This document shows positions 1 through 64,000 of a stretch of DNA of 64,000 nt, in pieces. How positions within the stretch are numbered: position 1 is the first letter of the stretch; every line of letters begins with the position of its first letter. The position numbers and the translations under genes are program-made. Source of the DNA: Ensifer adhaerens (GTDB taxonomy: Bacteria > Pseudomonadota > Alphaproteobacteria > Rhizobiales > Rhizobiaceae); NCBI RefSeq assembly GCF_020035535.1, contig NZ_CP083350.1, positions 1,994,501 through 2,058,500 on the forward strand, given 5' to 3'. The notes below the pieces were generated by a model. The model was not told the origin of the DNA. It made no database searches and saw only the letters and a list, made by a program, of their open reading frames with translations.

Positions 1-297
1 TTCTGCTGACGGCACGAACCGTCCGCCCGGTCCGGTCGTCAAATTGATGACGAGCTTCTCATTCCTATCCCGGATAGTGTCGACGACTTCTCGATAGTAG
101 TCGATGTTCATGGAGGGTGCACCAGATATAGGCTCGCGTACATGGATGTGCACGATTGCCGCACCGGCGTCCGCCGCAGCCAAACTCGACTCCGCGATTT
201 GCCGTGGAGTAATGGGAAGGTGCGGTGATCGCGAAGGCAGGGTGAGATTTCCCGTGACCGCGCAGGTGATGTAGACCCTCTGGCGTGGCGTCCGCAT
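1..297 (-). CDS. BKACE family (DUF849) beta-keto acid cleavage enzyme, N-terminal part
   Basis: The minus strand is open for 99 codons from ATG (295-297) to the window edge, so only the N-terminus is present. It begins [18 protein letters not shown] and carries HIHVREP (residues 50-56) and [10 protein letters not shown] (85-94). Both are hallmarks of the BKACE/DUF849 family, Zn-dependent TIM-barrel enzymes that condense a beta-keto acid with acetyl-CoA to give acetoacetate and a new CoA ester. H50 and H52 would be two of the zinc ligands. The substrate cannot be told from this fragment. It lies 9 bp downstream of the SDR gene on the same strand, so the two are probably co-transcribed, and both point away from the ABC operon that follows. 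The frame, motifs and start are clear; the specific reaction is not. Confidence 0.85.
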
Positions 298-306
298 ACG
301 GTCCCC

Positions 307-1095
307 CTATAGCGATCGCCCACCATCCACTTGGATCGTATGCCCAGTGGAGTAAGTCAGCATTGTCGCACAGGCGAGAATCGCCATCGCGATATCTTTG
401 GCGGTCGCGATTCGGCCAAGTGGCGTGGTCAGCGCGGCTCTTTCATTGAAGTCGCTACCGCGTCCAGGAACAAAGTGCGTGTCCACTACGCCGGGTGAAA
501 CGGCAAGGACTCGCACAGTTGGCGCCAGTGCGCGCGCCAAGCACTTCGTCATCACGTCGATTCCCGCCTTCGCCGCGCAATACGCGATCGAAGAGCCGAC
601 ACCGGTGAATGCAGCGATCGATGACAGCGACACGATCAGGCCGTCCGCGGATGACTCCAATAGTCCGACGAACGTTCGGATTGCCGCAAACTGGCCGCGC
701 CAGTTGACGGCGAACATCCGGTCGATGATTTCATCTGTAAGTCCATCGAGATTGGCGTGCGCTATCGGAACCGTGTAGCCGGCCGCGTTGACCAATACGT
801 CCAACCGGCCGTACTTGCTTTCAATGTGGTCCCGCAGCTTCAAGAGAGAGGCTGTGTCGGTAACATCAGCTACAAAAGCGCGAGACCTGGAAGGTCCGAG
901 TTCCGATAGGAGGTCGCAGGCCAGTTCAGTCTCACATTGGGATCCAAGATGGGTGAAGATTACGAACGCACCAGCCGCTGCGAAAAGACGCGCCGTGGAA
1001 GATCCGATCGCCCCCGCCCCACCGAGAATGAGAACAATCTTTCCATCGAGATCCTTGCGGACACGTCCTTGCAAAGTCCGAGTTTCGATATTCAA
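307..1095 (-). CDS. SDR family NAD(P)-dependent oxidoreductase
   Basis: This 262-residue protein is a classical short-chain dehydrogenase. The Rossmann glycine motif GGAGAIG is at residues 25-31, NAAG at about 103-106, the structural Asn at 131, and the catalytic Ser (158/159), Tyr172 and Lys176 (YCAAK) follow. The C-terminus GHTIQVDGGRSL is the usual SDR end. It should interconvert an alcohol and a ketone in the cytoplasm; the substrate is unknown. It ends 9 bp before the BKACE start, suggesting an SDR-BKACE operon in which the SDR makes the keto acid that BKACE cleaves (inference). The transcript is divergent from the RidA/ABC operon, so the 460-bp gap should hold both promoters. Confidence 0.9.
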   Translation of the reverse strand: MNIETRTLQGRVRKDLDGKIVLILGGAGAIGSSTARLFAAAGAFVIFTHLGSQCETELACDLLSELGPSRSRAFVADVTDTASLLKLRDHIESKYGRLDVLVNAAGYTVPIAHANLDGLTDEIIDRMFAVNWRGQFAAIRTFVGLLESSADGLIVSLSSIAAFTGVGSSIAYCAAKAGIDVMTKCLARALAPTVRVLAVSPGVVDTHFVPGRGSDFNERAALTTPLGRIATAKDIAMAILACATMLTYSTGHTIQVDGGRSL

Positions 1096-1555
1096 AATCG
1101 CGCTCCTCCTTGGTCTCTATTCGGCCGTCGGCTTTGCAGGTTCGCTTCCGGAAACTCCACGACCAACGCGGTTCCAATCGGTATCGTGCACCGGAGAGGA
1201 TGGCTGCTCCTCAGCTTGTGAAAGGCGGGCATAGCGCCCGCGATCGCGAGGTCACTGACGGGTGCCTGTCGCAGGCGATAAGAACCTCCGAGGCATACAT
1301 TTGAAGCCTGGCCGGTGCCTTTTCTCGATGTCGATATCATTCGCCATCCTCTCCTTGTCGAATGATAAGGCACCTTTATATCCGGTGCACTAAAAAAGGC
1401 AATATAGTAGGATGTCCGCATATGCCGGACGAAGAAACCACAAAAATGCACCCCCTTAAACATTGACAACGTCAACAGGATTTGAGTTGATGATCGTCAA
1501 AATTCGGCCCAAACATGTCGTTTGAGGATCGATGTCAAAATAAAAGGGGTCTGAC
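1096..1555. other. Divergent intergenic region without a recognisable gene
   Basis: Several short frames cross this gap on both strands, but none resembles a protein family or has a convincing ribosome-binding site. It separates the minus-strand SDR gene from the plus-strand RidA gene and so must contain both promoters. Dyad-like sequences are visible: GCACC-N9-GGTGC around 1370-1390, an imperfect palindrome GTCCGCATATGCCGGAC around 1413-1429, and the two TTGA/TCAA dyads listed separately. Confidence 0.6.
1463..1500. promoter_or_regulatory. Tandem TTGA-N-TCAA dyads, candidate operator pair
   Basis: Two related palindromes occur in sequence: TTGACAACGTCAA at 1463-1475 and TTGATGATCGTCAA at 1487-1500, with centres about 24 bp apart. 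They lie 56-93 bp upstream of the RidA start in the divergent promoter region. Their size and spacing suit a dimeric regulator (GntR, LacI or similar) binding the same DNA face twice. No regulator gene adjoins them in this window, so the protein is unknown. Confidence 0.4.
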
Positions 1556-2029
1556 GTGAAGCGAAATGGATTTCGGCCATCACCCACGAATCCGGATCTC
1601 ATCGAGGTCCAGACAGTGCCGGAACGGCATTTTGATATGCCGTATGCACCAGCTATACGGGTGGATAGTCTTGGCGAATTGCTCTTTATCTCGGGCGCTA
1701 CGCCGTCTCCGCTTTACCATCAGCACCCGCATGTGCTGACCGAGCACAATCACCCCGTGGATATTCGCGATCAAACGCGGTTGGCGATGGAAACCGTCAG
1801 GTCGATTCTCGACGACCAAGGACTGACGTGGACCGATATCGTAAAGGTGACGAAGTACCTTACAGACATGCGCGATCAGGACGGCATGGTTGAGGTGCTC
1901 AAGGAGTACTTTGGTGACTGGCGGCCTGCCAGTACGACGATCTGCATCAATCAGCTCTCGACGCAGGGAGCGCGCGTTGAACTCGACATGATCGCGGTCT
2001 TCCCGAAGAGCGCGAAGCACGCCGCTTGA
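1556..2029 (+). CDS. RidA/YjgF/UK114 family protein lacking the canonical arginine
   Basis: This 157-residue protein starts at GTG behind AAAAGGGG. It has the Rid fold signature: ELLFISGATP (41-50), ETVRSILDDQGLTWTDIVKV (79-98) and YLTDMRDQDGMVEVLKEYFG (101-120). RidA deaminates reactive enamine/imine intermediates using an Arg in the PAR motif. Here that place reads PAS (124-126), so Ser126 replaces the Arg and imine deaminase activity is doubtful. At 157 residues it is longer than the usual 125-130, with an insertion around 52-75. It is the first gene of an operon with a CUT2 sugar importer; Rid-subfamily proteins without the Arg commonly sit in catabolic operons, where the role is unsettled. 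Membership is sure, function is not. Confidence 0.88.
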   Translation: MKRNGFRPSPTNPDLIEVQTVPERHFDMPYAPAIRVDSLGELLFISGATPSPLYHQHPHVLTEHNHPVDIRDQTRLAMETVRSILDDQGLTWTDIVKVTKYLTDMRDQDGMVEVLKEYFGDWRPASTTICINQLSTQGARVELDMIAVFPKSAKHAA

Positions 2030-2243
2030 CAGCCTTGGACGGCCTGGAGCTGTCCGGCCGAAGCCTTGCGACGACGGTTCTGAGAGGCGGGAAGGCCTCG
2101 CTAGAAGATCAATGGAATCGCTGCGGCTGGAGTATGCGCCGCCGCAATCTGAATAGCCGATGATGGCTGCGCGTTGAGCGCCAAAAAGAACACAAAACAT
2201 AAAAAGCGTCGCCGATGACGCTGGGAACAGAGGACTGACGCGA

Positions 2244-3806
2244 ATGCTACGTGTCTTAGATCAGGTGGCGCCGACGCCATCCTGCGAGGACCAACCCGTG
2301 CCCAACGCAATTATGAAACTGCAGTCTGTCTCCAAGGCGTTTGGGGCGATTCAGGCGCTCGAAGGCGTTGATCTCGAGATTTACCCAGGAGAGGTTCATG
2401 TTCTGCTAGGCGAGAATGGGGCCGGAAAATCGACACTGATCAAGATGCTGGGCGGAATCCATAGTCCGGATTCCGGCAGCATACTCCTGGACGGGCAGCC
2501 AATTGTGTTCAAGCGGCCGGCGGATGCCCAGCGCGTCGGAATCAGCGTAATCCACCAGGAACTCGCGCTCGTGCCATATTTGTCGGTCGAGCAGAACATC
2601 GTCTTGGGCCGCGAACCCAAGTCCCGCCTATTCGGATCAGTGGACCGCAAGGCGCAGCGCGAATTCGCGGCGCAGGCGCTGAAGCTTGTGGGCTACGACG
2701 GAAATCCCAAAAGCAATGTTGTGAAGCTCAGCACTGGCCAGCAGCAACTCGTGGAAATAGCCAAGGCGTTGGCACATCGGTCACGGATCATCGTAATGGA
2801 CGAACCCACTGCGTCCATCTCCGAACGGGACGCAGCGAATCTGCAGTCAATAATTTTGGAGCTCAAACGCAGCGGCGTCGCGATCGTCTTCATCTCGCAC
2901 CGCATGCGGGAGGTGTTCGAACTCGCTGATCGAGTCACAGTGCTGAGGGACGGCCGGCACGTCGTAACAACGCTTCCTGGCTCGACGACCCCGGAACAGC
3001 TCATCAGGGCTATGGTTGGGCGGGACGTCGAAGCATTCTACAAGAGAGCGGCCCGCTTTACGCCAGGTGCAGCGATACTAGAGACGAGCAAGCTTTCCTC
3101 CTCCGCTGGCTTGGTCGAGGCCAGCATCACGGTCAGGGAAGGAGAAATCGTAGGCCTCGCCGGGTTGGTTGGGTCGGGGCGGACGGAATTCGCACGCGCG
3201 GTGTTTGGCGTCGACAGACGCACTGGTGGAAGCGTGCAGCTTCACGGCAAGCCTTTGCCGGAGAATCCGGTTCTGGCGGTCAAGGCTGGCGTAGCTTTCG
3301 TGCCTGAAAGCCGCAAGGAGCAGGGTTTGGCGATCGACAAGTCGATCAGCGACAATCTTACGCTTCCTGGCTTATGGAGCATATTCCCCAGCGGCCTGAG
3401 ATCCCGCGGTAAGGCGCAGGACGTTGCAGATGGCATCGCCCGGCGCGTCCGCCTGGTCGCAAATTCCGTACGCCAGCCAGCAAGGACGCTGAGTGGCGGC
3501 AACCAGCAGAAGGTTGTGATTGGAAAATGGCTTCCTATCCCTGGAAAGCGCAGGCTGATCATCATCGATGAGCCCACCCGCGGCATCGATGTTGGTGCCA
3601 AAGCCGAAATCTTCGCGCTGATGGAAGGGTTGGCTGCCGAGGGCTGCGGCATTCTCATGATCAGCTCTGAATTGCCTGAAGTCATCGGGGTTTGCGACCG
3701 TGTCTACGTTTTCCAGAACGGTTGCGTGCGGGGCGAGCTTTCGGGCGCCGATCTCACTGAAGAACGCATTATGAAACTGGCGGTGCACGATGAAAATCAA
3801 TCTTAA
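2244..3806 (+). CDS. CUT2 sugar/polyol ABC importer, duplicated ATPase subunit (RbsA-like)
   Basis: The 520-residue protein holds two fused ATPase domains, as in RbsA/XylG/MglA. The first has Walker A GENGAGKST (56-64), signature LSTGQQQLVEIAKAL and Walker B IIVMDEPTAS. The second has a degenerate nucleotide site (GLVGSGRTE) with signature LSGGNQQKVVIGKWL and IIIDEPTRGIDVG, the usual CUT2 asymmetry. It energises the two permeases that follow; its stop overlaps the first permease start by 17 bp, a sign of translational coupling. The chosen start follows AGAGGA by 9 nt; an internal ATG at 2313 would drop 23 residues not conserved in the family. Family very sure, substrate unknown. Confidence 0.95.
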   Translation: MLRVLDQVAPTPSCEDQPVPNAIMKLQSVSKAFGAIQALEGVDLEIYPGEVHVLLGENGAGKSTLIKMLGGIHSPDSGSILLDGQPIVFKRPADAQRVGISVIHQELALVPYLSVEQNIVLGREPKSRLFGSVDRKAQREFAAQALKLVGYDGNPKSNVVKLSTGQQQLVEIAKALAHRSRIIVMDEPTASISERDAANLQSIILELKRSGVAIVFISHRMREVFELADRVTVLRDGRHVVTTLPGSTTPEQLIRAMVGRDVEAFYKRAARFTPGAAILETSKLSSSAGLVEASITVREGEIVGLAGLVGSGRTEFARAVFGVDRRTGGSVQLHGKPLPENPVLAVKAGVAFVPESRKEQGLAIDKSISDNLTLPGLWSIFPSGLRSRGKAQDVADGIARRVRLVANSVRQPARTLSGGNQQKVVIGKWLPIPGKRRLIIIDEPTRGIDVGAKAEIFALMEGLAAEGCGILMISSELPEVIGVCDRVYVFQNGCVRGELSGADLTEERIMKLAVHDENQS

Positions 3807-4767
3807 ACTCAGCGGCGGGGCGTCGCCCGCCCTGTTTTCCGGCCTTCCTCACAAGGCGCTCGGCGCGATCGCGGTGCTATTCGTGTTGATGCCACTCTTC
3901 GGCGTGTTCGCCGATCGTTTCTTCACAGCGGGGAACTTTCTGAACATCGCCTTGCAGAGTTCGATTCTGTTGTTGATTGCGCTTCCAATGACCTTCGTAA
4001 TCCTAACTGAAGGATTGGATCTTTCGCCCGGAGCCTTGCTCAGCCTGTGTGGCGTCGTGCTAGCGCTCTGCCTTGTCGGAGGAGTGGCTCTGCCCTTAGC
4101 GACTCTGGTCGCGATGTTTGTGGGGCTTGCCTTTGGAGTGTTCAACGGCGTCTGTGTGGCTGCTCTCGGCATGCCACCGTTCGTGGTAACTCTTGGGGCG
4201 CTCGGTATGGCGCAGGGCCTGGCTCTCGCCATCACGGACGGAAATGCAGTGTCCGGTCTTGGTCCGGAAGTTGAAGCGCTGAACAATGCTCAAATTCTTG
4301 GGCTCCCCCTTCTCATCGTGATCGCGATCGCAGCCTACGGCATCTTCCATTGGCTTCTGTATCACACCACGTTCGGCCGCTACGTCATTGCGGTCGGGGG
4401 TAACGCCGACGCGCTACGGCTCTCTGGGGTCAGGGTTCGTCTTGTTCATGGCGCAGTATACGCGATCTCCGGTCTGACCGCGGGCTTTGCTTCTCTCAGC
4501 ATGATTGCGCGAACCAACGCAGGTCATCCGACGATTGCCCTCGGCATGGAGTTCGACGCCATCGCCGCGGTGGTTCTTGGAGGAACGTCCTTCGAGCGGG
4601 GGAATGGTTGGCTATTTGGAACGGTGCTCGGTGTCATCGCAATTGGGATACTGCGCAATGGCCTCAATCTGCTTGGCGTTGATACGTCACTCCAGCTTGT
4701 CTGCATCGGCATCCTGGTGCTGGCCGTGCTCCTCATCGAGCGTTTCGTCAGCGAAGGGAGAGGCTAA
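3790..4767 (+). CDS. CUT2 ABC importer permease (RbsC-like), first of two
   Basis: A 325-residue, very hydrophobic protein with about ten membrane segments and the BPD_transp_2 pattern: TEGLDLSPGALLSLCGVVLA (the xDLSxG motif), GMPPFVVTLG, a TTFGRYVIAVGGNADALRLSG loop that contacts the ATPase, and AAVVLGGTSFERGNGWLFG near the end. It forms the inner-membrane channel with the next permease; two different permeases instead of a homodimer are common in CUT2 systems with a single fused ATPase. It overlaps the ATPase gene by 17 bp and ends 1 bp before the next ATG. Confidence 0.94.
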   Translation: MKINLKLSGGASPALFSGLPHKALGAIAVLFVLMPLFGVFADRFFTAGNFLNIALQSSILLLIALPMTFVILTEGLDLSPGALLSLCGVVLALCLVGGVALPLATLVAMFVGLAFGVFNGVCVAALGMPPFVVTLGALGMAQGLALAITDGNAVSGLGPEVEALNNAQILGLPLLIVIAIAAYGIFHWLLYHTTFGRYVIAVGGNADALRLSGVRVRLVHGAVYAISGLTAGFASLSMIARTNAGHPTIALGMEFDAIAAVVLGGTSFERGNGWLFGTVLGVIAIGILRNGLNLLGVDTSLQLVCIGILVLAVLLIERFVSEGRG

Positions 4768-4768
4768 G

Positions 4769-5755
4769 ATGTCGAAAGTCGCACTCAGCTCGCCTCGTCT
4801 GACCGGTGTCCGCCCGAAACACATGTCGCCAGAACTGGTCTCCTTGCTTGCTCGATTGATCGTGGTCCTCATCCTTTCGCTTGCGATCTCGCTCGTGAAT
4901 GAAAACTTTCATTCTCTGAGCAACCTCACGAACGTTCTGAGGCAGGCGAGTCTGCTCTTCCTCGTCGCCTCGGGAGCGACGCTAGTTATCGTTGCTGGCG
5001 CCATCGATCTGTCCATCGGCGCAAATGTGACCTTGTCGGCCTGTGTCGCAGCTGGCGTGATGCACTCAACGGGATCGGCCGCTCTGGGCATAGCCACTGC
5101 ACTCGCGATTGGTACGGCGGTGGGTCTCATTAATGGGGCGCTCGTTGCGTGGCTCAAACTTCCCTCGTTCCTGGTCACCTACGGAAGCCTATGGATTCTG
5201 TCCGGTTTGGCGCTGAACTACATGGGAGGCGTTCCGATCACAGGATTCCCTAAGGAGTTTCGGTATCTAGGCAGCGGGTTCCTGTTCGGGGTCCCAGTCC
5301 CGATTCTGATCATGTTCGGGGTGGTCGGTGTGGCTTCGTTTCTGATGCACCTGACAACGTTTGGTCAACAGATCTTCATGATGGGCGCAAACCGCGAGAC
5401 GGCAGCCTTGTCGGGCGTTCCGGTGCAGCGGAATCTGCTGCTGGTCTTCGCACTGAGCGGGGTCTGCTCCGGCCTTGCCGCGATCGTCGCTCTTGGTCGC
5501 GTCAATTCGGCGGACCCGGGGATGGGCGATCCATTCTTGCTGCCCGCGATTGCAGCCATCCTCGTTGGGGGCGCGTCGCTGTCCGGAGGGACGGGCACAG
5601 TATTAGGGACCGTCTTGGGCGCCCTTCTCCTAACGATCGTATTGAACGCGATGAACCTGCTGACCATCAGTTCGGCATGGCAACCCTTCGCAACCGGTGC
5701 CGTCCTCGTCGCAGCGATGCTGGCGGACACCGCAATGAATCGGCGTCGCCGCTAA
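4769..5755 (+). CDS. CUT2 ABC importer permease, second subunit
   Basis: The 328-residue protein starting MSKVALSS follows GAAGGGAGAGG. The frame stays open far upstream inside the previous gene, but that part is out of register with coding sequence and is not used. Family motifs are AGAIDLSIGANVTLSACVAA, LKLPSFLVTYG, TTFGQQIFMMGANRETAALSG and AAILVGGASLSGGTGTVLGT. Together with the preceding permease it makes the heterodimeric transmembrane pore. It lies 1 bp after the first permease and 57 bp before the binding-protein gene, consistent with one transcript. Confidence 0.94.
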   Translation: MSKVALSSPRLTGVRPKHMSPELVSLLARLIVVLILSLAISLVNENFHSLSNLTNVLRQASLLFLVASGATLVIVAGAIDLSIGANVTLSACVAAGVMHSTGSAALGIATALAIGTAVGLINGALVAWLKLPSFLVTYGSLWILSGLALNYMGGVPITGFPKEFRYLGSGFLFGVPVPILIMFGVVGVASFLMHLTTFGQQIFMMGANRETAALSGVPVQRNLLLVFALSGVCSGLAAIVALGRVNSADPGMGDPFLLPAIAAILVGGASLSGGTGTVLGTVLGALLLTIVLNAMNLLTISSAWQPFATGAVLVAAMLADTAMNRRRR

Positions 5756-5812
5756 CGGCGCTGTTTGTCGCGCAAGCGAACTTCTACCAAAGCAACCAGA
5801 GGGAACACTAAA

Positions 5813-6763
5813 ATGAAAATTAGCACTGCATCCATCGTTCTTACCGCTCTGCTCGGATCGACGGCAGTGGCCCAGAGTGCCGAAATCGCGGTATTCACCA
5901 AAAACAAGGTCGACCCGTTCTTCGAAGAGGCGAGAGTGGGCGCGGATGTCGCCGCCAAGTCGCTGGGCTACCAGACTGTCCAGTACGCTCCGACCCGCCC
6001 GAACAATTTCCAGGAGCAGATCGCCCAGGTCGAGGACGCGATCACAAGAAAGCCCGCCGGAATGGTGTTCGTCCCGGTCGATATCAAGGGTCTGAAGCCC
6101 TCGGTCGACAAGGTGCGCGCAGGCGGGATCCCGATCGTCAACTTCATCGACGCAGGCGACGGAAATTTCAACTCCTACGTCGTCTACAACGACCACCGCC
6201 TCGGAGCGGAGGTCACTAAGATCCTCGCTGAAAAGCTCGGCGGCAAGGGTACGGTGGTAATCATCGAAGGCGTCAAAGGATCCGCGACGAGCGACAACCG
6301 CACAGCTGGCGCATTGGAAACTCTGAAGGCCTATCCCGATATGAAGGTCCTTGCGATCCAGGCCGCAAACTATCAGCGGCTTCAGGCCCTTCAAGTTATG
6401 GAGAACCTGATCCAGCAGTTCCCGGAAATTGATGGCATTATTGCCGCATCCGACAATATGGCACTTGGCGCGCTTGAGGCCATGGAATCGGCAGGCCGCG
6501 ATGCTCCGCAGGTGGTCGGCATGGACGGTACGGTCGACGGGGTAAATGCCGTCTCCGACGGTAGGATGCTGGCGAGCGTTGAGTTTTCCGGCTTCCAGAT
6601 GGGATGCACCGCGGTTGAGTTTATCGATCGCATTGCAAAGGGCGAAAAAGTCCCGGATCGCGTGGAACTTACCGCCGCAATGATCACCAAAGACAATGCA
6701 AGCGAATTTGGGCAGCCGCTCGAAAAGCGAGTTTGCAAGTCGATGAAGGCGCTGGGTCTCTAA
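5813..6763 (+). CDS. Periplasmic sugar/polyol-binding protein of the CUT2 importer
   Basis: A 316-residue protein with a Sec signal peptide (MKISTASIVLTALLGSTAVA, likely cut near AQSA-E), starting at ATG behind CAGAGGGA. The mature part is a Peripla_BP_4 / RbsB fold: EIAVFTKNKVDPFF, NNFQEQIAQVEDAITRKPAG, VPVDIKGLKPSVDKV, GGIPIVNFIDAGD and AASDNMALGALEAMESAG. It should capture the solute and deliver it to the permeases; ribose, inositol, rhizopine-like polyols or erythritol are possible by analogy, but the binding residues do not settle it. A perfect 26-bp palindrome follows 13 bp after the stop and may stabilise this part of the mRNA. Confidence 0.94.
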   Translation: MKISTASIVLTALLGSTAVAQSAEIAVFTKNKVDPFFEEARVGADVAAKSLGYQTVQYAPTRPNNFQEQIAQVEDAITRKPAGMVFVPVDIKGLKPSVDKVRAGGIPIVNFIDAGDGNFNSYVVYNDHRLGAEVTKILAEKLGGKGTVVIIEGVKGSATSDNRTAGALETLKAYPDMKVLAIQAANYQRLQALQVMENLIQQFPEIDGIIAASDNMALGALEAMESAGRDAPQVVGMDGTVDGVNAVSDGRMLASVEFSGFQMGCTAVEFIDRIAKGEKVPDRVELTAAMITKDNASEFGQPLEKRVCKSMKALGL

Positions 6764-6776
6764 GCAGCTTGAAGAC

Positions 6777-6802
6777 GTTCCGGACAGCGCGCTGTCCGGA
6801 AC
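6777..6802. repeat. Perfect 26-bp palindrome after the binding-protein gene
   Basis: GTTCCGGACAGCG is followed directly by its exact reverse complement. As RNA it would fold into an 11-bp GC-rich stem with a CGCG loop. It sits between the binding-protein stop (6763) and the SDR start (6829) and has no following T-run, so it fits an intercistronic mRNA-stabilising or attenuating hairpin better than a full terminator. A palindromic protein-binding site is the alternative. Confidence 0.7.
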
Positions 6803-6828
6803 GGCAACCATTGGACTGGGAGATTACA

Positions 6829-7539
6829 ATGCGGTTTAAAGGACGAACGGCGATCGTCACGGGAGGCGCTCGGGGTTTCGGCGCGGCCATCTGTAGGCGC
6901 CTGGCTGATGAGGGCGCCAAGGTATATGTCGCAGATTTGCAGAGCAGCGATGATGCCCGATTGGCCTTTCTGCACTTGGACGTTTCGAAGGAAGGCGACT
7001 GGCGTGCTGCCGTGTCGGCGATCGATCAAGAAAGCGATGGGATCGATATCCTCGTCAATAATGCCGGGATAAACGTGTATCCGGCAGCTCACGAGATAGA
7101 GTTGGACGATTGGAGCCGCGCGATTGCGGTCAACCAAACCGGAGTGATGCTGGGGCTGCGCCACGTCCTTCCTTTGATGCTGCGCAAAGGGCGCGGATCA
7201 ATTGTGAATGTATGTTCCACGCTGGGCACCGTAGCCGTCGCCGGAGCCGTTGCGTACCATGCAACGAAGGGCGCCGTATCCCAAATGACTCGGAATGCCG
7301 CCATCACCTATGCCGCCCAGGGCATCCGAGTGAACGAAGTATTGCCCGGGATATCGGATACCGACCTGGTCCGCGCCCAGGCAAAGGAGTTCACCGATGC
7401 CGGCTTGTCTAGAACGCCCATGGCGCGGCTCGGGAAACCTGAGGAGATCGCGGCAGCAGTTGTGTTCCTAGCCTCGGATGAGGCTTCGTTCATCACCGGC
7501 GCAAGCCTTGCGGTCGACGGCGGATATCTTGCGCAATAG
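6829..7539 (+). CDS. SDR family oxidoreductase linked to the sugar importer
   Basis: A 236-residue classical SDR starting MRFKGRTAIVTGGARG. The cofactor motif TGGARGFG is at 11-18, NNAG at 77-80, the structural Asn at 102, the catalytic Ser130, Tyr143 and Lys147 (YHATK), and the SLAVDGGYLAQ end. The start is the ATG at 6829; the longer frame upstream would run through the palindrome and has no family similarity. Position directly behind the CUT2 importer suggests it oxidises the imported sugar or polyol (inference). It is followed 38 bp later by the YciI-like gene. Confidence 0.92.
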   Translation: MRFKGRTAIVTGGARGFGAAICRRLADEGAKVYVADLQSSDDARLAFLHLDVSKEGDWRAAVSAIDQESDGIDILVNNAGINVYPAAHEIELDDWSRAIAVNQTGVMLGLRHVLPLMLRKGRGSIVNVCSTLGTVAVAGAVAYHATKGAVSQMTRNAAITYAAQGIRVNEVLPGISDTDLVRAQAKEFTDAGLSRTPMARLGKPEEIAAAVVFLASDEASFITGASLAVDGGYLAQ

Positions 7540-7577
7540 CCCGGCCGACGGGTTCAGCATTGGTCATGGAGGATAAA

Positions 7578-7934
7578 ATGGGATTTGAAGACCGCAACAT
7601 TTTCGTATGCATCAGCCAGTACACGAAGCCGCTGGCCGAGGTGGATCCGCATTTGCCCGCGCATATCGCCTGGTTGAAGGAGCAGGACCGCGCGGGGAGG
7701 ACTGTCGTCACTGGGCGGCAGGTACCTGGTACCGGTGGTATCTGCATTATGGCGGCGCATTCTCGCGACGAGATGTTGGAGATACTTGCCACCGATCCCT
7801 TCCAGGTTCACGGCTGTGCGTCGTACTGGATCTTCGAACTCGAGCCCAACCCTGTTCCTGATCGTGGGCGGCTCATGGACCTCTTTTTTGGAGCGGCTTT
7901 CGCTGCGGGCAACGGCGCAACCGTAATCAATTGA
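7578..7934 (+). CDS. YciI-like (dimeric alpha+beta barrel) protein
   Basis: The 118-residue protein starts at ATG 7578, which has GGAGG 5 nt upstream; an earlier in-frame ATG overlaps that ribosome site and is unlikely. The pattern CISQYTKPLAEVDPHLPAHI, WLKEQDRAGRTVVTGRQV and DPFQVHGCASYWIFELEP matches the YciI superfamily, in which a conserved His/Asp pair supports lyase or dehalogenase-like chemistry in some members (for example muconolactone isomerase-like folds). It is the last gene of the sugar operon and precedes two hairpins. Function unknown beyond a likely small catabolic enzyme. Confidence 0.8.
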   Translation: MGFEDRNIFVCISQYTKPLAEVDPHLPAHIAWLKEQDRAGRTVVTGRQVPGTGGICIMAAHSRDEMLEILATDPFQVHGCASYWIFELEPNPVPDRGRLMDLFFGAAFAAGNGATVIN

Positions 7935-7966
7935 GCCGGCGCAACATATCGTTCGGCACAGTTACT

Positions 7967-7989
7967 CGGCTTCTTTATTGAAGAAGCCG
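7967..7989 (+). terminator. Hairpin ending the first ABC operon
   Basis: CGGCTTCTT (7967-7975), a 5-nt loop and AAGAAGCCG (7981-7989) form a perfect 9-bp stem 32 bp after the YciI-like stop. There is no T-run directly after it, so Rho-independent termination is only probable. It is immediately followed by a second hairpin. Confidence 0.5.
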
Positions 7990-7992
7990 CGC

Positions 7993-8026
7993 AGGCCGGA
8001 AGGAGTTGGTCCTCTCCTTTCGGCCT
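7993..8026. terminator. Second hairpin, 13-bp arms
   Basis: AGGCCGGAAGGAG (7993-8005) pairs with CTCCTTTCGGCCT (8014-8026), with one G-T pair and an 8-nt loop. With the preceding hairpin it makes a double structure that would read as a stop for transcripts from either side. Confidence 0.45.
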
Positions 8027-8391
8027 GAAGGAGAGCGCACCGGATCAACGCTCGGGACCTTAGAAAACGTGCAGCGTTTGCGGAGATGTTCGGAAACTCT
8101 TTCGGATGAAACGCCCTGTCGCGAGATCCGTGATAGCCGTATTGATGAAGACTCTTCTCGTGCTTCATGGCTTTGAGAACCGGGGTTTCCAGGCTGATAT
8201 GTCGCTGCTCTAGCCCCGCTTTAACATCTTTCTCTACTCGTGCGACAATCACTGTTCCGTCCCCCACGCTCGTCAGCCAGATGCGATGCAATAGGCCTTG
8301 AAAAGCTGAGATAATTCCCGCTGACTTCCGTTTGGCATCGATCGCGATGCTGCAACCTTGCGTTTGAGGACGCACCGGTTATATTAGTGGT
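8027..8391. other. Stretch without a recognised gene
   Basis: A minus-strand frame of 137 codons (ending at 7962, ATG at 8375) crosses this stretch and both hairpins. It has no ribosome-binding site and no family resemblance that I can name, so I do not call it a gene, although a decayed or hypothetical gene cannot be excluded. The right end must hold the promoter of the CGNR regulator. Confidence 0.5.
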
Positions 8392-8964
8392 ATGGTGGAC
8401 AGGAAAAGACGTACCAAAGAAGATTTCCGGCTCCGCGACACGCGGCTGTGCTTTACGCTTCCAGCGACCTTGGGCGATCGTGGCAGCGAACAACCCTACG
8501 AGCGCCTCAAGACCCCGGACGATCTCGGTAGGTGGTGTGTTGAAATAGGCCTGTTCGACCATCCGCCAGCCGCTGACGAGCAAAAACTGTCCAAGGCGAT
8601 CGCCCTGAGAGAGGCCATTCAAAGGGTAGGTGAGGCGATTGCACGCAGAACACCGCCGACGGCGCGTGATGTGGCCCAAATCAATGTAGCAGCCTCCGTA
8701 GATGTCGCTCCACAGCTATCAGACGATGCGGCTGCAATACGTTGGGTCGCTGGCGGGATCGAGGGGGCGTTGTCGCATGTCGCACGGGATGCGATCGACC
8801 TTTACGCAGGCAAGTTACGCCAACGCATACGGATCTGCGAGAACGTCGAATGCGCAGGCTTGTTTGTCGACGAGTCACGTCCAGGCAAGCGGCGCTGGTG
8901 TTCGATGACGACCTGTGGCGACCAAGCCAAGAAGGCCCGGATTCGGCTCCGCAAGATCGGCTGA
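8392..8964 (+). CDS. CGNR zinc-finger transcriptional regulator
   Basis: A 190-residue protein with the two-part layout of this family: an N-terminal ABATE (stress-sensing, putative ligand-binding) region, RLCFTLPATLGDR (18-30) and ERLKTPDDLGRWCVEIGL (37-54), and a C-terminal CGNR zinc finger with C149, C154, C170 and C175 (CENVEC ... RRWCSMTTCGDQAKK). The CGNR tetrad reads CGDQ here, a conservative variant. No Shine-Dalgarno is visible upstream of the ATG, so it may be leaderless or start elsewhere. It sits between the sugar operon and the LysR/dioxygenase cluster and could regulate either. Confidence 0.85.
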   Translation: MVDRKRRTKEDFRLRDTRLCFTLPATLGDRGSEQPYERLKTPDDLGRWCVEIGLFDHPPAADEQKLSKAIALREAIQRVGEAIARRTPPTARDVAQINVAASVDVAPQLSDDAAAIRWVAGGIEGALSHVARDAIDLYAGKLRQRIRICENVECAGLFVDESRPGKRRWCSMTTCGDQAKKARIRLRKIG

Positions 8965-9172
8965 TAGCGGCGGCGCGACGCAGTGTCCGTTCCCCCAAGA
9001 AACTGTGTCCTTGTTTGTCCGGCTACCGAATGGCTGCGCATTATTTATACTGACCTTCAATAGGAGACGTCGACTGGATCGGCGTCCGGGAACGCATTTT
9101 GCGGCAGTTCCATGAACTGCTTTGATTGACCTACAGGGAGGTGCAGTTGCGAACAAGCGCTCTTGAAGGGCT

Positions 9173-10123
9173 ATGAAGCCCGCAAACCTCCGTATCGATG
9201 TGATAACGACTTTTATCGCAATCGTCGAAGCGGGAAGCATGCGTGAGGCGGGCAGAAGGCTCGGTGTATCCAAGTCGGTCGTAAGTCAACGCCTTAGTGC
9301 ACTCGAGGCCGCTCTGAATGTGAGTCTGCTCAGTCGCTCGACGCGCCAGCAAGCGCTGACAGACAGCGGCAAGTATTTTTTCGACCGTTGTCAGAAGATC
9401 GTCGAGGAGTTCCAGCTAGCAGCGGAGGAGGTGAGTGATCGCCAGGATGAGTTCTCGGGGACAATTCGCGTCGCGGCTCCGGTGAGTTTCGCTCAACTTC
9501 ACCTCACGGGCGTTTTCTCCAAATTCTTGCAGGACAATCCGCTCATCGACCTGCAGGTCGAATTTGATGACAAGATGCATGATCTGGTGGGTGACTCTTT
9601 CGACATGGCGATCCGGATCGGGAGACTGAAAAATTCGGCTCTCATCGTTCGACGTTTCGGTCTCAGCAATCGTGTGGTTGTGTGTTCGCCGCGGTACATC
9701 GAAGAAAACGGCAAGCCGGATACGATCGAAAGTCTAGAAAACCACTACGCTGTCAGCTACGCGAACATCACTCCACAGTCGGAATGGATCTTTCGTAGAG
9801 GCCAGGAGCTGAAGAGCGTCACGCCAAAAAGCCGGATGCGCGTGAATAGCGGCGATATCCAGTTGGCTGCGGTTAAAGACGGCATCGCAATTGCGGCGCT
9901 GCCGCTTTTCATTGTCCATAAGGCGATCGCAGCAGGCGAAATCGAGGTTGTGAATTTCGATTGGCAACTCGTGCCCGACGACCTTTGCATCATCTATCCC
10001 CAGAACCGGTTTTTGGCGCGCAAGGTTCGTGCCTTGTCAGCAGCAGTCATCGCCCATGTCGGGAACCCGCCATATTGGGAGAAATGCCTTAGTGCAGAAC
10101 AACAGGAGAATCTAAAATCATGA
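9173..10123 (+). CDS. LysR-type transcriptional regulator of the ring-cleavage operon
   Basis: A 316-residue LTTR: N-terminal winged HTH in residues 5-64 (VITTFIAIVEAGSMREAGRR, LGVSKSVVSQRLSALEAAL) and a C-terminal effector domain with the usual SGTIRVAAPVSFAQLHL start and DMAIRIG core of the CrgA-like LTTR branch. Unusually for a LysR gene it is not divergent: it reads the same way as its presumed targets, and its stop overlaps the dioxygenase start in ATGA. It is therefore probably co-transcribed and autoregulated. The inducer would be an aromatic or its metabolite (inference). Confidence 0.92.
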   Translation: MKPANLRIDVITTFIAIVEAGSMREAGRRLGVSKSVVSQRLSALEAALNVSLLSRSTRQQALTDSGKYFFDRCQKIVEEFQLAAEEVSDRQDEFSGTIRVAAPVSFAQLHLTGVFSKFLQDNPLIDLQVEFDDKMHDLVGDSFDMAIRIGRLKNSALIVRRFGLSNRVVVCSPRYIEENGKPDTIESLENHYAVSYANITPQSEWIFRRGQELKSVTPKSRMRVNSGDIQLAAVKDGIAIAALPLFIVHKAIAAGEIEVVNFDWQLVPDDLCIIYPQNRFLARKVRALSAAVIAHVGNPPYWEKCLSAEQQENLKS

Positions 10124-11286
10124 ACCAAATGATCATAAGCGGCGTCAACAGCCAGACATTCGTGTGCTCGAACTTAGGGCGGATCGAGCACTTCTATACG
10201 GTAGTGCTTGGACTTCGTGTGCTCAAGCGCACCGTCAGTCATCTCGATGGCCGACTCCCGGTGATTACGTTCGGGTTCAATAGCCACGCCGAAGAACTTC
10301 CTAGAACTCAGACGGTCACGTACCTCGAGTGGAACCCGATTTTCTACATGATGCCGAAGGAAGGCTTCACGGATCCCGCGCTGGTGGCGGATGCGGTTTC
10401 GAACCCGCGCGTTGGCGATGCAAAGGGGCGCTGGGGCGCCGGCACTAACCACCATCTCGCGCTTCATGTTCCAAACCGAAATGGTCTCCTGAAGTGGAAG
10501 CGGCGGCTCACCGACTTGGGCATCCATGTTACCGGTCCCTATAACCGCAACTACTTCCATGCGATCTATCTGCGGGATCCGGACGGAGCGATCATCGAAA
10601 TCGCCACTTCGGAACCGGGCTTCGGTCACGACGAAACCATTCTCGGCTCGGAATTCAAGCCTCAGCCGGAAGAGAATCTCGTTGGCGGACGTAGCGAACT
10701 GCACGTAGCTTCGGAAACTTGGCCGGCACCCGTGCCGCTCATCACCGACGATTACGCGCTTCGAGGTTTTCATCACATTACATCCATTTCCAGCAATGCC
10801 GAAAGGACTGAGAAGTTCTTCGTCGAGACTGTTGGATTGCGTCTCATCAAGAAGACGGACTACCTCGATGAAAAGGGTGGTACGCACTACTACTACGCTT
10901 GCGATGAAGATCTTTCACCCGGTTCGGTGATCACATTCTTTGGCTTGCCCAACTATGTGCCGGGCCGCTTGGGCACCGGGCTGTCGCACCACTTTACGCT
11001 GGAAGTCGAAAACGAACCGGCGCTCGCCGACCATCGTGAGCGCCTGCGGCGCGCGGGCGTGGACGTCTCCGGTATCCAGGATGCCATCTACAACAAAATC
11101 TTCCATTTCCGCGATCCGGACGGTCATATCTGTGCTGTTTCGACCCCCAGCAATTTTACGATCGATGAAGATCGTGAGGACTTGGGGCAATCACTCTGCC
11201 TGCCAGAGTCGCTGGAGCCCAACCGTGCAAAGATCGAACGGCACCTCGCTTTCCGTCCGGCGCCGACTCCGGTTCTGGAGGCTTGA
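10120..11286 (+). CDS. Two-domain VOC ring-cleaving dioxygenase with reversed metal-site order
   Basis: A 388-residue protein of two VOC modules of the MhqO/LinE/PcpA type. In PcpA the Fe(II) ligands are a His from the first strand of domain 1 plus a His and a Glu from domain 2. Here the first strand of domain 1 reads SGVNSQTFV (no His at 10-11), but domain 1 has NHHLALHV (H111/H112) and DGAIIEIATSEPGF (E160), while domain 2 starts RGFHHITSI (H218/H219) and has Ala339 where the Glu should be. So the only complete 2-His-1-Glu set is H219 + H112 + E160. It probably opens a hydroquinone-type ring; the next gene, a maleylacetate reductase, fits that. Starts in the LysR stop (ATGA). Confidence 0.85.
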   Translation: MNQMIISGVNSQTFVCSNLGRIEHFYTVVLGLRVLKRTVSHLDGRLPVITFGFNSHAEELPRTQTVTYLEWNPIFYMMPKEGFTDPALVADAVSNPRVGDAKGRWGAGTNHHLALHVPNRNGLLKWKRRLTDLGIHVTGPYNRNYFHAIYLRDPDGAIIEIATSEPGFGHDETILGSEFKPQPEENLVGGRSELHVASETWPAPVPLITDDYALRGFHHITSISSNAERTEKFFVETVGLRLIKKTDYLDEKGGTHYYYACDEDLSPGSVITFFGLPNYVPGRLGTGLSHHFTLEVENEPALADHRERLRRAGVDVSGIQDAIYNKIFHFRDPDGHICAVSTPSNFTIDEDREDLGQSLCLPESLEPNRAKIERHLAFRPAPTPVLEA

Positions 11287-11418
11287 TCCGGTGGAGGGCG
11301 CCCGCACGCTCTCCACAATCAAGCTGGCGTGATTGCGCCCTGCGATTGAGATGTCCATTGCCAAACGGCGACGGATTTCTCTGTCCTTATCTCTGGCCCA
11401 TTGACGTCCAAAGCCATC

Positions 11419-11445
11419 ACGGAGGGATCGAGTCGATCCCTCCGT
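11419..11445. repeat. 27-bp near-perfect palindrome between dioxygenase and reductase genes
   Basis: ACGGAGGGATCGA, one central G, then the exact reverse complement TCGATCCCTCCGT. It lies in the 240-bp gap between the dioxygenase stop (11286) and the reductase start (11527) with no T-run after it. It could be an intercistronic hairpin setting relative expression, or a symmetric operator. The gap is large for an otherwise overlapping operon. Confidence 0.65.
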
Positions 11446-11526
11446 CCAACCTCAGTGTCCTCGCAGAGGGCGCTCGAGCAAGCAGTACCGACCCTCTCAA
11501 GCGCTTTTGCAAGGACTGTATCACAC

Positions 11527-12645
11527 ATGAGTGAGCTTAAATGCCTGCCACAAGAGTCCGTGATTTGGGGAAAAGCCATTATTGCGGAAGCGGTAACCCG
11601 GCTCTCCGGCCACGGCGTGAACCGACCGATTGTCTTCACAGCCGAACCGTTGGTGCCGCTCTATGAAAAACACATACAGCCTTTTCTGAAAGATGTCGCT
11701 GGGCTCACTACCGCTCTACCGGCACACGTGCCGGATTTTGCCGTCGAAGCCGCGCTGGACGCAGCAATCGCTGCAGGCGCCAAGTCGATCGTTGCGCTTG
11801 GTGGCGGCTCAGTTTTGGATGCCGCGAAGGCGGTTTCACACTTCCATCATCAGCGCACGGGTGAGTTCCTACCGATCGCAGCATTCCCGACTACTCTTTC
11901 GGGGTCCGAATTCTCCCACTACTTCGGTGTCACTGAAACGAGCGGTCCGCAGAAGTTCAAGCGAAGCTATGCGGTAAGCGAAACGACGCCGCGTGTCGTT
12001 GTGATCGATCCCGTTCTCGTCGAAGGTACGCCCCGCGCACTTCTTCTTTCGTCTGCTATCAAAGGCCTTGATCACGCAGTTGAAGGCATGCGCAAAGTCG
12101 AAAGTGATCACCCTCACGCGATCCTGGCGGCGAGCGGGGCAGAGCGGTTCCTGTCCGTATTGGAACGATGGCCGTCGGGTCTCGAGACCGTGGAGGGACT
12201 CCGATCGGGCAAAGTCGACCATGACGACCTGCTCCAACTGCAACTCGCCGCATGGCAGTGCTATTTCTATCCGGCCTCGGTCATCTACGGCTTGAGCCAT
12301 AGAATTGGGCACATTCTTGGCGGTACCTATGGTGTGCCGCATAGCATGACCTCGTGTATCACGCTGGCGCCTGTCATCCGGGCCTGCGCTGACTTCTATG
12401 GACGAAAGTTGACGGTATTCTCTCCTGAGAGCGGCACCATCTTAGCGGCCGAGGTTCTCGCCAACCGAATAGAGAATGTAGTTCGCAGGCTTGAGCTTCC
12501 AAACAGGATCGGTGCTTTCAATCTGTCACCTGAGGAGCTGCCAGCTGTCGCAGCGCTTCTTGAAAGCAATTATCCCAACGAAGTGGCAGACCTGGGTGAA
12601 AATGCTTCCGACAAACTGGCAACCCTACTTGGGAGCATCTGGTGA
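11527..12645 (+). CDS. Maleylacetate reductase-like iron-containing alcohol dehydrogenase
   Basis: A 372-residue Fe-ADH family protein starting MSELKCLPQESVIWG, with AAGAKSIVALGGGSVLDAAKA (cofactor GGGS motif), AFPTTLSGSEFSHYFGVTE and GLSHRIGHILGGTYGVPH. The short length and the SEFSHYFGVT region point to maleylacetate reductases (LinF, TfdF, HqoD-like), which reduce the 2,3-double bond of maleylacetate to 3-oxoadipate with NAD(P)H. The chosen ATG has AAGGA about 12 nt upstream; a longer frame from 11401 would run through the palindrome. It overlaps the amidase start by 4 bp. In context it would take the product of hydroquinone-type ring cleavage to the beta-ketoadipate route (inference). Confidence 0.87.
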   Translation: MSELKCLPQESVIWGKAIIAEAVTRLSGHGVNRPIVFTAEPLVPLYEKHIQPFLKDVAGLTTALPAHVPDFAVEAALDAAIAAGAKSIVALGGGSVLDAAKAVSHFHHQRTGEFLPIAAFPTTLSGSEFSHYFGVTETSGPQKFKRSYAVSETTPRVVVIDPVLVEGTPRALLLSSAIKGLDHAVEGMRKVESDHPHAILAASGAERFLSVLERWPSGLETVEGLRSGKVDHDDLLQLQLAAWQCYFYPASVIYGLSHRIGHILGGTYGVPHSMTSCITLAPVIRACADFYGRKLTVFSPESGTILAAEVLANRIENVVRRLELPNRIGAFNLSPEELPAVAALLESNYPNEVADLGENASDKLATLLGSIW

Positions 12646-14015
12646 AAGCTTCTCCGAATGGTATGTCGGCATCGCCCCTCGGTATTCGGGCGGCGCTCGA
12701 TATGTTGGGTGATGGCGAGATCACGCCCGTGGATCTGGTGCGCAACGCAATTGACCGCGCACAGCTCGTGAATCCGCGCGTTAACGCCTTCGCTGCCGTC
12801 GCTGGCGAGCGAGCACTCCGCGATGCGGTGGACAGCGGAGTACGATGGGATGAGGACCGCGCGCGCCCCCTCGAAGGCATTCCGATTGCGGTCAAGGACC
12901 TATTCGATACCGACGATATGGAGGCCTCTTATGGTTCTGCCGCATACAAGAATCATTTTCCGAGCGCGGATGCAGAGCTCGTCCGTCAGCTTCGGCACCA
13001 AGGCGCGATAATCGTCGGAAAAACGACCACGCACGAGTTTGCGTGGGGTGTCACTACGGCCAGCACGCATTTCGGCGATACCTGCAATCCGGTCGACGAG
13101 GCCCGCATTCCAGGCGGGTCCAGTGGCGGCGCCGCCGCTGCCATCGCTTCGGGTGTTGTAGCCGCTGGGCTCGGAACTGACACCGGTGGTTCTGTACGGA
13201 TTCCGGCGGCGCTGTGTGGCACAGTTGGCTACAAGCCGACGTTTGGAAGGCTTTCGACTTCCGGCATCTTTCCCTTCTCACCCTCGCTCGATCACGCGGG
13301 TATCCTAGGCGCAACTGTTGATGACGTGATGCTGCTCGCCAGTGCGCTTGGAATCGATAGCCCTGCAACGCCGCAAGGACGCAAAACCAAGCTTGGAGTA
13401 CTGAGGTCGATTCCGCCAGTTCCACTGGACGCGGCGGTGACGGAGGCCTTCCATGCTGGGGTCATTTCGATTGCGAATGCCTACGACACCGTCGAGATCG
13501 ATCATGCCGGGACCTTTGAAGGGGTATTCGCCGCGTTCGCTGGAATTGTGCTCACTGAAGGCAGCGTGGGCCACTACATGCGCAACAGCAAGGAGAAGAT
13601 CGAGGCGGATTACGAGCCCGAGACGCGCGAGCGGATCGAACGCGCGCGAAACGTTTGCATCAGTGACTACTTTGACCACCAAGACTTCCGACGGTCGTTC
13701 ACGAAACGACTAGACGACTTCATGGACAAGATCGATTTTCTTGTGCTTCCAACTACTCCGTGCGTCGCTCCCCTCCGCGGGCAGGAATCCGTGCAGATCG
13801 GAAGCTGGAGCGGAACAGTGCGCGAAGCGCTGATGACTTATGCGGCGCCATTCAACATGGCTGGATTTCCGGCCATATCCATTCCGCTGGCGGTCCCTCC
13901 CGGTGCCTTGCCATGTGGCTTGCAGATCGTAGGACGCCGCGGGCAAGATGCTGCGCTTCTTCGTTTAGCCGCAGACATTTCGAGTGTTATGGTCGCTGTT
14001 GGCAAGAAGATTTAG
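12642..14015 (+). CDS. Amidase signature family hydrolase
   Basis: A 457-residue amidase starting at GTG inside the reductase stop (GTGA). The catalytic triad of the AS family is present: Lys85 in IPIAVKDLF, the cis-Ser in GGSSGG (158-163), and nucleophile Ser184 in TDTGGSVRIPA. These enzymes hydrolyse amides to acid and ammonia. Sharing an operon with ring cleavage and maleylacetate reductase suggests release of an aromatic acid from an amide, or hydrolysis of an amide intermediate; the substrate is not visible. Cytoplasmic: no signal peptide. Confidence 0.92.
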   Translation: MKASPNGMSASPLGIRAALDMLGDGEITPVDLVRNAIDRAQLVNPRVNAFAAVAGERALRDAVDSGVRWDEDRARPLEGIPIAVKDLFDTDDMEASYGSAAYKNHFPSADAELVRQLRHQGAIIVGKTTTHEFAWGVTTASTHFGDTCNPVDEARIPGGSSGGAAAAIASGVVAAGLGTDTGGSVRIPAALCGTVGYKPTFGRLSTSGIFPFSPSLDHAGILGATVDDVMLLASALGIDSPATPQGRKTKLGVLRSIPPVPLDAAVTEAFHAGVISIANAYDTVEIDHAGTFEGVFAAFAGIVLTEGSVGHYMRNSKEKIEADYEPETRERIERARNVCISDYFDHQDFRRSFTKRLDDFMDKIDFLVLPTTPCVAPLRGQESVQIGSWSGTVREALMTYAAPFNMAGFPAISIPLAVPPGALPCGLQIVGRRGQDAALLRLAADISSVMVAVGKKI

Positions 14016-14051
14016 GCTTTATGCGGCGGCGCGGCGTTGTCGCGACGTGAC

Positions 14052-14085
14052 AGGTGAGTGGTGGAGCGCCTTCCGCCACTCACCT
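14052..14085 (+). terminator. Hairpin after the amidase gene
   Basis: AGGTGAGTGG (14052-14061) pairs perfectly with CCACTCACCT (14076-14085), and the stem extends imperfectly inward. It lies 37 bp after the amidase stop and probably ends the LysR-dioxygenase-reductase-amidase transcript, though only TT follows it. Confidence 0.6.
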
Positions 14086-14130
14086 TTGCCAGACGCCGCT
14101 ACGCGCGGCTGGGCGAGCGATTACCTCCAC

Positions 14131-14157
14131 AAAAAAAGATCCCCGCACTCGGCGGGG
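14131..14157 (-). terminator. Rho-independent terminator of the amidohydrolase gene
   Basis: Read on the minus strand: CCCCGC, loop CGAGT, GCGGGG, then ATC and seven T. This is a textbook intrinsic terminator about 145 bp downstream of the minus-strand amidohydrolase stop at 14300. It faces the amidase hairpin, so the two convergent transcripts each have their own stop. Confidence 0.85.
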
Positions 14158-14299
14158 CAAGGTGCCCACGGCTCGGATGGGGAAGTTCGGAAACGAGGAA
14201 GGCGCAAGGCGGAAATGCGGAAATCTTCAATCGAACGCTTCGGAATTTGAGGGTGTCAGCTCGATCCCCGGGTCCCACTCAGCTTTAAATGCATCCTCT

Positions 14300-15655
14300 C
14301 TAGCAGCAGATCGGATTGCCCAGCGTGCCGAACCGTGGCTTCAAGATGCCACCAGTAGCTTTTCGGATACGAAGCGCCGAATGCCCTGCATTGTCCACTA
14401 TCGTGGGGACATCAAATGCCATCAGCTTGCCGTGACGCTTAATCATACGACCGTCGACAATGACCGTATCGACATTCGCTGGTGTCGCCGCCTGAACTAC
14501 TGCGGTTTCGATGTTGGTCACGGGCGCCATGTTGAGATCCTTGGAGCGGAGAAGGATTATGTCGGCTCGTTTTCCAGGCGTTATAGAGCCCGTGATATCT
14601 CCTAGCCCCAATGCAACCGCACCATTGATGGTGGCCATCTTTATGACGTCACAGAACCCGAGCGGGTTCGTCGCCGAGAAGCCCAAATTCCAGGTGAACC
14701 GCATATTTTCAAACATGTTCGGCGGAGAAACTGAGGTCGCATCCGACGAGAGCGAAATCAGAACATTCGCGTCCTTCGCCGCAAGAAGAGCGCGCCGAGG
14801 ATCCCCGGGCATACCGAATTTCATTTCTGAGTGCGTCGCAAAACTCAGTGGGGTATTTGTTCTGGCTAGGGCCGCGCGGTCCCTGTCTGTCGCCGCCAAG
14901 TAGTGGCAGAAGAGAAAGTTCGGGCCCAGATAGCCTCGGCTTTCGTAGTCCTCCGCGTCGTCGAGATTTGGCTCGTCCTGGCTGGCGTGGATACAGACCG
15001 GCAATCCCGTCTCAAGGATAGTCTCCATTTCCTTATGAAACACGTCAGCATTGCTCTGAACCATCGCCCTGAGGTTCACGCCAAGATGGACCAGTCCGTC
15101 AAACTGCGTGCGATCATCGAACCATTCGGATTTCACGCGAGGGAGATCGGTGAAATCGTTGACGACGTCGATCGGCAGTTGGTCAGGGGGACCGAGAGAA
15201 TATCGAGCTCTTAGCAAGGAATTCCTGTGCGCACGCAGCTCCGCGTCCACGTGCGCTGGCGATCGATTATTGTGAGACCAATTGTTGACCGTCGTGACGC
15301 CGTTATTTGCAAGCTCAGCAAGGCCGAGCATCACACTGTTGTAGAAGTCTTCGGCGCTGTAATGTTCGGCGGTCGCCCATTTCGCCTGGAAGTACCCAAA
15401 TCCGTCGTCGCAAATAAAGCTTCGGCCCAGTGAGCTCCACATGTGATAGTGGGTGTCGATTAGACCGGGCATGACGATCATGTCGGTGGCGTCGACGATC
15501 TCTGCAGAGTCACTACTGAGGGCGCTTCCCACGTCCACAATGGCTCCGTCACGTATCAAGACGTCGCCCAAGGGCAGCGTGCCGATGGTGGGGTCGACCG
15601 TGATGATTGCCCCGCCTTTGATGAGGTATTCTCCGCGCGCGCTGTCCCAAGCCAT
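14300..15655 (-). CDS. Amidohydrolase, cytosine deaminase/TrzN-like
   Basis: A 451-residue metal-dependent hydrolase of the amidohydrolase superfamily: HxH in GLIDTHYHMW (H69, H71), third ligand in VCIHASQ (H223), LFCHYLA (H251), THSEMKFG (H275) and the catalytic Asp in SSDATS (D305), ending with the small beta-sandwich (TPGKRADIILL). The pattern with CHYLA and THSEMKFG is that of the subtype III deaminase/dechlorinase group (AtzB/TrzN, S-adenosylhomocysteine and guanine deaminase relatives). It would hydrolyse C-N bonds of a heterocycle. ATG follows AAGGGGG by 8 nt. A 13-bp-arm inverted repeat lies 67 bp upstream and is its likely operator; it is a single-gene unit with its own terminator. 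Confidence 0.88.
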   Translation of the reverse strand: MAWDSARGEYLIKGGAIITVDPTIGTLPLGDVLIRDGAIVDVGSALSSDSAEIVDATDMIVMPGLIDTHYHMWSSLGRSFICDDGFGYFQAKWATAEHYSAEDFYNSVMLGLAELANNGVTTVNNWSHNNRSPAHVDAELRAHRNSLLRARYSLGPPDQLPIDVVNDFTDLPRVKSEWFDDRTQFDGLVHLGVNLRAMVQSNADVFHKEMETILETGLPVCIHASQDEPNLDDAEDYESRGYLGPNFLFCHYLAATDRDRAALARTNTPLSFATHSEMKFGMPGDPRRALLAAKDANVLISLSSDATSVSPPNMFENMRFTWNLGFSATNPLGFCDVIKMATINGAVALGLGDITGSITPGKRADIILLRSKDLNMAPVTNIETAVVQAATPANVDTVIVDGRMIKRHGKLMAFDVPTIVDNAGHSALRIRKATGGILKPRFGTLGNPICC

Positions 15656-15721
15656 CGTGCATCCCCCTTACCGTTCCAGCGGGGATGAAGGTAAATCTAC
15701 TCACCGTACTGGCGCAAAGTA

Positions 15722-15760
15722 TTTGTGCGTTATAAAAACTTTGTTCGTATAACGCACAAA
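15722..15760. promoter_or_regulatory. 13-bp-arm inverted repeat, likely operator of the amidohydrolase gene
   Basis: TTTGTGCGTTATA (15722-15734), 13-nt spacer, TATAACGCACAAA (15748-15760): the arms are perfect. The site lies 67-105 bp upstream of the amidohydrolase ATG, where a repressor or activator would act. The AT-rich inner ends and the arm-to-arm distance of about 2.5 helical turns suit two half sites of one dimer bound on the same DNA face. No adjacent regulator gene claims it. Confidence 0.6.
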
Positions 15761-16143
15761 CTCTAGGTGAGTTGGCGGTGAGGCGCAGACCGGCGCGGTC
15801 GATCTTCAGCACGTTGACTGCACGGTCACGTGGTCAACAGGGCATTGGCATCGCTTCCCCACAGGATTCGCGATCGCCAAGGGTTGTTGATGGCAAGGAT
15901 TCGCTACGTGAAGCACTTCTCCACTCGCCGATGGTTCCGCTTAAGGGATATTTTCGGCGAGCCTGGATGCGACGGAATCTGTGCGGGCGTCTCGAATCCC
16001 CTAAAACCTCGTCGGCTATTCTTGCAATTTGGCGCGCGGCAGTAGGATTACGACCGCACCGTTTTGCTGCATACAAACCTCGAGAAATGGCCCGCGATGA
16101 AGGAGGAAAGGGAAAAGTCGTAAGGTCCTTTACGGTCGACGCA
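15761..16143. other. Stretch without a recognised gene
   Basis: Frames run through this stretch on both strands as extensions of the dehydratase gene region, but none has a ribosome-binding site or a motif that I recognise. It lies between the amidohydrolase operator and the 3' end of the minus-strand dehydratase gene. Confidence 0.5.
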
Positions 16144-17868
16144 TCAGGATTCCTGTGCACTTTGAAGAAAGTCGAAGTCGCAACCCTCGTCCGCCTGCAG
16201 TACGTGATTTCGGTAGAGCATATCGTATCCTCGAAGCGCCGGAGTCTTTTCTATCGTCGGCTCAGCCCGCCGGGCCTCCAGTTCCTCATCGGAGACGAGG
16301 AGGCGTATCGAGTGATCTCTTACACTCAGCGAGATAGCGTCCCCATTACGGATCAAACCGATCGGACCACCGGAAGCAGAATCCGGCGCGACATGCAGAA
16401 CGATCGTTCCGTACGCGGTTCCACTCATGCGCGCATCCGAGATGCGCACCATGTCCTTGACGCCCGCACGTGCGAGCTTGGTCGGGATCGGGATATAGCC
16501 TGCCTCCGGCATGGCGGCGTCGCTGAGCGGACCGGCGTTCTGGAGGACAAGGAAGTCATCTGGAGTCACGTCGAGGTCGGGATCGTCGATGCGAGCTGCA
16601 AGATCCTGCAACGAGGTGAAGACGACAGCGCGGCCCGTTCTTTCGAAGAGGTTCGGGTCAGCGGCCGAGCGTTTGATGATCGCGCCGCGCGGCGCCACGT
16701 TCCCGAATAACGCAAGAAGCCCGCCGTTATCACGGATGGGACGATCGAACGGCTTTACGACGTTGCGATCAACCCAGGGGTCTGCGGCCTCGATGCGGTC
16801 GCCAATGGTTTCGCCGGTGATCGTTTCGCAGTCGAGATGGAGGAGATGCTTCAATTCCCGCATGACGGCAGGGATGCCACCGGCCGCGTGGAGGTCTTCC
16901 ATGTAAGCGATGCCGGTCGGCTTGAGGTCGACGAGCACGGGTGTCGTATCGCTAATCTCGTTCATTCGCTTGAGATCAATCTTCAGCCCGAGGCGGCCTG
17001 CGATGGCGGCGAGATGGATGATGGCGTTGGTGGAACCGCCGATCGCCATCAGGATGCGCACGCCGTTTTCGAGTGCTTTTTCCGTGATGATCTTCTTGGG
17101 CGTCTTGTCCGTGCCGATCAGTGATACGGCAATACGGCCGGTTTCCTCAGCCATGCGTAGGCGATCCGCGTCGACCGCGGGAATTGCCGCGGAGCCAGCC
17201 GGCATCATGCCGATGGCTTCGGCAAGCGAAGCCATGGTGCTGGCGGTTCCCATCACCGCGCAAGTGCCGCTGGTGGACGCGAGCCGCTTTTCGACTTCGT
17301 CGATGCCCTTGTCATCGACGTCGCCCGCGCGATAGCGCTGCCAGAAGCGGCGGCAGTCGGTGCATGCCCCGAGCCGTTCACCGCGATGGCGGCTGGTCGA
17401 CATGGGGCCGGCAACGAGCTGAATCGACGGGAGGCCGGCGGAGGCAGCGCCCATAAGCTGTGCGGGAACGGTCTTATCGCAGCCGCCGAGCAGGACCACT
17501 GAGTCCATTGGTTGTGCGCGGGTCATTTCCTCAACGTCCATGGACATGAGGTTGCGGAACTTGAGGCTGGTCGGACTGAGGAATACTTCGCCGAGCGAGA
17601 TCGTTGGGAACTCGATGGGGAGGGCGCCGGCGGCGAGGACGCCGCGCTTCACCGCTTCGATCATTTCCGGGAAGTGCCGGTGACAGTTGTTGAAGCCGCT
17701 CGCCGAGTGGGCGATGCCGACGATAGGCCTGTCGAGCATCTGGCGGCTATAGCCCATCGAACTAGCGAAGGAGCGGCGCAGGTACATGCTGAAGCCCCGG
17801 TCTCCATAATTGGTTAGACCGCGTGCAAAACCCTTGTCCTTGCCGGAGTTGTTCTTGTCGTCACACAT
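16144..17868 (-). CDS. IlvD/Edd family dehydratase, probable sugar-acid dehydratase
   Basis: A 574-residue dehydratase starting MCDDKNNSGKDKGFARGLTN behind GAGGAGG; the longer upstream frame runs inside the aldehyde dehydrogenase gene and is discarded. Fe-S ligating cysteines occur in LLGGCDKT, ACTDCRRFW and STSGTCAVMGTASTM, and KISDARMSG-like VRISDARMSGTAYG closes the active site. IlvD/Edd enzymes dehydrate dihydroxy acids; the ACTDCRRFW type is shared with L-arabonate/D-xylonate/L-fuconate dehydratases (AraC/XylD-like), not with IlvD proper. It is the last gene of an operon with IclR, Gfo/Idh, ThDP and aldehyde dehydrogenase genes, so a 2-keto-3-deoxy sugar acid product is likely (inference). 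Confidence 0.9.
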   Translation of the reverse strand: MCDDKNNSGKDKGFARGLTNYGDRGFSMYLRRSFASSMGYSRQMLDRPIVGIAHSASGFNNCHRHFPEMIEAVKRGVLAAGALPIEFPTISLGEVFLSPTSLKFRNLMSMDVEEMTRAQPMDSVVLLGGCDKTVPAQLMGAASAGLPSIQLVAGPMSTSRHRGERLGACTDCRRFWQRYRAGDVDDKGIDEVEKRLASTSGTCAVMGTASTMASLAEAIGMMPAGSAAIPAVDADRLRMAEETGRIAVSLIGTDKTPKKIITEKALENGVRILMAIGGSTNAIIHLAAIAGRLGLKIDLKRMNEISDTTPVLVDLKPTGIAYMEDLHAAGGIPAVMRELKHLLHLDCETITGETIGDRIEAADPWVDRNVVKPFDRPIRDNGGLLALFGNVAPRGAIIKRSAADPNLFERTGRAVVFTSLQDLAARIDDPDLDVTPDDFLVLQNAGPLSDAAMPEAGYIPIPTKLARAGVKDMVRISDARMSGTAYGTIVLHVAPDSASGGPIGLIRNGDAISLSVRDHSIRLLVSDEELEARRAEPTIEKTPALRGYDMLYRNHVLQADEGCDFDFLQSAQES

Positions 17869-17878
17869 GGCGTCCTCC

Positions 17879-19318
17879 TCACACGACCCGCGTCTTGATG
17901 TACTTGGCTTCGAGATAGTCGAATATCCCGAGCTGGCCGCCCTCACGGCCCATGCCGCTCTCCTTGATCCCGCCAAAGGGGATCTCTGCTGCGGCAAGTA
18001 GCATGTCATTGACACCGACCATGCCAACTTCGAGCGCTTCTGCCGCCTTGTTCGCGCCTTCAAGTGAGCGCGAGAAGACGTAGCCGGCAAGGCCGAAGGG
18101 TACGTCGTTGGCGCGCTTGATAGCGTCGTCAAACTCGCAAAAGCGCGCGATCGGTGCTACGGGGCCGAACGGCTCTTCCCTCATGATTAGCGCATCGTCC
18201 GGAACGTCTCCGAGAACTGTCGGGCGATAGAAGAAGCCCCGGTTGCGATCGACCGGGATCTCCCCACCTGCAAGCAGGGTTGCCCCTCTGGTCAAGGCAT
18301 CGGAAACCATTCCGACGATGCGTTCGCGGCCACGGGCATTCGCCATCGGCCCCATCTCGACGCCGTTGTCGCTGCCACGACCGATCCTGAGCCCGTTGGC
18401 TATATCCGCCATCGTGCGGGCGAAGGGTTCGTAGAGAGACTCGTGCACATAGAAACGGCTCGGCGAGATGCACACCTGGCCCGCATTCCGAAACTTTGCG
18501 CGGGCACAGGCTGTTGCGGCTGCTACCGGATCGGCATCCTCCAGCACCAGCACTGGCGCATGACCGCCAAGCTCCATCGACACCTTTTTCACCGTGTCGG
18601 CGCACTGCTTGAGGATCAGCTTGCCGACGGGGACCGAGCCGGTGAGCGAGACCTTCCTTATTACCGGCGAAGCGATCAGGTGGGCGGAAATCTCGGAGGA
18701 CTTCCCGCTGACTACATTGAGGACGCCGTCTGGCAGACCTGCCCTAATCGCAGCAGCGGCGATGTGGAAAGTGCTGGAGGGTGCCTCTTCTGAGGGTTTG
18801 ATGACGACGGGGCAGCCGGCCGCGAGCGAGGCGGCGATCTTGCGGGCCGGAAGCAGGGCCGGGAAATTCCAGGCGGTGAAGGCTGCGACCGGACCGACCG
18901 GATCAAAGCGGACGTTCAGACGCACATCGGGGTGGCGCCCATCGAGGACGTGACCGAAGATGCGGCGCGACTCATCGGCAAACCAGTCGAACTGATCGAT
19001 GGCGGCATTCCACTCGCCTGCCGCTTCCGCAATGGGCTTACCTGTTTCGGCTGACATGTCGCGCACTGCGTCTTCGGAGAGGGCACGCATTTCCGTGGCG
19101 ATACGGCGCAGAAAAACGCTGCGCTCCCATCCCGAAACCTTGGCCCAACGGGGCGCCTCTCGGGCGAGGACGGTCAAAACATCATTGAGGTCGGCGGCCC
19201 CCGCCGAGGGTAGATGGCCGATGACGTTTTCATCGACGGGGTCGATGACCGGGCGGGTCTGCCCGGTACGCGAGGCGCGCCACTGGCCGTCGATCAACAG
19301 TCCGAATTGTTCATACAT
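17879..19318 (-). CDS. NAD(P)-dependent aldehyde dehydrogenase
   Basis: A 479-residue ALDH with Asn151 (FTAWNFP), Glu249 (SMELGGHAP) and nucleophile Cys283 (NAGQVCISPSRF), plus the REEPFGPVAPI and PFGGIKESGMGREGG motifs. It resembles succinate-semialdehyde/alpha-ketoglutaric-semialdehyde dehydrogenases used at the end of non-phosphorylating pentose pathways. It starts behind GAGGACG and lies 10 bp both from the dehydratase start and from the ThDP enzyme stop, so it is surely in the same operon. Oxidation of an aldehyde made by dehydration or ThDP-dependent decarboxylation is the natural role. Confidence 0.93.
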   Translation of the reverse strand: MYEQFGLLIDGQWRASRTGQTRPVIDPVDENVIGHLPSAGAADLNDVLTVLAREAPRWAKVSGWERSVFLRRIATEMRALSEDAVRDMSAETGKPIAEAAGEWNAAIDQFDWFADESRRIFGHVLDGRHPDVRLNVRFDPVGPVAAFTAWNFPALLPARKIAASLAAGCPVVIKPSEEAPSSTFHIAAAAIRAGLPDGVLNVVSGKSSEISAHLIASPVIRKVSLTGSVPVGKLILKQCADTVKKVSMELGGHAPVLVLEDADPVAAATACARAKFRNAGQVCISPSRFYVHESLYEPFARTMADIANGLRIGRGSDNGVEMGPMANARGRERIVGMVSDALTRGATLLAGGEIPVDRNRGFFYRPTVLGDVPDDALIMREEPFGPVAPIARFCEFDDAIKRANDVPFGLAGYVFSRSLEGANKAAEALEVGMVGVNDMLLAAAEIPFGGIKESGMGREGGQLGIFDYLEAKYIKTRVV

Positions 19319-19328
19319 GGTCGTCCTC

Positions 19329-21221
19329 TCAGATCAGGGTGCGAGCATATTGGCGCTGGACGTCGTCTACCCAGTTGCCGACGTTCCATTGACCATAGGC
19401 ACCGAGGCCGACGGCGGGGTCCTCGCCGAAATAAACGGGGACGTGGATGAGGCTGAGGCCGGACCAGGCATGCGCCTCTTCGAGCGCGGCCACCAGGCTC
19501 TCCTCGTCCTCGCCGCCGGAAAGTGCGCGAACGCCGCTCACCGCAGCGGCAAGCCTCACGTAATCGACGGCAACACCGTCATTGGTGCGGAACTCGCGAC
19601 CATATTGCGAGTGCTGCAGGTGGCTGATGGCGGCCATACGTCGGTTGTCAAGAAGCAGAATCGTGCCGTGCACGCCATGTTCGACGCCGTCAATCAGTAC
19701 CTGCGGGTTCATCATGAACGAACCGTCACCGGTGAAGGCGATGCCATGGCGCCCGTTGTCGGCGATCCCAGCGGCAAGCAGCGCACTGACTGCAAATCCC
19801 ATGTAGGACGCGCCGGTCTCTGTGAAGGTTTCGAAGGGCGCCTGGTCCTCGACGATCTGGAAACCGTTAGCCTGGACGTCGCCTGCATCGAAGAACTTCA
19901 ACGAGCCGTGCCGGCGGCAGAAGTCGGCGGCAACCCGGATGACGCGGGGTTGAGTGAGCACCGGTTTCTGCCAGACGGGATCAAAGAGCGGCGGCGAGGA
20001 GGCCTGTCGGGCAAGGAAATTGTCCCACTCCGCGCGTTTTGCACGACCGGCCTCCAGCCAGGCCGCCTTGCCTGGATCGGGCCCGTGCGCCCCCAGCATC
20101 TCGGCTAGTCGGTCGGCGACGATGGAGGCATCTCCAGTCAGCGCGATTGTGTTGTTGTAGTGTTGTACGTCGATGGGGTCGGCATTGATGTTGACGACAT
20201 GACGCGCCTTCGGCCAGCCGATGCCTGAGCAATCCGCCTGGCAGACAGCGCGGCTGCCAATGACGATGAGGAGCTCGGCCTCGTTCATCGCCCAGTTGCC
20301 GCTGATCGATCCCTTGGAGCCACCGACGCACATGTTCTGTGGATGATTGGACGGCAGGACGCCGCTGGCGCCGGGGCTGGAGATGACGAGCGCGCCCGCC
20401 GCTTCGGCCAGTTTCCGGACGGCCCTCGAGGCCGTGCGGCTGCCGCCGCCAAGCTTGATCGCAACCTTGGCCGAGGCGCGAATTGCATCCGCCGCGGCCC
20501 GAAGCGGACTGTCGTCAGCAGGCGCGAGAGCGGGGAAGACGGGCCGGTCGGGCAAGGCGTCGAGCCGTAGCGTCACCGGGGCGGGCTGAGTGTTGAGTGG
20601 CAGGTTCATGTAGAAGGGGCCGGGGCGCCACGGGTGGAAAACGCAGGTCGCGCCTTTGCGTAGTCCATCCCGCAGCGCGCCCGGAGTATGCAGCGTATAG
20701 GCGCTTCCCATAAGGGAGGTAATTTGGGCAAAAACGCCCTGTGCCGGTTTCGGCACCTGCTGCATATTGTAACCTTCGCCCTGTGTCGTCTCGTCCCCGT
20801 AAAGGTGATAGAGACCGACGCCGTTGGACGCAGCGGCGAGTGACGCGGCCATGGCCTGGAAGGCGCCCGGACCGATGGAGGTGACAACGGCGCCGACCTC
20901 GCCGTAGACCCAGGACAGGGCCGTTCCGGCATGCGCCATCTCCACTTCGTTGCGGAACTGCCAGCAGCGCACCAGCCCCTGCGCTTCATATGCGTCGAGG
21001 ACATCGGCAAGCGCAGTGCTGCCATGACCGAAGATCGCGAGATATTTAGTCACACCCTGTCGCATCAGGCCGAGAACCAGTGCCTCGACCAGCGGCATTG
21101 TCACGGGCGTGCTGAGGCGTTCCGCGTCTATTGCGGCCTTTAGTCCGCCAGCGGCGCTGAGCCAGGCAGCGCGATCGGCAGCGGTATGCGTGGGGCCGTC
21201 GGGAAACGGAAGAATGGTCAT
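19329..21221 (-). CDS. ThDP-dependent enzyme, IolD/acetohydroxyacid synthase-like
   Basis: A 630-residue three-domain ThDP enzyme. The N-terminal Pyr domain has KYLAIFGHGSTALADVL, the activating Glu92 in FRNEVEMAHAG and VTSIGPGAFQAMAASLAAA; the middle domain binds a degenerate FAD-like fold; the PP domain has GDGSFMMNPQVLIDG with the distal Asn in LLLDNRR. The IFGHG and SIGPGA wording is closest to IolD, the trihydroxycyclohexanedione hydrolase of inositol breakdown, but length and context differ, so a decarboxylase or lyase on a sugar-derived keto acid is equally possible. Starts behind AAGGGGAGG and overlaps the Gfo/Idh stop by 4 bp. Confidence 0.85.
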   Translation of the reverse strand: MTILPFPDGPTHTAADRAAWLSAAGGLKAAIDAERLSTPVTMPLVEALVLGLMRQGVTKYLAIFGHGSTALADVLDAYEAQGLVRCWQFRNEVEMAHAGTALSWVYGEVGAVVTSIGPGAFQAMAASLAAASNGVGLYHLYGDETTQGEGYNMQQVPKPAQGVFAQITSLMGSAYTLHTPGALRDGLRKGATCVFHPWRPGPFYMNLPLNTQPAPVTLRLDALPDRPVFPALAPADDSPLRAAADAIRASAKVAIKLGGGSRTASRAVRKLAEAAGALVISSPGASGVLPSNHPQNMCVGGSKGSISGNWAMNEAELLIVIGSRAVCQADCSGIGWPKARHVVNINADPIDVQHYNNTIALTGDASIVADRLAEMLGAHGPDPGKAAWLEAGRAKRAEWDNFLARQASSPPLFDPVWQKPVLTQPRVIRVAADFCRRHGSLKFFDAGDVQANGFQIVEDQAPFETFTETGASYMGFAVSALLAAGIADNGRHGIAFTGDGSFMMNPQVLIDGVEHGVHGTILLLDNRRMAAISHLQHSQYGREFRTNDGVAVDYVRLAAAVSGVRALSGGEDEESLVAALEEAHAWSGLSLIHVPVYFGEDPAVGLGAYGQWNVGNWVDDVQRQYARTLI

Positions 21222-22303
21222 GCCGACCTCCCCTTTCTGAGGTCCACGGGACGGCCGATGCGCGCGGATTCCTCGGCGGCGAGCGCGAAGCGCAGGATTT
21301 CACGGGCCTGGCGGGCGGTGAGCACGGGGGGCCCGCCGCTTCCGATCGCGTCGATGTAGTGCCGGGTCGAGAGTACGAAGCTTTGCTCCCAGCCCGTTGC
21401 AATGTCGCGGAACTCCGTCAGCTTGCCGTCGTTATAGAGTACGACCGGCGGAACATCGGCCAGCCGTCCATGGCCGCCGTTAATCCAGATGACACCCTTG
21501 GTGCCTGTGATCTCAACGCGGTCGTCCTGCGCATAGTGGCGTGTCGCCAGTTCCATCTCGGGCGAATAGACGATCTCGAGATTACCGATACGGTTGCCCG
21601 GAAAGCGGAAGGAAATCTGCGACTGGGCGTCGAAGCGGATGCCGCCGGGGCCCTCGGTATCGCCGATGAAGGCATGGACTTCGTCAGGTTCGCCCATGAA
21701 ATGCCAGGCAAGCGCGAATTTGTGATGGCCGTCGTCGAAGACCAGCGGCCCGCCGCCGGCTTGATCTTGCTTCTGCCGCCAGGCATTCGCGGTGGCAGGC
21801 ACGTCCCAGGCGGTGGCACTACGCGCGGGATTGGACTTGATGCGTATCGAAAGCGGCTCGCCGATTGCACCTTGGTCGATCAGGTCGCGAGCCTTCAGTA
21901 CCGGCGGATAGAAGATGAAATTTTCGAAGACTTTGACTGGTCGATCATAGGTCTCGGCGGCGGCGACGAGCTGGTCGGCTTCTTCCAGCGAAACGCACAT
22001 CGGCTTCTGCAGCGAGATGATCTTGCCCGCATCCATCGCCTTGAGCGCGGCGCCGAGGTGGAGATGGTGCGGCAGCAGGATTTCTACCAGGTCGACGTCA
22101 GGCCTTGCCAGGACGGCATCGAGATCGGTCTCGATGGCCACACGATCGATACCCCATTGCTTCGCCTTGGTTGCGGCCAGTTCCGGCTCGCGGTCGCAAA
22201 GCGCGACGATGCGGCTTGCCGGGTTCTGGAGATATTCGATCGCATGGAGATCGGAAATGCGACCGGTGCCAATAACGGCGACCCTAATCGGGCTGATGCT
22301 CAT
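21218..22303 (-). CDS. Gfo/Idh/MocA family oxidoreductase
   Basis: A 361-residue NAD(P)-dependent sugar or polyol dehydrogenase. The N-terminal Rossmann domain has VAVIGTGRISDLHA (8-21) and VEILLPHHLH; the usual EKP motif reads QKP (SLQKPM), keeping the Lys; the C-terminal GFO domain has FDDGHHKFALAWHFMG, where the second His of DDGHH is the expected catalytic base. Relatives include inositol dehydrogenase IolG and glucose-fructose oxidoreductase. Overlaps the ThDP gene by 4 bp and the IclR gene by 20 bp. Likely the first oxidation of the imported sugar or cyclitol (inference). Confidence 0.9.
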   Translation of the reverse strand: MSISPIRVAVIGTGRISDLHAIEYLQNPASRIVALCDREPELAATKAKQWGIDRVAIETDLDAVLARPDVDLVEILLPHHLHLGAALKAMDAGKIISLQKPMCVSLEEADQLVAAAETYDRPVKVFENFIFYPPVLKARDLIDQGAIGEPLSIRIKSNPARSATAWDVPATANAWRQKQDQAGGGPLVFDDGHHKFALAWHFMGEPDEVHAFIGDTEGPGGIRFDAQSQISFRFPGNRIGNLEIVYSPEMELATRHYAQDDRVEITGTKGVIWINGGHGRLADVPPVVLYNDGKLTEFRDIATGWEQSFVLSTRHYIDAIGSGGPPVLTARQAREILRFALAAEESARIGRPVDLRKGRSA

Positions 22304-23042
22304 GCAAGAGGCCTTTCTCTAATGGGGGCATGGAAACGGATGTAATGATATGGCCGAGTTCGGCGAGGCGCTCGTCGGTCACGCGGACGGAGGGACCGGA
22401 AACGCCGACGGCGGCGATCATGCGGCCGTGATCATCGGAGATGGGACGCGCAACGCAGCGGATGCCGTGAGCGAACTCCTCATTATCGATCGAATAGCCG
22501 CGGGCGCGGGTGCGGGTGATTTCGTCATCGAGCGCGCGGCGTGTGGTCAGCGTACGGGGAGTGAACGACGGGAAGGGGCCATCGACATGGGCATCGCCGA
22601 ATGCCAGGAACGCCTTGCCGAGCGCCGTGCAATGGAGCGGTGCCAGGGCGCCGATCGGATGATCGACCTTAAGCGGCAGCGAGGAATCGATCTTATCAAT
22701 ATACCAGACGCGACTCCCGACGAGCACCGCCATATGGGCGCATTCGCCTGTCTCGGCGACGAAACGCTCCAGCACAGGACGCCAGGCCTCCTTCACGGAG
22801 ACTATGTCGATCAGCGAATGGCGGCTTGCAGTGTGCCGGGCGATCTTATCGGTCGGCTGGTAGCGGCGTGCCGAATCCTGGGTCGCATAACCGGCGGCGA
22901 CCAAGGTCTTCATCAGGTGCGATGCGTTAGATTTATCCACGCCCAGCGCCTCGGCGACATCAGTCAGCCGGGCAGGCTCCCGGCTTGCTGCAAGGAAATC
23001 GAGGGCTTCGAGGCCACGTGTGAGAGATTGCAAAAGGCGCAT
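22284..23042 (-). CDS. IclR family transcriptional regulator
   Basis: A 252-residue IclR protein: N-terminal winged HTH (LTDVAEALGVDKSNASHLMK, residues about 25-44) and C-terminal effector domain (TGECAHMAVLVGSRVWYIDK, GKAFLAFG, ARPISDDHGRMIAAVGVSGP). It starts behind AAGGAGT and heads the minus operon of Gfo/Idh, ThDP enzyme, ALDH and dehydratase, divergent from the CUT1 importer. IclR proteins next to sugar-acid loci usually repress both divergent units until a pathway intermediate binds; that is the likely role here. Confidence 0.93.
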   Translation of the reverse strand: MRLLQSLTRGLEALDFLAASREPARLTDVAEALGVDKSNASHLMKTLVAAGYATQDSARRYQPTDKIARHTASRHSLIDIVSVKEAWRPVLERFVAETGECAHMAVLVGSRVWYIDKIDSSLPLKVDHPIGALAPLHCTALGKAFLAFGDAHVDGPFPSFTPRTLTTRRALDDEITRTRARGYSIDNEEFAHGIRCVARPISDDHGRMIAAVGVSGPSVRVTDERLAELGHIITSVSMPPLEKGLLHEHQPD

Positions 23043-23256
23043 CGGTAAAAACTCCTTCGGGGTCTGCTGATTTGCGCCATGCTAAACTTAAGTACAGCAT
23101 ATGACAACTAGATCAACTTTTACCGCCGATATGCCGATGAATTGCTGACTTTGTTTCGAAATGCAATACTTTTGTGTTGACATCGGCAACAAATTTGCAG
23201 AATTCTGGTTTTGCGAGGCAATAAGTTTAACAATCGCAAACTTTCGGGAGGTCCCT
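23043..23256. promoter_or_regulatory. Divergent promoter region between IclR operon and CUT1 importer
   Basis: The 214-bp gap is AT-rich compared with its flanks. TTGACA at 23177-23182 is a good -35 for the importer side, but the -10 about 17 bp later is poor. A short palindrome TTTCGAAA (23154-23161) just upstream, and ATTGC/GCAAT arms around it (about 23141-23167), are candidate IclR contacts. Assignments are tentative. Confidence 0.4.
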
Positions 23257-24528
23257 ATGTTTTCCATCACGCGGCGCTCGCTCATGCTTGCAGCGCTCCT
23301 GGCATCTGCGGCGAGCGCCGCCAGCCCCGCTTTCGCCCAGTCGGGTGAAGTCACTATCAGCCACTATTTCACAGGCGAGCTCGGGTTGAAGGCCTTCAAT
23401 GATCAGGTCGAAAAATTCGAGCAGGCGACCGGCATCAAGATGAAGGAAAGTCCGGTAGGCCACGAGGATTTCAAGACGGACATTCTCGTTCGGGCGGCGG
23501 GTCACAGCCTCCCCGACGTCTTCAGCTATTGGGCCGGTGCGCGTGTTGACTTCATTGTAAAGTCCAATAGCTTGCGTCCCCTCGACGGAATCTGGGTGAG
23601 CGAGAAGCTCGATAGCGTCGTCGCCAAGCCAATTGCCGACAGTGCAACGCTTTATGACGGCAAGCGCTTCCTCGTGCCGCTCAACTATCACTATGCGGGA
23701 CTGTTCTATAACAAGAAGGTGCTTGCCGATGCGGGCATGACGGCGCCGCCGGCGACCTGGGGAGAGTTCATTGCGCTTTGCAAGACTCTAAAGGAAAAGG
23801 GCATCGCCCCGGTCGCGCTCGGTTCCAAGAGCCGCTGGCCGGCGCAGTTCTGGTTCGATTACCTGCTGCTGCGCACCGCCGGTCCCGAGTATCGGGCCAA
23901 GCTGATGAAAGGTGAGGCGTCCTATGATGACGCGGAAGTCGTATTAGCGATGTCTCTCTGGAAGGACCTTCTCGATCAGGGCTTCTTTGTGGAGAATGCC
24001 AATGCGGACGATTGGACGGACGCCGCCGACAAGGTAGCTCGTGGCGACGCAGCGATGACCCTGATGGGTACCTGGATCACCGGCTACTGGAATGGCGTCG
24101 GCCTTGTTCCAGGCCAAGACTACGACTTCTTTCCGTTCCCGAAGATCAAGGACGGTATTCCGAATGCCGCGGTCGGACCTGTCGACGGTCTGGTCGTTTC
24201 TGCTAACGCCGCCAATCCGGAGGGAGCAGAGAAATTCCTGGCATTCATGATGTCGAACGCCGATGTCCAGGCGAAATGGGCTGAAGCGCAGGGCGCGCTT
24301 TCGGCCAATGTCAATGTCGACCCCAAGACCTATAACAGCGTCATGCAGGGGGCGGCCAAGACTGTTGCCGAAGCTGAAGCCTTCGCCTTCAACTACGATC
24401 TTGCCACGGCACCGCCTGTTGCAGAAGTCGGTCTTTCGATGTTCACGCGCTTCATCGACGATCCGTCCAAGCTGGACGATATCCTAAAGGCTGTGGCCGC
24501 CGATGCGAAGACGGCTTTCAAGCAGTAG
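23257..24528 (+). CDS. CUT1 extracellular sugar-binding protein
   Basis: A 423-residue SBP_bac_1 protein starting MFSITRRSLMLAALLASAAS behind GGGAGG, with a signal peptide ending at PAFAQS; the RR before the hydrophobic stretch leaves Tat export possible. The mature fold shows VTISHYFTGELGLKAFNDQV, LPDVFSYWAG, FLVPLNYHYAGLFYNKKVL and LMGTWITGYW, typical of family 1 oligosaccharide or polyol binding proteins. Frame extends 32 codons upstream through the promoter region, which is not used. It heads the importer operon, divergent from the IclR operon that presumably degrades what it brings in. Confidence 0.94.
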   Translation: MFSITRRSLMLAALLASAASAASPAFAQSGEVTISHYFTGELGLKAFNDQVEKFEQATGIKMKESPVGHEDFKTDILVRAAGHSLPDVFSYWAGARVDFIVKSNSLRPLDGIWVSEKLDSVVAKPIADSATLYDGKRFLVPLNYHYAGLFYNKKVLADAGMTAPPATWGEFIALCKTLKEKGIAPVALGSKSRWPAQFWFDYLLLRTAGPEYRAKLMKGEASYDDAEVVLAMSLWKDLLDQGFFVENANADDWTDAADKVARGDAAMTLMGTWITGYWNGVGLVPGQDYDFFPFPKIKDGIPNAAVGPVDGLVVSANAANPEGAEKFLAFMMSNADVQAKWAEAQGALSANVNVDPKTYNSVMQGAAKTVAEAEAFAFNYDLATAPPVAEVGLSMFTRFIDDPSKLDDILKAVAADAKTAFKQ

Positions 24529-24591
24529 ACGAGTAACAGGGGTGAGGGTCGCGGCCCATCGCGGGTCGCGATTTCCCGGAAAGGAATAATG

Positions 24592-25473
24592 ATGGAGCGG
24601 CATAACAACTTGTGGCGCATTGCGCTGCTGGCACCGCCATTGTCCGTCTTCGCCGTCTTCGTGATCTGGCCGCTGTTCAGTTCCTTCTTCTACAGCGTGA
24701 CGAACTGGAACGGCTTCGGTGCCAACTACGATTTTGTGGGCCTCGACAACTTCAGCAAGATCTTTACCGACAAGCTATTCATGAACGCGGCCATTAACAC
24801 GACGATCTGGATGGTTGCAGCGATCGTGGTGCCGACGCTGTTTGGGCTCGGGCTCGCGCTGTTGCTAGATGGCAAAGTTCCGGGCGGTCGCGCCTTCAAG
24901 ACGGTGTTCTACCTGCCGATCTGCCTGTCAGCCGTTATCGTGGGGCAGATCTGGATATGGATCTACCAGCCAGACTGGGGCCTGCTCAACACGGTGCTCT
25001 CCAATATCACTGGCGAGAAGATGCGCTATGCCTGGCTGGCTAAGCCGGATACGGCGCTCGGATCTGTGATACTTGCCTGGTCCTGGCAACAGACCGGCCT
25101 TTCCATGGTGATTTATCTTGCCGGACTAACGGCGGTTCCGGAGGATCTCCTGGAGGTTTGTGAGATTGAGGGCGCGAAACTCTGGCAACGCATCGTCTTC
25201 GTTGTCCTGCCACTGCTCACTCCGTCCACCGTCGTCGTCATCGCCCTTTCGGTGATTAATTCGCTCAAGGGCTTTGATATCCTTTACATCATGACCGGCG
25301 GCGGACCGTTCAACAGCTCCGACACCCTTGCCATGCACATGTACAACGAGTCCTTCCGCAAATATTTGATGGGATACGGCAGTGCCATTTCCGTCGTGCT
25401 GTTTCTAATCGCACTCACGATCATCGGCATTTATTTTCGCCAACTTAAGAAGGTGGACCGGATCTATGGCTAA
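24592..25473 (+). CDS. CUT1 ABC permease (MalF/UgpA-like)
   Basis: A roughly 293-residue membrane protein with six expected segments. The ATPase-contacting EAA loop reads LEVCEIEGAKLWQRIVFVVLP, and the preceding AWSWQQTGLSMVIYLAGL is typical of the family. Two adjacent ATGs (24589, 24592) follow AAGGA; the second has the better 6-nt spacing and is used. It overlaps the next permease by 8 bp. Confidence 0.93.
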   Translation: MERHNNLWRIALLAPPLSVFAVFVIWPLFSSFFYSVTNWNGFGANYDFVGLDNFSKIFTDKLFMNAAINTTIWMVAAIVVPTLFGLGLALLLDGKVPGGRAFKTVFYLPICLSAVIVGQIWIWIYQPDWGLLNTVLSNITGEKMRYAWLAKPDTALGSVILAWSWQQTGLSMVIYLAGLTAVPEDLLEVCEIEGAKLWQRIVFVVLPLLTPSTVVVIALSVINSLKGFDILYIMTGGGPFNSSDTLAMHMYNESFRKYLMGYGSAISVVLFLIALTIIGIYFRQLKKVDRIYG

Positions 25474-26314
25474 TCCTTCCGCTGTCCGCCGTTTCAATCC
25501 ATGGCGCGGGGCGATCTTCGCCATGCTGCTTTCCCTCGCGATCGTCTTCCTGCTGCCGACGCTCGGTGTGCTGCTGGCCTCCATCAAGACGACCCGCGAG
25601 ATCGCACTCGGCAGTCTCTGGTCGTTCCCGACGTCGTTTTATCTCGGCAACTTCGTAGAGGTTCTGTCGAACCCCGCCGTGCACCGCTACTTCCTCAATA
25701 CGCTGCTAGTAACGGTGCCGGGCACGCTGGCATCGACGGCGCTCGGCGTGCTGGCAGGTTATGTTTTCGCCAAGCTGCCGTTTCGCGGTTCCAACATGCT
25801 GTTCCTCGTCCTCGTTGCGGGCATGTTCTTCCCGCCGCAAGTCATCCTCGTCCCGCTCTTCCGCCTCTTCAACGGCATGGGTCTGATCGATACGCTATGG
25901 CCGGTCTTTATCGTCCATACCGCGCTCGGAATTCCGATCTGTACGCTGTTGATGCGCAACTTCTTCGCAACCGTGCCGACGGCGTTGCGTGAGGCGGCAA
26001 TCCTTGAGGGTGCCACCGAATGGCAAGTCCTGACCCGTGTCGTGCTGCCGCTCAGCCTGCCGGCGCTTGCGGTTCTTGCGACGCTGCAGTTTACCTGGAT
26101 CTGGAACGATTTCCTATGGCCGCTGATCTTCACCCAGTCCGATGACAAACGAACGATTATGATCGGTATCGTCAATCTTAAGGGCCAGTATTCCGTCGCC
26201 TGGGGCGTGCAGGGTGCACTCTCGCTCGTCGCAAGCCTCCCCACGCTTTTCGTCTTTCTGTTTTTCCAGCGCTACTTCATCAAGGGCATGACCATGGGCG
26301 CGGTAAAGGGTTGA
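25466..26314 (+). CDS. CUT1 ABC permease (MalG/UgpE-like)
   Basis: A 282-residue inner-membrane protein. The EAA loop is LREAAILEGATEWQVLTRVV followed by LPLSLPAL, and FFQRYFIKGMTMGAVKG is the standard MalG-type C-terminus. It pairs with the preceding permease. Overlap of 8 bp upstream and 2 bp spacing to the ATPase start downstream show a tightly coupled operon. Confidence 0.94.
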   Translation: MANPSAVRRFNPWRGAIFAMLLSLAIVFLLPTLGVLLASIKTTREIALGSLWSFPTSFYLGNFVEVLSNPAVHRYFLNTLLVTVPGTLASTALGVLAGYVFAKLPFRGSNMLFLVLVAGMFFPPQVILVPLFRLFNGMGLIDTLWPVFIVHTALGIPICTLLMRNFFATVPTALREAAILEGATEWQVLTRVVLPLSLPALAVLATLQFTWIWNDFLWPLIFTQSDDKRTIMIGIVNLKGQYSVAWGVQGALSLVASLPTLFVFLFFQRYFIKGMTMGAVKG

Positions 26315-26316
26315 TT

Positions 26317-27375
26317 ATGACACAGCTTGCACTTCGCTCGATCCGCAAATCCTATGGCGCGCTTGAGGTTATCCGCGGGGTCGACCTCGATGTCGCAGAA
26401 GGGGAATTCATAGTCTTCGTCGGCCCTTCCGGTTGCGGGAAGTCGACGATGCTTCGCATGATCGCCGGCCTCGAGGATGTTACGGGCGGCACGATCGGCA
26501 TCGCCGGCCGTGACGTGACCACGACCGCGCCGTCCAAGCGAGAAATCGCAATGGTTTTCCAGTCCTACGCACTATTCCCGCATATGACAGTGGCGGAGAA
26601 CATTGGCTTCGGGCTGAAGCTATCTGGCGTGGCGAAGGACGAGATTTCCCGTCGGGTGGCTGATGTCGCGGCCACCTTAAAGATCGGTCCTCTCCTCCAC
26701 CGAGTTCCCCGTGAGCTATCGGGGGGGCAGCGACAGCGCGTCGCCATTGGTCGCGCTATAATTCGCCAGCCGAAGATATTCCTATTTGACGAGCCGCTAT
26801 CAAACCTCGACGCGGCGCTGAGGGTGCATATGCGTCTCGAGATTGCGCGCCTTCACGCACGGCTCGGAGCCACGATGATCTACGTAACTCATGATCAGAC
26901 GGAGGCCATGACGCTCGCAGACCGAATCGTAGTCTTTAACAAGGGCAAGATTGAGCAGGTCGGTGCTCCTATGGAACTCTATGAGCGTCCTGCAAATACT
27001 TTCGTGGCAGGCTTTATCGGCGCCCCTTCTATGAACTTCTTTCCGGCTTCGGTAGCGGACGGAACCCTCAAAGTTCATGGAGCGCCGATTGAGCGGGCAT
27101 ATACCTGGAAAGCTGCGGAAACGGTGACGGCGGGAGTCCGGCCAGAAGACATCACGATTATTCCGCCGGAACAGGGAGGCATTCGTGGACGGGTCGAACT
27201 GATCGAGCGCCTCGGCGCGCAAACCTACGCTTTTGTGGAAACGGAAGGCTTGACCGATGCGATTACGATTGCGGTTCCTACCGAGACCCATCTTACCGCA
27301 GGTGACATAGTAGGAATGCAGCCGATGGGCGACAAGATTCACACGTTTGACAGGCAAGGCGTTGCGCTTGCGTAG
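26317..27375 (+). CDS. CUT1 ABC ATPase (UgpC/MsmK/MalK-like)
   Basis: A 352-residue ATPase with Walker A GPSGCGKST, Q-loop FQSYALFPHMT, signature LSGGQRQRVAIGRA, Walker B IFLFDEPLSNLD, switch His in YVTHDQTEA, and C-terminal TOBE/regulatory domain (FIGAPSMNFFPASV, GVRPEDITI). ATG 26317 has AAGGG 6 nt upstream; a TTG six bases earlier overlaps the permease stop and is less likely. Final gene of the importer operon. Confidence 0.95.
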   Translation: MTQLALRSIRKSYGALEVIRGVDLDVAEGEFIVFVGPSGCGKSTMLRMIAGLEDVTGGTIGIAGRDVTTTAPSKREIAMVFQSYALFPHMTVAENIGFGLKLSGVAKDEISRRVADVAATLKIGPLLHRVPRELSGGQRQRVAIGRAIIRQPKIFLFDEPLSNLDAALRVHMRLEIARLHARLGATMIYVTHDQTEAMTLADRIVVFNKGKIEQVGAPMELYERPANTFVAGFIGAPSMNFFPASVADGTLKVHGAPIERAYTWKAAETVTAGVRPEDITIIPPEQGGIRGRVELIERLGAQTYAFVETEGLTDAITIAVPTETHLTAGDIVGMQPMGDKIHTFDRQGVALA

Positions 27376-27444
27376 GCATCGTTTTGCGGATCCAGACTCC
27401 GTTTACCGGCGCGAAACTCAAAGATTGCCTTAGAACCTAGCTCG

Positions 27445-27471
27445 GGGTCGCAGCTGTTAAGGCTGCGACCC
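27445..27471. terminator. Hairpin between convergent ATPase and LuxR genes
   Basis: GGGTCGCAGC (27445-27454), 7-nt loop, GCTGCGACCC (27462-27471): a perfect 10-bp GC-rich stem between the importer ATPase (plus) and the LuxR regulator (minus), whose stop lies in the loop region. It can act in both directions, but no long T-run follows on either strand. Confidence 0.55.
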
Positions 27472-28386
27472 TATGTTAGTTGCGTCTTCAAGAGGCATGC
27501 GGCGCCTGTCAAGCATTCCTTGCGAATATCGGTGTTCCTGCCAACCGCTGCTAGCTATGCCCGCCGAAATCGCCAGCACGACGAGCTTAGTGATGTTCCT
27601 GGCCTGAAACTTAGACTTCAACCGTTCGATCCGGTGCTCGATTGTTCGCGCTGACAAGTTGGCAGTTGCGGCGATCTCCCGTATTGATGCTCCCTGCGTG
27701 AGCAGTTGCAGCACCGCGAGGTCGGCATCGTCTAGTCCATCGGTCCTTGGTCCCGTCGGCAACATGAGACGAATGCCGAGTAGGCCGATGCACCAGTCAC
27801 TTCGCCCAGCGGGATTCTTTTGAGGCAGGATGATCTGGTCGTAGGCAGCATGCATGTCGAGGATCCTTGACACAACGTTCCCCATCACCGGACGCTGTCG
27901 TTCTGCGGCGTTGGCATACTCGGGGATTAAAACCCCATGCAGATACCGCTGATCCGGGAAGTCCACCACGGATCCTGTACGCTGCGGGAAGGGCAGTCTG
28001 GCTGTTCCGGTAGGTAGGTCGTAGCACTTAACAAAATTGAGCTGGAATTCCTCGGGATTCGACGGCCGGGTATCGAACACGAGCAGGATCATGTTGGCCC
28101 GCAGCATTCCGAGAAAAGGACTGTAGAGACTTTCAGGATTCACAAGTCCTTCGGGGCTTGAAATCCAGGAATCCATCAGAAGCCTGGAGATCTGCTCGAA
28201 GGTCGCATGCCGCTTCATGGTCGGCATCCGGCGGCAACACAGCCAGCATGAAGGGACAGAAACCAACCGTTTTGTCACGACGCACAGATTCTTTTTGTTC
28301 CATGCGTAAGCCTTTGTAAATGTTGCTTCCAGTGCTTTTCCGACATCCCCGTCCGCCAGTGCCGCGAATCCGTTCGTTTCTGTCAA
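27457..28386 (-). CDS. LuxR-type HTH regulator
   Basis: A 309-residue protein whose C-terminal region (residues about 218-275) is a LuxR/FixJ-type HTH: LDDADLAVLQLLTQGASIRE, IAATANLSARTIEHRIERLK, SKFQARN. The N-terminal 200 residues do not show an autoinducer-binding or receiver signature that I recognise, so the input is unknown. It is divergent from the invertase gene 37 bp away, which makes that recombinase or itself a possible target. The C-terminal tail beyond the HTH is longer than usual by about 30 residues. Confidence 0.8.
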   Translation of the reverse strand: MTETNGFAALADGDVGKALEATFTKAYAWNKKNLCVVTKRLVSVPSCWLCCRRMPTMKRHATFEQISRLLMDSWISSPEGLVNPESLYSPFLGMLRANMILLVFDTRPSNPEEFQLNFVKCYDLPTGTARLPFPQRTGSVVDFPDQRYLHGVLIPEYANAAERQRPVMGNVVSRILDMHAAYDQIILPQKNPAGRSDWCIGLLGIRLMLPTGPRTDGLDDADLAVLQLLTQGASIREIAATANLSARTIEHRIERLKSKFQARNITKLVVLAISAGIASSGWQEHRYSQGMLDRRRMPLEDATNIGSQP

Positions 28387-28423
28387 GCCGGTCCGGGACT
28401 ACAGGATCAATTTGGAAGGATTC

Positions 28424-29014
28424 ATGGCGAGGATTGGATATGCGAGAGTGTCGACGGCGGATCAGCATTTGGATTTGCAGGTCAATGCCCTCCTGAGTGC
28501 GGGTTGCGCGAAGGTCTTCGAGGACCACGGTGTGTCAGGAAGCCAGGACTCGAGATGCGGCCTAACCTCCATGATGAAGGCGCTTCGCAAAGGCGATGTG
28601 CTCGTTGTATGGAGACTTGATCGGTTGGGCAGGTCAATCCGGCACCTGATCTCCGTGATCGAGAAGCTTTGTCGGCGCGGCATCGGATTTCTTTCCCTGA
28701 CAGAAAACATCGACACCTCATCGGCGGGCGGGAAGCTGATCTTCCACATCCTCGCAGCGCTCGCCGAGTTCGAGAAATCGTTGATCCGCGAAAGAACAAT
28801 CGCGGGCATCGAGGCGGCGAAGGCACGTGGGAAATGCCCAGGGCGACGGCCGGCGTTGAGTCCGGCGCAATGCTTCGAAATCCGCGCCGCGATCCACTCG
28901 GGGTCCTCGCTCCAGGATGTCGCCCGCCTATACAACGTTCATCCCAGAACCGTGGCTCGTGGGATCGAACGCCTGGACGCTGGCCATCTAAGCAGAATTA
29001 CTGGAACAAGCTGA
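28424..29014 (+). CDS. Serine recombinase, DNA invertase/resolvase family
   Basis: A 196-residue site-specific recombinase starting MARIGYARVSTADQ behind GGAAGGA. Catalytic Ser10 lies in YARVST; VVWRLDRLGRS (62-71) carries the active-site arginines; GFLSLTENIDTSSAGGKLIF and LAALAEFEKSLIRERTIAGI continue the core, and a C-terminal HTH (SLQDVARLYNVHPRTVARGI) binds DNA. The wording is that of Hin/Gin/Pin invertases rather than large serine integrases. It ends 17 bp inside the 3' end of the convergent flagellin gene, reminiscent of Hin next to flagellin in Salmonella. No pair of hix-like sites was found by eye, so inversion is unproven; a resolvase left from a transposon is the alternative. Confidence 0.9.
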   Translation: MARIGYARVSTADQHLDLQVNALLSAGCAKVFEDHGVSGSQDSRCGLTSMMKALRKGDVLVVWRLDRLGRSIRHLISVIEKLCRRGIGFLSLTENIDTSSAGGKLIFHILAALAEFEKSLIRERTIAGIEAAKARGKCPGRRPALSPAQCFEIRAAIHSGSSLQDVARLYNVHPRTVARGIERLDAGHLSRITGTS

Positions 29015-30686
29015 GAACGGCCCGCGGTTGCGAGTTGACGATCTGAAGGCTCTGGATAGCGAGCTGTTGTTGCGTCTTTAACGCATTGAGGCGCGCGGCT
29101 GCTTCCTCCATGTCGGCATCCACGAGGCGCGACACACCCCTCTCGATGGAGTCCGTAAGGTACTTGAGGAAGTCGGTCTGCATCGCATTTCTCTTGGCGA
29201 GGGAGCCAAGTGTTGAGCCGGCATCGGTGAGCTTCTTGAGCATGGCCTCGACCCCGCTCAGGTACTCCTTGAGATCAGCGCCGTTCGCCGTGACACTGAC
29301 ATCGAGGAGGCCGAAATTCGGGAGTCCTCCAAACCCGTCACTGGCGGGGCCGATGCCGATGGAGGTCTTGCCGCCGGAGGCCTTGTGAATGGTCTCGTCC
29401 GCTTCGTAGAGAATGTATCCGCCGGCATTCGTTGCGGTAACGCCGACGTTCTTCGCTTGCATGGCCGCGTTGAGAAGGAACACCAGGTCGTCGGCCGAGG
29501 TCACTTCGCCGGTGGTGGTTCCGAGCGTCTGATCCACCAGATCCCGGTCGATCTCCAACGTCGTTGTCGTGCCATTCACGGTCACAGGGACGTAGATCTG
29601 GGCGGTGGCGTGCACCGTGAACGGCTCGTCCCAGTAGCTCACGACGGACGGGCGAGATCCGTAGTTGGTTCCCGTAGCCGTGAGGCCGCCGGTCTTGCCG
29701 CTGGCGAGTGTCGAGGACACGTTGAGAACCTGGATCGATGATCCCGTCAGGCCGGAGGTCTCCCGCGAGAGAAGCGCGTAGCCGTCAGTAACGTCGCTGC
29801 GGGTGGCGAACTGTGCGCCAAGCGGGATGAGTGCCTCACGCATGAGCCATGCGAACTGGTCGCGCGAGGAGATCACTCCGTTCAGCGTCGGATACACCTG
29901 GTCCATCAGCGTCCGGTTGAGGGTGACGTTGACGGTTGTCCCGCTTCCAGGGGAAGTGGTGTTGGCGGGATTGTCGGCATCGAGCACGAGGCTGAAGGCG
30001 ATGGCGGTCGAATTGTCCGTAAAGACAAGCGGTCCGTCGAAAGTGAAGCTCTGCATTGCGCCACCGCCGTAGGTGAACGCGTTGGTGTTGCGCAATCCCC
30101 CGATGGAGCCGGGGCTCCGGTCGTCCTTCTGAAGAATTCCGCCACCGGTGGTGTTGAAGAGCGCGATAGCGGCTAGGTCGATCTCGCTCGTGGTGACGCT
30201 CACCGATGAACCGCTTCGCACGAAGCCAGTCGTCAGGAGTTCCTTGCTTGTGGCGGCATCGTAGATGTCCGTGATCGCGGTGTTGAGCCAGTTCTGACCG
30301 GAGAAGCTTGCCGAAGTCGCGATGGATACGGCCTGCTGCTTGAGCTGTTCGAGTTCCTTCTGGATCTTGGCCCGGTCAACGCCCGGCTCCGATGCCGCGA
30401 CAATCTTCGCCTTGAACGCATCAACGACGCTGATCGCGGCCTCGATGCCCGAATAGGCGGTGTCAATCTTCGCTGCACCGAATGCCATTGCATCCTGTGC
30501 CGCCGATATAGAGCCGACATCCGATCGCATCGTCGTTGAAATTGACCAGTATGCGGCATCGTCGGTGGCAGAGCCGATCCTGTAACCGGACGAGACCATG
30601 GCTTGATGCCGATTCAATTGCTCGCTGATGGTTCGCAACGTGGCCAGCGCCGTCGCCGCCGATATGTTCGTCAGGATACTAGTCAT
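28998..30686 (-). CDS. Flagellin, rhizobial type, long variant
   Basis: A 562-residue flagellin. The conserved N-terminal D0/D1 (MTSILTNISAATALATLRTI, SSGYRIGSATDDAAYWSIST, AAKIDTAYSGIEAAISVV) and C-terminal D1/D0 (DSIERGVSRLVDADMEEAAA, RLNALKTQQQLAIQSLQIVN) match rhizobial flagellins, exported by the flagellar type III system and polymerised into the filament. At 562 residues it is well over the usual 320-430; the extra length is a Thr/Ser/Gly-rich central surface domain. It is isolated from other flagellar genes. There is no Shine-Dalgarno; instead the start lies in a 13-bp hairpin and overlaps a 16-codon leader ORF. It converges on an invertase gene. Confidence 0.92.
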   Translation of the reverse strand: MTSILTNISAATALATLRTISEQLNRHQAMVSSGYRIGSATDDAAYWSISTTMRSDVGSISAAQDAMAFGAAKIDTAYSGIEAAISVVDAFKAKIVAASEPGVDRAKIQKELEQLKQQAVSIATSASFSGQNWLNTAITDIYDAATSKELLTTGFVRSGSSVSVTTSEIDLAAIALFNTTGGGILQKDDRSPGSIGGLRNTNAFTYGGGAMQSFTFDGPLVFTDNSTAIAFSLVLDADNPANTTSPGSGTTVNVTLNRTLMDQVYPTLNGVISSRDQFAWLMREALIPLGAQFATRSDVTDGYALLSRETSGLTGSSIQVLNVSSTLASGKTGGLTATGTNYGSRPSVVSYWDEPFTVHATAQIYVPVTVNGTTTTLEIDRDLVDQTLGTTTGEVTSADDLVFLLNAAMQAKNVGVTATNAGGYILYEADETIHKASGGKTSIGIGPASDGFGGLPNFGLLDVSVTANGADLKEYLSGVEAMLKKLTDAGSTLGSLAKRNAMQTDFLKYLTDSIERGVSRLVDADMEEAAARLNALKTQQQLAIQSLQIVNSQPRAVLSLFQ

Positions 30687-30729
30687 GATGATGCCGTTGA
30701 AAATGTATTGGTTTAATCGGCATCATCAT
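30679..30729 (-). CDS. Putative 16-residue His-rich leader peptide overlapping the flagellin start
   Basis: Three consecutive ATG codons open a frame reading MMMPIKPIHFQRHHHD, whose TAG stop lies inside the flagellin start (ATGACTAG), so the frames overlap by 8 bp. The leader ATGs and the flagellin ATG lie in opposite arms of the same 13-bp inverted repeat. The overlap suggests translational coupling, which would explain the absence of a Shine-Dalgarno in front of flagellin. There is only a weak GGG before the leader ATGs. Real translation is not proven. Confidence 0.45.
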   Translation of the reverse strand: MMMPIKPIHFQRHHHD

Positions 30730-30730
30730 G
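30684..30730 (-). repeat. 13-bp perfect inverted repeat at the flagellin start codon
   Basis: CATGATGATGCCG (30684-30696), a 21-nt AT-rich spacer, CGGCATCATCATG (30718-30730). In the flagellin mRNA this folds into a hairpin that buries the flagellin AUG in one arm and the triple AUG of the leader in the other. In Caulobacter and its relatives the protein FlbT acts on flagellin 5' UTRs; a similar post-transcriptional control here is inference. A recombinase site is the alternative. Confidence 0.75.
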
Positions 30731-31284
30731 AACCCGTTTGCGGCAACCCCGCCGCCAGAAGATGTTCGAATGACGTTAACGAATGCGGCAGAACCGCTGG
30801 GGGAAACTACCCAGATTGCGGGCGGCGAGAGGGGTCTTCTCCAGTCGCGCTGGCACGCCCATGCGCCGGAGCGCGCGACCGGACATCGAGGAAGGACCGG
30901 CGATGGGCGATCGGCCAATTATCAACCTTTGCCGTTAAAGCCAATGCAAGCCCGTCCCTCGATTGCTAATAGTTCGTTGAACGAAAGGATTGATCGTTCA
31001 CCGCCCTCGCCAACAAGGAAATCGTAACGGCCTGATCGCAGGGCCACTTCGGCGGTTTGCTATCGCTGACGATGAGCCGAAGTGTTTGACGCCGTTGGCG
31101 CGCGCAACTCGAAGATTGCAAGAACGTTGTCTAAGGACATTTTGTGCGTTTGCCTTGAGGAGCTGCAGGATATCATCCGGACGTCGGATTGGGGCGCCGT
31201 CCACCTACGGGACAAACGGGATTGTTGACTCCAATTCGCGTCCGTTGGAGAAAGATGAAATTGTTGAACAGAGGGGAACAACTA
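30731..31284. other. Divergent region between flagellin and the SyrB-like gene
   Basis: About 550 bp with no gene that I can support. It must contain the promoters of flagellin (minus) and the SyrB-like gene (plus). A small palindrome TTCGTT-G-AACGAA lies at about 30972-30984. The sequence downstream of 30940 is clearly more AT-rich than the flagellin gene. Confidence 0.5.
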
Positions 31285-31677
31285 GTGGCAGACGAAAGCA
31301 ACGTTCAGGTCATCGAGGCGACAACTCCCGAAGTAGTTGCGCCGCCGAAGAAGCGCAGGGGGCCACAGCCGAAGAAGGTACCGTCAGAGGCAGCTGCAGG
31401 AGCGCCCGTCACAGTCGGTGAAAAACCGGCGAGGGGGCGGAAAAAAGCCGAGGCGAAGCCGAGCGAGGCGTCCGTGGGGTCAGTTGCAAAAACCAAGGCT
31501 AAGGCCGTGGGAAAAAATACAGTGGCAAAGCAAGCGAAGGCAGTTCCAGCACCTGTAGCCGAAGATATCGCGGACTTGCTTCAGCTTGAACAAGAGAACG
31601 CGCGGCTTCGGAAGGCTCTTTCCGAGAAACTTCGGGCTGAGAACGCGGACCTACGCAAGCGGCTTGGCCTCGCTTGA
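31285..31677 (+). CDS. SyrB-family putative regulator
   Basis: A 130-residue basic protein. I chose the GTG at 31285 (VADESNVQ), because AGGGG lies 8 nt before it and SyrB of Sinorhizobium begins MADESN; an ATG at 31255 would add 10 residues. The middle is rich in Lys/Arg/Ala/Pro with AT-hook-like pieces (KKRRGPQPKK, PARGRKKAEA), and the C-terminus LLQLEQENARLRKALSEK, LRAENADLRKRLGLA is a short coiled coil matching SyrB. SyrB is reported as a negative regulator of syrM, a nodulation and exopolysaccharide regulator; whether this paralogue does the same is unknown. A related gene follows 96 bp downstream. Confidence 0.8.
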   Translation: MADESNVQVIEATTPEVVAPPKKRRGPQPKKVPSEAAAGAPVTVGEKPARGRKKAEAKPSEASVGSVAKTKAKAVGKNTVAKQAKAVPAPVAEDIADLLQLEQENARLRKALSEKLRAENADLRKRLGLA

Positions 31678-31686
31678 TTCTGCCAA

Positions 31687-31710
31687 AGGCCGATCGGCTA
31701 CGGTCGGCCT
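31687..31710 (+). terminator. Weak hairpin after the SyrB-like gene
   Basis: AGGCCGA, 10-nt loop, TCGGCCT, 9 bp after the stop. Arms are only 7 bp and no T-run follows, so read-through into the next gene is likely. Confidence 0.35.
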
Positions 31711-31773
31711 CGCCGTTCCATTCAGCGCCATAGTAATGGCACGCCGCTGCTATCGCTGTAGGTGGGGGATGCT

Positions 31774-32340
31774 ATGAAGTCACCATGGAAGTACTTGGTT
31801 GAACTGGCGTCTCAGGGGCGGAGAGCAACGAAGTCGGACGGCCCTCCCGAAATCGAGACTTCGCGACCAGACGAGCCGTCAAAGGAACCGGCTGAACAAG
31901 CACGGGTGCCGTTGGACCTGGCTGATGGCAGGACGAGCCTCACGAGAGAAATGTCAAGTGCGTTCGCTCGCGATCCTGATATTGCACCCGACATAGCTAC
32001 ACCGGCCGGCACGGGCGACGGAAACGGTGCCTCCTCGGCTGAGCAGCCAGGTGCCGACGATAACCCTCCCGCGAAACAGGTAGAACCTCTCCGAAAACTA
32101 TCCGCGAAGAAGCGGCAACGGGGTCGGAGACCAGTTAGGAACGTCGCCGACCAAGAGTCGGAAGGGGGGAAGCATGAAGCTAATGATGTGCAACAGCCGC
32201 TAACATTTACCGATGAAGTCATCGCTCTTGACGAGGAGGTTGCGCAGTTGAGGGTGCAACTGGCGCAAAAGTTACGGCAGCAAAACAAGCAGCTTCAGCA
32301 ACTGCTGGATCGGTTTACCGACCTCGCCAAACATCTTTAA
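31774..32340 (+). CDS. Basic coiled-coil protein related in layout to SyrB
   Basis: A 188-residue protein starting MKSPWKYLVELASQGRRATK behind GGGGGA. Low-complexity acidic/proline middle, then a basic patch KKRQRGRRPVRN (about 115-127, with an AT-hook-like RGRRP), and a C-terminal amphipathic helix EEVAQLRVQLAQKLRQQNKQ, LQQLLDRFTD. The order, basic patch then short leucine-zipper-like helix, repeats that of the preceding SyrB-like protein. Function is unknown; a DNA-binding partner or paralogue of the SyrB-like protein is a fair guess. Confidence 0.65.
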   Translation: MKSPWKYLVELASQGRRATKSDGPPEIETSRPDEPSKEPAEQARVPLDLADGRTSLTREMSSAFARDPDIAPDIATPAGTGDGNGASSAEQPGADDNPPAKQVEPLRKLSAKKRQRGRRPVRNVADQESEGGKHEANDVQQPLTFTDEVIALDEEVAQLRVQLAQKLRQQNKQLQQLLDRFTDLAKHL

Positions 32341-32946
32341 CCGAGATTCCCGTTGAAACTGTTTCCGATGGTCGGATTCCGCTGAGGGGACGGCGGTTAC
32401 TACGTCCGTGACGAGTCGAGAAATTCCGTTAGTTGGATTAGGTTCGTGTCCATGAGGCTCCGACCAAATCGGAGCTCATTCGCAGAACTACTTGCTCAGG
32501 GCGTCCACGAGCACCGGCTATTCGTCAGGAACGGTGAAGCCGCACGCGTCGTTGCATTTCAGAAGCTTTCGCTTCCAGCGCAACGTCGAGTCCTGGACGC
32601 GGGCCGGAAGCAGCTCCGAGATGAAACTTTAAGCCGGGAGGCGAAGTTCAAGCGGGTCCGCAACCTAACGGATCGCAACAATCGCCCTTCGCAAGGCGAG
32701 CCCTCCGCCAAGCCGAACTACATGAGCTTTCAATTCCGCGGATTCTTGAAACAGGCCGGATATACGGGCTTGGTTTCCTGCTGTCGCCGTTACGTTGGTG
32801 TGGAAGGCAAACCGCAGGTGCAGATGCGGTTTGCCTCCTGCCGCAATGCGACGGAAACGTCCTGTCCGGCCGCCCGCCGACCATCTGACGTCGAGCTCGG
32901 CGCGCACGCGGTTGCGGGGTCTTCAACAATTTCAAGGGATTCTATG
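32341..32946. other. Upstream region of epoxide hydrolase 1 with a 12-bp hairpin
   Basis: A frame in register with the epoxide hydrolase stays open from 32446, but the 167 residues it would add resemble nothing in the family and precede a complete signal peptide, so I treat it as chance. The first part of that frame (about 32446-32690: FAELLAQGVHEHRLFVRNGE...) could be a small hypothetical protein. AGGCAAACCGCA (32805-32816), 8-nt loop, TGCGGTTTGCCT (32825-32836) is a perfect hairpin about 110 bp before the hydrolase start. Confidence 0.5.
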
Positions 32947-34230
32947 ATGACTCAACCGCCATTCTCAATCACCAGGAGAGCGCTCCTCGCTGCAACGGCC
33001 GTGTCGGGAGCCGTATCTTTGCTGCCTACGGCGCTCAAGGCGAAAACTGGAAGCGCTGAAATTCGCCCGTTCAAGATCGAGGTGCCCCAAGCCGATATCG
33101 ATGATCTCCGCCGTCGCCTTGCCTCGACACGGTGGCCAGATCCAGAAACGGTAGGTGACCAAACCCAGGGCGTCCAACTCGCGACCTTGCAGCCGCTGGT
33201 TCAATACTGGGCGACCGATTATGATTGGCGCAAGGCGGAAGCAAAATTAAACGCGCTGCCGCAGTTCATCACAGAGATCGATGGACTTGATATTCAGTTT
33301 GCCCACATCCGCTCCAAGCACGCTAATGCAATGCCGTTGATCCTGACCCACGGATGGCCCGGGTCGATTTTCGAGCTGATTAAAGTCGTTGAACCGCTCA
33401 CGAACCCCACCGCCCACGGCGGCCGCGAAGAAGACGCGTTCCATCTCGTTTTGCCGACCTATCCCGGATACGGCTTCTCTGGCAAGCCCAAGAAAGGAGA
33501 CTGGGCTCCGCCTCACGTAGCCATGGCTTGGCACGAACTCATGTTGAGGCTTGGGTACAAAAGCTACGTTGCACAGGGTGGGGATTGGGGAGCGATCATC
33601 TCCGAGTTGATGGCAATCCAGGCTCCAGCTGGTTTGCTCGGAGTGCATACAAACATGCCAGGCACCGTGCCGCCGGAAATCGTCCAGCTTGTCCGGACGC
33701 GTCAACCCGCGCCCGAGAACCTGTCAAGCGATGAAAGGGCCGCGTATAAGTCTCTGGACGTCTTCTACAACCAGGGCTTCGGCTATGCCGAAATGATGAA
33801 CACGCGGCCGCAGACGCTCGGCTACTCCCTCGCGGACTCGCCAGTCGGGATGGCTGGTTTCTATTACGAAAAGTTTGCGACGTGGAGCTATACAGACGGG
33901 CATCCTGAAAAGGCGTTTACCAAGGACGAAATTCTGGATGCCATCACCCTGTACTGGCTTACCAACACAGGTGCGTCTTCGTCACGTTCCTACTGGGACG
34001 CAGCCCAGCTGGGTGGGGGTCCGTTCACCCGACGTACGATCAAAAAGGTACCTGTCGGGGTTACTGTGTTTCCTGGCGAAATCTATCAAGCACCGAAGAG
34101 CTGGACTGAGCAAAGCTACGAGAACCTGATCTACTTCAACAAAGTAGACAAGGGTGGGCACTTCGCCGCTTGGGAAGAGCCCGAGCTCTTTGCCAAGGAA
34201 CTGAGGGCGAGTTTCAAGTCCCTGCGCTGA
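32947..34230 (+). CDS. Exported epoxide hydrolase-like alpha/beta hydrolase, copy 1
   Basis: A 427-residue protein with a Tat-type signal (FSITRRALLAATAVSGAVS), the EHN epoxide hydrolase N-terminal domain (IRPFKIEVPQADIDDLRRRL, STRWPD) and an alpha/beta hydrolase domain: oxyanion HGWPGS, nucleophile Asp in AQGGDWGA, and the catalytic His in KGGHFAAWEEPE. Family members open epoxides by trans-hydration. ATG 32947 has AAGGGA 7 nt upstream; the ATG three bases earlier is possible. Copy 2 at 38065-39408 is clearly a paralogue, sharing for example TQGVQLAT and LTNPTAHGG. The physiological substrate is unknown. Confidence 0.92.
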   Translation: MTQPPFSITRRALLAATAVSGAVSLLPTALKAKTGSAEIRPFKIEVPQADIDDLRRRLASTRWPDPETVGDQTQGVQLATLQPLVQYWATDYDWRKAEAKLNALPQFITEIDGLDIQFAHIRSKHANAMPLILTHGWPGSIFELIKVVEPLTNPTAHGGREEDAFHLVLPTYPGYGFSGKPKKGDWAPPHVAMAWHELMLRLGYKSYVAQGGDWGAIISELMAIQAPAGLLGVHTNMPGTVPPEIVQLVRTRQPAPENLSSDERAAYKSLDVFYNQGFGYAEMMNTRPQTLGYSLADSPVGMAGFYYEKFATWSYTDGHPEKAFTKDEILDAITLYWLTNTGASSSRSYWDAAQLGGGPFTRRTIKKVPVGVTVFPGEIYQAPKSWTEQSYENLIYFNKVDKGGHFAAWEEPELFAKELRASFKSLR

Positions 34231-34364
34231 CAATGTGGCGGGCAAAAAGGCTGCCCATTTGCCGACGTGGCATCAACCTCGATGCCAGTTGCTGATCCTA
34301 GAATGTGACTTTGGACGGCAGCGGTCAGATGACAGCGATTGACCGCCTCATAGCAATACAGTGG

Positions 34365-34398
34365 AAGGGGTTCGCGACTGAAGTGTTGCGAACCCCTT
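34365..34398 (+). terminator. Hairpin downstream of epoxide hydrolase 1
   Basis: AAGGGGTTCGC (34365-34375), 12-nt loop, GCGAACCCCTT (34388-34398): perfect 11-bp stem. A weaker GCGGTCA/TGACCGC pair (34321-34346) precedes it. It lies in the 325-bp gap before the DipZ-like gene, which otherwise holds no gene. Confidence 0.55.
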
Positions 34399-34555
34399 AG
34401 GCTTCGCAGCAGGCAGCGTAACGGCGGCGGAGTGCTTGGCTGCAATAGGATACAATTACACCTGTTACCCGAAATACCATCGATACGTCCCGATGGTTCT
34501 CTGCTCCGCATGCCAAGCGCTCACCCGTTAGGCATTGATCCAGTGCGGAGAGACG

Positions 34556-36328
34556 ATGATGATCCTCTTTGTTGTAGCCTACCTCGCAGGCGTGCTGACG
34601 ATTGTCAGCCCTTGCATCCTGCCGGTTCTGCCATTCGTATTCGCCCGCGCAGGCCAGCCTTTTTCCACCAGTATTCTCCCGATGCTGCTCGCCAAGATCG
34701 TGACCTTTGCAGGTATCGCCTCGCTTGCAGCACTCGGCGGCAACTGGGCGGTGCAGGCGAACGCCTACGGCCGTTACGCCGCGATCGCGCTACTTGCCGT
34801 CTTCGGCGTGACACTGCTCTCGACGCGGGCTGCCGCCTTTGTGACCGGTCCGTTCGTCGAGCTCGGCAACCGACTGTCGAGGAAGGCGGCGACCGGGGAG
34901 AAGGGCGGCGTCGGCGGCTCGATCCTCCTTGGCGTTGCGACCGGTTTGCTCTGGGCGCCCTGCGCCGGACCGGTGCTCGGCCTGGTGCTGACCGGGGCGG
35001 CGCTGAACGGCGCGAATGTGCAGACGACGCTGTTGCTTGTCGCATATGCGGCCGGTGCTGCGACCTCGCTGGCGCTCGCTGTTTTGGCAGGCGCCAGAGT
35101 ATTCGCGGCGATGAAGCGCTTCCTCGGCATTGGCGACCGCATCCGCCAGGGTCTCGGCATCGCGGTGCTCGGCGGCGTTGGCGCGATCGCGCTCGGCCTC
35201 GACACCGGACTTTTGGCGCAGCTTTCCTATGCGAGCACGTCGGGCGTCGAACAGTCGATCCTCGATCGCCTGCGCAGCGCTGCATCGCCCGTGGACGTCG
35301 CAAGCACCCGTATGGCCCTTGCCGCAAAGGATACGCGACAGGCGGCCTATCGAAGTGACCTCCCGGTGGAAGGGCAATTTCCGTCGCTCGACGGCGCGGT
35401 TCAGTGGCTGAATTCGAAGCCGCTGACCCCGGCCGAGCTTCGCGGCAAGGTCGTCCTCGTCGATTTCTGGACCTATTCCTGCATCAACTGCATTCGCACC
35501 ATCCCCTATGTCAGGGCCTGGGCCGAGAAGTATCGGGATCAGGGCCTCGTCGTCATCGGCGTGCACGCTCCGGAATTCGCCTTCGAAAAGCAGATCGGCA
35601 ACGTCGAAAAGGCGGTGCGCGATTTCAAGATCACCTATCCGGTAGCGATCGACAACGATTTCGCCATCTGGCGCGCCTTCTCCAACAGCTACTGGCCGGC
35701 CCACTACTTCATCGATGCCGAGGGACAGGTCCGCTACACCCATTTCGGCGAGGGCGACTATGAAGGCTCCGAGCGGGTGATCCAGGAACTGTTGGCGGAG
35801 GCTGCGGGCAAACAAAAGGCTGAAAACGGGTTCGTCGCGCCCAAGGCCGCGGGCGCGGAAGCCGCGCCTGACCTCGCACGGCTCGGCTCCGGCGAGACCT
35901 ATGTCGGCTATGCGCGGTCCGAAAAATTCGTCTCGCCGGAAGGCGTTTCGGCCGACGCCGCCCAGCGCTACACCGTTGGCGAGCCCCGCCTCAACGAATG
36001 GGGCCTCACCGGCAACTGGACTGTCGGCGCCGAAGAGGCGCGCCTCAATGCGGCAGGTGGAGGTATCACCTATCGGTTCCGGGCCCGCGACCTGCACTTG
36101 GTGCTTGGGGCCGGTGCTGGCGGCAAGCCAATCCCATTTCAGGTGACGGTCGATGGGGCCGCGCCCGGCGCGGACCATGGTGCCGATATCGACGAGAATG
36201 GCAAAGGTGCCGTCACGGTGACCCGCCTTTACCAGCTTGTGCGTCAGTCAGGAGCTTCGCGGGAACGGACGTTCGAAATCCGCTTTCTGGAGCCCGGCGC
36301 GGAAGCTTTCGTTTTCACCTTTGGATGA
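34556..36328 (+). CDS. DipZ-like CcdA-thioredoxin fusion (cytochrome c biogenesis/thiol transport)
   Basis: A 590-residue inner-membrane protein. Residues 1-225 are a CcdA/DsbD-type membrane domain with its two redox cysteines C20 (TIVSPCILPVLP) and C136 (LLWAPCAGPVLG). Residues about 270-420 are a periplasmic TlpA/thioredoxin domain with CxxC at 309-312 (SCINC). Residues about 440-590 form a C-terminal beta-rich domain (VGEPRLNEWGLTGNW, LHLVLGAGAGG) typical of DipZ. The protein carries reducing power across the membrane to periplasmic substrates. The exported MsrA gene 9 bp downstream is an obvious client. ATG 34556 follows GGAG; a TTG 21 bases upstream is rejected. Confidence 0.92.
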   Translation: MMILFVVAYLAGVLTIVSPCILPVLPFVFARAGQPFSTSILPMLLAKIVTFAGIASLAALGGNWAVQANAYGRYAAIALLAVFGVTLLSTRAAAFVTGPFVELGNRLSRKAATGEKGGVGGSILLGVATGLLWAPCAGPVLGLVLTGAALNGANVQTTLLLVAYAAGAATSLALAVLAGARVFAAMKRFLGIGDRIRQGLGIAVLGGVGAIALGLDTGLLAQLSYASTSGVEQSILDRLRSAASPVDVASTRMALAAKDTRQAAYRSDLPVEGQFPSLDGAVQWLNSKPLTPAELRGKVVLVDFWTYSCINCIRTIPYVRAWAEKYRDQGLVVIGVHAPEFAFEKQIGNVEKAVRDFKITYPVAIDNDFAIWRAFSNSYWPAHYFIDAEGQVRYTHFGEGDYEGSERVIQELLAEAAGKQKAENGFVAPKAAGAEAAPDLARLGSGETYVGYARSEKFVSPEGVSADAAQRYTVGEPRLNEWGLTGNWTVGAEEARLNAAGGGITYRFRARDLHLVLGAGAGGKPIPFQVTVDGAAPGADHGADIDENGKGAVTVTRLYQLVRQSGASRERTFEIRFLEPGAEAFVFTFG

Positions 36329-36337
36329 GAGTTGGAC

Positions 36338-37072
36338 ATGAGCGACAAACAAAAGCAGCGGGGGCGCACCTGGTCCGTCTTCACCCGACTTGTCGTCGCC
36401 GCGACCATGGTCGGCGGTGGATTGACCTTCGCGCTCGACGGGCAATCGGCGGCACAGGAGGCAAAGCCTGTGCCGAAGGCACTTCACGATATCGCGTCGG
36501 CCGAAGGACGCCAGACGGCGGTGTTGGCCGGCGGTTGCTTCTGGGGCGTGCAGGCCGTGTTTCAACATGTGGCCGGCGTTACGGGTGTCACGTCAGGGTA
36601 CGCGGGCGGCAGCGCAGGTACGGCGACCTACGAGCAGACGGAAACCGGCACCACCGGGCATGCTGAAGCAGTGGAAATAACGTTCGACCCGAAGCAGGTG
36701 AGCTACGGCAAGTTGCTCGAGATCTACTTCTCCGTCGCCCATGATCCGACGCAGCTTGGCGGGCAGGGACCCGACAGTGGACCACAATATCGATCCGCAA
36801 TTTTCCCGCGCAATGACGAGCAGGCGAAGGTTGCCGCCGACTATATCGCGCAACTGAACGCGGCAAACGTCTTCGCCCGGTCGATTGCGACGACGATCGA
36901 GCCCGGCAAGGCTTTCTATCAGGCCGAGGCCTATCACCAGAATTACGTCTACAACAATCCGGGCCAGCCCTATGTCGTCATCTACGAGCAACCGAAGATC
37001 GGCGCTCTACATCGCCTGTTCCCGGGCCTCTTTCGCGAGAAGCCCGTGCTTGTAGCGGACAGTGCTGCTTAG
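36338..37072 (+). CDS. msrA: Exported peptide methionine-S-sulfoxide reductase
   Basis: A 244-residue MsrA with an N-terminal membrane/signal segment (VFTRLVVAATMVGGGLTFA), so it should work in the periplasm, unlike the housekeeping cytosolic MsrA. The catalytic Cys67 is in GGCFWGVQAVF; GYAGG, GHAEAVEITFDP and AEAYHQNY complete the family pattern. It reduces methionine-S-sulfoxide in proteins. The DipZ-like protein 9 bp upstream would supply electrons. The ATG at 36338 is preferred over a TTG two codons earlier. Confidence 0.94.
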   Translation: MSDKQKQRGRTWSVFTRLVVAATMVGGGLTFALDGQSAAQEAKPVPKALHDIASAEGRQTAVLAGGCFWGVQAVFQHVAGVTGVTSGYAGGSAGTATYEQTETGTTGHAEAVEITFDPKQVSYGKLLEIYFSVAHDPTQLGGQGPDSGPQYRSAIFPRNDEQAKVAADYIAQLNAANVFARSIATTIEPGKAFYQAEAYHQNYVYNNPGQPYVVIYEQPKIGALHRLFPGLFREKPVLVADSAA

Positions 37073-37248
37073 CTGATGAGGAGCCGTGGGGCCTCCCGGC
37101 GGGCCAAGCCAGTTCGGACACAAGGATACAGTTTCGCGGCGGGCTGCACACACCCGCGATACGCCCAAATGACACTCTGGCTGCGAGCACGTTTCGAGCC
37201 TTTGGCGGCGAAACGCCGCTGCGGTCATGATCAACGGAAGGAGCCACC

Positions 37249-37443
37249 ATGCGTATCTTCGCAACAGTTTTCGCCATCGCCGCGCTCGCGGCTGCGCCAT
37301 GCGCCTGGGATAGCGACCCGAGAGAGCCCTCGCTTCTTGCCGCACTCGTCTCCGGTTCCGGATCAGCAGCGGTTGCTGAGCAGGGAGCAGGATTGCTGCA
37401 AGAGGCGCCGCGCGAGGAGCTTGCCGATCCATTCTTCAACTGA
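37249..37443 (+). CDS. Small exported hypothetical protein
   Basis: A 64-residue frame with a strong ribosome site (GGAAGGAG, 6 nt before ATG) and a clear signal peptide, MRIFATVFAIAALAAAPCAW, that could be processed near AAPCA or anchored by its Cys if it is a lipoprotein. The remainder (EPSLLAALVSGSGSAAVAEQ) has no known motif. It lies 176 bp after msrA; a GCGGCG-AAA-CGCCGC hairpin precedes it. Position suggests a minor periplasmic partner of the redox genes. Confidence 0.55.
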   Translation: MRIFATVFAIAALAAAPCAWDSDPREPSLLAALVSGSGSAAVAEQGAGLLQEAPREELADPFFN

Positions 37444-38064
37444 TGATAGAACCGCCGAGACCAACGGCCGTGAGACGTCAAGGAACGCCAGCCGACGCTT
37501 GTCCTGGCGCAGCGCGAATCGCGGGCCGCGAATTCGAGACCTGGATCGAATCCATCCGCTCCGTTCAAGCTACTTCAGCACAGCAGATGTTTGTCCGGCG
37601 CCGAGTCCTTCGTCACGTCTGGGCTGGCTCGGTGCTTGACGATCTTCGTCTCGATGGCCGCCACTTCCTCCGGAAGCTTCGATCGCTCGACGATCGCTTT
37701 CGCCTCGGCCTTTTCCCTGCGGTGAATGCCCGTCTGCTGGCAATCCTTGCTGAAACGCCTTCATGCGGTCGGATGCCTGTTCCGCCGAGATGGGTCGCTG
37801 ACCGCCGAGACGGGTACACAGAGTCTTTGAGGTCGCCCATCCACATCCGTCCGGTTTTGAGTTTCGCCAGCAGACCCCCTTGTGGGAATCTTCTGACGAC
37901 TACCCCGTCTAACTTCGCGAAACGTCGGGAAAGTTTGCCAGTACACATTGGGATACACAGCCTCGCTGCAGCGAACATATCCCGGATACACCACGGCAAC
38001 ATAGTCCCCTCGATCCGGCCGATGTCTCTGGCATCGCCCCCACAACCGAACGAGGAGAATGATG
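37444..38064. other. Stretch without a supported gene
   Basis: Frames are open on both strands but lack ribosome sites and recognisable motifs; a minus-strand piece rich in charged residues (about 37570-37860) may be a decayed gene. The right end carries the GAGGAG ribosome site of epoxide hydrolase 2. Confidence 0.45.
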
Positions 38065-39408
38065 ATGTCCAGACGCCATTTGCCAAGTGCCAGGAGCAGT
38101 CGCTTGGCTGCCTTCGCGCTGTCCGGAGCGATCGCGATCCTGCTTCCTCCGCTCGCCGCCCATGCCGCAGGGGCTTCCTCGGCGGCCAGCGCCCAGATCA
38201 CGGCTGCGGCAAGACCCGCGGCCGACGAATCCATCCGTCCGTTCCAATTCCACGCCAGTGATGCCGCGCTTGCCGATCTTAAGCAGCGCATCGCGGCGGC
38301 CAAGTGGCCGGATCGCGAACTGGTGGCGGACGGCACCCAGGGCGTGCAACTTGCCACCATGCAGAAGCTCGCCGACTATTGGGCAACAAACTACGATTGG
38401 CGCCGGGTGGAGAAGACACTCAACGACCTGCCGCAGTTCGTGACCAATATCGACGGCGTCGACATTCACTTCATTCACGTGCGCTCCAAGCATAAGAATG
38501 CGATGCCACTCATCGTCACCCACGGCTGGCCGGGCTCGATCATCGAGCAGTTGAAGATCATCGATCCCCTGACCAATCCGACCGCCCACGGGGGCACGGA
38601 AGCCGATGCTTTCGACGTGGTCATCCCCTCGCTTCCCGGCTACGGCTTCTCCGGCAAGCCGACGGAGCGCGGCTGGGACCCGGTGCGGATCGCGCGCGCC
38701 TGGGCAGTGCTGATGCAGCGTCTCGGCTACTCACATTACGTCGCGCAGGGTGGCGACTGGGGCGACGCCGTTACCGAGCAGATGGCGCTGCAGCAGCCGG
38801 CGGGCTTGCTCGGGATCCACACCAACATGCCGGCGACCGTGCCTGACGAGATCCAGAAGAGCCTCGATGCCGGCCAGCCGGCACCAGCGAACCTTTCGGC
38901 CGACGAGCGCCGCGCCTATGAGCAGCTCGACTTCTTCTACCGGAACGGGCTTTCCTATGCGCAGGAGATGAGCAAACGTCCGCAAACACTTTATGCGATC
39001 GAGGATTCGCCGATCGGACTTGCGAGCTGGATGCTCGACCACGATGCCCGCAGCTACGAGTTGATCGCCCGCGTCTTCGATGGCAAGCCGGAAGGGCTGA
39101 CGCGCGATGACGTGCTCGACAATGTCACGCTCTACTGGCTGACCAACACGGCCGTCTCCTCGGCGCGGCTCTACTGGGAAAACAAGCTTGCCTTCTTCCA
39201 GCCGAAGGGCGTGCAGATCCCGGTGGCCGTCAGCGCCTTCCCGGACGAGCTTTATCAGGCACCAAAATCCTGGGCGGAGAAGGCATTCCCCAAGCTCATC
39301 CATTATAATCGTCTCGCCAAGGGCGGGCACTTTGCAGCCTGGGAACAGCCGCAAGCCCTAGTCGACGAGTTGAGGGTTTCATTCAAGTCACTGCGTCAAC
39401 CGAGCTGA
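38065..39408 (+). CDS. Exported epoxide hydrolase-like alpha/beta hydrolase, copy 2
   Basis: A 447-residue paralogue of the hydrolase at 32947-34230. Signal peptide MSRRHLPSARSSRLAAFALS ending near AAHAAG, EHN domain (IRPFQFHASDAALADLKQRI), HGWPGS, nucleophile Asp in AQGGDWGD, and KGGHFAAWEQPQ with the catalytic His. Three ATGs in a row (38059, 38062, 38065) follow GAGGAG; the last has the best spacing. The codon choice looks more GC-rich than copy 1, suggesting that the copies came by different routes rather than by recent local duplication. It is followed 53 bp later by a VOC gene. Confidence 0.93.
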   Translation: MSRRHLPSARSSRLAAFALSGAIAILLPPLAAHAAGASSAASAQITAAARPAADESIRPFQFHASDAALADLKQRIAAAKWPDRELVADGTQGVQLATMQKLADYWATNYDWRRVEKTLNDLPQFVTNIDGVDIHFIHVRSKHKNAMPLIVTHGWPGSIIEQLKIIDPLTNPTAHGGTEADAFDVVIPSLPGYGFSGKPTERGWDPVRIARAWAVLMQRLGYSHYVAQGGDWGDAVTEQMALQQPAGLLGIHTNMPATVPDEIQKSLDAGQPAPANLSADERRAYEQLDFFYRNGLSYAQEMSKRPQTLYAIEDSPIGLASWMLDHDARSYELIARVFDGKPEGLTRDDVLDNVTLYWLTNTAVSSARLYWENKLAFFQPKGVQIPVAVSAFPDELYQAPKSWAEKAFPKLIHYNRLAKGGHFAAWEQPQALVDELRVSFKSLRQPS

Positions 39409-39461
39409 CAGGAGGGGGCGTGCGAAAGCGCGCCCCACCGTCGCAACCAAGGAGAAGTGAC

Positions 39462-40100
39462 ATGACAGGTGCCGTGAGCAACAACAGCCCCGCGACCGTG
39501 GACTTGAAGTTCGAGGTCGCCGTCATTCCGGTCGCGGATGTCGATCGCGCCAAAAATTTCTACGGTCGCCTCGGTTGGCGGCTGGATGCCGACTTTCCCG
39601 TCGGCGATGCGTTTCGCGTTGTGCAGTTCACGCCCCCGGGCTCGCCGGCATCGATCCACTTCGGCACCGGGCTGACTTCGGCCACGCCAGGCTCGGCTAG
39701 CGGTCTTTATCTCGTGGTCTCGGATATCGAAGCCGCGCGTGCTGAACTGGTCGAACGTGGCGCGGAGGTCAGCGAGATCTTCCACCGCGAAGGTCCGGGA
39801 AAGCCGGCGATCAACGGCCGTGACCCGGCCCGCCGCAGCTACCGTTCCTATGCGACCTTCAGCGACCCCGATGGCAACGGCTGGCTGCTGCAGGAGGTGA
39901 CCGAACGTCTGCCCGGGCGCGTGGATACCGAGGTGGCGGACTTTGCTTCCGTCGGTGACCTTGCGGCGGCCCTGCGTCGTGCTGCTGCCGCCCATGGCGA
40001 GCACGAGAAGCGCAACGGTGGTGAGCACGACCATAACTGGCCGGATTGGTATGCGGCCTACATGGTGGCCGAACATGCGGGCAAGCCGCTTCCCGAGTAG
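39462..40100 (+). CDS. VOC/glyoxalase family protein
   Basis: A 212-residue protein starting MTGAVSNNSPATVDLKFEVA behind GGAG. A single VOC module occupies about residues 15-140 (VAVIPVADVDRAKNFYGRLG, YATFSDPDGNGWLLQEVTER), with a C-terminal helical extension (about 150-212: LAAALRRAAAAHGEHEKRNG ... WYAAYMVAEHAG) that recurs in annotated glyoxalase/bleomycin-resistance-like proteins. Function is not assigned; a metal-dependent lyase or stress-related binding protein is plausible. The gene ends just before an IS110 remnant. Confidence 0.85.
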   Translation: MTGAVSNNSPATVDLKFEVAVIPVADVDRAKNFYGRLGWRLDADFPVGDAFRVVQFTPPGSPASIHFGTGLTSATPGSASGLYLVVSDIEAARAELVERGAEVSEIFHREGPGKPAINGRDPARRSYRSYATFSDPDGNGWLLQEVTERLPGRVDTEVADFASVGDLAAALRRAAAAHGEHEKRNGGEHDHNWPDWYAAYMVAEHAGKPLPE

Positions 40101-40145
40101 GTATTGCTCTGACCAGAGCGTCTCACCGGCATTCCTAAGAAACAT

Positions 40146-40770
40146 TCAGCCGGATGTTGGCGCGGGTTGTAGGGTATACCCGAACGACTTTTCTCTTCGC
40201 TCGAGATTGGTGAGTACGCGTCGACGGTAATTCTCCTCGTAGTGGGAGGCTCCCGGATCGCTGTATGCCATACCGTGCCGCAGGGTGTTGTAGAACAAGA
40301 CGGCGATTTTGCGGGCTGTGGCAGTGACCGCCTTGGCCTTACCGACGCGTGCGGACAGACGCCGATAGAATGCCCCCAACGCGGTCTGAGTGCGCCCAAC
40401 CGCAAGCGCGGCAAGTCGCAGTAGCGCCGCGGCCCGGCTAGCAGACCGTCGGGTGCGTGACGACAACACTTTGCCGCCGGAGATTTTGTTGCTTGGTGAG
40501 AGGCACAGCCAGGAGGTGAAGTAGTGCTTGGCACTCGTCCAGGCCGAGAGGTTGGTCCCGCACTCTCCGACTAATTTGAGCGTCTGATAGGGCCCGAGCC
40601 CGTGAATCTGAGTGATGTCGCAGCCGAGCAAGCCGTACAGGGCGGTGCGAACATCGAAGGCTGGGTTATTGGCTTGCTTCTGCGTTGTCCGCACGGTCGG
40701 CGGTTTGCCGACAGGGGTGGACGAGGCCTTCCGCAGCCGCTTCAACACAGCCTCGATGCGCATGTCGCAG
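40146..40770 (-). pseudogene. IS110 family transposase, C-terminal fragment
   Basis: The minus strand encodes the C-terminal part of an IS110-type DEDD transposase (Transposase_20): RIEAVLKRLRKA, DVRTALYGLLGCDITQIHGL, GGKVLSSRTRRSASRAAALL, GAFYRRLSARVGKAKAVTAT, ARKIAVLFYNTLRHGMAY. The N-terminal catalytic DEDD part is missing. Upstream of CDMRIEAVL (about 40770) the frame runs antisense through a chemotaxis-receptor fragment, so the apparent 313-residue protein is a fusion artefact. The element is therefore a dead 3' remnant whose insertion or deletion end coincides with the truncated receptor. Confidence 0.88.
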
Positions 40771-41286
40771 AGCACGGTCGTCGCCCAGGAGTTGCGCGAA
40801 CTGGCGCAACGATCGGCCAGTGCGACCAAGGACATCAAGGCACTGATCGGCGCCTCGACCGAACACGTCAAAAACAGCGTGTCGCTCGTCGGCGAGACCG
40901 GCACGGCCCTCGAAGAAATCCTGACCCAGGTCCAGGAAATCAACGCCAACGTCTCGGCGATCGTCGAGGCTGCCCGCGAACAATCGACCGGCCTCAAGGA
41001 AATCAACCAGGCGGTCAACTCGATGGACCAGGCGACCCAGCAGAACGCCGCGATGGTCGAGGAAAGCACGGCCGCAAGCCACGCCATGGCCCGCGAAGCC
41101 GAAGCCTTGCACGAACTCCTGAGGCAGTTCCGTTACGGCCATGAAGCCCAGATCATCGACGCGAACCGCCACTTCGACGATCGCGCGCAGCCGACCCGGC
41201 TGCGTTCAACCGCCCGCGCCACGCGCGGCGGTCAACGAACAAACCTTGCCGCGGCGCCGGCCGCGGATGGCTGGCAGAATTTCTGA
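40771..41286 (+). pseudogene. Methyl-accepting chemotaxis protein, C-terminal fragment
   Basis: From about 40777 the plus strand encodes the distal signalling domain of an MCP: VVAQELRELAQRSASATKDI, KALIGAS, SLVGETGTALEEILTQVQEI, EAAREQSTGLKEINQAVNSM, DQATQQNAAMVEESTAASHA. It ends DGWQNF, a W-x-x-F tail like the CheR/CheB docking pentapeptide. Membrane, sensory and HAMP parts and the hairpin tip are absent. Upstream sequence belongs to the IS110 remnant, so the gene was cut by that element. A terminator still follows. Confidence 0.88.
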
Positions 41287-41318
41287 GCGCACATCCCTGC
41301 ACCCGCGCTCGGGAATGG

Positions 41319-41346
41319 GGAAGGCGGCGACCGGTAGCCGCCTTCC
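41319..41346 (+). terminator. Terminator of the former chemotaxis-receptor gene
   Basis: GGAAGGCGGC, 8-nt loop, GCCGCCTTCC, then TTGC: a perfect 10-bp stem 33 bp after the receptor stop. Confidence 0.65.
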
Positions 41347-41801
41347 TTGCATGTGGATGTGGGAGAAGAAGGCAAGCGGCGCTTTTTGGAAAATTAACGC
41401 GTAAGTTTTAGCCGCGATGGACGAGGACAGCCTTTCTGAGAAAGCTCTTGTGGCGACTTCGTCGTTGCAGACACCCTCGAAGATTAGAGGGTGCTGAACA
41501 CCCAATTCACGCGTTCAGAGTTTGGCTGAGATATCTGTACCGAAGTCCCAGTGTACAGTCAGCAGGCGGATAACTACCGCTCAGCAGGCTGCAGGCGGTG
41601 CGAGCTTGTCTCCCGTTCACCATTCGCTGTGCTCGGAGAAGCGGTGGGAGGCGCCGACAATTCGATACATCTGGGGGAGGCGTTCGAAATATCCCCGATA
41701 CATGCCCAAACCTAACCTGCCCCCAGTGGCGGCATGGCCACCTTCAGGGCTAAAGCACCTCGCAAACCATAGAAACCTGCGCACGATTACGGGATGTATC
41801 G
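41347..41801. other. Stretch without a recognised gene
   Basis: No frame here has a ribosome site or family motif. A small hairpin, CACCCTC-N8-GAGGGTG, lies at about 41472-41493. The right end should contain the promoter of the thioredoxin-like gene. Confidence 0.5.
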
Positions 41802-42461
41802 ATGAGAACGAAATTTGGAGCACTCTCTCTGGCTGGCGTTGCGATTGTAGTTTTAGTCGGCGCAAGTTTCCCATCGACGGATCTCTCGAATGCGCTGGCG
41901 CTTGGCGCTGGAGTGGTTGGCAGTCGGGAGACGGCTGAGATTGATCGACCGCTTGAACCCGGTACTAAAGCCACGCCAGTCTCGGTAGCTGGTGTTGGTG
42001 CGCTCCCAGCCATCGGCAGATTCCCCTCATTCGACGGCGCGACAGGCTGGATTAATTCACCCGCGTTGCGACGAGATGATCTCAAGGGAAAGGTCGTTCT
42101 AGTTAATTTTTGGACCTATGCGTGCGGCGACTGCGTCAGTGCCCTGCCAAGGATTACGTCTTGGACGGAAAAGTTTGGAAAGGATGGACTGGTAGTGGTG
42201 GGCGTCCACTCCCCTGAATTCGCGTTCGAAAAGGATCGTTCCGGACTAGAGCGGGCGGTTAAGGGGTATGATATCGGGTATCCGGTTGCGATCGACAACG
42301 ACTATCAAATCTGGAGGGCATACAGCAACAGCTACTGGCCGGAGCAGTATGTCATCGATCGTCAAGGAGTAGTTCGCTATCACCATCTCGGAGCGAATGA
42401 CTACGATCGGACGCAGGCCGTGATCGAGGCATTGCTTCATGCGCCTACGAACGCGAACTGA
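41802..42461 (+). CDS. TlpA-like periplasmic thioredoxin, related to the DipZ thioredoxin domain
   Basis: A 219-residue protein with an N-terminal signal/anchor (SLAGVAIVVLVGASFPS) and a TlpA-type redoxin domain. The active-site motif is CGDC at 108-111 (NFWTYACGDC). Close wording is shared with the thioredoxin part of the DipZ-like protein at 34556-36328: GKVVLVxFWTY, SPEFAFEK and YPVAIDND...IWRA...SNSYWP. So it looks like a free-standing copy of that domain. It should reduce disulfides in the periplasm. Whether the DipZ membrane domain can recharge it is unknown. Confidence 0.9.
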   Translation: MRTKFGALSLAGVAIVVLVGASFPSTDLSNALALGAGVVGSRETAEIDRPLEPGTKATPVSVAGVGALPAIGRFPSFDGATGWINSPALRRDDLKGKVVLVNFWTYACGDCVSALPRITSWTEKFGKDGLVVVGVHSPEFAFEKDRSGLERAVKGYDIGYPVAIDNDYQIWRAYSNSYWPEQYVIDRQGVVRYHHLGANDYDRTQAVIEALLHAPTNAN

Positions 42462-42503
42462 AGGTGGATTGACCGCGCTTCCGGCATTCCGGCACGGAAT
42501 CAA

Positions 42504-42671
42504 TCCGCCGGCCCCCGGTAGCGCCTTTAGCGATGCATTGACAACAAACCCCTCGGCCTCCAGTCGACGAATAGACTCCCGGACCGGAGTGTGGCCGACG
42601 CCTAGCTGTAAGGCGATCCGGTCCCTCACCAGCGGAGCCACACATGGCCCCCCCTTAAGGATCGCGTTGGG
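42504..42671 (-). pseudogene. GntR-type HTH remnant
   Basis: The minus strand carries an isolated piece of a GntR winged HTH: VRDRIALQLGVGHTPVRESI, RRLEAEGFVVNASL. Neither the start of the HTH nor the C-terminal effector domain is present, and the surrounding frame resembles nothing. It is a fragment of a FadR-branch regulator gene left between the thioredoxin and ArsR genes. Confidence 0.7.
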
Positions 42672-43005
42672 GAAACAGTCCGCGTCGGTCGCTGACCTGA
42701 AAGTGGCGGGTCTACTCTCTAACTGATAGTTGTCGCTTCCAAACATCCATCGACGCCGGTTTTCGCGGCGATCGTTAACTTGGCGGCGGCGGTAGATAGT
42801 TCTCCAGCACCGCTCGCAAGTCGAGCCTGGGAAGTAGCTATCAAACAACGATCGGTACCGTGGCTCTGGATCACGACCGACGAGCAGGTGGACATTCGCG
42901 CGTGAAAAGCTAGTCCGCCCAAATTAAGAGACGCTGGACCGAGCAAAGGGCCGTGTGCGTCCATTACCGCCCATCCGCTGCATCTTCCAGTCTTTCTTGA
43001 ATTGG

Positions 43006-43022
43006 ATTAGTCAATAGGCTAA
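43006..43022. promoter_or_regulatory. Operator-like motif before the ArsR-type gene
   Basis: ATTAGTCAATAGGCTAA contains TTAG-N8-CTAA symmetry and ends 10 bp before the ArsR-type start. A 14/17 match lies upstream of the MFS gene at 47262-47278, across the nested insertion sequences. This fits autoregulation plus control of the MFS gene. Confidence 0.6.
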
Positions 43023-43032
43023 CTAACTTAGT

Positions 43033-43332
43033 ATGAGCGAAGTGGTGGAAAAAGCGAACGCGTTATCTAACTCCAACCGGGTTCAGATCCTCGCGTGGTT
43101 GAAAAACCCCGAAAGCCACTTCGGGCCGGATCAGCGTATAGATTCGGCCGAGGGAGTATGCGGATTGTATATCGCTGAGAAGCTCGGTGTTTCTCCTGCG
43201 ACCGCGTCCGCGCACTTGAAGATTTTGACACAGGCAGGGTTTCTGCGTCCCCTTCGGATCGGGAAATTCACATATTTCCAGAGGATCGAGGGTGCCTTTA
43301 CCGAGTTTGCTCGTAACATCGAGTTACTATGA
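43033..43332 (+). CDS. ArsR/SmtB-type winged-helix regulator
   Basis: A 99-residue protein: LSNSNRVQILAWLKNPESHF (helices 1-2), GVCGLYIAEKLGVSPATASAHLKILTQAGF (HTH, about 41-71) and LRPLRIGKFTYFQRIEGAF (wing). No CxC metal motif is seen, so it is one of the non-metal ArsR branch. The IS5-family element begins 11 bp after its stop. Before that insertion the next gene downstream would have been the MFS transporter at 47347, and both genes carry the same operator-like motif, so this regulator most likely controls that transporter. Confidence 0.88.
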   Translation: MSEVVEKANALSNSNRVQILAWLKNPESHFGPDQRIDSAEGVCGLYIAEKLGVSPATASAHLKILTQAGFLRPLRIGKFTYFQRIEGAFTEFARNIELL

Positions 43333-43413
43333 GCCCGAACTAGGTCGTGTTGACAAAGTGCCTTCTCAAATCATCTAACGTCTGATTCAAAGCTGCCTTT
43401 TTGGGAGGCAGAG

Positions 43414-43870
43414 ATGGCGCGTGGAGACCTAACCGACGCGGAATGGCGGATCGTGGAACCGCTTCTTCCTGCGGAGCGAGGGCGTAAGTCCCGTCCTTCC
43501 CATGATAACCGCCAGTTCATGAACGGCATGCTGCACGTCCTTCGAGTGGGCTGCCCGTGGCGTGATATGCATGAGCGATACGGAAAGTGGAACTCCGTCT
43601 ATGTCCGGTTTCGTCGCTGGGCCGAGCAAGGGGTATGGGATGCGCTCCTGGAAACGCTTGTCGAACTCGGCCTTACGGATGATTGGCAGCATATGCTGGA
43701 CAGCACCACAGTTCGCGGCCATTCGCAGGCAGCGGGCGCTAAAGGGGGACTCATAAGGAGGCTTTTGGTCGATCACGCGGCGGCTTTACGACAAAAATCC
43801 ATGCCCGAGCGGACGGTAAGGGACGCCCTCTTGGCTTTGTCCTGACGGGTGGCGAGACTTCCGATTATCT
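43414..43870 (+). pseudogene. IS5/IS427 transposase, 5' part
   Basis: MARGDLTDAEWRIVEPLLPA opens the frame and the first catalytic Asp is in MLDSTTVRGH. At AAAGGGGG (43741-43748) a -1 shift moves into THKEAFGRSRGGFTTKIHAR ... GFVLTGGETSDYL, the usual second half, so expression by programmed -1 frameshift is likely, as in other IS427 members; unshifted, the frame stops at 43845. The gene is broken after GETSDYL by the IS66 insertion. Confidence 0.88.
43863..43870. repeat. Target duplication GATTATCT, left copy
   Basis: GATTATCT lies directly before the IS66 left end; the same 8 bp follow the right end at 46500-46507. Eight base pairs is the usual IS66 duplication. Removing one copy and the element restores the IS5 transposase frame (SDYLAVPHLL). 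Confidence 0.92.
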
Positions 43871-43916
43871 GTAAGCGTGGCGTGATGGCCGCCTACCGGC
43901 GCCGCCCTGGAGTGAG

Positions 43917-43948
43917 ATAGTGTCCACCAAATTGTAAGTGGACACTAT
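43917..43948. repeat. Subterminal palindrome, left side of IS66
   Basis: ATAGTGTCCAC (43917-43927), 10-nt spacer, GTGGACACTAT (43938-43948), 46 bp inside the left end and just upstream of tnpA. The same arms recur near the right end. Confidence 0.85.
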
Positions 43949-43959
43949 GGCGGTATCCG

Positions 43960-44448
43960 ATGTCGGGAATAGGCGAAGCGACGAAGCGCGGTCGACGAAA
44001 CTGGTCGCTGGAAGAGAAATGGCGAATTGTTGAAGAGGCGCGGCTTCCCGGCAATTCGGTAGCGGAGGTGGCGCTCCGCCACAGGGTCAACAGCAACCTG
44101 CTTTTCCGCTGGATGCGGGCAGCCGAGGTTGGAGAACTTGGTCACCCGCCGGCCTCCCTTGTGCTTCTGCCGAAACCCACGTTGGACTTCATTCCGATCG
44201 GCGTGTTTGGACGAGGCGATGACGAAGGGCCAGCGATGGCAATACCGGTCACCCCTGCTGCGCCCGTTCCCCCGGTGGAGAGTTCGGTGCGGCCAAAATC
44301 GGTGTTGCCACCCAAAGGGCCGACATTGGACGAGCGCCCCGGCGTCATCGAAATCGATCTTGCCAATGGTGTTCGCGTTCGAGTTGACGCGTTCGTCAAC
44401 GAGAAGGCTTTGCGGCGTGTTCTTGCGGCGCTGAGTGAGGCGTCGTGA
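43960..44448 (+). CDS. tnpA: IS66 TnpA (Orf1) accessory protein
   Basis: A 162-residue protein with an N-terminal transposase_8-type HTH (NWSLEEKWRIVEEARLPGNS, VAEVALRHRVNSNLLFRWMR) and the C-terminal VIEIDLANGVRVRVDAFVNE region seen in IS66 Orf1 proteins. It is needed for IS66 transposition together with TnpB and TnpC. Its stop overlaps the tnpB GTG start by 4 bp. Confidence 0.9.
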   Translation: MSGIGEATKRGRRNWSLEEKWRIVEEARLPGNSVAEVALRHRVNSNLLFRWMRAAEVGELGHPPASLVLLPKPTLDFIPIGVFGRGDDEGPAMAIPVTPAAPVPPVESSVRPKSVLPPKGPTLDERPGVIEIDLANGVRVRVDAFVNEKALRRVLAALSEAS

Positions 44449-44798
44449 TCCAGATTGCTGCAGGGACAAAGGTGTACCTGGCCTGCCGGCCGGTCGATAT
44501 GCGCCGTGGGTTCGATGGTCTGTCGGCGGAGGTCGCCAACACACTGAATGCCGATCCCTATAGTGGCCATCTCTTCCTCTTTCGGGGGAAAAGAGGCGGC
44601 TATTTGAAGGCTCTTTATTGGGACGGAACTGGGATGTGCCTTTTTGCCAAGCGATTGGAGCATGGCAAGTTCGTTTGGCCGTCGATCGTCGATGGCGTTC
44701 TGCAGATGTCGGCAGCCCAACTTTCTCTGCTCGTTGAAGGGATGGACTGGCGGCGAACGCGGATGCCCGACGCTCTGCCGAAGCCGGCGATGGTGTAG
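44445..44798 (+). CDS. tnpB: IS66 TnpB (Orf2) accessory protein
   Basis: A 117-residue IS66 Orf2 protein: GTKVYLACRPVDMRRGFDGL, SGHLFLFRGKRGGYLKALYW, DGTGMCLFAKRLEHGKFVWP. Starts at GTG in the tnpA stop. Function in transposition is essential but biochemically unclear. The same family member at 63585-63932 belongs to a different IS66 element. Confidence 0.95.
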   Translation: MIQIAAGTKVYLACRPVDMRRGFDGLSAEVANTLNADPYSGHLFLFRGKRGGYLKALYWDGTGMCLFAKRLEHGKFVWPSIVDGVLQMSAAQLSLLVEGMDWRRTRMPDALPKPAMV

Positions 44799-44861
44799 TA
44801 ACGCATTGTTTTTGCGAGCGAAACTCGTAGCAGGATAAGGCTCCTTGTGCTACAGAGACGC

Positions 44862-46424
44862 ATGTCTCTTGTTGCTTCCGATCCGCTTGCCGAACTGGAG
44901 GAATTGCGTGCGTTGACCGCGCAGTTGCAGGCGGAGCTTTATGCCAAGAACCTCTATATCGAGAAGCTGAAGGCGCAGCTTGCGACGTTAAAGCGGGCCC
45001 GTTTTGGTCGTTCGTCTGAGAAACTCGATCGCCTGATCGAGCAACTCGAATTGACGATCACCGACCTGGAGGAAACTGAGGCGCAGGCCGGCGTCGAACA
45101 GAGACAAGACTGTTCATCGCTCTTGCCGCCCACCGTTGCCGCGAAGATGAAGTCGCCCCTGGGGCGCAAACCCTTACCGGCCCACTTGCCGAGCGAGACG
45201 ATCACCCATCCACCGGTCTGTTCCTGTCCGAAGTGCGGCGGGACCGTCTTCAGCAAGATCGGCACGGATGAGCGCGAAGTACTGGAATATGTGCCTTCGC
45301 ACTTCAAGCGGGTCGTGCATCTTCGGCCGAAGATGAGTTGCCGGGCCTGCGAGACGATCGTGCAGGCGCCAATGCCGTCGCTGCCGATCGAGCGCGGCCG
45401 GCCTGGCCCCAACCTGCTTGCCCACGTCCTGGTCTCCAAATATTGCGACCATCTTCCCTTGCATCGCCAAAGTGACATCTATGCTCGAGAAGGCATCGAC
45501 CTCGATCGTTCGACGCTTGCCGGATGGGTCGGGGCGATGGCGGCGCTGCTCAAGATCCTGAGTGAAAGGATCGGTGCCCATGTCCGGGCAGGTGAAACGG
45601 TGCATGCCGATGACACACCCGTTCCGGTCCTTGATCCCGGACGCGGTAAGACTAAAACCGGCCGCCTTTGGACTGTGGTTCGAGACGAACGGCCGTGGGG
45701 ATCGACCGTACCACCCGCCGCTTTCTATGCTTACTCCCCAGATCGCAAGGGAGAACGTGCCCATCAACTGCTGTCGGAGTGTCGCGGCTTTCTGCATGCA
45801 GATGCCTATGCTGGCTTCGATAAGCTTTATGAGGGCCATGAGCTCACGGGCCAGACACGGCTGACGCAAGTCATGTGTTGGGCACACGCCCGTCGCGATC
45901 TGTACAATGAGTTCCTTCGCAACCGCTCGCCGGCAGCCGAACAAGCTCTGAACCTGATATCGGATCTGTTTGCGATCGAGGCAGAGGTCAACGGCGCGTG
46001 TCCACAGATGCGGCTTGCCACGCGGCAGGCCCGGTCCGTCCCCGTGTTGGACGCGTTGAAACGCCATCTCGACGGCACGCTCGCCCGCATCAGCGGAAAG
46101 AGCGAGTTCGCCAAGGCGATCCGCTATATCACGTCCCGCTGGCAGGCATTTACCGTCTACGCGACTGACGGGCGCCTCGAAATGAGCAACAATGCCGCCG
46201 AGCGGGCAATCCGGCCTTTGGCCCTTGGAAGAAAGAACTATCTCTTCAGCGGCTCAGACGCCGGCGGCGAACGCGCCGCTGTCATCTACACGATCGTCGA
46301 GACCTGCAAAATGGGCGGCATCAACCCGCATGCCTACCTCGCAGACATCATCAATCGCATCGCCGATCATCCCGCAAACAAGATCGACGAACTCCTCCCC
46401 TGGAATTGGTCCTCCCAGCCATAG
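44862..46424 (+). CDS. tnpC: IS66 TnpC transposase
   Basis: A 520-residue DDE transposase starting MSLVASDPLAELEELRALTA; a GTG 15 bases earlier is an alternative. N-terminal coiled coil (LQAELYAKNLYIEKLKAQLA), zinc-finger-like CSCPKCGG and SCRACE, then the DDE domain with HADDTPVPVLDPGRGKTKTG, FLHADAYAGFDKLY and EMSNNAAERAIRPLALGRKN. The frame is complete. It ends 75 bp before the right end. Confidence 0.94.
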   Translation: MSLVASDPLAELEELRALTAQLQAELYAKNLYIEKLKAQLATLKRARFGRSSEKLDRLIEQLELTITDLEETEAQAGVEQRQDCSSLLPPTVAAKMKSPLGRKPLPAHLPSETITHPPVCSCPKCGGTVFSKIGTDEREVLEYVPSHFKRVVHLRPKMSCRACETIVQAPMPSLPIERGRPGPNLLAHVLVSKYCDHLPLHRQSDIYAREGIDLDRSTLAGWVGAMAALLKILSERIGAHVRAGETVHADDTPVPVLDPGRGKTKTGRLWTVVRDERPWGSTVPPAAFYAYSPDRKGERAHQLLSECRGFLHADAYAGFDKLYEGHELTGQTRLTQVMCWAHARRDLYNEFLRNRSPAAEQALNLISDLFAIEAEVNGACPQMRLATRQARSVPVLDALKRHLDGTLARISGKSEFAKAIRYITSRWQAFTVYATDGRLEMSNNAAERAIRPLALGRKNYLFSGSDAGGERAAVIYTIVETCKMGGINPHAYLADIINRIADHPANKIDELLPWNWSSQP

Positions 46425-46453
46425 TGTCCACTTAAAACAATAGTGGACACTAT
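46421..46453. repeat. Subterminal palindrome, right side of IS66
   Basis: ATAGTGTCCAC (46421-46431), 11-nt spacer, GTGGACACTAT (46443-46453). The arms are identical to the left copy, the spacer differs. It overlaps the tnpC stop region and could end transcription of tnpC. Confidence 0.85.
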
Positions 46454-46499
46454 CCAACTTCAGACCAAGCACTCCCCGCGGTCATCACGCCACGCTTAC

Positions 46500-46832
46500 G
46501 ATTATCTCGCTGTTCCACATCTTCTCGCGATGCCGGTAAACAGGCCTCGTCGTCTCCTCGCGGACAAGGGATATGATGCCGACAGCATCCGCCAGGAGCT
46601 TCTATTTCACGGCACACGCCCGGTTATCCCGCCGCGAGCAGGCCGCAAGAACCCACCGGCTTGCGACTATCATGCTTATAGGGATCGCAATCGCATCGAG
46701 CGGATGTTCAACCGGATCAAACAATTCCGCCGGATCGCCACCCGCTACGACAAAACCAAAACATCATATGCAGCGCTTCTAGCTATGGCTGCCGCAAAAA
46801 TTTGGCTCCCATACTTTCTCGACAAGCTATAG
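46500..46832 (+). pseudogene. IS5/IS427 transposase, 3' part
   Basis: After the right copy of GATTATCT the frame reads DYLAVPHLLAMPVNRPRRLL, ADKGYDADSIRQELLF, then CDYHAYRDRNRIERMFNRIK and ATRYDKTKTSYAALLAMAAA, i.e. the second Asp (ADKGYD) and the Glu (RIERMF) of the DDE triad. It continues the left part exactly if the IS66 element is removed, so the transposase was intact before that insertion. Confidence 0.9.
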
Positions 46833-46878
46833 ATCGTTAAGCCGCCTATTCAGGATTTGTAATCCAAAGAGAGGGCTG

Positions 46879-47139
46879 ATGCCGACTTTCATTTACCGAA
46901 TTGAATATCGTGGGCACACCAAGTCCGTCCGTATTCGCAAGAGCAATCCTAAGGGATGGATTGGCCAAGTTGTCCAAGAGGCGTTTCCAGGTTTCGAAGT
47001 TACCGAACCGAGTCTGTTTAGCAAGATAATCCGCGCTGAACTTGCCCCTGACAAAACGCATGCGGGTAAGTGGCGACTTCAATGCAATGACGAGGGTTCG
47101 GGATTCAGCCTCAGTGTTGTGGAAACAAAAGATCGATAA
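46879..47139 (+). CDS. Small passenger gene inside the IS5 element
   Basis: An 86-residue frame starting MPTFIYRIEYRGHTKSVRIR with a good ribosome site (AGAGAGGG). It lies between the transposase stop and the right inverted repeat, where IS5 elements normally have only a few dozen bases. The protein looks like a small single domain with alternating strands and a helix (NPKGWIGQVVQEAFPGFEVT) and matches no family that I know. It is either cargo captured by the element or an accessory gene of this IS subgroup. Confidence 0.6.
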   Translation: MPTFIYRIEYRGHTKSVRIRKSNPKGWIGQVVQEAFPGFEVTEPSLFSKIIRAELAPDKTHAGKWRLQCNDEGSGFSLSVVETKDR

Positions 47140-47261
47140 CGAAGCCTTGTTTGAGATCGACTTTGTCAACACGACCTAGAACGCTGACTTAATCGAAACA
47201 ACAGCTCCCCCTGAAACGGGACCCCGGGGACGGGACCGGTGAATCTGCGTGGTTGAAAACG

Positions 47262-47278
47262 ATTAGTTGATATGCTAA
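47262..47278. promoter_or_regulatory. Operator-like motif before the MFS gene
   Basis: ATTAGTTGATATGCTAA matches the motif before the ArsR-type gene (43006-43022) at 14 of 17 positions and is part of a perfect CGATTAG-N8-CTAATCG dyad. It lies 68 bp upstream of the MFS start. Confidence 0.6.
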
Positions 47279-47346
47279 TCGACGTACCAATAAGAACGAC
47301 AGGGTGCGCGCATATCTCCTTAAGGACGGCGCGCGTTAGGAGACAA

Positions 47347-48669
47347 ATGATGACGCAGGAAATGGCGCCTATCATACCCTTAAGTGAACCCCTACCCGAA
47401 CAAGACACGGGGAAGAATGGCAGCCTGCGCAGTCCCACTTCGCGCTTCCGATCCGGTGGCTGGAACGTTGTTGCGCTAGGTTTTGCAGCACTGGCTCTCA
47501 CCTATGCCGTGCGCGGTTCGGTTTCGGTGACGATGCCCGTGTGGCAGGCTGAATTTGGATGGTCTCGCCAGGCAATTTCCGGCGTTGCAGCAACGGCCCT
47601 TCTGGTGATGGCTGTAGTTGCTCCGCTAGCTGGTCGCCTCGTCGACAGGCGAGGCGCGAGTTCAATGATGAGCTGGGGAATGGTTGCAGTTTCCATTGGC
47701 ACCCTTGCCACCGCGGCGGCGCAACCAGGCGAGACATCGTGGCTACTTCCGTTGGGCTTTGCGGGAATCGGCGCGCTCGGCTTCGGTCTTGTCGCGCAAC
47801 ACGTCGTAGCCGCTGCAATAGCACAACAGGTCTCCGTAAATCGCGGGCTGGCGATTGGTGTGGGGACGGCGGGATCGACTGCTGGGCAGTTGGTGTTAAT
47901 GCCGCTGCTCGCCTTCTTGACGCAGGCGGGCCATTGGAGGATGTCGTTCCTCTTAATGGCATTCGTGTGTTTTGCGTTGGTACCGTTGGTATGGCTTGCC
48001 CTTCGGGACCCAGTGGCGAAACCCGCTCGCTTGGCTGAGAGTGATAGCCATCGTGGAGACCTTAAGGGCGACCTGCGCACCTTAGCGCGTGCGCCGGTTT
48101 TTCATGCAATATTTTGGAGCTACACGATCTGCGGCTTCACAACGAGCGGAGTCATCGAGACACACCTGATCCCCTACTCGGCGTTGTGCGGGTTTGCGCC
48201 TGTTCCGAGTGCTGCTGCCTATGGCATCCTGTCTGCGGTCAATCTCTTCGGAATGATCGCCGCAGGCTGGTTGTCAGATCGGGTCCACGGGCCATTTCTC
48301 TTGTCAGCAATTTACGCCGCGCGAGCCATTGCGTTCTTGTTGTTGCTGCACGTCGCTGACAATTACTCACTGCTGATTACGTTCGCCATCCTGTTTGGTC
48401 TTTTTGATTACTCAACCGTGCCGGTTACCGCCAGCATCTTACAGGCTCGGCTCGGGCTTAGATTGTTGGGGCTTTCAATGGGCGTTCTTTCTGCCGGGCA
48501 CGCAATTGGCGGTGCTGTTGGTGCGTGGGCAGGCGGAGCCGTGTTTGATCAAACCGGCTCCTACGATCTTCTGTGGATCGGATCGATCCTTTCGGCTTTG
48601 GTCGCGGCCGCACTGGTCATTGGCATTAGAGGCCGGGGGAGGGATCTGCCTCTAGGCTCGAACGCGTAA
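47347..48669 (+). CDS. MFS transporter
   Basis: A 440-residue major facilitator with about twelve membrane segments. ATG 47347 follows TAGGAGA; the frame is open upstream to 47272 but that would start inside the operator motif. The family loop between helices 2 and 3 reads APLAGRLVDRRGA and its second-half counterpart AAGWLSDRVHGP. The overall pattern is closest to the monocarboxylate/oxalate-formate-like MFS branch. Substrate unknown; efflux and uptake are both possible. Likely controlled by the ArsR-type protein now 4 kb upstream across the IS insertions. Confidence 0.9.
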   Translation: MMTQEMAPIIPLSEPLPEQDTGKNGSLRSPTSRFRSGGWNVVALGFAALALTYAVRGSVSVTMPVWQAEFGWSRQAISGVAATALLVMAVVAPLAGRLVDRRGASSMMSWGMVAVSIGTLATAAAQPGETSWLLPLGFAGIGALGFGLVAQHVVAAAIAQQVSVNRGLAIGVGTAGSTAGQLVLMPLLAFLTQAGHWRMSFLLMAFVCFALVPLVWLALRDPVAKPARLAESDSHRGDLKGDLRTLARAPVFHAIFWSYTICGFTTSGVIETHLIPYSALCGFAPVPSAAAYGILSAVNLFGMIAAGWLSDRVHGPFLLSAIYAARAIAFLLLLHVADNYSLLITFAILFGLFDYSTVPVTASILQARLGLRLLGLSMGVLSAGHAIGGAVGAWAGGAVFDQTGSYDLLWIGSILSALVAAALVIGIRGRGRDLPLGSNA

Positions 48670-48849
48670 TGCTTGTCGACTTTTTCCGTTGCTGGCGATC
48701 ACGCTGTAGTTTGGGCATCACCTCTGCTTGGAGGTGTCGCGTGAAAACGCGTCTCCACACGCAAATCCGAACAGCCGGATCCCAGAGGAAGCTTTGCAAG
48801 AATGCTTCGCTTCTCCTGCTGCCGGAGGGGGTGTTGGAAACCAGCTGTG

Positions 48850-49977
48850 TCAACGACATGTACTGTCGATGACACTCCGAAGCATCGACATCGCATTGTG
48901 AAGCTCATCGACGCGAATGTATTCGTCCGGCTTGTGCGCCCTGTTGATGTCTCCGGGTCCGCAGATGATCGCGGGAATTCCCACCGCTTGGAATAGACCC
49001 GCCTCGGTGCCGTAACTTACAGCATCGACCGAGGCCGTTCCCGTCGCTTGTTCAAGAAGCCTGGTTAAAGGGGCAGATTCTTCAAGCAGTAGTGCCGGAT
49101 AATGTGAGAGGCGCTCAACATTCGTTTTGAACCCTATTGCTTCGAGACGCGGCAAAATCTCTAGGACGCCGTTGGCTAGATCGAGCGGGTCGGCACCGGG
49201 AATAGCACGGACCTCCATCTCCAATTCCGCGTGCGCCGGGATGATATTCAGCGCAGAGCCTCCGCTGCACAATCCGATCTGCAATGTTGAGTATGGAGGA
49301 TCAAATCGCGGATCCCGCAACGAAACTTTTAGGTTGCTTTCGTGTTGCAATGCCTGTGCCATCACACGTGACATGGCGTGAATCGCGTTTAACCCAAGGT
49401 CTGGGCGGGAGGAATGTCCAGCTCGGCCTGTGATCGAAACGCGTACAGCTGCTTTCCCTTTGTGTGCCCGCACCGGTACCATTCCGCTTGGCTCGCCGAC
49501 TATGCAGCCGAGCGGCTTCGCGCAGAGATGAGGCAACTCTTTAATGAGGTGTGGTACGCCGCGGCAGCCCGCCTCTTCGTCGTAAGAAAGGGCGATGTGG
49601 ACAGGTCGTTTCAGCAGCTCCGGCTTCAGTTCCGGCACAACTGCAAGAACTGAAGCCAAGAAACCCTTCATGTCACTCGTGCCGCGCCCATAAAGCAGGT
49701 CGCCATCAACGCGCAATTGGAAAGGATCTGATGTCCATTCAGCGCGGGCAGCAGGGACAACGTCCATATGGCCCGACAGCACGATGCCGGGTTGACCAAC
49801 AGGGCCGACACTAACGAAGAGATTCGATCTATCGCCCTCTGGACCAACGATTTCGGTAATCCTGGCGTCGTATGGAGCCAAATAGCCTTTCAACCAAGAA
49901 ATTACCGCGTGATTTGATTTTCCCACCACCGAAGGGATCTCGACGAGAGCACGTAGTAAATCGACAACATCAGCCAT
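48850..49977 (-). CDS. M20 family deacylase, ArgE/acetylornithine deacetylase-like
   Basis: A 375-residue M20A metallohydrolase. Zinc ligands and catalytic residues are visible: H70 and catalytic D72 in LSGHMDVVP, bridging D102 in GRGTSDMKG, catalytic E134 and ligand E135 in YDEEAGCRG, a further acidic ligand in VGEPSG, and the C-terminal His in NRAHKPDEY. The dimerisation domain has RAGHSSRPDLGLNAIHAM. ArgE-type enzymes remove N-acetyl groups from amino acids. It is the last gene of the minus operon with ALDH, FAD oxidase and GNAT, where it could release an acetyl group put on by the GNAT (inference). Confidence 0.9.
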   Translation of the reverse strand: MADVVDLLRALVEIPSVVGKSNHAVISWLKGYLAPYDARITEIVGPEGDRSNLFVSVGPVGQPGIVLSGHMDVVPAARAEWTSDPFQLRVDGDLLYGRGTSDMKGFLASVLAVVPELKPELLKRPVHIALSYDEEAGCRGVPHLIKELPHLCAKPLGCIVGEPSGMVPVRAHKGKAAVRVSITGRAGHSSRPDLGLNAIHAMSRVMAQALQHESNLKVSLRDPRFDPPYSTLQIGLCSGGSALNIIPAHAELEMEVRAIPGADPLDLANGVLEILPRLEAIGFKTNVERLSHYPALLLEESAPLTRLLEQATGTASVDAVSYGTEAGLFQAVGIPAIICGPGDINRAHKPDEYIRVDELHNAMSMLRSVIDSTCR

Positions 49978-50031
49978 GGATGCTCCCTATTGGCTCAGGA
50001 AATTATGCTATGAAGTTGGGCCGCCCAGCGC

Positions 50032-50391
50032 CTACCCGGACTGGTTCATGGTGACATAGATCTTCTTCATCGTTTCGATCGTTCGCCATGTACCGACAAA
50101 ACCCGGCTTCATCACGAAACTGTCGCCCGCTCGGTAAATCACAGCATCCTTACCGTCCTCGGTAATCTCGACGACTCCTTCGAGGATGTAGCAGAATTCG
50201 TAATTGGTGCCCTTGCGGGAGATATTCTTGCCAGGTTCAGCCTGAAAAACGCCCGTGTTCACCCTCCCGTTGTATGTATCTTGCTCCCAGGTCGTGAGTA
50301 GCGGGTCGCCCTCGAGGCGCCTGTCGTCTGAAATTCTGGACTGCCGACCGTCCGAGAGATTCTTGGTGTTGATCGTCTTTAACAGCGACAT
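50032..50391 (-). CDS. Cupin domain protein (DUF861/EutQ-like)
   Basis: A 119-residue single cupin: GRVNTGVFQAEPGKNISRKG, CYILEGVVEITEDGKDAVIY, RAGDSFVMKPGFVGTWRTIE. This is the Cupin_3 branch in which the metal-binding histidines are often absent, as here. Such proteins accompany amine and amino-acid oxidase operons, but the function is unknown. It lies between the ALDH and the deacylase genes on the same strand. Confidence 0.85.
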   Translation of the reverse strand: MSLLKTINTKNLSDGRQSRISDDRRLEGDPLLTTWEQDTYNGRVNTGVFQAEPGKNISRKGTNYEFCYILEGVVEITEDGKDAVIYRAGDSFVMKPGFVGTWRTIETMKKIYVTMNQSG

Positions 50392-50419
50392 ATTTTCCCT
50401 CTTCGTATTCTGTTTGCGG

Positions 50420-51883
50420 TTAGATTTTTATGAGAACGCTCTTCTGGCGGCGGTTTGATCTGAAGGCTTCCTTCCCCAAATCCTTGCCAATTCCTGACGC
50501 CTTGTAACCTCCAGTCGGGAGGATGTGATCGCGCGACCGGCCGTAGCGGTTCACCCATACCGTGCCTGCTTCGATCTGTTTCACCGCGCGCATGGCCTGC
50601 GACAGATCCTGCGTATAGACGCCAGCGGCGAGACCGTAGGTGGAATGTCGGCTCAACGCGTAAGCTTCATTCTCATCGCTGAAAGTCTGTACGGTGACCA
50701 CCGGGCCGAAGATTTCCTCAGTGAGTGCCGGCGAGTCAGCCGCAACGCCGGCGAGAATGGTGGGCTCGAAAAAATAGCCGGTTCTGTCGAGCCGTTTCCC
50801 TCCGAGGACGCATTCCGCTCCATGGGCAACCGCCGCTTCAACAATTCCATGTATGCGGTTTATCTGACGTTCGGAGATGATTGGTGAGTAGTTGGTTGCC
50901 GAATCCCAGGTCAGTCCTGGCTGGTGCTTGGACATTTCTCTTTTCAACGCAGCCATAAATGCGTCTTCTGCGGTTTTCGCGACAATCACTCGAGATCCGG
51001 CCACGCAAGTTTGACCGGCATTCAGAAGAATGCCACGTGCGACGCAATGTGCGGCTACTTCGATATCGGCAGAAGCGAATACCACCTGCGGGCTTTTCCC
51101 CCCGAGCTCTAGCGTCACGGGCTTTATCTGTGCACCAGCGATGTTTCTTAGTATTGCTCCTCCCGCGACGGTCGAGCCTGTGAAGCTAATTTTGGCTATT
51201 CCAGGGTGAGCGACGAGGTGGGCGCCGGTTGTAAGGCCGTCTCCAAGGACGATGTTGATTATGCCTGCGGGGATGCCAGCCTCAGTTCCGAGCTCGGCCA
51301 AAAAGAGTGTTGAAAACGGAGTGTGTTCTGATGGCTTCAATACGATAGCATTTCCGGCAGCAAGCGCAGGGCCGATCTTCCACCCTGCCATCGACAGCGG
51401 CACGTTCCAGGGCGTGATCGCGCCGACCACCCCGTAAGGTTCACTCAAGATCATGCCCAGGTGATCGCTGTCCGTCGGGACGACGTCGCCACCTTCTTTG
51501 TCCGCGAATTCCGCGAAAAAGCGAATTTGCTCCGCGGTGACCGCCGCGTCGATAGAAACAGATTCTGCAATCGGCCGTGTCGATGCTATCGATTCAAGCT
51601 GGCCCAGACGCTGAGCATTTGTTTCGATGAGACTGGCCCAGCGCTTTAATATGTTCGCGCGCTCTGTCGGTCGACATGTCGTCCAGCCTGAACGTTGTAG
51701 TGCTGCCGCAGCGCTTGTAACCGCAAGATCGACAACTTCGTCGTCAGCCACAGGAGAAGCTGCATAGGCGAACGCGTCAGAAGGTCTTAGCAGTTCGATC
51801 AGCGGTACTCCGGTCAAATAGCGTCCATTGATCCAATGGCCTTTGGGGAGGGGGACGTTGCGTGGGTCAAAGGTAGCGGTCAT
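50420..51883 (-). CDS. NAD(P)-dependent aldehyde dehydrogenase, aminoaldehyde type
   Basis: A 487-residue ALDH with Asn160 (ITPWNVPLSM), Glu259 (TLELGGKSP) and nucleophile Cys293 (NAGQTCVAG), plus EEIFGPVVTVQTFSDENEA. The overall wording resembles betaine-aldehyde and gamma-aminobutyraldehyde-type dehydrogenases such as PuuC. The C-terminus carries GGYKASGIGKDLGKEA. It lies between the FAD oxidase and a cupin, so oxidation of the aldehyde formed by the oxidase is the obvious role. Confidence 0.92.
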   Translation of the reverse strand: MTATFDPRNVPLPKGHWINGRYLTGVPLIELLRPSDAFAYAASPVADDEVVDLAVTSAAAALQRSGWTTCRPTERANILKRWASLIETNAQRLGQLESIASTRPIAESVSIDAAVTAEQIRFFAEFADKEGGDVVPTDSDHLGMILSEPYGVVGAITPWNVPLSMAGWKIGPALAAGNAIVLKPSEHTPFSTLFLAELGTEAGIPAGIINIVLGDGLTTGAHLVAHPGIAKISFTGSTVAGGAILRNIAGAQIKPVTLELGGKSPQVVFASADIEVAAHCVARGILLNAGQTCVAGSRVIVAKTAEDAFMAALKREMSKHQPGLTWDSATNYSPIISERQINRIHGIVEAAVAHGAECVLGGKRLDRTGYFFEPTILAGVAADSPALTEEIFGPVVTVQTFSDENEAYALSRHSTYGLAAGVYTQDLSQAMRAVKQIEAGTVWVNRYGRSRDHILPTGGYKASGIGKDLGKEAFRSNRRQKSVLIKI

Positions 51884-51923
51884 CAGCGAACTGCCTGACT
51901 ATGTAGAAGAATCGGCATGGTGG

Positions 51924-53258
51924 TCACATCATTTCCGGGCGGCGGATTGCGGACCCATCGCTAAATCGTTCAAGGCTGTAGGGTGCGACGTCAGTGAATG
52001 GCGTCTCGTTAAGCACCATTTCGGTGATTAGTCGGCCAGTTCCGGGGCCGAGGGTAAACCCGTGGCCGCTGAATCCGGCAGCAACGATAAAGCCATTGAG
52101 GTTCGCTACTTTTGAGACGATCGGAACAAGGTCGGGAGTGGTATCGATCATCCCGCCCCAAGAAGCGGCGGCTTTTATGCCACCCAGCTCCGGATAATCC
52201 GTTGTCAGGTTTTTGATCGCCAAATCGACAAGTTTCTTGTTCGGCAAAGGATCCAGGATACGGATCTTTTCAAACGGTGAGATCTCGTCGAACTCCCATT
52301 TTCCCGCCGCTTCTGGTCCGTTCCAGAAACTGCTGTTGATGCGATAACTCAGCTTCTTGGTGAGATTGCTTTGATACATCTGATAGAATTTGGTGGCGTA
52401 CCGAAGCCCTTGCGGTGCAATGTTGACCGTCCCATAGCCCGGAACAGCCACGGTATACGCACCGTCGATCCTGCGCCGAAGAGCATAGTTGGGCGTGAAA
52501 ATGCAGCCTGCCTGAAGAACGTTCTTGGCGATGGTGGTTCGCAGCGCGGTGCCTTCGACGTTTGCGATCGGAACATCGATGCCGTGGCGACGGGAAAACC
52601 GAGAACTCCAAGCGCCTCCGGCACATACGACAGCGCTGCATTTGATCAGGCCTTGCTCGGTCCAGACACCAGCGACATCACGGCCCTTGATTTCCAGCCC
52701 GCGAGCCGCACAGTTCTGCAGGAGGTGCACTCCAAGCTTTTTGGCTCCCTCAGCGATCGCTGGAACCGCAAGGCTTGGTTCTGCTTTGCCGTCCGTCGGA
52801 GACCAGACGCCGCCCAACCATGATCGATTGTTTCCTTCGGAGCGGGATTCGGTCTGCTTGGCCGTCAGGATCTCGCAGTTAAATCCTTGCTGCCGCGCGG
52901 CGTTGCCCCATTTCTCCCAGCGCGCGAGTTCTTCCTGCTTGTCGGTACAGAACAGAATTCCTTCGCGCCGGAAACCCAGGTCCCGGCCGATTTCGGCCGA
53001 GAGTTCATCCCAGCGCCGGACGCTATAGATCGCCAGAGGTAATTCCGGAAGCTCTCTGTTTTGTTGACGGATCCATCCCCAGTTTCGACTGGATTGCTCC
53101 CCTCCAACAACCCCTTTTTCGAGCAAGGCGACCGAAACACCCCTTCGCGCTAGCTCATATGCTGCGCATGTTCCGATCACACCTGCACCGATGACAACTA
53201 CATCCACCTGCTTGGGGAACACGGTACTACTTTGAACTGTCTCGAGTTGAATAGGCAT
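51924..53258 (-). CDS. FAD-dependent oxidoreductase, DAO family
   Basis: A 444-residue DAO-family flavoenzyme. The dinucleotide motif VVVIGAGVIGTCAAYELARR lies at 20-39 with GxGxxG at 24-29, then the acidic end of strand 2 (LLEKG), SSRNWGWIRQQNRELPEL, VVCAGGAWSSRFSR and the C-terminal AAGFSGHGFTLGPGTGRLIT. Relatives are D-amino acid dehydrogenase DadA, PuuB and OrdL. ATG 53258 follows AAGGA; an upstream TTG is rejected. It should oxidise an amine or D-amino acid to imine and aldehyde or keto acid; the specific substrate is not fixed by sequence. Confidence 0.9.
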   Translation of the reverse strand: MPIQLETVQSSTVFPKQVDVVVIGAGVIGTCAAYELARRGVSVALLEKGVVGGEQSSRNWGWIRQQNRELPELPLAIYSVRRWDELSAEIGRDLGFRREGILFCTDKQEELARWEKWGNAARQQGFNCEILTAKQTESRSEGNNRSWLGGVWSPTDGKAEPSLAVPAIAEGAKKLGVHLLQNCAARGLEIKGRDVAGVWTEQGLIKCSAVVCAGGAWSSRFSRRHGIDVPIANVEGTALRTTIAKNVLQAGCIFTPNYALRRRIDGAYTVAVPGYGTVNIAPQGLRYATKFYQMYQSNLTKKLSYRINSSFWNGPEAAGKWEFDEISPFEKIRILDPLPNKKLVDLAIKNLTTDYPELGGIKAAASWGGMIDTTPDLVPIVSKVANLNGFIVAAGFSGHGFTLGPGTGRLITEMVLNETPFTDVAPYSLERFSDGSAIRRPEMM

Positions 53259-53321
53259 TATTGCCGTCCTTATTTTCAAGTGAGGCGGATCTGTACGGTC
53301 TGAGTGGAATGGGCCTGCAAG

Positions 53322-54179
53322 CTATCCAAGCGCTTGGCTTGCAATGGCGAATTGCCGGACGCTTTGCGGCAGGACTAATTTCCCACGGCACATGGTCCGC
53401 ACTTGGCCGACGCATCGGAGGCTCGCTGGGCCAAGAACACTGGCTAGTTCATCGTGCTCAGGGCAGTCGATGCGCACGAATTCGCCCCGCACGTCGGCCA
53501 ACAAGGCCGTGACGATTTCGCGCGCCTGTTCGCTATTGGCTGCGACAACCGGCCCAATTTGATATCCATGGCCGAAACGCCGACAGATCCCGAAGCCTGC
53601 AAGGCCCGCATTTTCCATGTAGACAACCGTGCTGTTTGCCGAGGCAAAGTATGTTGTGATGACTTCGCGCCTATCGAAGCCCGCAGCGGAACTCGCCAGG
53701 ACGACCAACTTTTCGAGGTCATCAGCGGTCGCTGCTCTGATCCGGTCGCGAGTGTCGCCACCGGTAGAAAACGCTGATGATCCCTGGATTTGGGAGACTG
53801 CGCCGGTCTCCTCGAAGCCGAGCTTCCGGTAGAGTGGAACTCCTGCGTCGGTCGCATTGAGGACAACGGACCTTCTACCGGTGAGGGAGAGGCTAGCCTC
53901 CATCAGCCGTCGTCCCAATCGCATGCCCTGGTATCTGGGATCGACAATGACCAGGCCGATTGTCCCGACGTCACCCTGGAGGAAAGCCAGGCTCGTTCCA
54001 ATAACCTCCGCTTCAGGAGTCTCGATTACCACTCCTCGGCACAGGCGATACATTTGTTCCCAATCTTCGGCGCGGTGCGGCCAGCGGAGCCTATTCGATA
54101 GAGCGTGTGCGGCGGCTATGTCGCTCGAATACATATCTCTCAAAATAAAGTTGTCCGGGCTAAGGGGTGCACACGACAT
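53322..54179 (-). CDS. GNAT N-acetyltransferase with C-terminal extension
   Basis: A 285-residue protein. The N-terminal GNAT fold (about 1-140) shows VIGTSLAFLQGDVGTIGLVI, the acetyl-CoA loop YQGMRLGRRLMEA and LYRKLGFEETG. A second domain (about 145-285) carries ITTYFASANSTVVYMENAGL, CRRFGHGYQIGPVVAANSEQ, the Acetyltransf_18/DUF5645-type partner often seen with this GNAT branch. It sits between the importer ATPase and the FAD oxidase. Acetylation of the imported amine before oxidation would parallel gamma-glutamylation in the Puu pathway (inference). Confidence 0.88.
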   Translation of the reverse strand: MSCAPLSPDNFILRDMYSSDIAAAHALSNRLRWPHRAEDWEQMYRLCRGVVIETPEAEVIGTSLAFLQGDVGTIGLVIVDPRYQGMRLGRRLMEASLSLTGRRSVVLNATDAGVPLYRKLGFEETGAVSQIQGSSAFSTGGDTRDRIRAATADDLEKLVVLASSAAGFDRREVITTYFASANSTVVYMENAGLAGFGICRRFGHGYQIGPVVAANSEQAREIVTALLADVRGEFVRIDCPEHDELASVLGPASLRCVGQVRTMCRGKLVLPQSVRQFAIASQALG

Positions 54180-54219
54180 CTGCTATGTTCCAATCTTGCC
54201 TTTGCGAATGACGTGATCG

Positions 54220-54996
54220 TCACGCCAAGGATGAGCTTCTTCCGCTATGTCGGGACGAATTTGGGACGGTGTCATGCAAGACCCGCCTCAAGAAGTCGCG
54301 CGTGCGTTCCTCTTTGGGGGAGGTGAGAACGTCCGAAGCAGGTCCCTCTTCAACGATCCGGCCTCCGTGAAGGAAGCAGACCCGGTCAGCCACTTCGCGC
54401 GCGAACTGCATTTCGTGCGTCACGATGATCATGGTCATACCCTCATCTGCGAGGTCGCGCATGACCTGCAGTACTTCACCGACGAGTTCGGGATCGAGAG
54501 CGGAGGTCGGTTCGTCGAACAGGATGGCCTTTGGCGACATCGCGAGTGATCGGGCGATTGCCACGCGCTGCTGTTGGCCACCTGAAAGTTGGGAGGGGTA
54601 GCAGTTCAACTTGCCGCCCAGTCCCACTCTTTCTAGCAACGCAGCTGCTTTCTCTCTCGCTTTGCTCGCTGGTTCCCCGTTTACATGCACTGGGCCCTCC
54701 ATCACATTCTCGAGCGCGGTGCGGTGTGGGAACAGGTTGAAGCGCTGGAATACCATTCCGATCTGCCGACGCAGATCGTTGATCTCCCTGCTTTTTGAAT
54801 CGACGGTATTACCAAGCAGCTTTATGCTTCCCGCTTGATAGGTCTCCAGCCCGTTTATGCACCGCAGCATCGTCGACTTACCGGAGCCGGACGCTCCGAT
54901 CAAACAGACGACTTCCCCTTTCGAGACGGCAAGCGAGACGCCTTTGAGAACCTCGAATTCTCCAAAGCGTTTGTGGACATTTGTGAGCTCGATCAT
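54220..54996 (-). CDS. Polar amino acid ABC importer, ATPase
   Basis: A 258-residue GlnQ/HisP-type ATPase: Walker [19 protein letters not shown], signature [16 protein letters not shown], Walker [14 protein letters not shown], and [15 protein letters not shown]. The ATG at 54996 lies one base after the permease stop; an upstream in-frame ATG at 55032 would overlap the permease by 35 bp. The C-terminal tail ([13 protein letters not shown]) is slightly longer than usual. Confidence 0.95.
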
Positions 54997-54997
54997 G

Positions 54998-55657
54998 TTA
55001 GCGGTCCCGATGTTTGCCAAAGCGCTGTTCAAGCCATTTTGTGAACGACATCAAAGGCAGCGTCATAGCCAGATACAGCACGGCCACCAGGGTGTAGACG
55101 GTTGTGTTATCGAATGTGGAAGCCGCGATGAGCTGTCCCTGTCGCGTGACCTCGTTCACTGAAATGGTGGATGCCAGAGCGGAGTCCTTGACCATCATGA
55201 CGAACATGTTTGCGAGCGGTGGCAGTGCCAGCCGAAAAGCCTGAGGGAGCACGACCCGACGCATTGCTTTAACGCGCCCCATGCCGATGGAGCGTGCAGC
55301 TTCCATTTGACCGGCGTCAACGGCTTCAATCCCGGCCCTGAATATTTCAGCGAGGTACGTTGAGTACGCGAACCCGAGACCAAGTATCGCAGCATCCATC
55401 GCATTCAGTTGGACGCCGAGATCAGGGGCGACGAAGTAAATATAAAACAGGAGAACGATCATCGGCGTCCCGCGGACGAGATTGATCAGGTACGTCACCG
55501 GCTTTGCTAGCAAGGCTTTTCCGGAGAGGGTCGCTAAGGCCCACAGCAGCCCCAGGGGAATGCTGAGCAAAATCGCCCCAACACTTACCCGAACCGTTGC
55601 CAAGGCGCCCATTAATAGCAAAGGCGCGTACTCTCCCAGCTGGTCCCATGCGATCAT
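54998..55657 (-). CDS. Polar amino acid ABC importer, permease
   Basis: A 219-residue HisMQ-type permease with about five membrane segments; the EAA loop reads [20 protein letters not shown] and [20 protein letters not shown] precedes it. The single permease would work as a homodimer. It is the first gene of the minus operon and is divergent from the cognate binding protein at 55995. Confidence 0.94.
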
Positions 55658-55856
55658 GGTCTCCCCCTCCGTTCAAACTTCGTAGTTCAATTTAGTGAAC
55701 ATTCTTTGAAAAGTGAGTCAAGCAGGTTTTCTTCAACTCGTAGTCAGATGCAGCCTGTTTTCCGCCGAATGTTCGAATAATGCATTGAGATCTAAGGGTA
55801 AATTTCCGTTGAGTGCGGTTCATATTTTTTGAAACGCTAATTCACTATTTTTCGAT

Positions 55857-55884
55857 TGACGAAGCGGAAAAGTTCAATATCGTG
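55857..55884 (+). promoter_or_regulatory. Sigma70-type promoter of the amino-acid binding protein gene
   Basis: TTGACG (55857-55862), 16-bp spacer, TATCGT (55879-55884), giving a leader of about 100 nt before the ATG at 55995. The 337-bp divergent region 55658-55994 is AT-rich and contains no gene; it should also hold the opposite promoter for the permease operon. Confidence 0.45.
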
Positions 55885-55994
55885 AAAAACGTCGATGCAA
55901 CAATTGCATTCGATGCCACTTTGAACATGCTGGCCCAAACAAAAAAGCGCATCTGCAAAGGCGAACTTGCGTGCGCTGACATATGAGGTGAACA

Positions 55995-56765
55995 ATGCTT
56001 CGCATGGGAAAAAAACGTTGTTTCGTCGCAGGGGCGCTGTCCGCAGCCATTGCGTTCTCGACCCCGAGCTTGGCTGACACGATCACGGCAGGCTCTCCGC
56101 CCTCAAGCGCTCCTTCCACGTTCCTGAATACAAAAACGGGGAAAATCGAAGGCTATATGCCAGAGATTGCGTTGGAAATTGCTCGGCGTCAGAACCTCGA
56201 CCTGAAGTTTGACGCCGTGATCTTCGCGACGCTGGTGCAATCGGTTATCGCCGGAAAGATCGACATGATCGTTGCCGGCATGACCCCCAATGAGCAACGC
56301 GCCAAGTTCGTTGATTTTTCACAGCCGATTCTTGCCTACGGCGAAGGCATCTTCGTACGTGATGATCAAAGCAAGACCTTTAAGACGGCAAAGGACTTCA
56401 AGGATGAGGTTGTGGGGGCGATGGCCGGCACTACGTACGGCTCCATGCTGCAGGACCTTAATGTCGCGAAAGAAGTGAAGTTTTACGACAGTGCTGCTGA
56501 CCTGGCTCGCGACGTGTCCTTGGGGAGAGTTGTCGCCGGAATGAACGACTACCCGATCATCAAGGGACAACAGGCGGCTGGTGCGCTGCAAGGAATGCAT
56601 GTTGTCGAGGAGTATGAACCTCTTCTCAAGGAAGATGTTGCGTTTGGAGTGCGTAAAGGCAACAAGGATCTACTCGATAAAATCAATGCGTCTCTAACCG
56701 AGATGAAAGAGGACGGAACGCTTAAGAAGATACTAGCAAAGTGGGGAATGGACGGAATTCTATAA
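55995..56765 (+). CDS. Polar amino acid-binding protein of the ABC importer
   Basis: A 256-residue SBP_bac_3 protein with a signal peptide (CFVAGALSAAIAFSTPSLAD) cut near SLA-DT. The mature core shows GKIEGYMPEIALEIARRQNL, FATLVQSVIAGKIDMIVAGM, TPNEQRAKFVDFSQPI and VGAMAGTTYGSML. ATG follows AGGTG. It captures an amino acid, opine or amine; the Arg of ERA (NEQRAKFVDFS) that binds an alpha-carboxylate is present, which favours an amino acid-like ligand. A strong terminator follows. Confidence 0.93.
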   Translation: MLRMGKKRCFVAGALSAAIAFSTPSLADTITAGSPPSSAPSTFLNTKTGKIEGYMPEIALEIARRQNLDLKFDAVIFATLVQSVIAGKIDMIVAGMTPNEQRAKFVDFSQPILAYGEGIFVRDDQSKTFKTAKDFKDEVVGAMAGTTYGSMLQDLNVAKEVKFYDSAADLARDVSLGRVVAGMNDYPIIKGQQAAGALQGMHVVEEYEPLLKEDVAFGVRKGNKDLLDKINASLTEMKEDGTLKKILAKWGMDGIL

Positions 56766-56787
56766 GGATCTGCAAGATCAATCATGC

Positions 56788-56826
56788 GTCGAGAAGGCCG
56801 CAAGGCCTTCTCGACCTAGTCTTTTC
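56788..56826 (+). terminator. Rho-independent terminator after the binding-protein gene
   Basis: GTCGAGAAGGCC, loop GCAA, GGCCTTCTCGAC: a perfect 12-bp stem closed by a GNRA tetraloop, followed by CTAGTCTTTTC. It separates the binding-protein gene from the XRE-cupin regulator. Confidence 0.85.
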
Positions 56827-56849
56827 ATTGACGTGCGAGATTAAATAAC

Positions 56850-57461
56850 ATGCCTATGCGCTCGAAACTGAATTCAGCTGAGACAACGCCATCTGAGGAG
56901 ACCGTCGGCTCGCGCCTGCGTCAGATTCGTATCCAGCGGAAGATGACTGTGAAAGAAGTGGCAAATCTCGCCGGCGTTTCGGTCGGTATGATCAGTCAGA
57001 TCGAGCGCGATATTTCAAGTCCTTCCATTCGTATTCTAGAGCGGCTCCGCACAGCCATGGACATTCCGTTGATGGCGTTGCTTGAGACATCGGACCAGCC
57101 TGGTGTTTCGCAAAATTCGATTATCCGTCGCAAGAGTGACCGACTTGTCATGGAGTTCAAGCACGGTGACGTGACCAAACAGATGCTGTCACCGGTGGGT
57201 GATCACGACATCCAGTTCATGAAAATTACGCTGCGCCCAGGGGTCAATCAAACTGATGTCCTGATCGGATCAGGAGAGAAGGCGGGCTTGGTCGTAAGCG
57301 GTCAGGTCGTTCTGGACGTGAATGGGAGCAGTTATGTCCTGGAGCAGGGCGATAGCTTTCAATTCTCAAGCGGGCTGCCTCACGGCATTCGAAATGCGTC
57401 GGACGCAGACGCCGAGGTCTTGTGGATAATGAACACAAAGCAGAGCGAAGCCGCTATCTGA
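56850..57461 (+). CDS. XRE-cupin transcriptional regulator (PuuR-like)
   Basis: A 203-residue protein with an N-terminal XRE HTH (VGSRLRQIRIQRKMTVKEVA, NLAGVSVGMISQIERDISSP, about 19-60) and a C-terminal cupin_2 sensor (MKITLRPGVNQTDVLIGSGE, LVVSGQVVLDVNGSSYVLEQ, GDSFQFSSGLPHGIRN). This layout is that of PuuR and related repressors of amine and amino-acid catabolic operons. It probably controls the importer, oxidase and E1-like genes around it. An ATG two codons later is an alternative start. Confidence 0.92.
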   Translation: MPMRSKLNSAETTPSEETVGSRLRQIRIQRKMTVKEVANLAGVSVGMISQIERDISSPSIRILERLRTAMDIPLMALLETSDQPGVSQNSIIRRKSDRLVMEFKHGDVTKQMLSPVGDHDIQFMKITLRPGVNQTDVLIGSGEKAGLVVSGQVVLDVNGSSYVLEQGDSFQFSSGLPHGIRNASDADAEVLWIMNTKQSEAAI

Positions 57462-57606
57462 GTTTGCCAAACAGATGCTGATTTCAGCTTCTGTTGCTTC
57501 TCGTGTCGTTGAGCAAAAATCTCAAATCAAGGGCTGAGTACGGACGTGCTCAGCGCGAGCATCGTCGTCTGTTAAACGGAAAATTCGTGGATTGAAGGAG
57601 AGGGAA

Positions 57607-60006
57607 ATGACCGGATCGGCTTTGACGCCCCAGCAACTGGCAAGCTTGAGGGATCTGGAGCGACAGGTACTGTGGCATGCATGCTGGATGGTCCACAATG
57701 CCAACCACCTGCGCGAAAAGGGCGAGGTGAAGGTTGGCGGACATCAAGCGTCGTCGGCGTCAATCGCCTCAATTATGACGGCACTCTACTTTCACATATT
57801 GCGGCCTGAAGACCGTGTAGCCGTTAAGCCCCACGCCTCGCCTGTCTATCATGCGGTTCAATACCTCATGGGCAACCAAACGCGGGATAAGCTTGAAAAC
57901 TTCCGTGGTTTCGGTGGTGCGCAATCATACCCGAGTCGGACCAAGGACATCGACGACGTTGATTTTTCAACCGGGTCGGTTGGACTAGGCGTGGCGATTA
58001 CGGCGTTCGCTTCGCTGGTGCAGGATTATATCGGCTCCAAGCGCTGGGGAAGCCGACCGGCGGGCAGGATGATTGCGTTGGTGGGGGATGCTGAGCTCGA
58101 CGAAGGCAACATCTACGAATGCCTCCAGGAGGGCTGGAAACATGACCTTCGGAATACCTGGTGGGTGATCGACTACAATCGCCAGAGCCTCGACGGGGTG
58201 GTGCGCGAAGGTCTGTGGCAGCGCATCGAGGGCATTTTCAGTGCCTTTGGTTGGGACGTGAAAGTGCTGAAACACGGAGTGTTGCAGGAGGCAGCCTTCT
58301 GCGAGCCCGGCGGCGAAACGTTGCGGAACTGGATTGAACGGTGCCCGAACCAGCTCTATTCGGCCCTGACCTTCCAAGGAGGCGCGGCTTGGCGCAAGCG
58401 CCTAAGCGACGAAATTGGGAGTGAAGCCGGTGTTACAGAGCTGCTATCAGGTAGGACCGACGACCAGCTTTCCGATCTTATGTGCAATCTCGGCGGCCAC
58501 TGCCTGGAAACCTTGGTCAGGACCTTCGGCGACATAGATCACGACCGTCCAACCGTCTTCCTCGCCTATACCATTAAAGGCTGGGGGACGCCCCTAGCGG
58601 GTCACAAGGACAATCACGCTGGCTTGATGACCAAAGCCCAGATGGCGGCCTTTCAGGAACGAATTGGTGTTAAGCCGGGGGCGGAATGGGAACCATTCGG
58701 TGCCGTCACGTCGCCCGGTCCATTGCGTGGTTTTCTCAAGGCGGTACCCTTCTTCGCCAAAGGCACGCGGCGCTTCACAGCGCCAGCTGTGCTAACCTCT
58801 GGACCTGCCTTCCTTGACGACCGAGAACTGTCAACTCAGGCTGGTTTCGGGAAGATCCTCGATGCTCTCGCTCAACGCGGAGACGCGCTGGCGGAGCGGA
58901 TCGTTACCATGGCGCCGGATGTAACTGTGTCGACCAACCTCGGCCCTTGGGTCAACCGGCGGGGGCTCTTCGCGCGGGAGAGGGTGGCCGACACGTTCCG
59001 TGACGAGCGCGTGCCTTCGGCGCAGAAATGGGAGTTTGGACCATCCGGCCAACATATCGAACTCGGCATTGCTGAGATGAACCTGTTCCTCCTGCTAGGC
59101 GCTGCTGGCTTATCGCACTCCCTTTTCGGCGAGCGCCTCTTACCGATCGGCACGGTATACGATCCCTTCGTCGCACGGGGGCTCGATGCGCTAAACTACG
59201 CTTGCTACCAGGATGCACGCTTCATGGTTGTCGGAACGCCTTCCGGCATCACATTGGCACCGGAGGGCGGAGCCCACCAGTCAATCGGCTCACAGCTCAT
59301 TGGCATGAGCCAGGACGGTTTAGCTAGCTTCGAACCGGCTTACCTTGACGAACTCTCGATCATCATGGATTGGGCCTTTGACTATATGCAGCTTAGTGGC
59401 GAAGCCAAACACGATCCACGGACCTGGCTGCGGGACGAGACCGGTGGTTCGGTTTACCTGCGGCTCACAACGCGGCCACTCGAGCAAATTGCTACGAGGC
59501 GTGGGGACGCGAGTTTCAGACAGGGGGTCATAGACGGCGCATACTGGTTGCGACCGCCATCCGTCAGGACCCGTATTGTGCTCGCCTACCAAGGCTGCAT
59601 CGCGCCCGAAGTCTTGCTGGCAGCAGGACGACTTGCCGAAACACATGGGGACGTCGCCGTCATGGCTGTCACCAGTGCGGATCGGCTGAATGCGGGCTGG
59701 ACAGCCGCGCAACGAGCACGACGCCACGGTGCTATTCACGCGCGGAGTCACATCGAGACGCTACTTTCGGCCGCCTCACGAACTGCAAGTCTGATTACCG
59801 TCACTGATGGCCATCCGGCAACGCTCGGATGGCTCGGATCTGTGGAGGGCCATCGGACAATATCGCTCGGCGTCGAGCACTTCGGACAGACTGGCACGGT
59901 CGCGGATCTCTACGCCCATTACGGAATTGACACCGAGTCCATCATCGAAGCTGCTGAATCGGTTGTGCGGACAGACGCAATGCCGGCTGCGGTGCGTGTT
60001 GCCTGA
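57607..60006 (+). CDS. Single-chain E1-type ThDP enzyme (pyruvate dehydrogenase E1/transketolase-like)
   Basis: A 799-residue protein starting MTGSALTPQQLASLRDLERQ behind GGAGAGGG. The ThDP motif GDAELDEGN begins at 160 with the distal Asn191 (WWVIDYNRQS); KPHASPVYHAVQYLMGNQTR and FSTGSVGLGVAITAFASLVQ resemble homodimeric AceE, and the second half is transketolase-like (IELGIAEMNLFLLLGAAGLS, GLDALNYACYQDARFMVVGT). It is shorter than AceE (about 890) and no E2 or E3 gene is near, so it may act as a free-standing keto-acid decarboxylase/dehydrogenase. It is followed 35 bp later by a PLP enzyme gene. Confidence 0.85.
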   Translation: MTGSALTPQQLASLRDLERQVLWHACWMVHNANHLREKGEVKVGGHQASSASIASIMTALYFHILRPEDRVAVKPHASPVYHAVQYLMGNQTRDKLENFRGFGGAQSYPSRTKDIDDVDFSTGSVGLGVAITAFASLVQDYIGSKRWGSRPAGRMIALVGDAELDEGNIYECLQEGWKHDLRNTWWVIDYNRQSLDGVVREGLWQRIEGIFSAFGWDVKVLKHGVLQEAAFCEPGGETLRNWIERCPNQLYSALTFQGGAAWRKRLSDEIGSEAGVTELLSGRTDDQLSDLMCNLGGHCLETLVRTFGDIDHDRPTVFLAYTIKGWGTPLAGHKDNHAGLMTKAQMAAFQERIGVKPGAEWEPFGAVTSPGPLRGFLKAVPFFAKGTRRFTAPAVLTSGPAFLDDRELSTQAGFGKILDALAQRGDALAERIVTMAPDVTVSTNLGPWVNRRGLFARERVADTFRDERVPSAQKWEFGPSGQHIELGIAEMNLFLLLGAAGLSHSLFGERLLPIGTVYDPFVARGLDALNYACYQDARFMVVGTPSGITLAPEGGAHQSIGSQLIGMSQDGLASFEPAYLDELSIIMDWAFDYMQLSGEAKHDPRTWLRDETGGSVYLRLTTRPLEQIATRRGDASFRQGVIDGAYWLRPPSVRTRIVLAYQGCIAPEVLLAAGRLAETHGDVAVMAVTSADRLNAGWTAAQRARRHGAIHARSHIETLLSAASRTASLITVTDGHPATLGWLGSVEGHRTISLGVEHFGQTGTVADLYAHYGIDTESIIEAAESVVRTDAMPAAVRVA

Positions 60007-60041
60007 GTTCTAATGAAAGAGACGTACTGAGGATCGATTAC

Positions 60042-60998
60042 ATGGATAGACCTGAGAAAATCCACCTGGCCACCTGGCCCTCGCCATTAGAGGCATCACC
60101 CAGGTTGGCAATCGCCCTTGGACTGCGCGCAGGTGATCTGTGGTTCAAACGGGACGACCTGACGGGTCTTGCCGGCGGTGGAAACAAGCTTCGCAAACTT
60201 GAGTATACGTGTGCCAAGGCGCTCGCAGAAGGCGCGAAGACCTTGGTGACGGTCGGTGCTGCCCAGAGCAACCACGCGCGTTTAACCGCCGCGGCGGGAG
60301 CGAAACTTGGCTTGCATGTAGTCCTCGTCCTGGCCGGCAACCGCCCAACGGATTTCACAGGGAATCTCGCTCTCAATGGGCTGCTAGGCGCCGAAATGCT
60401 CTGGGCAGGAGATGTTGATGACCTGGCTTTGGAGGAGCGTGCAAGGCAGGAAGTCCGGCGCCTCGAAGAGGAGGGGACGCCAGTTGCGTTTATTCCGTTT
60501 GGTGGGTCGAGCAGCATTGCCGCGCACGGTTATGCCGACTGTGGTGATGAGTTGAAGGTGCAAGCCCCCAACTTGGCGCATGTGTTTACTGCGGTTGGGT
60601 CTGGTGGAACAATGGCTGGCCTTGTCCACTCCCTCGGCGGAACGCGTGTTCACGGCGTCGATGCTGGCGCAGTGAGCGATCCCGAGCAGCGGGTAAGAGC
60701 GTTGATTTCGGCGATGGCGAAAGAGGACTACTCCGAGCCGCTCAGCATCCGAGGAGACCAGGTGGGGCTCGGATACGCGTACCTGACCGAACCAGTGGAA
60801 GAGGCACTCCAATTGGTGGCTCGGTATGGGGGGATCATTTTGGATCCCATCTATACCGGTCGCGCATTCGCGGGCCTTATCGCAGCCGTTCGAGAGGGAC
60901 TTGTGAGACCAGGCGAACAGACGATCTTCCTCCATTCTGGCGGGTTGCCTGGCTTCTTTGGGAACCCCGAAATATTGCATCTCACGGGGCAGCGCTAA
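60042..60998 (+). CDS. D-cysteine desulfhydrase/ACC deaminase family PLP enzyme
   Basis: A 318-residue fold-type II PLP enzyme: WFKRDDLTGLAGGGNKLRKL with Lys49 as the Schiff-base residue, VGAAQSNHARLTAAAGAKLG with the Ser that contacts the substrate carboxylate, and VFTAVGSGGTMAGL for phosphate binding. The family degrades D-cysteine to pyruvate, H2S and ammonia, or deaminates ACC or other small D-amino acids. Co-location with the keto-acid E1-like gene and a DAO-family oxidase supports D-amino acid or sulfur amino acid breakdown. The exact substrate is open. Confidence 0.9.
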   Translation: MDRPEKIHLATWPSPLEASPRLAIALGLRAGDLWFKRDDLTGLAGGGNKLRKLEYTCAKALAEGAKTLVTVGAAQSNHARLTAAAGAKLGLHVVLVLAGNRPTDFTGNLALNGLLGAEMLWAGDVDDLALEERARQEVRRLEEEGTPVAFIPFGGSSSIAAHGYADCGDELKVQAPNLAHVFTAVGSGGTMAGLVHSLGGTRVHGVDAGAVSDPEQRVRALISAMAKEDYSEPLSIRGDQVGLGYAYLTEPVEEALQLVARYGGIILDPIYTGRAFAGLIAAVREGLVRPGEQTIFLHSGGLPGFFGNPEILHLTGQR

Positions 60999-61643
60999 CG
61001 AAACATACATTCCAAATGCTGGAAAGAACCGCTGCACAGTCGCTGGAGCTTCAGCTGTGAGTTCATGCCGAACTGCGACGTTAAAGTGCAGCGCTACGCT
61101 ACCTGCGCGCCGCAATTGCGCGAGTCAAACGCCGGCGGAAATCGGACTACAACCCTGAGCTCCGAACATCGTCATTAGTAACGGTCAGAGGATTCGCGAT
61201 TCTACACGAAAATCCGAATAGCCGACTTTTCAGACCAGCCCGATACCTGGACACTATCGTCTACGATTTGGCTCCTTGCGCAGAATACTGAGGGACAAGA
61301 GCCAGAACATGCGTCGGGAATTCTAACTGGCAAAAAAGACCGTGGGTGATCCCGAAGACTATGCGACAATCCGGCCTGACGCGACGCAGGAATCTTCATT
61401 CGTAAAGGGTCCTGAGAGGAGGGGCAGACCAGCGGCGCCATTCTTCGCGTCACCAAGTGTCCATAAGTGGCAGACGTCCCACACGAGCAGGGTAGAAAGA
61501 AAAAGGCCCCGCCGTAAGGCGGGGCAAAGCCGCATCCAGGTGGCTCGCTGAACGCGGGGAAAAGCTATACTTCTATGCTAGATTCAACCGGTGAAGGGTG
61601 AGCGTCCGGCGAATGCATTTTTTGCCGTGCTCGAGGCGCAGAG
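60999..61643. other. Stretch without a recognised gene
   Basis: Short frames occur on both strands, but none has a ribosome site or a family motif. The stretch joins the catabolic locus to the IS66 element at the right edge. Apart from the terminator at 61496-61525 I see nothing in it; the left end of that IS66 element should lie here but I could not fix it. Confidence 0.5.
61496..61525 (-). terminator. Rho-independent terminator of the right-hand IS66 transcript
   Basis: On the minus strand GCCCCGCC, loop TTAC, GGCGGGGC is followed by CTTTTTCTTTC. It is a strong intrinsic terminator about 120 bp past the last ORF of the element. Confidence 0.8.
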
Positions 61644-61947
61644 TTAGGGCGCGCGCTTTAGCTCGTCGGTCATTATGCGCTCGATCGTTTCAGGGTCGCA
61701 TTGTTCATCGACCAAAAACTGGCGAACTCCTCCGTGCCATGTCCGGATATCCGCTAGGAACTCCTCGATGCATTCGACGCCTCGGTCCGTGAAGCCGGTT
61801 GTGCCCTCTTCGGTCGTGGACGTGCACCATTTCGCCGTAGTCGATATTGTCCGAGTTGGCGGAGATTTCTCTGAGCAGTTCCAGGTTTTCGCCGATCATG
61901 GCGGCGACGTTTTCGATCGTATAAATGTGCATCGAACGAGCCATCAT
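61644..61947 (-). pseudogene. Frameshifted fourth ORF of the IS66 element
   Basis: The start ATG overlaps the tnpC stop (ATGATGG), reading MMARSMHIYTIENVAAMIGE, NLELLREISANSDNIDYGEM, VHVHD. The frame then breaks near 61820; another frame continues with TEEGTTGFTDRGVECIEEFL, ADIRTWHGGVRQFLVDEQ, CDPETIERIMTDELKRAP and a stop at 61644. The two halves together make a sensible protein of about 100 residues, so a small deletion has broken the gene. Function unknown; translational coupling to tnpC implies an accessory role. Confidence 0.7.
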
Positions 61948-63512
61948 ACAGCCTTCTGCAGTGCGGAACCTGCTGGGAGCATATTCCATGGCAACAGATC
62001 TTCCAGCCTGTCTATTGGGTAATCCTTGATCCGGGTTAGGACGTCCGTGAGGTAGATTTCGGGATTGTGGCCATGCAGTTTGGCCGTTTCGATGATGGTC
62101 AGGATATTGGCGATGCGCTCTCCGCCCTTGTCCGAGCCGGCGAAGAGCCAGTTCTTACGGCCAATCCCGAGGGGGCGCATCGCACGTTCGGCTATATTGT
62201 TGTCGATTTCGACACGGCCGTCGTCGATGTAAACGCTCAATGCGTCCCATCGCGAGAGTGCGTATCGCATCGCTTCCGCCAGCTTCTGTTTCTGCGGCAA
62301 CGTCGGAAGCGTATCCTCGATCCACACCTTCAAGTCCCTCAGGATGGGCCTGGCATGTTCCTGGCGCAGTGCGCGTCGCTCATCAGCCGGAATGCCGTGG
62401 ATACGATCCTCGATATCGTAGAGCGCGCCGATGTGCGTCAGCGCCTCCCCGGCGATCGGTGATGGCTTGAGTTTGATCACGTCATGGAACTTGCGGCGCA
62501 CATGCGCCATGCACGCGGCCTCGATGATCTGATTGCCGTAAAGCTTCTTATAGCCACCATAGCCATCCGCATGCATCACGCCGCTGAAGTCAGCGAGGTG
62601 GTCTGCGGGATGTGCGCCCTTGCGGTCGGGGCTATAATAATAAGCAGTGGCTCTGGGAGTTGGATCTTGATAGCCACTGCCATCGAAGACATAGACCCAG
62701 ACCCTACCGGTTTTTGTCTTTCCTCGCCCAGGATCGAGAACATCAACCGGGGTATCGTCCGTATGTATTCGATCGACCGCGGCGATATGGGCTCTGATCA
62801 GCAAAATGAGGGGCGAAAGCAGAACGGACACACGGCCCATCCAGTCCGCCATCACGGACCGGGAGATGTCTATCCCCAGCCGGTCGTACATCTCGGATAG
62901 ACGATAGAGCGGAATGTGGTCGTCGAATTTGGCGACCATGATATGGGCGAGCAAGCCCGGTCCGGGTTTGCCTCGCTCGATCGGCAAGGTCGGCATTTCG
63001 CCGGATACCGTCGTATCGCAGTCCTTGCAGATCATGCGCTTTTCGACGTGGCGGACAATCTTCACTGACGCCGGTACGTGCTCCATCACCTGGACCACCT
63101 TGTCCGCCGCCTTCAGGAAAGACCTGCCACCACAGGTCGGGCAACGGCAGGGGGCCGCATAGACCAGCTCTTCGGTTGCCAGGCCATCCGGCAGAGGTCT
63201 GCGCTTCGGCTTACCAGGTGCGTCATCCAACTCCGGCAAGGGGGCTTTCCCGGAGCGCATCTCGGCCTCCGCGCGAGAGGCCTCGATCTCCTCCAACATC
63301 AGCTCAAATTGCTCGATCTTCCGATCGATCTTTTCCGAAGAAGGGCCATGCTGCCGATGGCGGAGCAGTTCCAGTTGCGCGCGCAGAAGGCTGATAATGG
63401 AGTCGCGTTTGCCGACCTCCGCTTCTTGCTCGCTGAGTTTCGCCGCCTGTTCAGCGACGAGCACCCGCAAAGCAGCAAGCTCGTCCTGACTGTCCAGCGG
63501 CGTTGTTTTCAT
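61944..63512 (-). CDS. tnpC: IS66 TnpC transposase, second element
   Basis: A 522-residue TnpC starting MKTTPLDSQDELAALRVLVA. N-terminal coiled coil (LSEQEAEVGKRDSIISLLRA), zinc-binding CRCPTCGG and CKDCD, DDE domain with HTDDTPVDVLDPGRGKTKTG, VMHADGYGGYKKLY and EIDNNIAERAMRPLGIGRKN. Complete and apparently functional. The frame is open 10 codons further upstream but lacks a start with a ribosome site. Confidence 0.93.
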   Translation of the reverse strand: MKTTPLDSQDELAALRVLVAEQAAKLSEQEAEVGKRDSIISLLRAQLELLRHRQHGPSSEKIDRKIEQFELMLEEIEASRAEAEMRSGKAPLPELDDAPGKPKRRPLPDGLATEELVYAAPCRCPTCGGRSFLKAADKVVQVMEHVPASVKIVRHVEKRMICKDCDTTVSGEMPTLPIERGKPGPGLLAHIMVAKFDDHIPLYRLSEMYDRLGIDISRSVMADWMGRVSVLLSPLILLIRAHIAAVDRIHTDDTPVDVLDPGRGKTKTGRVWVYVFDGSGYQDPTPRATAYYYSPDRKGAHPADHLADFSGVMHADGYGGYKKLYGNQIIEAACMAHVRRKFHDVIKLKPSPIAGEALTHIGALYDIEDRIHGIPADERRALRQEHARPILRDLKVWIEDTLPTLPQKQKLAEAMRYALSRWDALSVYIDDGRVEIDNNIAERAMRPLGIGRKNWLFAGSDKGGERIANILTIIETAKLHGHNPEIYLTDVLTRIKDYPIDRLEDLLPWNMLPAGSALQKAV

Positions 63513-63584
63513 GCCCAAAAACGTAGCCGATTTGCGCCTCAAGCGCTAGCATCTTTGCCTGGATTCCCTTGTAAAATAAGGTGT

Positions 63585-63932
63585 TTACCCCGTTCGGCCG
63601 GGAGCGGAAGTCCACGCCGGTCGACGCCAGTCGATCCCCTCGATAAGCATGGAAAGTTGGGCCTGTGTCAGGTGCGCCACGCCATCCTTCGCCGTCGGCC
63701 AAGGAAAATATCCGCGCTCCAGAACCTTGTAGAATAGGCAGAACCCCTGGCCATCCCACCATAAAAGCTTGATCCGATCCGCGCGCTTGCCGCGGAACCC
63801 GAAGATGGCGCCGGACCCTGGCGCTTCCTTTATGACGGTCTCGGCCAGCGCCGAGAGACCATCAATCCCACGACGCATGTCGGTCACCCCACAGGCCAAA
63901 TAGACCCGCACATTCCCCGATGGCCCGATCAT
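63585..63932 (-). CDS. tnpB: IS66 TnpB (Orf2), second element
   Basis: A 115-residue IS66 Orf2 protein: GNVRVYLACGVTDMRRGIDG, SGAIFGFRGKRADRIKLLWW, DGQGFCLFYKVLERGYFPWP, MLIEGIDWRRP. Its ATG overlaps the tnpA stop (ATGA), and tnpC starts 72 bp after it. Confidence 0.95.
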   Translation of the reverse strand: MIGPSGNVRVYLACGVTDMRRGIDGLSALAETVIKEAPGSGAIFGFRGKRADRIKLLWWDGQGFCLFYKVLERGYFPWPTAKDGVAHLTQAQLSMLIEGIDWRRPAWTSAPGRTG

Positions 63933-64000
63933 GCTGCCTCCACACAGGCGATCAACGATGCCAGCGTCTTTCGCTCGATGTCTGCTGGAACTTTCAAACC
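63929..64000 (-). CDS. tnpA: IS66 TnpA (Orf1), C-terminal end, cut by window edge
   Basis: Only the last 23 codons and the stop are in the window, ending VPADIERKTLASLIACVEAA. The stop overlaps the tnpB ATG, the standard tnpA-tnpB junction in IS66 elements. Confidence 0.8.
   Translation of the reverse strand, partial: GLKVPADIERKTLASLIACVEAA

Follow-up and report, generated by a model that had tools for sequence, protein, structure and literature searches.

The window, a stretch of 64,000 nucleotides of Ensifer adhaerens DNA, contains a gene (10120–11286, forward strand) that, judging from its sequence, probably encodes a ring-opening enzyme whose only complete set of active-site residues lies in the cup opposite to that used by canonical hydroquinone dioxygenases. 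The whole explanation that we consider likely is as follows: the protein would belong to the tandem-VOC (PcpA/LinE/MhqO) superfamily, cleave aromatic rings as a dioxygenase, and be descended from a two-site ancestor with His-His-Glu in both pseudo-symmetric cups; its lineage would have lost site A (modules 1 and 4) and kept site B (modules 2 and 3) working, canonical PcpA/MhqO/MnpC enzymes would have undergone the opposite loss, the domain order would never have been reversed, and the enzyme would act in a route resembling that of the mnp (meta-nitrophenol/aminohydroquinone) cluster.

The predicted protein of 388 amino acids has two PF00903 (glyoxalase/VOC) stretches and was divided into four modules, all on the forward strand and with limits of our own setting: module 1 (approximately residues 1–75, 10120–10344) and module 4 (approximately residues 282–352, 10963–11175), the degenerate halves of site A, and module 2 (approximately residues 100–176, 10417–10647) and module 3 (approximately residues 206–281, 10735–10962), which make up site B. 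We take the iron ligands of PcpA to be H11, H227, and E276, and the roles of its other five active-site residues are assumed likewise. These ligand numbers fit the chain numbering of 4huz and the MhqO ligands (3OAJ; His11, His218, and Glu266) given in an excerpt of PMC12673573, while an excerpt of PMC3727088 gives the PcpA ligands as two histidines and an aspartate, at odds with the Glu at position 276. In an alignment including 4huz, the PcpA residues H10/H11/T13/H226/H227/R259/Y266/E276 correspond in site A to N10/S11/T13 (module 1) and H290/H291/A322/H329/A339 (module 4), where only the histidine pair of module 4 is kept along with T13, and in site B to H218/H219/T221 (module 3) and H111/H112/R143/Y150/E160 (module 2). 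The canonical ligand pattern, a strand-1 His of domain 1 plus His and Glu of domain 2, is absent (N10/S11, A339), and the protein has one complete His-His-Glu set plus the known second sphere (H111, R143, Y150, H218, and T221), in site B. A preliminary description of this DNA had named N10/S11, H111/H112, E160, H218/H219, H290/H291, and A339, all of which are present in the translation, and its proposal that H219, H112, and E160 form the sole full ligand set is borne out by the mapping through PcpA (4huz). The predicted fold consists of two tandem VOC domains and resembles 3oaj and 4huz overall; modules 1 and 4 of the model together match single-domain VOC structures, and by exclusion modules 2 and 3, bearing H219/H112/E160, should make the other cup. 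Site B very probably binds the metal.

Relatives were compared in an alignment of 222 rows comprising homologues of at least 340 amino acids among the best 120 of 1451 proteins from a homologue search (shorter ones were left out), the VOC genes of the collected loci, 16 of 120 canonical matches, and three PDB chains; some proteins occur twice in the sample, and P0094 equals L030 over the parts used in trees. Classes were set by the three ligands of each site, so that the other five residues serve as an independent check, and two proteins that fit no class (L029 and P0044) were left out of the residue table. The classes number 80 two-site, 27 site-A-only, and 113 site-B-only proteins, sizes that reflect a sample centered on the window protein and not natural frequencies. 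Counterparts of all eight PcpA active-site residues are found in site B of every site-B protein (113/113), and therefore the residue pattern did not arise by chance. Both cups are complete in 80/80 two-site proteins, counting Ser as well as Thr in the T13 column (74 T and 6 S in site A, 67 T and 13 S in site B), and site A is complete in 27/27 site-A proteins, save T13 in 26/27. PcpA/LinE/MnpC/MhqO-type hydroquinone 1,2-dioxygenases (4huz, 3oaj, 1zsw) combine a module 1 His with the His and Glu of module 4, whereas the window dioxygenase has these residues in the other cup, with a module 3 His and the His and Glu of module 2. Site A of the site-B proteins has lost H11 in 113/113; E276 has mostly become Ala (89/113), and R259 has most frequently given way to Ala, Thr, Leu, or Ser, with Y266 remaining in 33, H10 in 20, and Thr13 in 75 of the 113. 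The same lost site retains His290 in 113/113 and His291 in 111/113; this pair (window 10987–10992) may have a structural or other role, and we cannot explain its retention as that of a simple relic. Other residual ligands were also seen: a Glu persists at the site-B position in PcpA, MhqO, and L090, and the site-B protein P0073, from a Solirubrobacteraceae MAG, has the site-A Glu and has lost the strand-1 His, possibly a halfway state.

In the full-length tree, the site-A-only and site-B-only groups form separate clades (100/100 each), with the window protein outside the canonical clade and the site-B clade joining five two-site proteins (95/85); a single two-site clade was not rejected in a test on this tree (p 0.498). 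The two-site proteins (P0098–P0120 and L032–L088, from Chloroflexi, Ignavibacteria, Rubrobacter, and others) are 40–46% identical to the window protein and co-linear with it, but differ from it in having both sites complete. Their loci (L032–L088) have a phospholipase/carboxylesterase-type hydrolase nearby in 40/57 and a maleylacetate-reductase-like gene in 3. The simplest history, and quite a probable one, would be a two-site ancestor followed by opposite losses. A partial parallel is offered by monomeric glyoxalase I (maize 5d7z; yeast), also a tandem VOC protein with two similar sites, of which the maize enzyme has a functional one and a cryptic one according to an excerpt of PMC5412262; the two-site yeast enzyme is known here by a reference title in that paper. 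Glyoxalase I differs in catalyzing another reaction, and the same excerpt mentions no sister lineages with opposite losses. Among the titles and abstract openings of open-licence PMC papers, no site-B or two-site member of the tandem-VOC family was found.

The preliminary description had read the unusual ligand set as a sign that the two halves of the protein had swapped order, which would make it a canonical PcpA/MhqO-type enzyme circularly permuted at the level of whole domains. Head-to-head comparisons with canonical enzymes point toward such a swap: phmmer pairs residues 215–335 of the window protein with MhqO 7–124 and residues 101–173 with MhqO 207–279, the permuted form of the window protein scores higher against 15/16 canonical proteins, and in-order domain-pair sums between site-B and canonical proteins are the higher ones in just 5/336 (12/336 with catalytic positions masked). 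However, the same phmmer comparison aligns residues 272–377 with 1zsw 230–333 in order, tail included, and both types are co-linear with the two-site relatives. In domain-pair comparisons of 21 proteins each of the site-B and two-site classes plus 16 of the site-A class, hand-picked for spread, in-order sums were higher in 441/441 pairs of two-site and site-B proteins (440 masked) and in 336/336 pairs of two-site and canonical proteins (334 masked), and the window protein scored a mean of 682 in order versus 455 permuted against two-site proteins (21/21). Slow evolution of the modules of a working cup and fast evolution of those of a dead cup would be expected to produce the cross-similarity to canonical enzymes without any swap.

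The linker and the C-terminal tail also lie at their ordinary places. The linker had been interpreted as a new join between normally outer ends, a view we abandon, as it matches the linker of two-site relatives and not their tail in 113/113 site-B proteins. Profiles of the two-site modules hit the site-B type co-linearly for module 1 in 103/113, for modules 2, 3, and 4 and the linker in 113/113, and for the tail in 112/113; on the site-A type, modules 1, 2, and 4 and the tail are co-linear in 27, 27, 26, and 27 of 27, whereas module 3 shows no clear preference (9/27) and the linker is uninformative (1/27, with scores below zero). Domain trees built on the same 58 proteins as the pairwise domain scores separate all N-terminal from all C-terminal domains in the best tree of the three groups together (support 96, starred; again 96, starred, without catalytic columns), and in the two-group subsets (99, starred, for two-site plus site-B; 90, unstarred, for two-site plus site-A). 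AU tests do not reject a reversed order for the three groups together (p 0.231), for two-site plus site-B (p 0.548), or for two-site plus site-A (p 0.500), and in both two-group tests the reversed tree scored slightly above the free tree. Taken with the N/C split, the co-linear modules, the linker, and the tail, these comparisons leave the co-linear order of the site-B type well supported but not proven and a swap of domains improbable: the working set named in the preliminary description is upheld, and the reversal is the less favored reading.

The dioxygenase gene overlaps by 4 bp (10120–10123) with an upstream gene for a LysR-type regulator (9173–10123, forward strand), which shares only 28% identity with the LysR protein encoded in the Cupriavidus cluster. 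Downstream on the same strand lie genes for a maleylacetate-reductase-type Fe-ADH (11527–12645) and an amidase-signature amidase (12642–14015), respectively 64% and 53% identical to the MnpF and MnpE counterparts of Cupriavidus pinatubonensis HN-2 (L098), which were used as reference. Among the best solved relatives of the reductase are 9ph0 (deposited as ‘MAR1’) and two maleylacetate reductases, 3w5s and 3hl0. Its coding sequence most likely begins at ATG 11527 (MSELK, by homology), 240 bp past the VOC stop, and overlaps the amidase gene by 4 bp if the latter starts at GTG 12642; the dioxygenase gene lies beside the reductase and amidase genes but, with this 240-bp gap, is not translationally coupled to the reductase. 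An amidohydrolase-family gene (14300–15655, reverse strand) is a further neighbor.

This gene combination, which the preliminary description did not recognize, matches the reductase, amidase, and ring-cleaving dioxygenase set of the Cupriavidus mnp cluster, and the idea of an unknown pathway was dropped after a reductase search led to that cluster. The search of plasmids returned 18 records, 13 of them the records bearing the site-B dioxygenase, 4 from Cupriavidus and Variovorax, and 1 a weak Diaphorobacter match. The four Cupriavidus/Variovorax loci carry genes for the reductase, the amidase, a nitroreductase, and a canonical dioxygenase, together with wrbA and a tryptophan-dioxygenase-like gene. 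In these canonical dioxygenases all eight residues are present in site A (4/4), whereas site B has 0/3 ligands but still shows counterparts of H10, T13, and R259; the three that were placed in the tree group with PcpA (100/99). As described in an excerpt of PMC5604080, the mnp cluster of Cupriavidus sp. CNP-8, delineated by reference to C. pinatubonensis JMP134, comprises the nitroreductase MnpA, the aminohydroquinone dioxygenase MnpC, the amidase MnpE, the maleylacetate reductase MnpF, and MnpR, with MnpE, MnpF, and MnpR named by BLAST. Our match to it rests on which genes occur, and in what order, in C. pinatubonensis HN-2 and not on the published mnp sequences.

Using a threshold of E 1e-10 and 60% coverage for mnp relatives, we examined 23 site-B loci in genome contigs, some of them short. 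MnpF relatives are present in 19 (45–65% identity), MnpE relatives in 20 (35–57%; the amidase count is 19–20, by query), MnpA relatives in 14 (61–71%), MnpR relatives of at least 55% in 17, and WrbA in 9 (76–82%). At the same threshold, MnpC has no match in the window or the 23 related loci, where the site-B enzyme is present instead, and MnpA has none in the 64-kb window. WrbA likewise has no match in the 64 kb around the window copy, whose sole mnp relatives are MnpF (64%), MnpE (53%), and the LysR regulator at 28%. The window cluster is thus related by sequence to the mnp cluster, of which many related loci hold a fuller set, but it differs in encoding a site-B dioxygenase and in the absence of an adjacent MnpA or close MnpR; the site-B enzyme appears to stand where MnpC stands elsewhere. 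Three Bradyrhizobium loci (L009, L020, and L026) have a site-B dioxygenase and no reductase or amidase match within the fetched flanks.

By analogy with the mnp route, the dioxygenase would most likely use Fe(II) and O2 to break the C1–C2 bond of aminohydroquinone or of a comparable hydroquinone, the amidase would convert the amide product to maleylacetate, and the reductase would convert maleylacetate to 3-oxoadipate, which amounts to the mnp route with MnpC replaced. The aminohydroquinone product proposed in PMC5604080, in the excerpt available, is 6-amino-4-hydroxy-6-oxohexa-2,4-dienoic acid, an amide. An amino-substituted ring gives such an amide on fission, which explains the presence of the amidase as the enzyme that may hydrolyze it, and an aminohydroquinone-type substrate is fairly probable. 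It is also possible, but rather unlikely, that site B works on another para-dihydroxylated ring (hydroxyquinol, methylhydroquinone, or a lignin or flavonoid fragment) and that the amidase serves a different step of the pathway. Purified MnpC itself degrades hydroquinone and chlorohydroquinone (PMC5604080, excerpt), an MhqO-like gene of Agrobacterium sp. B1, which may or may not be of the site-B type, lies by a maleylacetate reductase gene and was suggested to encode a hydroxyquinol dioxygenase (PMC12673573, excerpt), quinone reductases (WrbA in 9/23 loci, AzoR in 8/23) and GST (14/23) recur, and the window copy is without a nitroreductase, all of which would suit a different ring; the co-occurrence of reductase and amidase in 19/23 loci, and the account that an amide product gives of the amidase, favor the amino-substituted one. 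The joint presence of quinone reductases, nitroreductases, and dioxygenases recalls the quinone-defence regulons of Bacillus (PMC6798810, excerpt).

Mnp-type clusters of rhizobia and Cupriavidus share a tryptophan-2,3-dioxygenase-like gene (L013 5622–6548, L018 11224–12546, and L098 14659–15549), for which we know of no role in the aminohydroquinone pathway. A kynurenine-like route, with this gene and the amidase as formamidase, was rejected, the gene being present in just 7/23 loci. We also set aside a paracetamol-type route, in which an amidase yields aminophenol and then hydroquinone; an excerpt of PMC9420511 contains no mention of this gene type.

The balance tips slightly toward a broader reading, in which two lineages lost opposite sites and both survivors, MnpC in Cupriavidus and Variovorax and, in rhizobia and further alphaproteobacteria, the site-B enzyme, may serve the same step of the aminohydroquinone pathway, with the two-site form still present in Chloroflexi and others. 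If so, these proteins would amount to a natural experiment on how a single polypeptide can lose either of its active sites reciprocally, a clean and testable case of a fused duplicate losing one of two equivalent sites in which both outcomes and the presumed intermediate are extant. Annotation or searches keyed to the canonical ligands can overlook working ring-cleaving dioxygenases, and the clusters related to nitrophenol and aminohydroquinone breakdown in rhizobia and their relatives would gain a dioxygenase type.

The site-B type is rare and patchy in distribution: at E 1e-100, of 289 genomes sampled from the class just the one containing the window had it, and of 247 sampled from the family 3 did, among them again the genome of the window. 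This genome encodes no fewer than three canonical paralogues of the site-A type (L003, L005, and L007) and two site-B copies that are 87% identical; the second (G000:C1:1378000-1397000; L095 7304–12877) is also followed by reductase and amidase genes, and its locus has relatives of MnpF (60%), MnpE (52%), and WrbA (39%). The loss of the ligand set from one of the two sites could suggest a degenerate paralogue with a regulatory or structural role in place of catalysis, but the eight site-B residues retained in 113/113 relatives, the conserved catabolic neighbors, and this second copy beside the same reductase and amidase make that reading very improbable. An amidohydrolase-family gene lies directly upstream of the second copy and a nitroreductase-family gene nearby; the window copy is also near an amidohydrolase gene. 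The second copy is flanked on either side by a LysR gene, the two being separated by 11.6 kb, and an exact direct repeat (L095 1403–1702 and 13001–13300) located at the start of each resembles a mobile segment or the product of a recent duplication.
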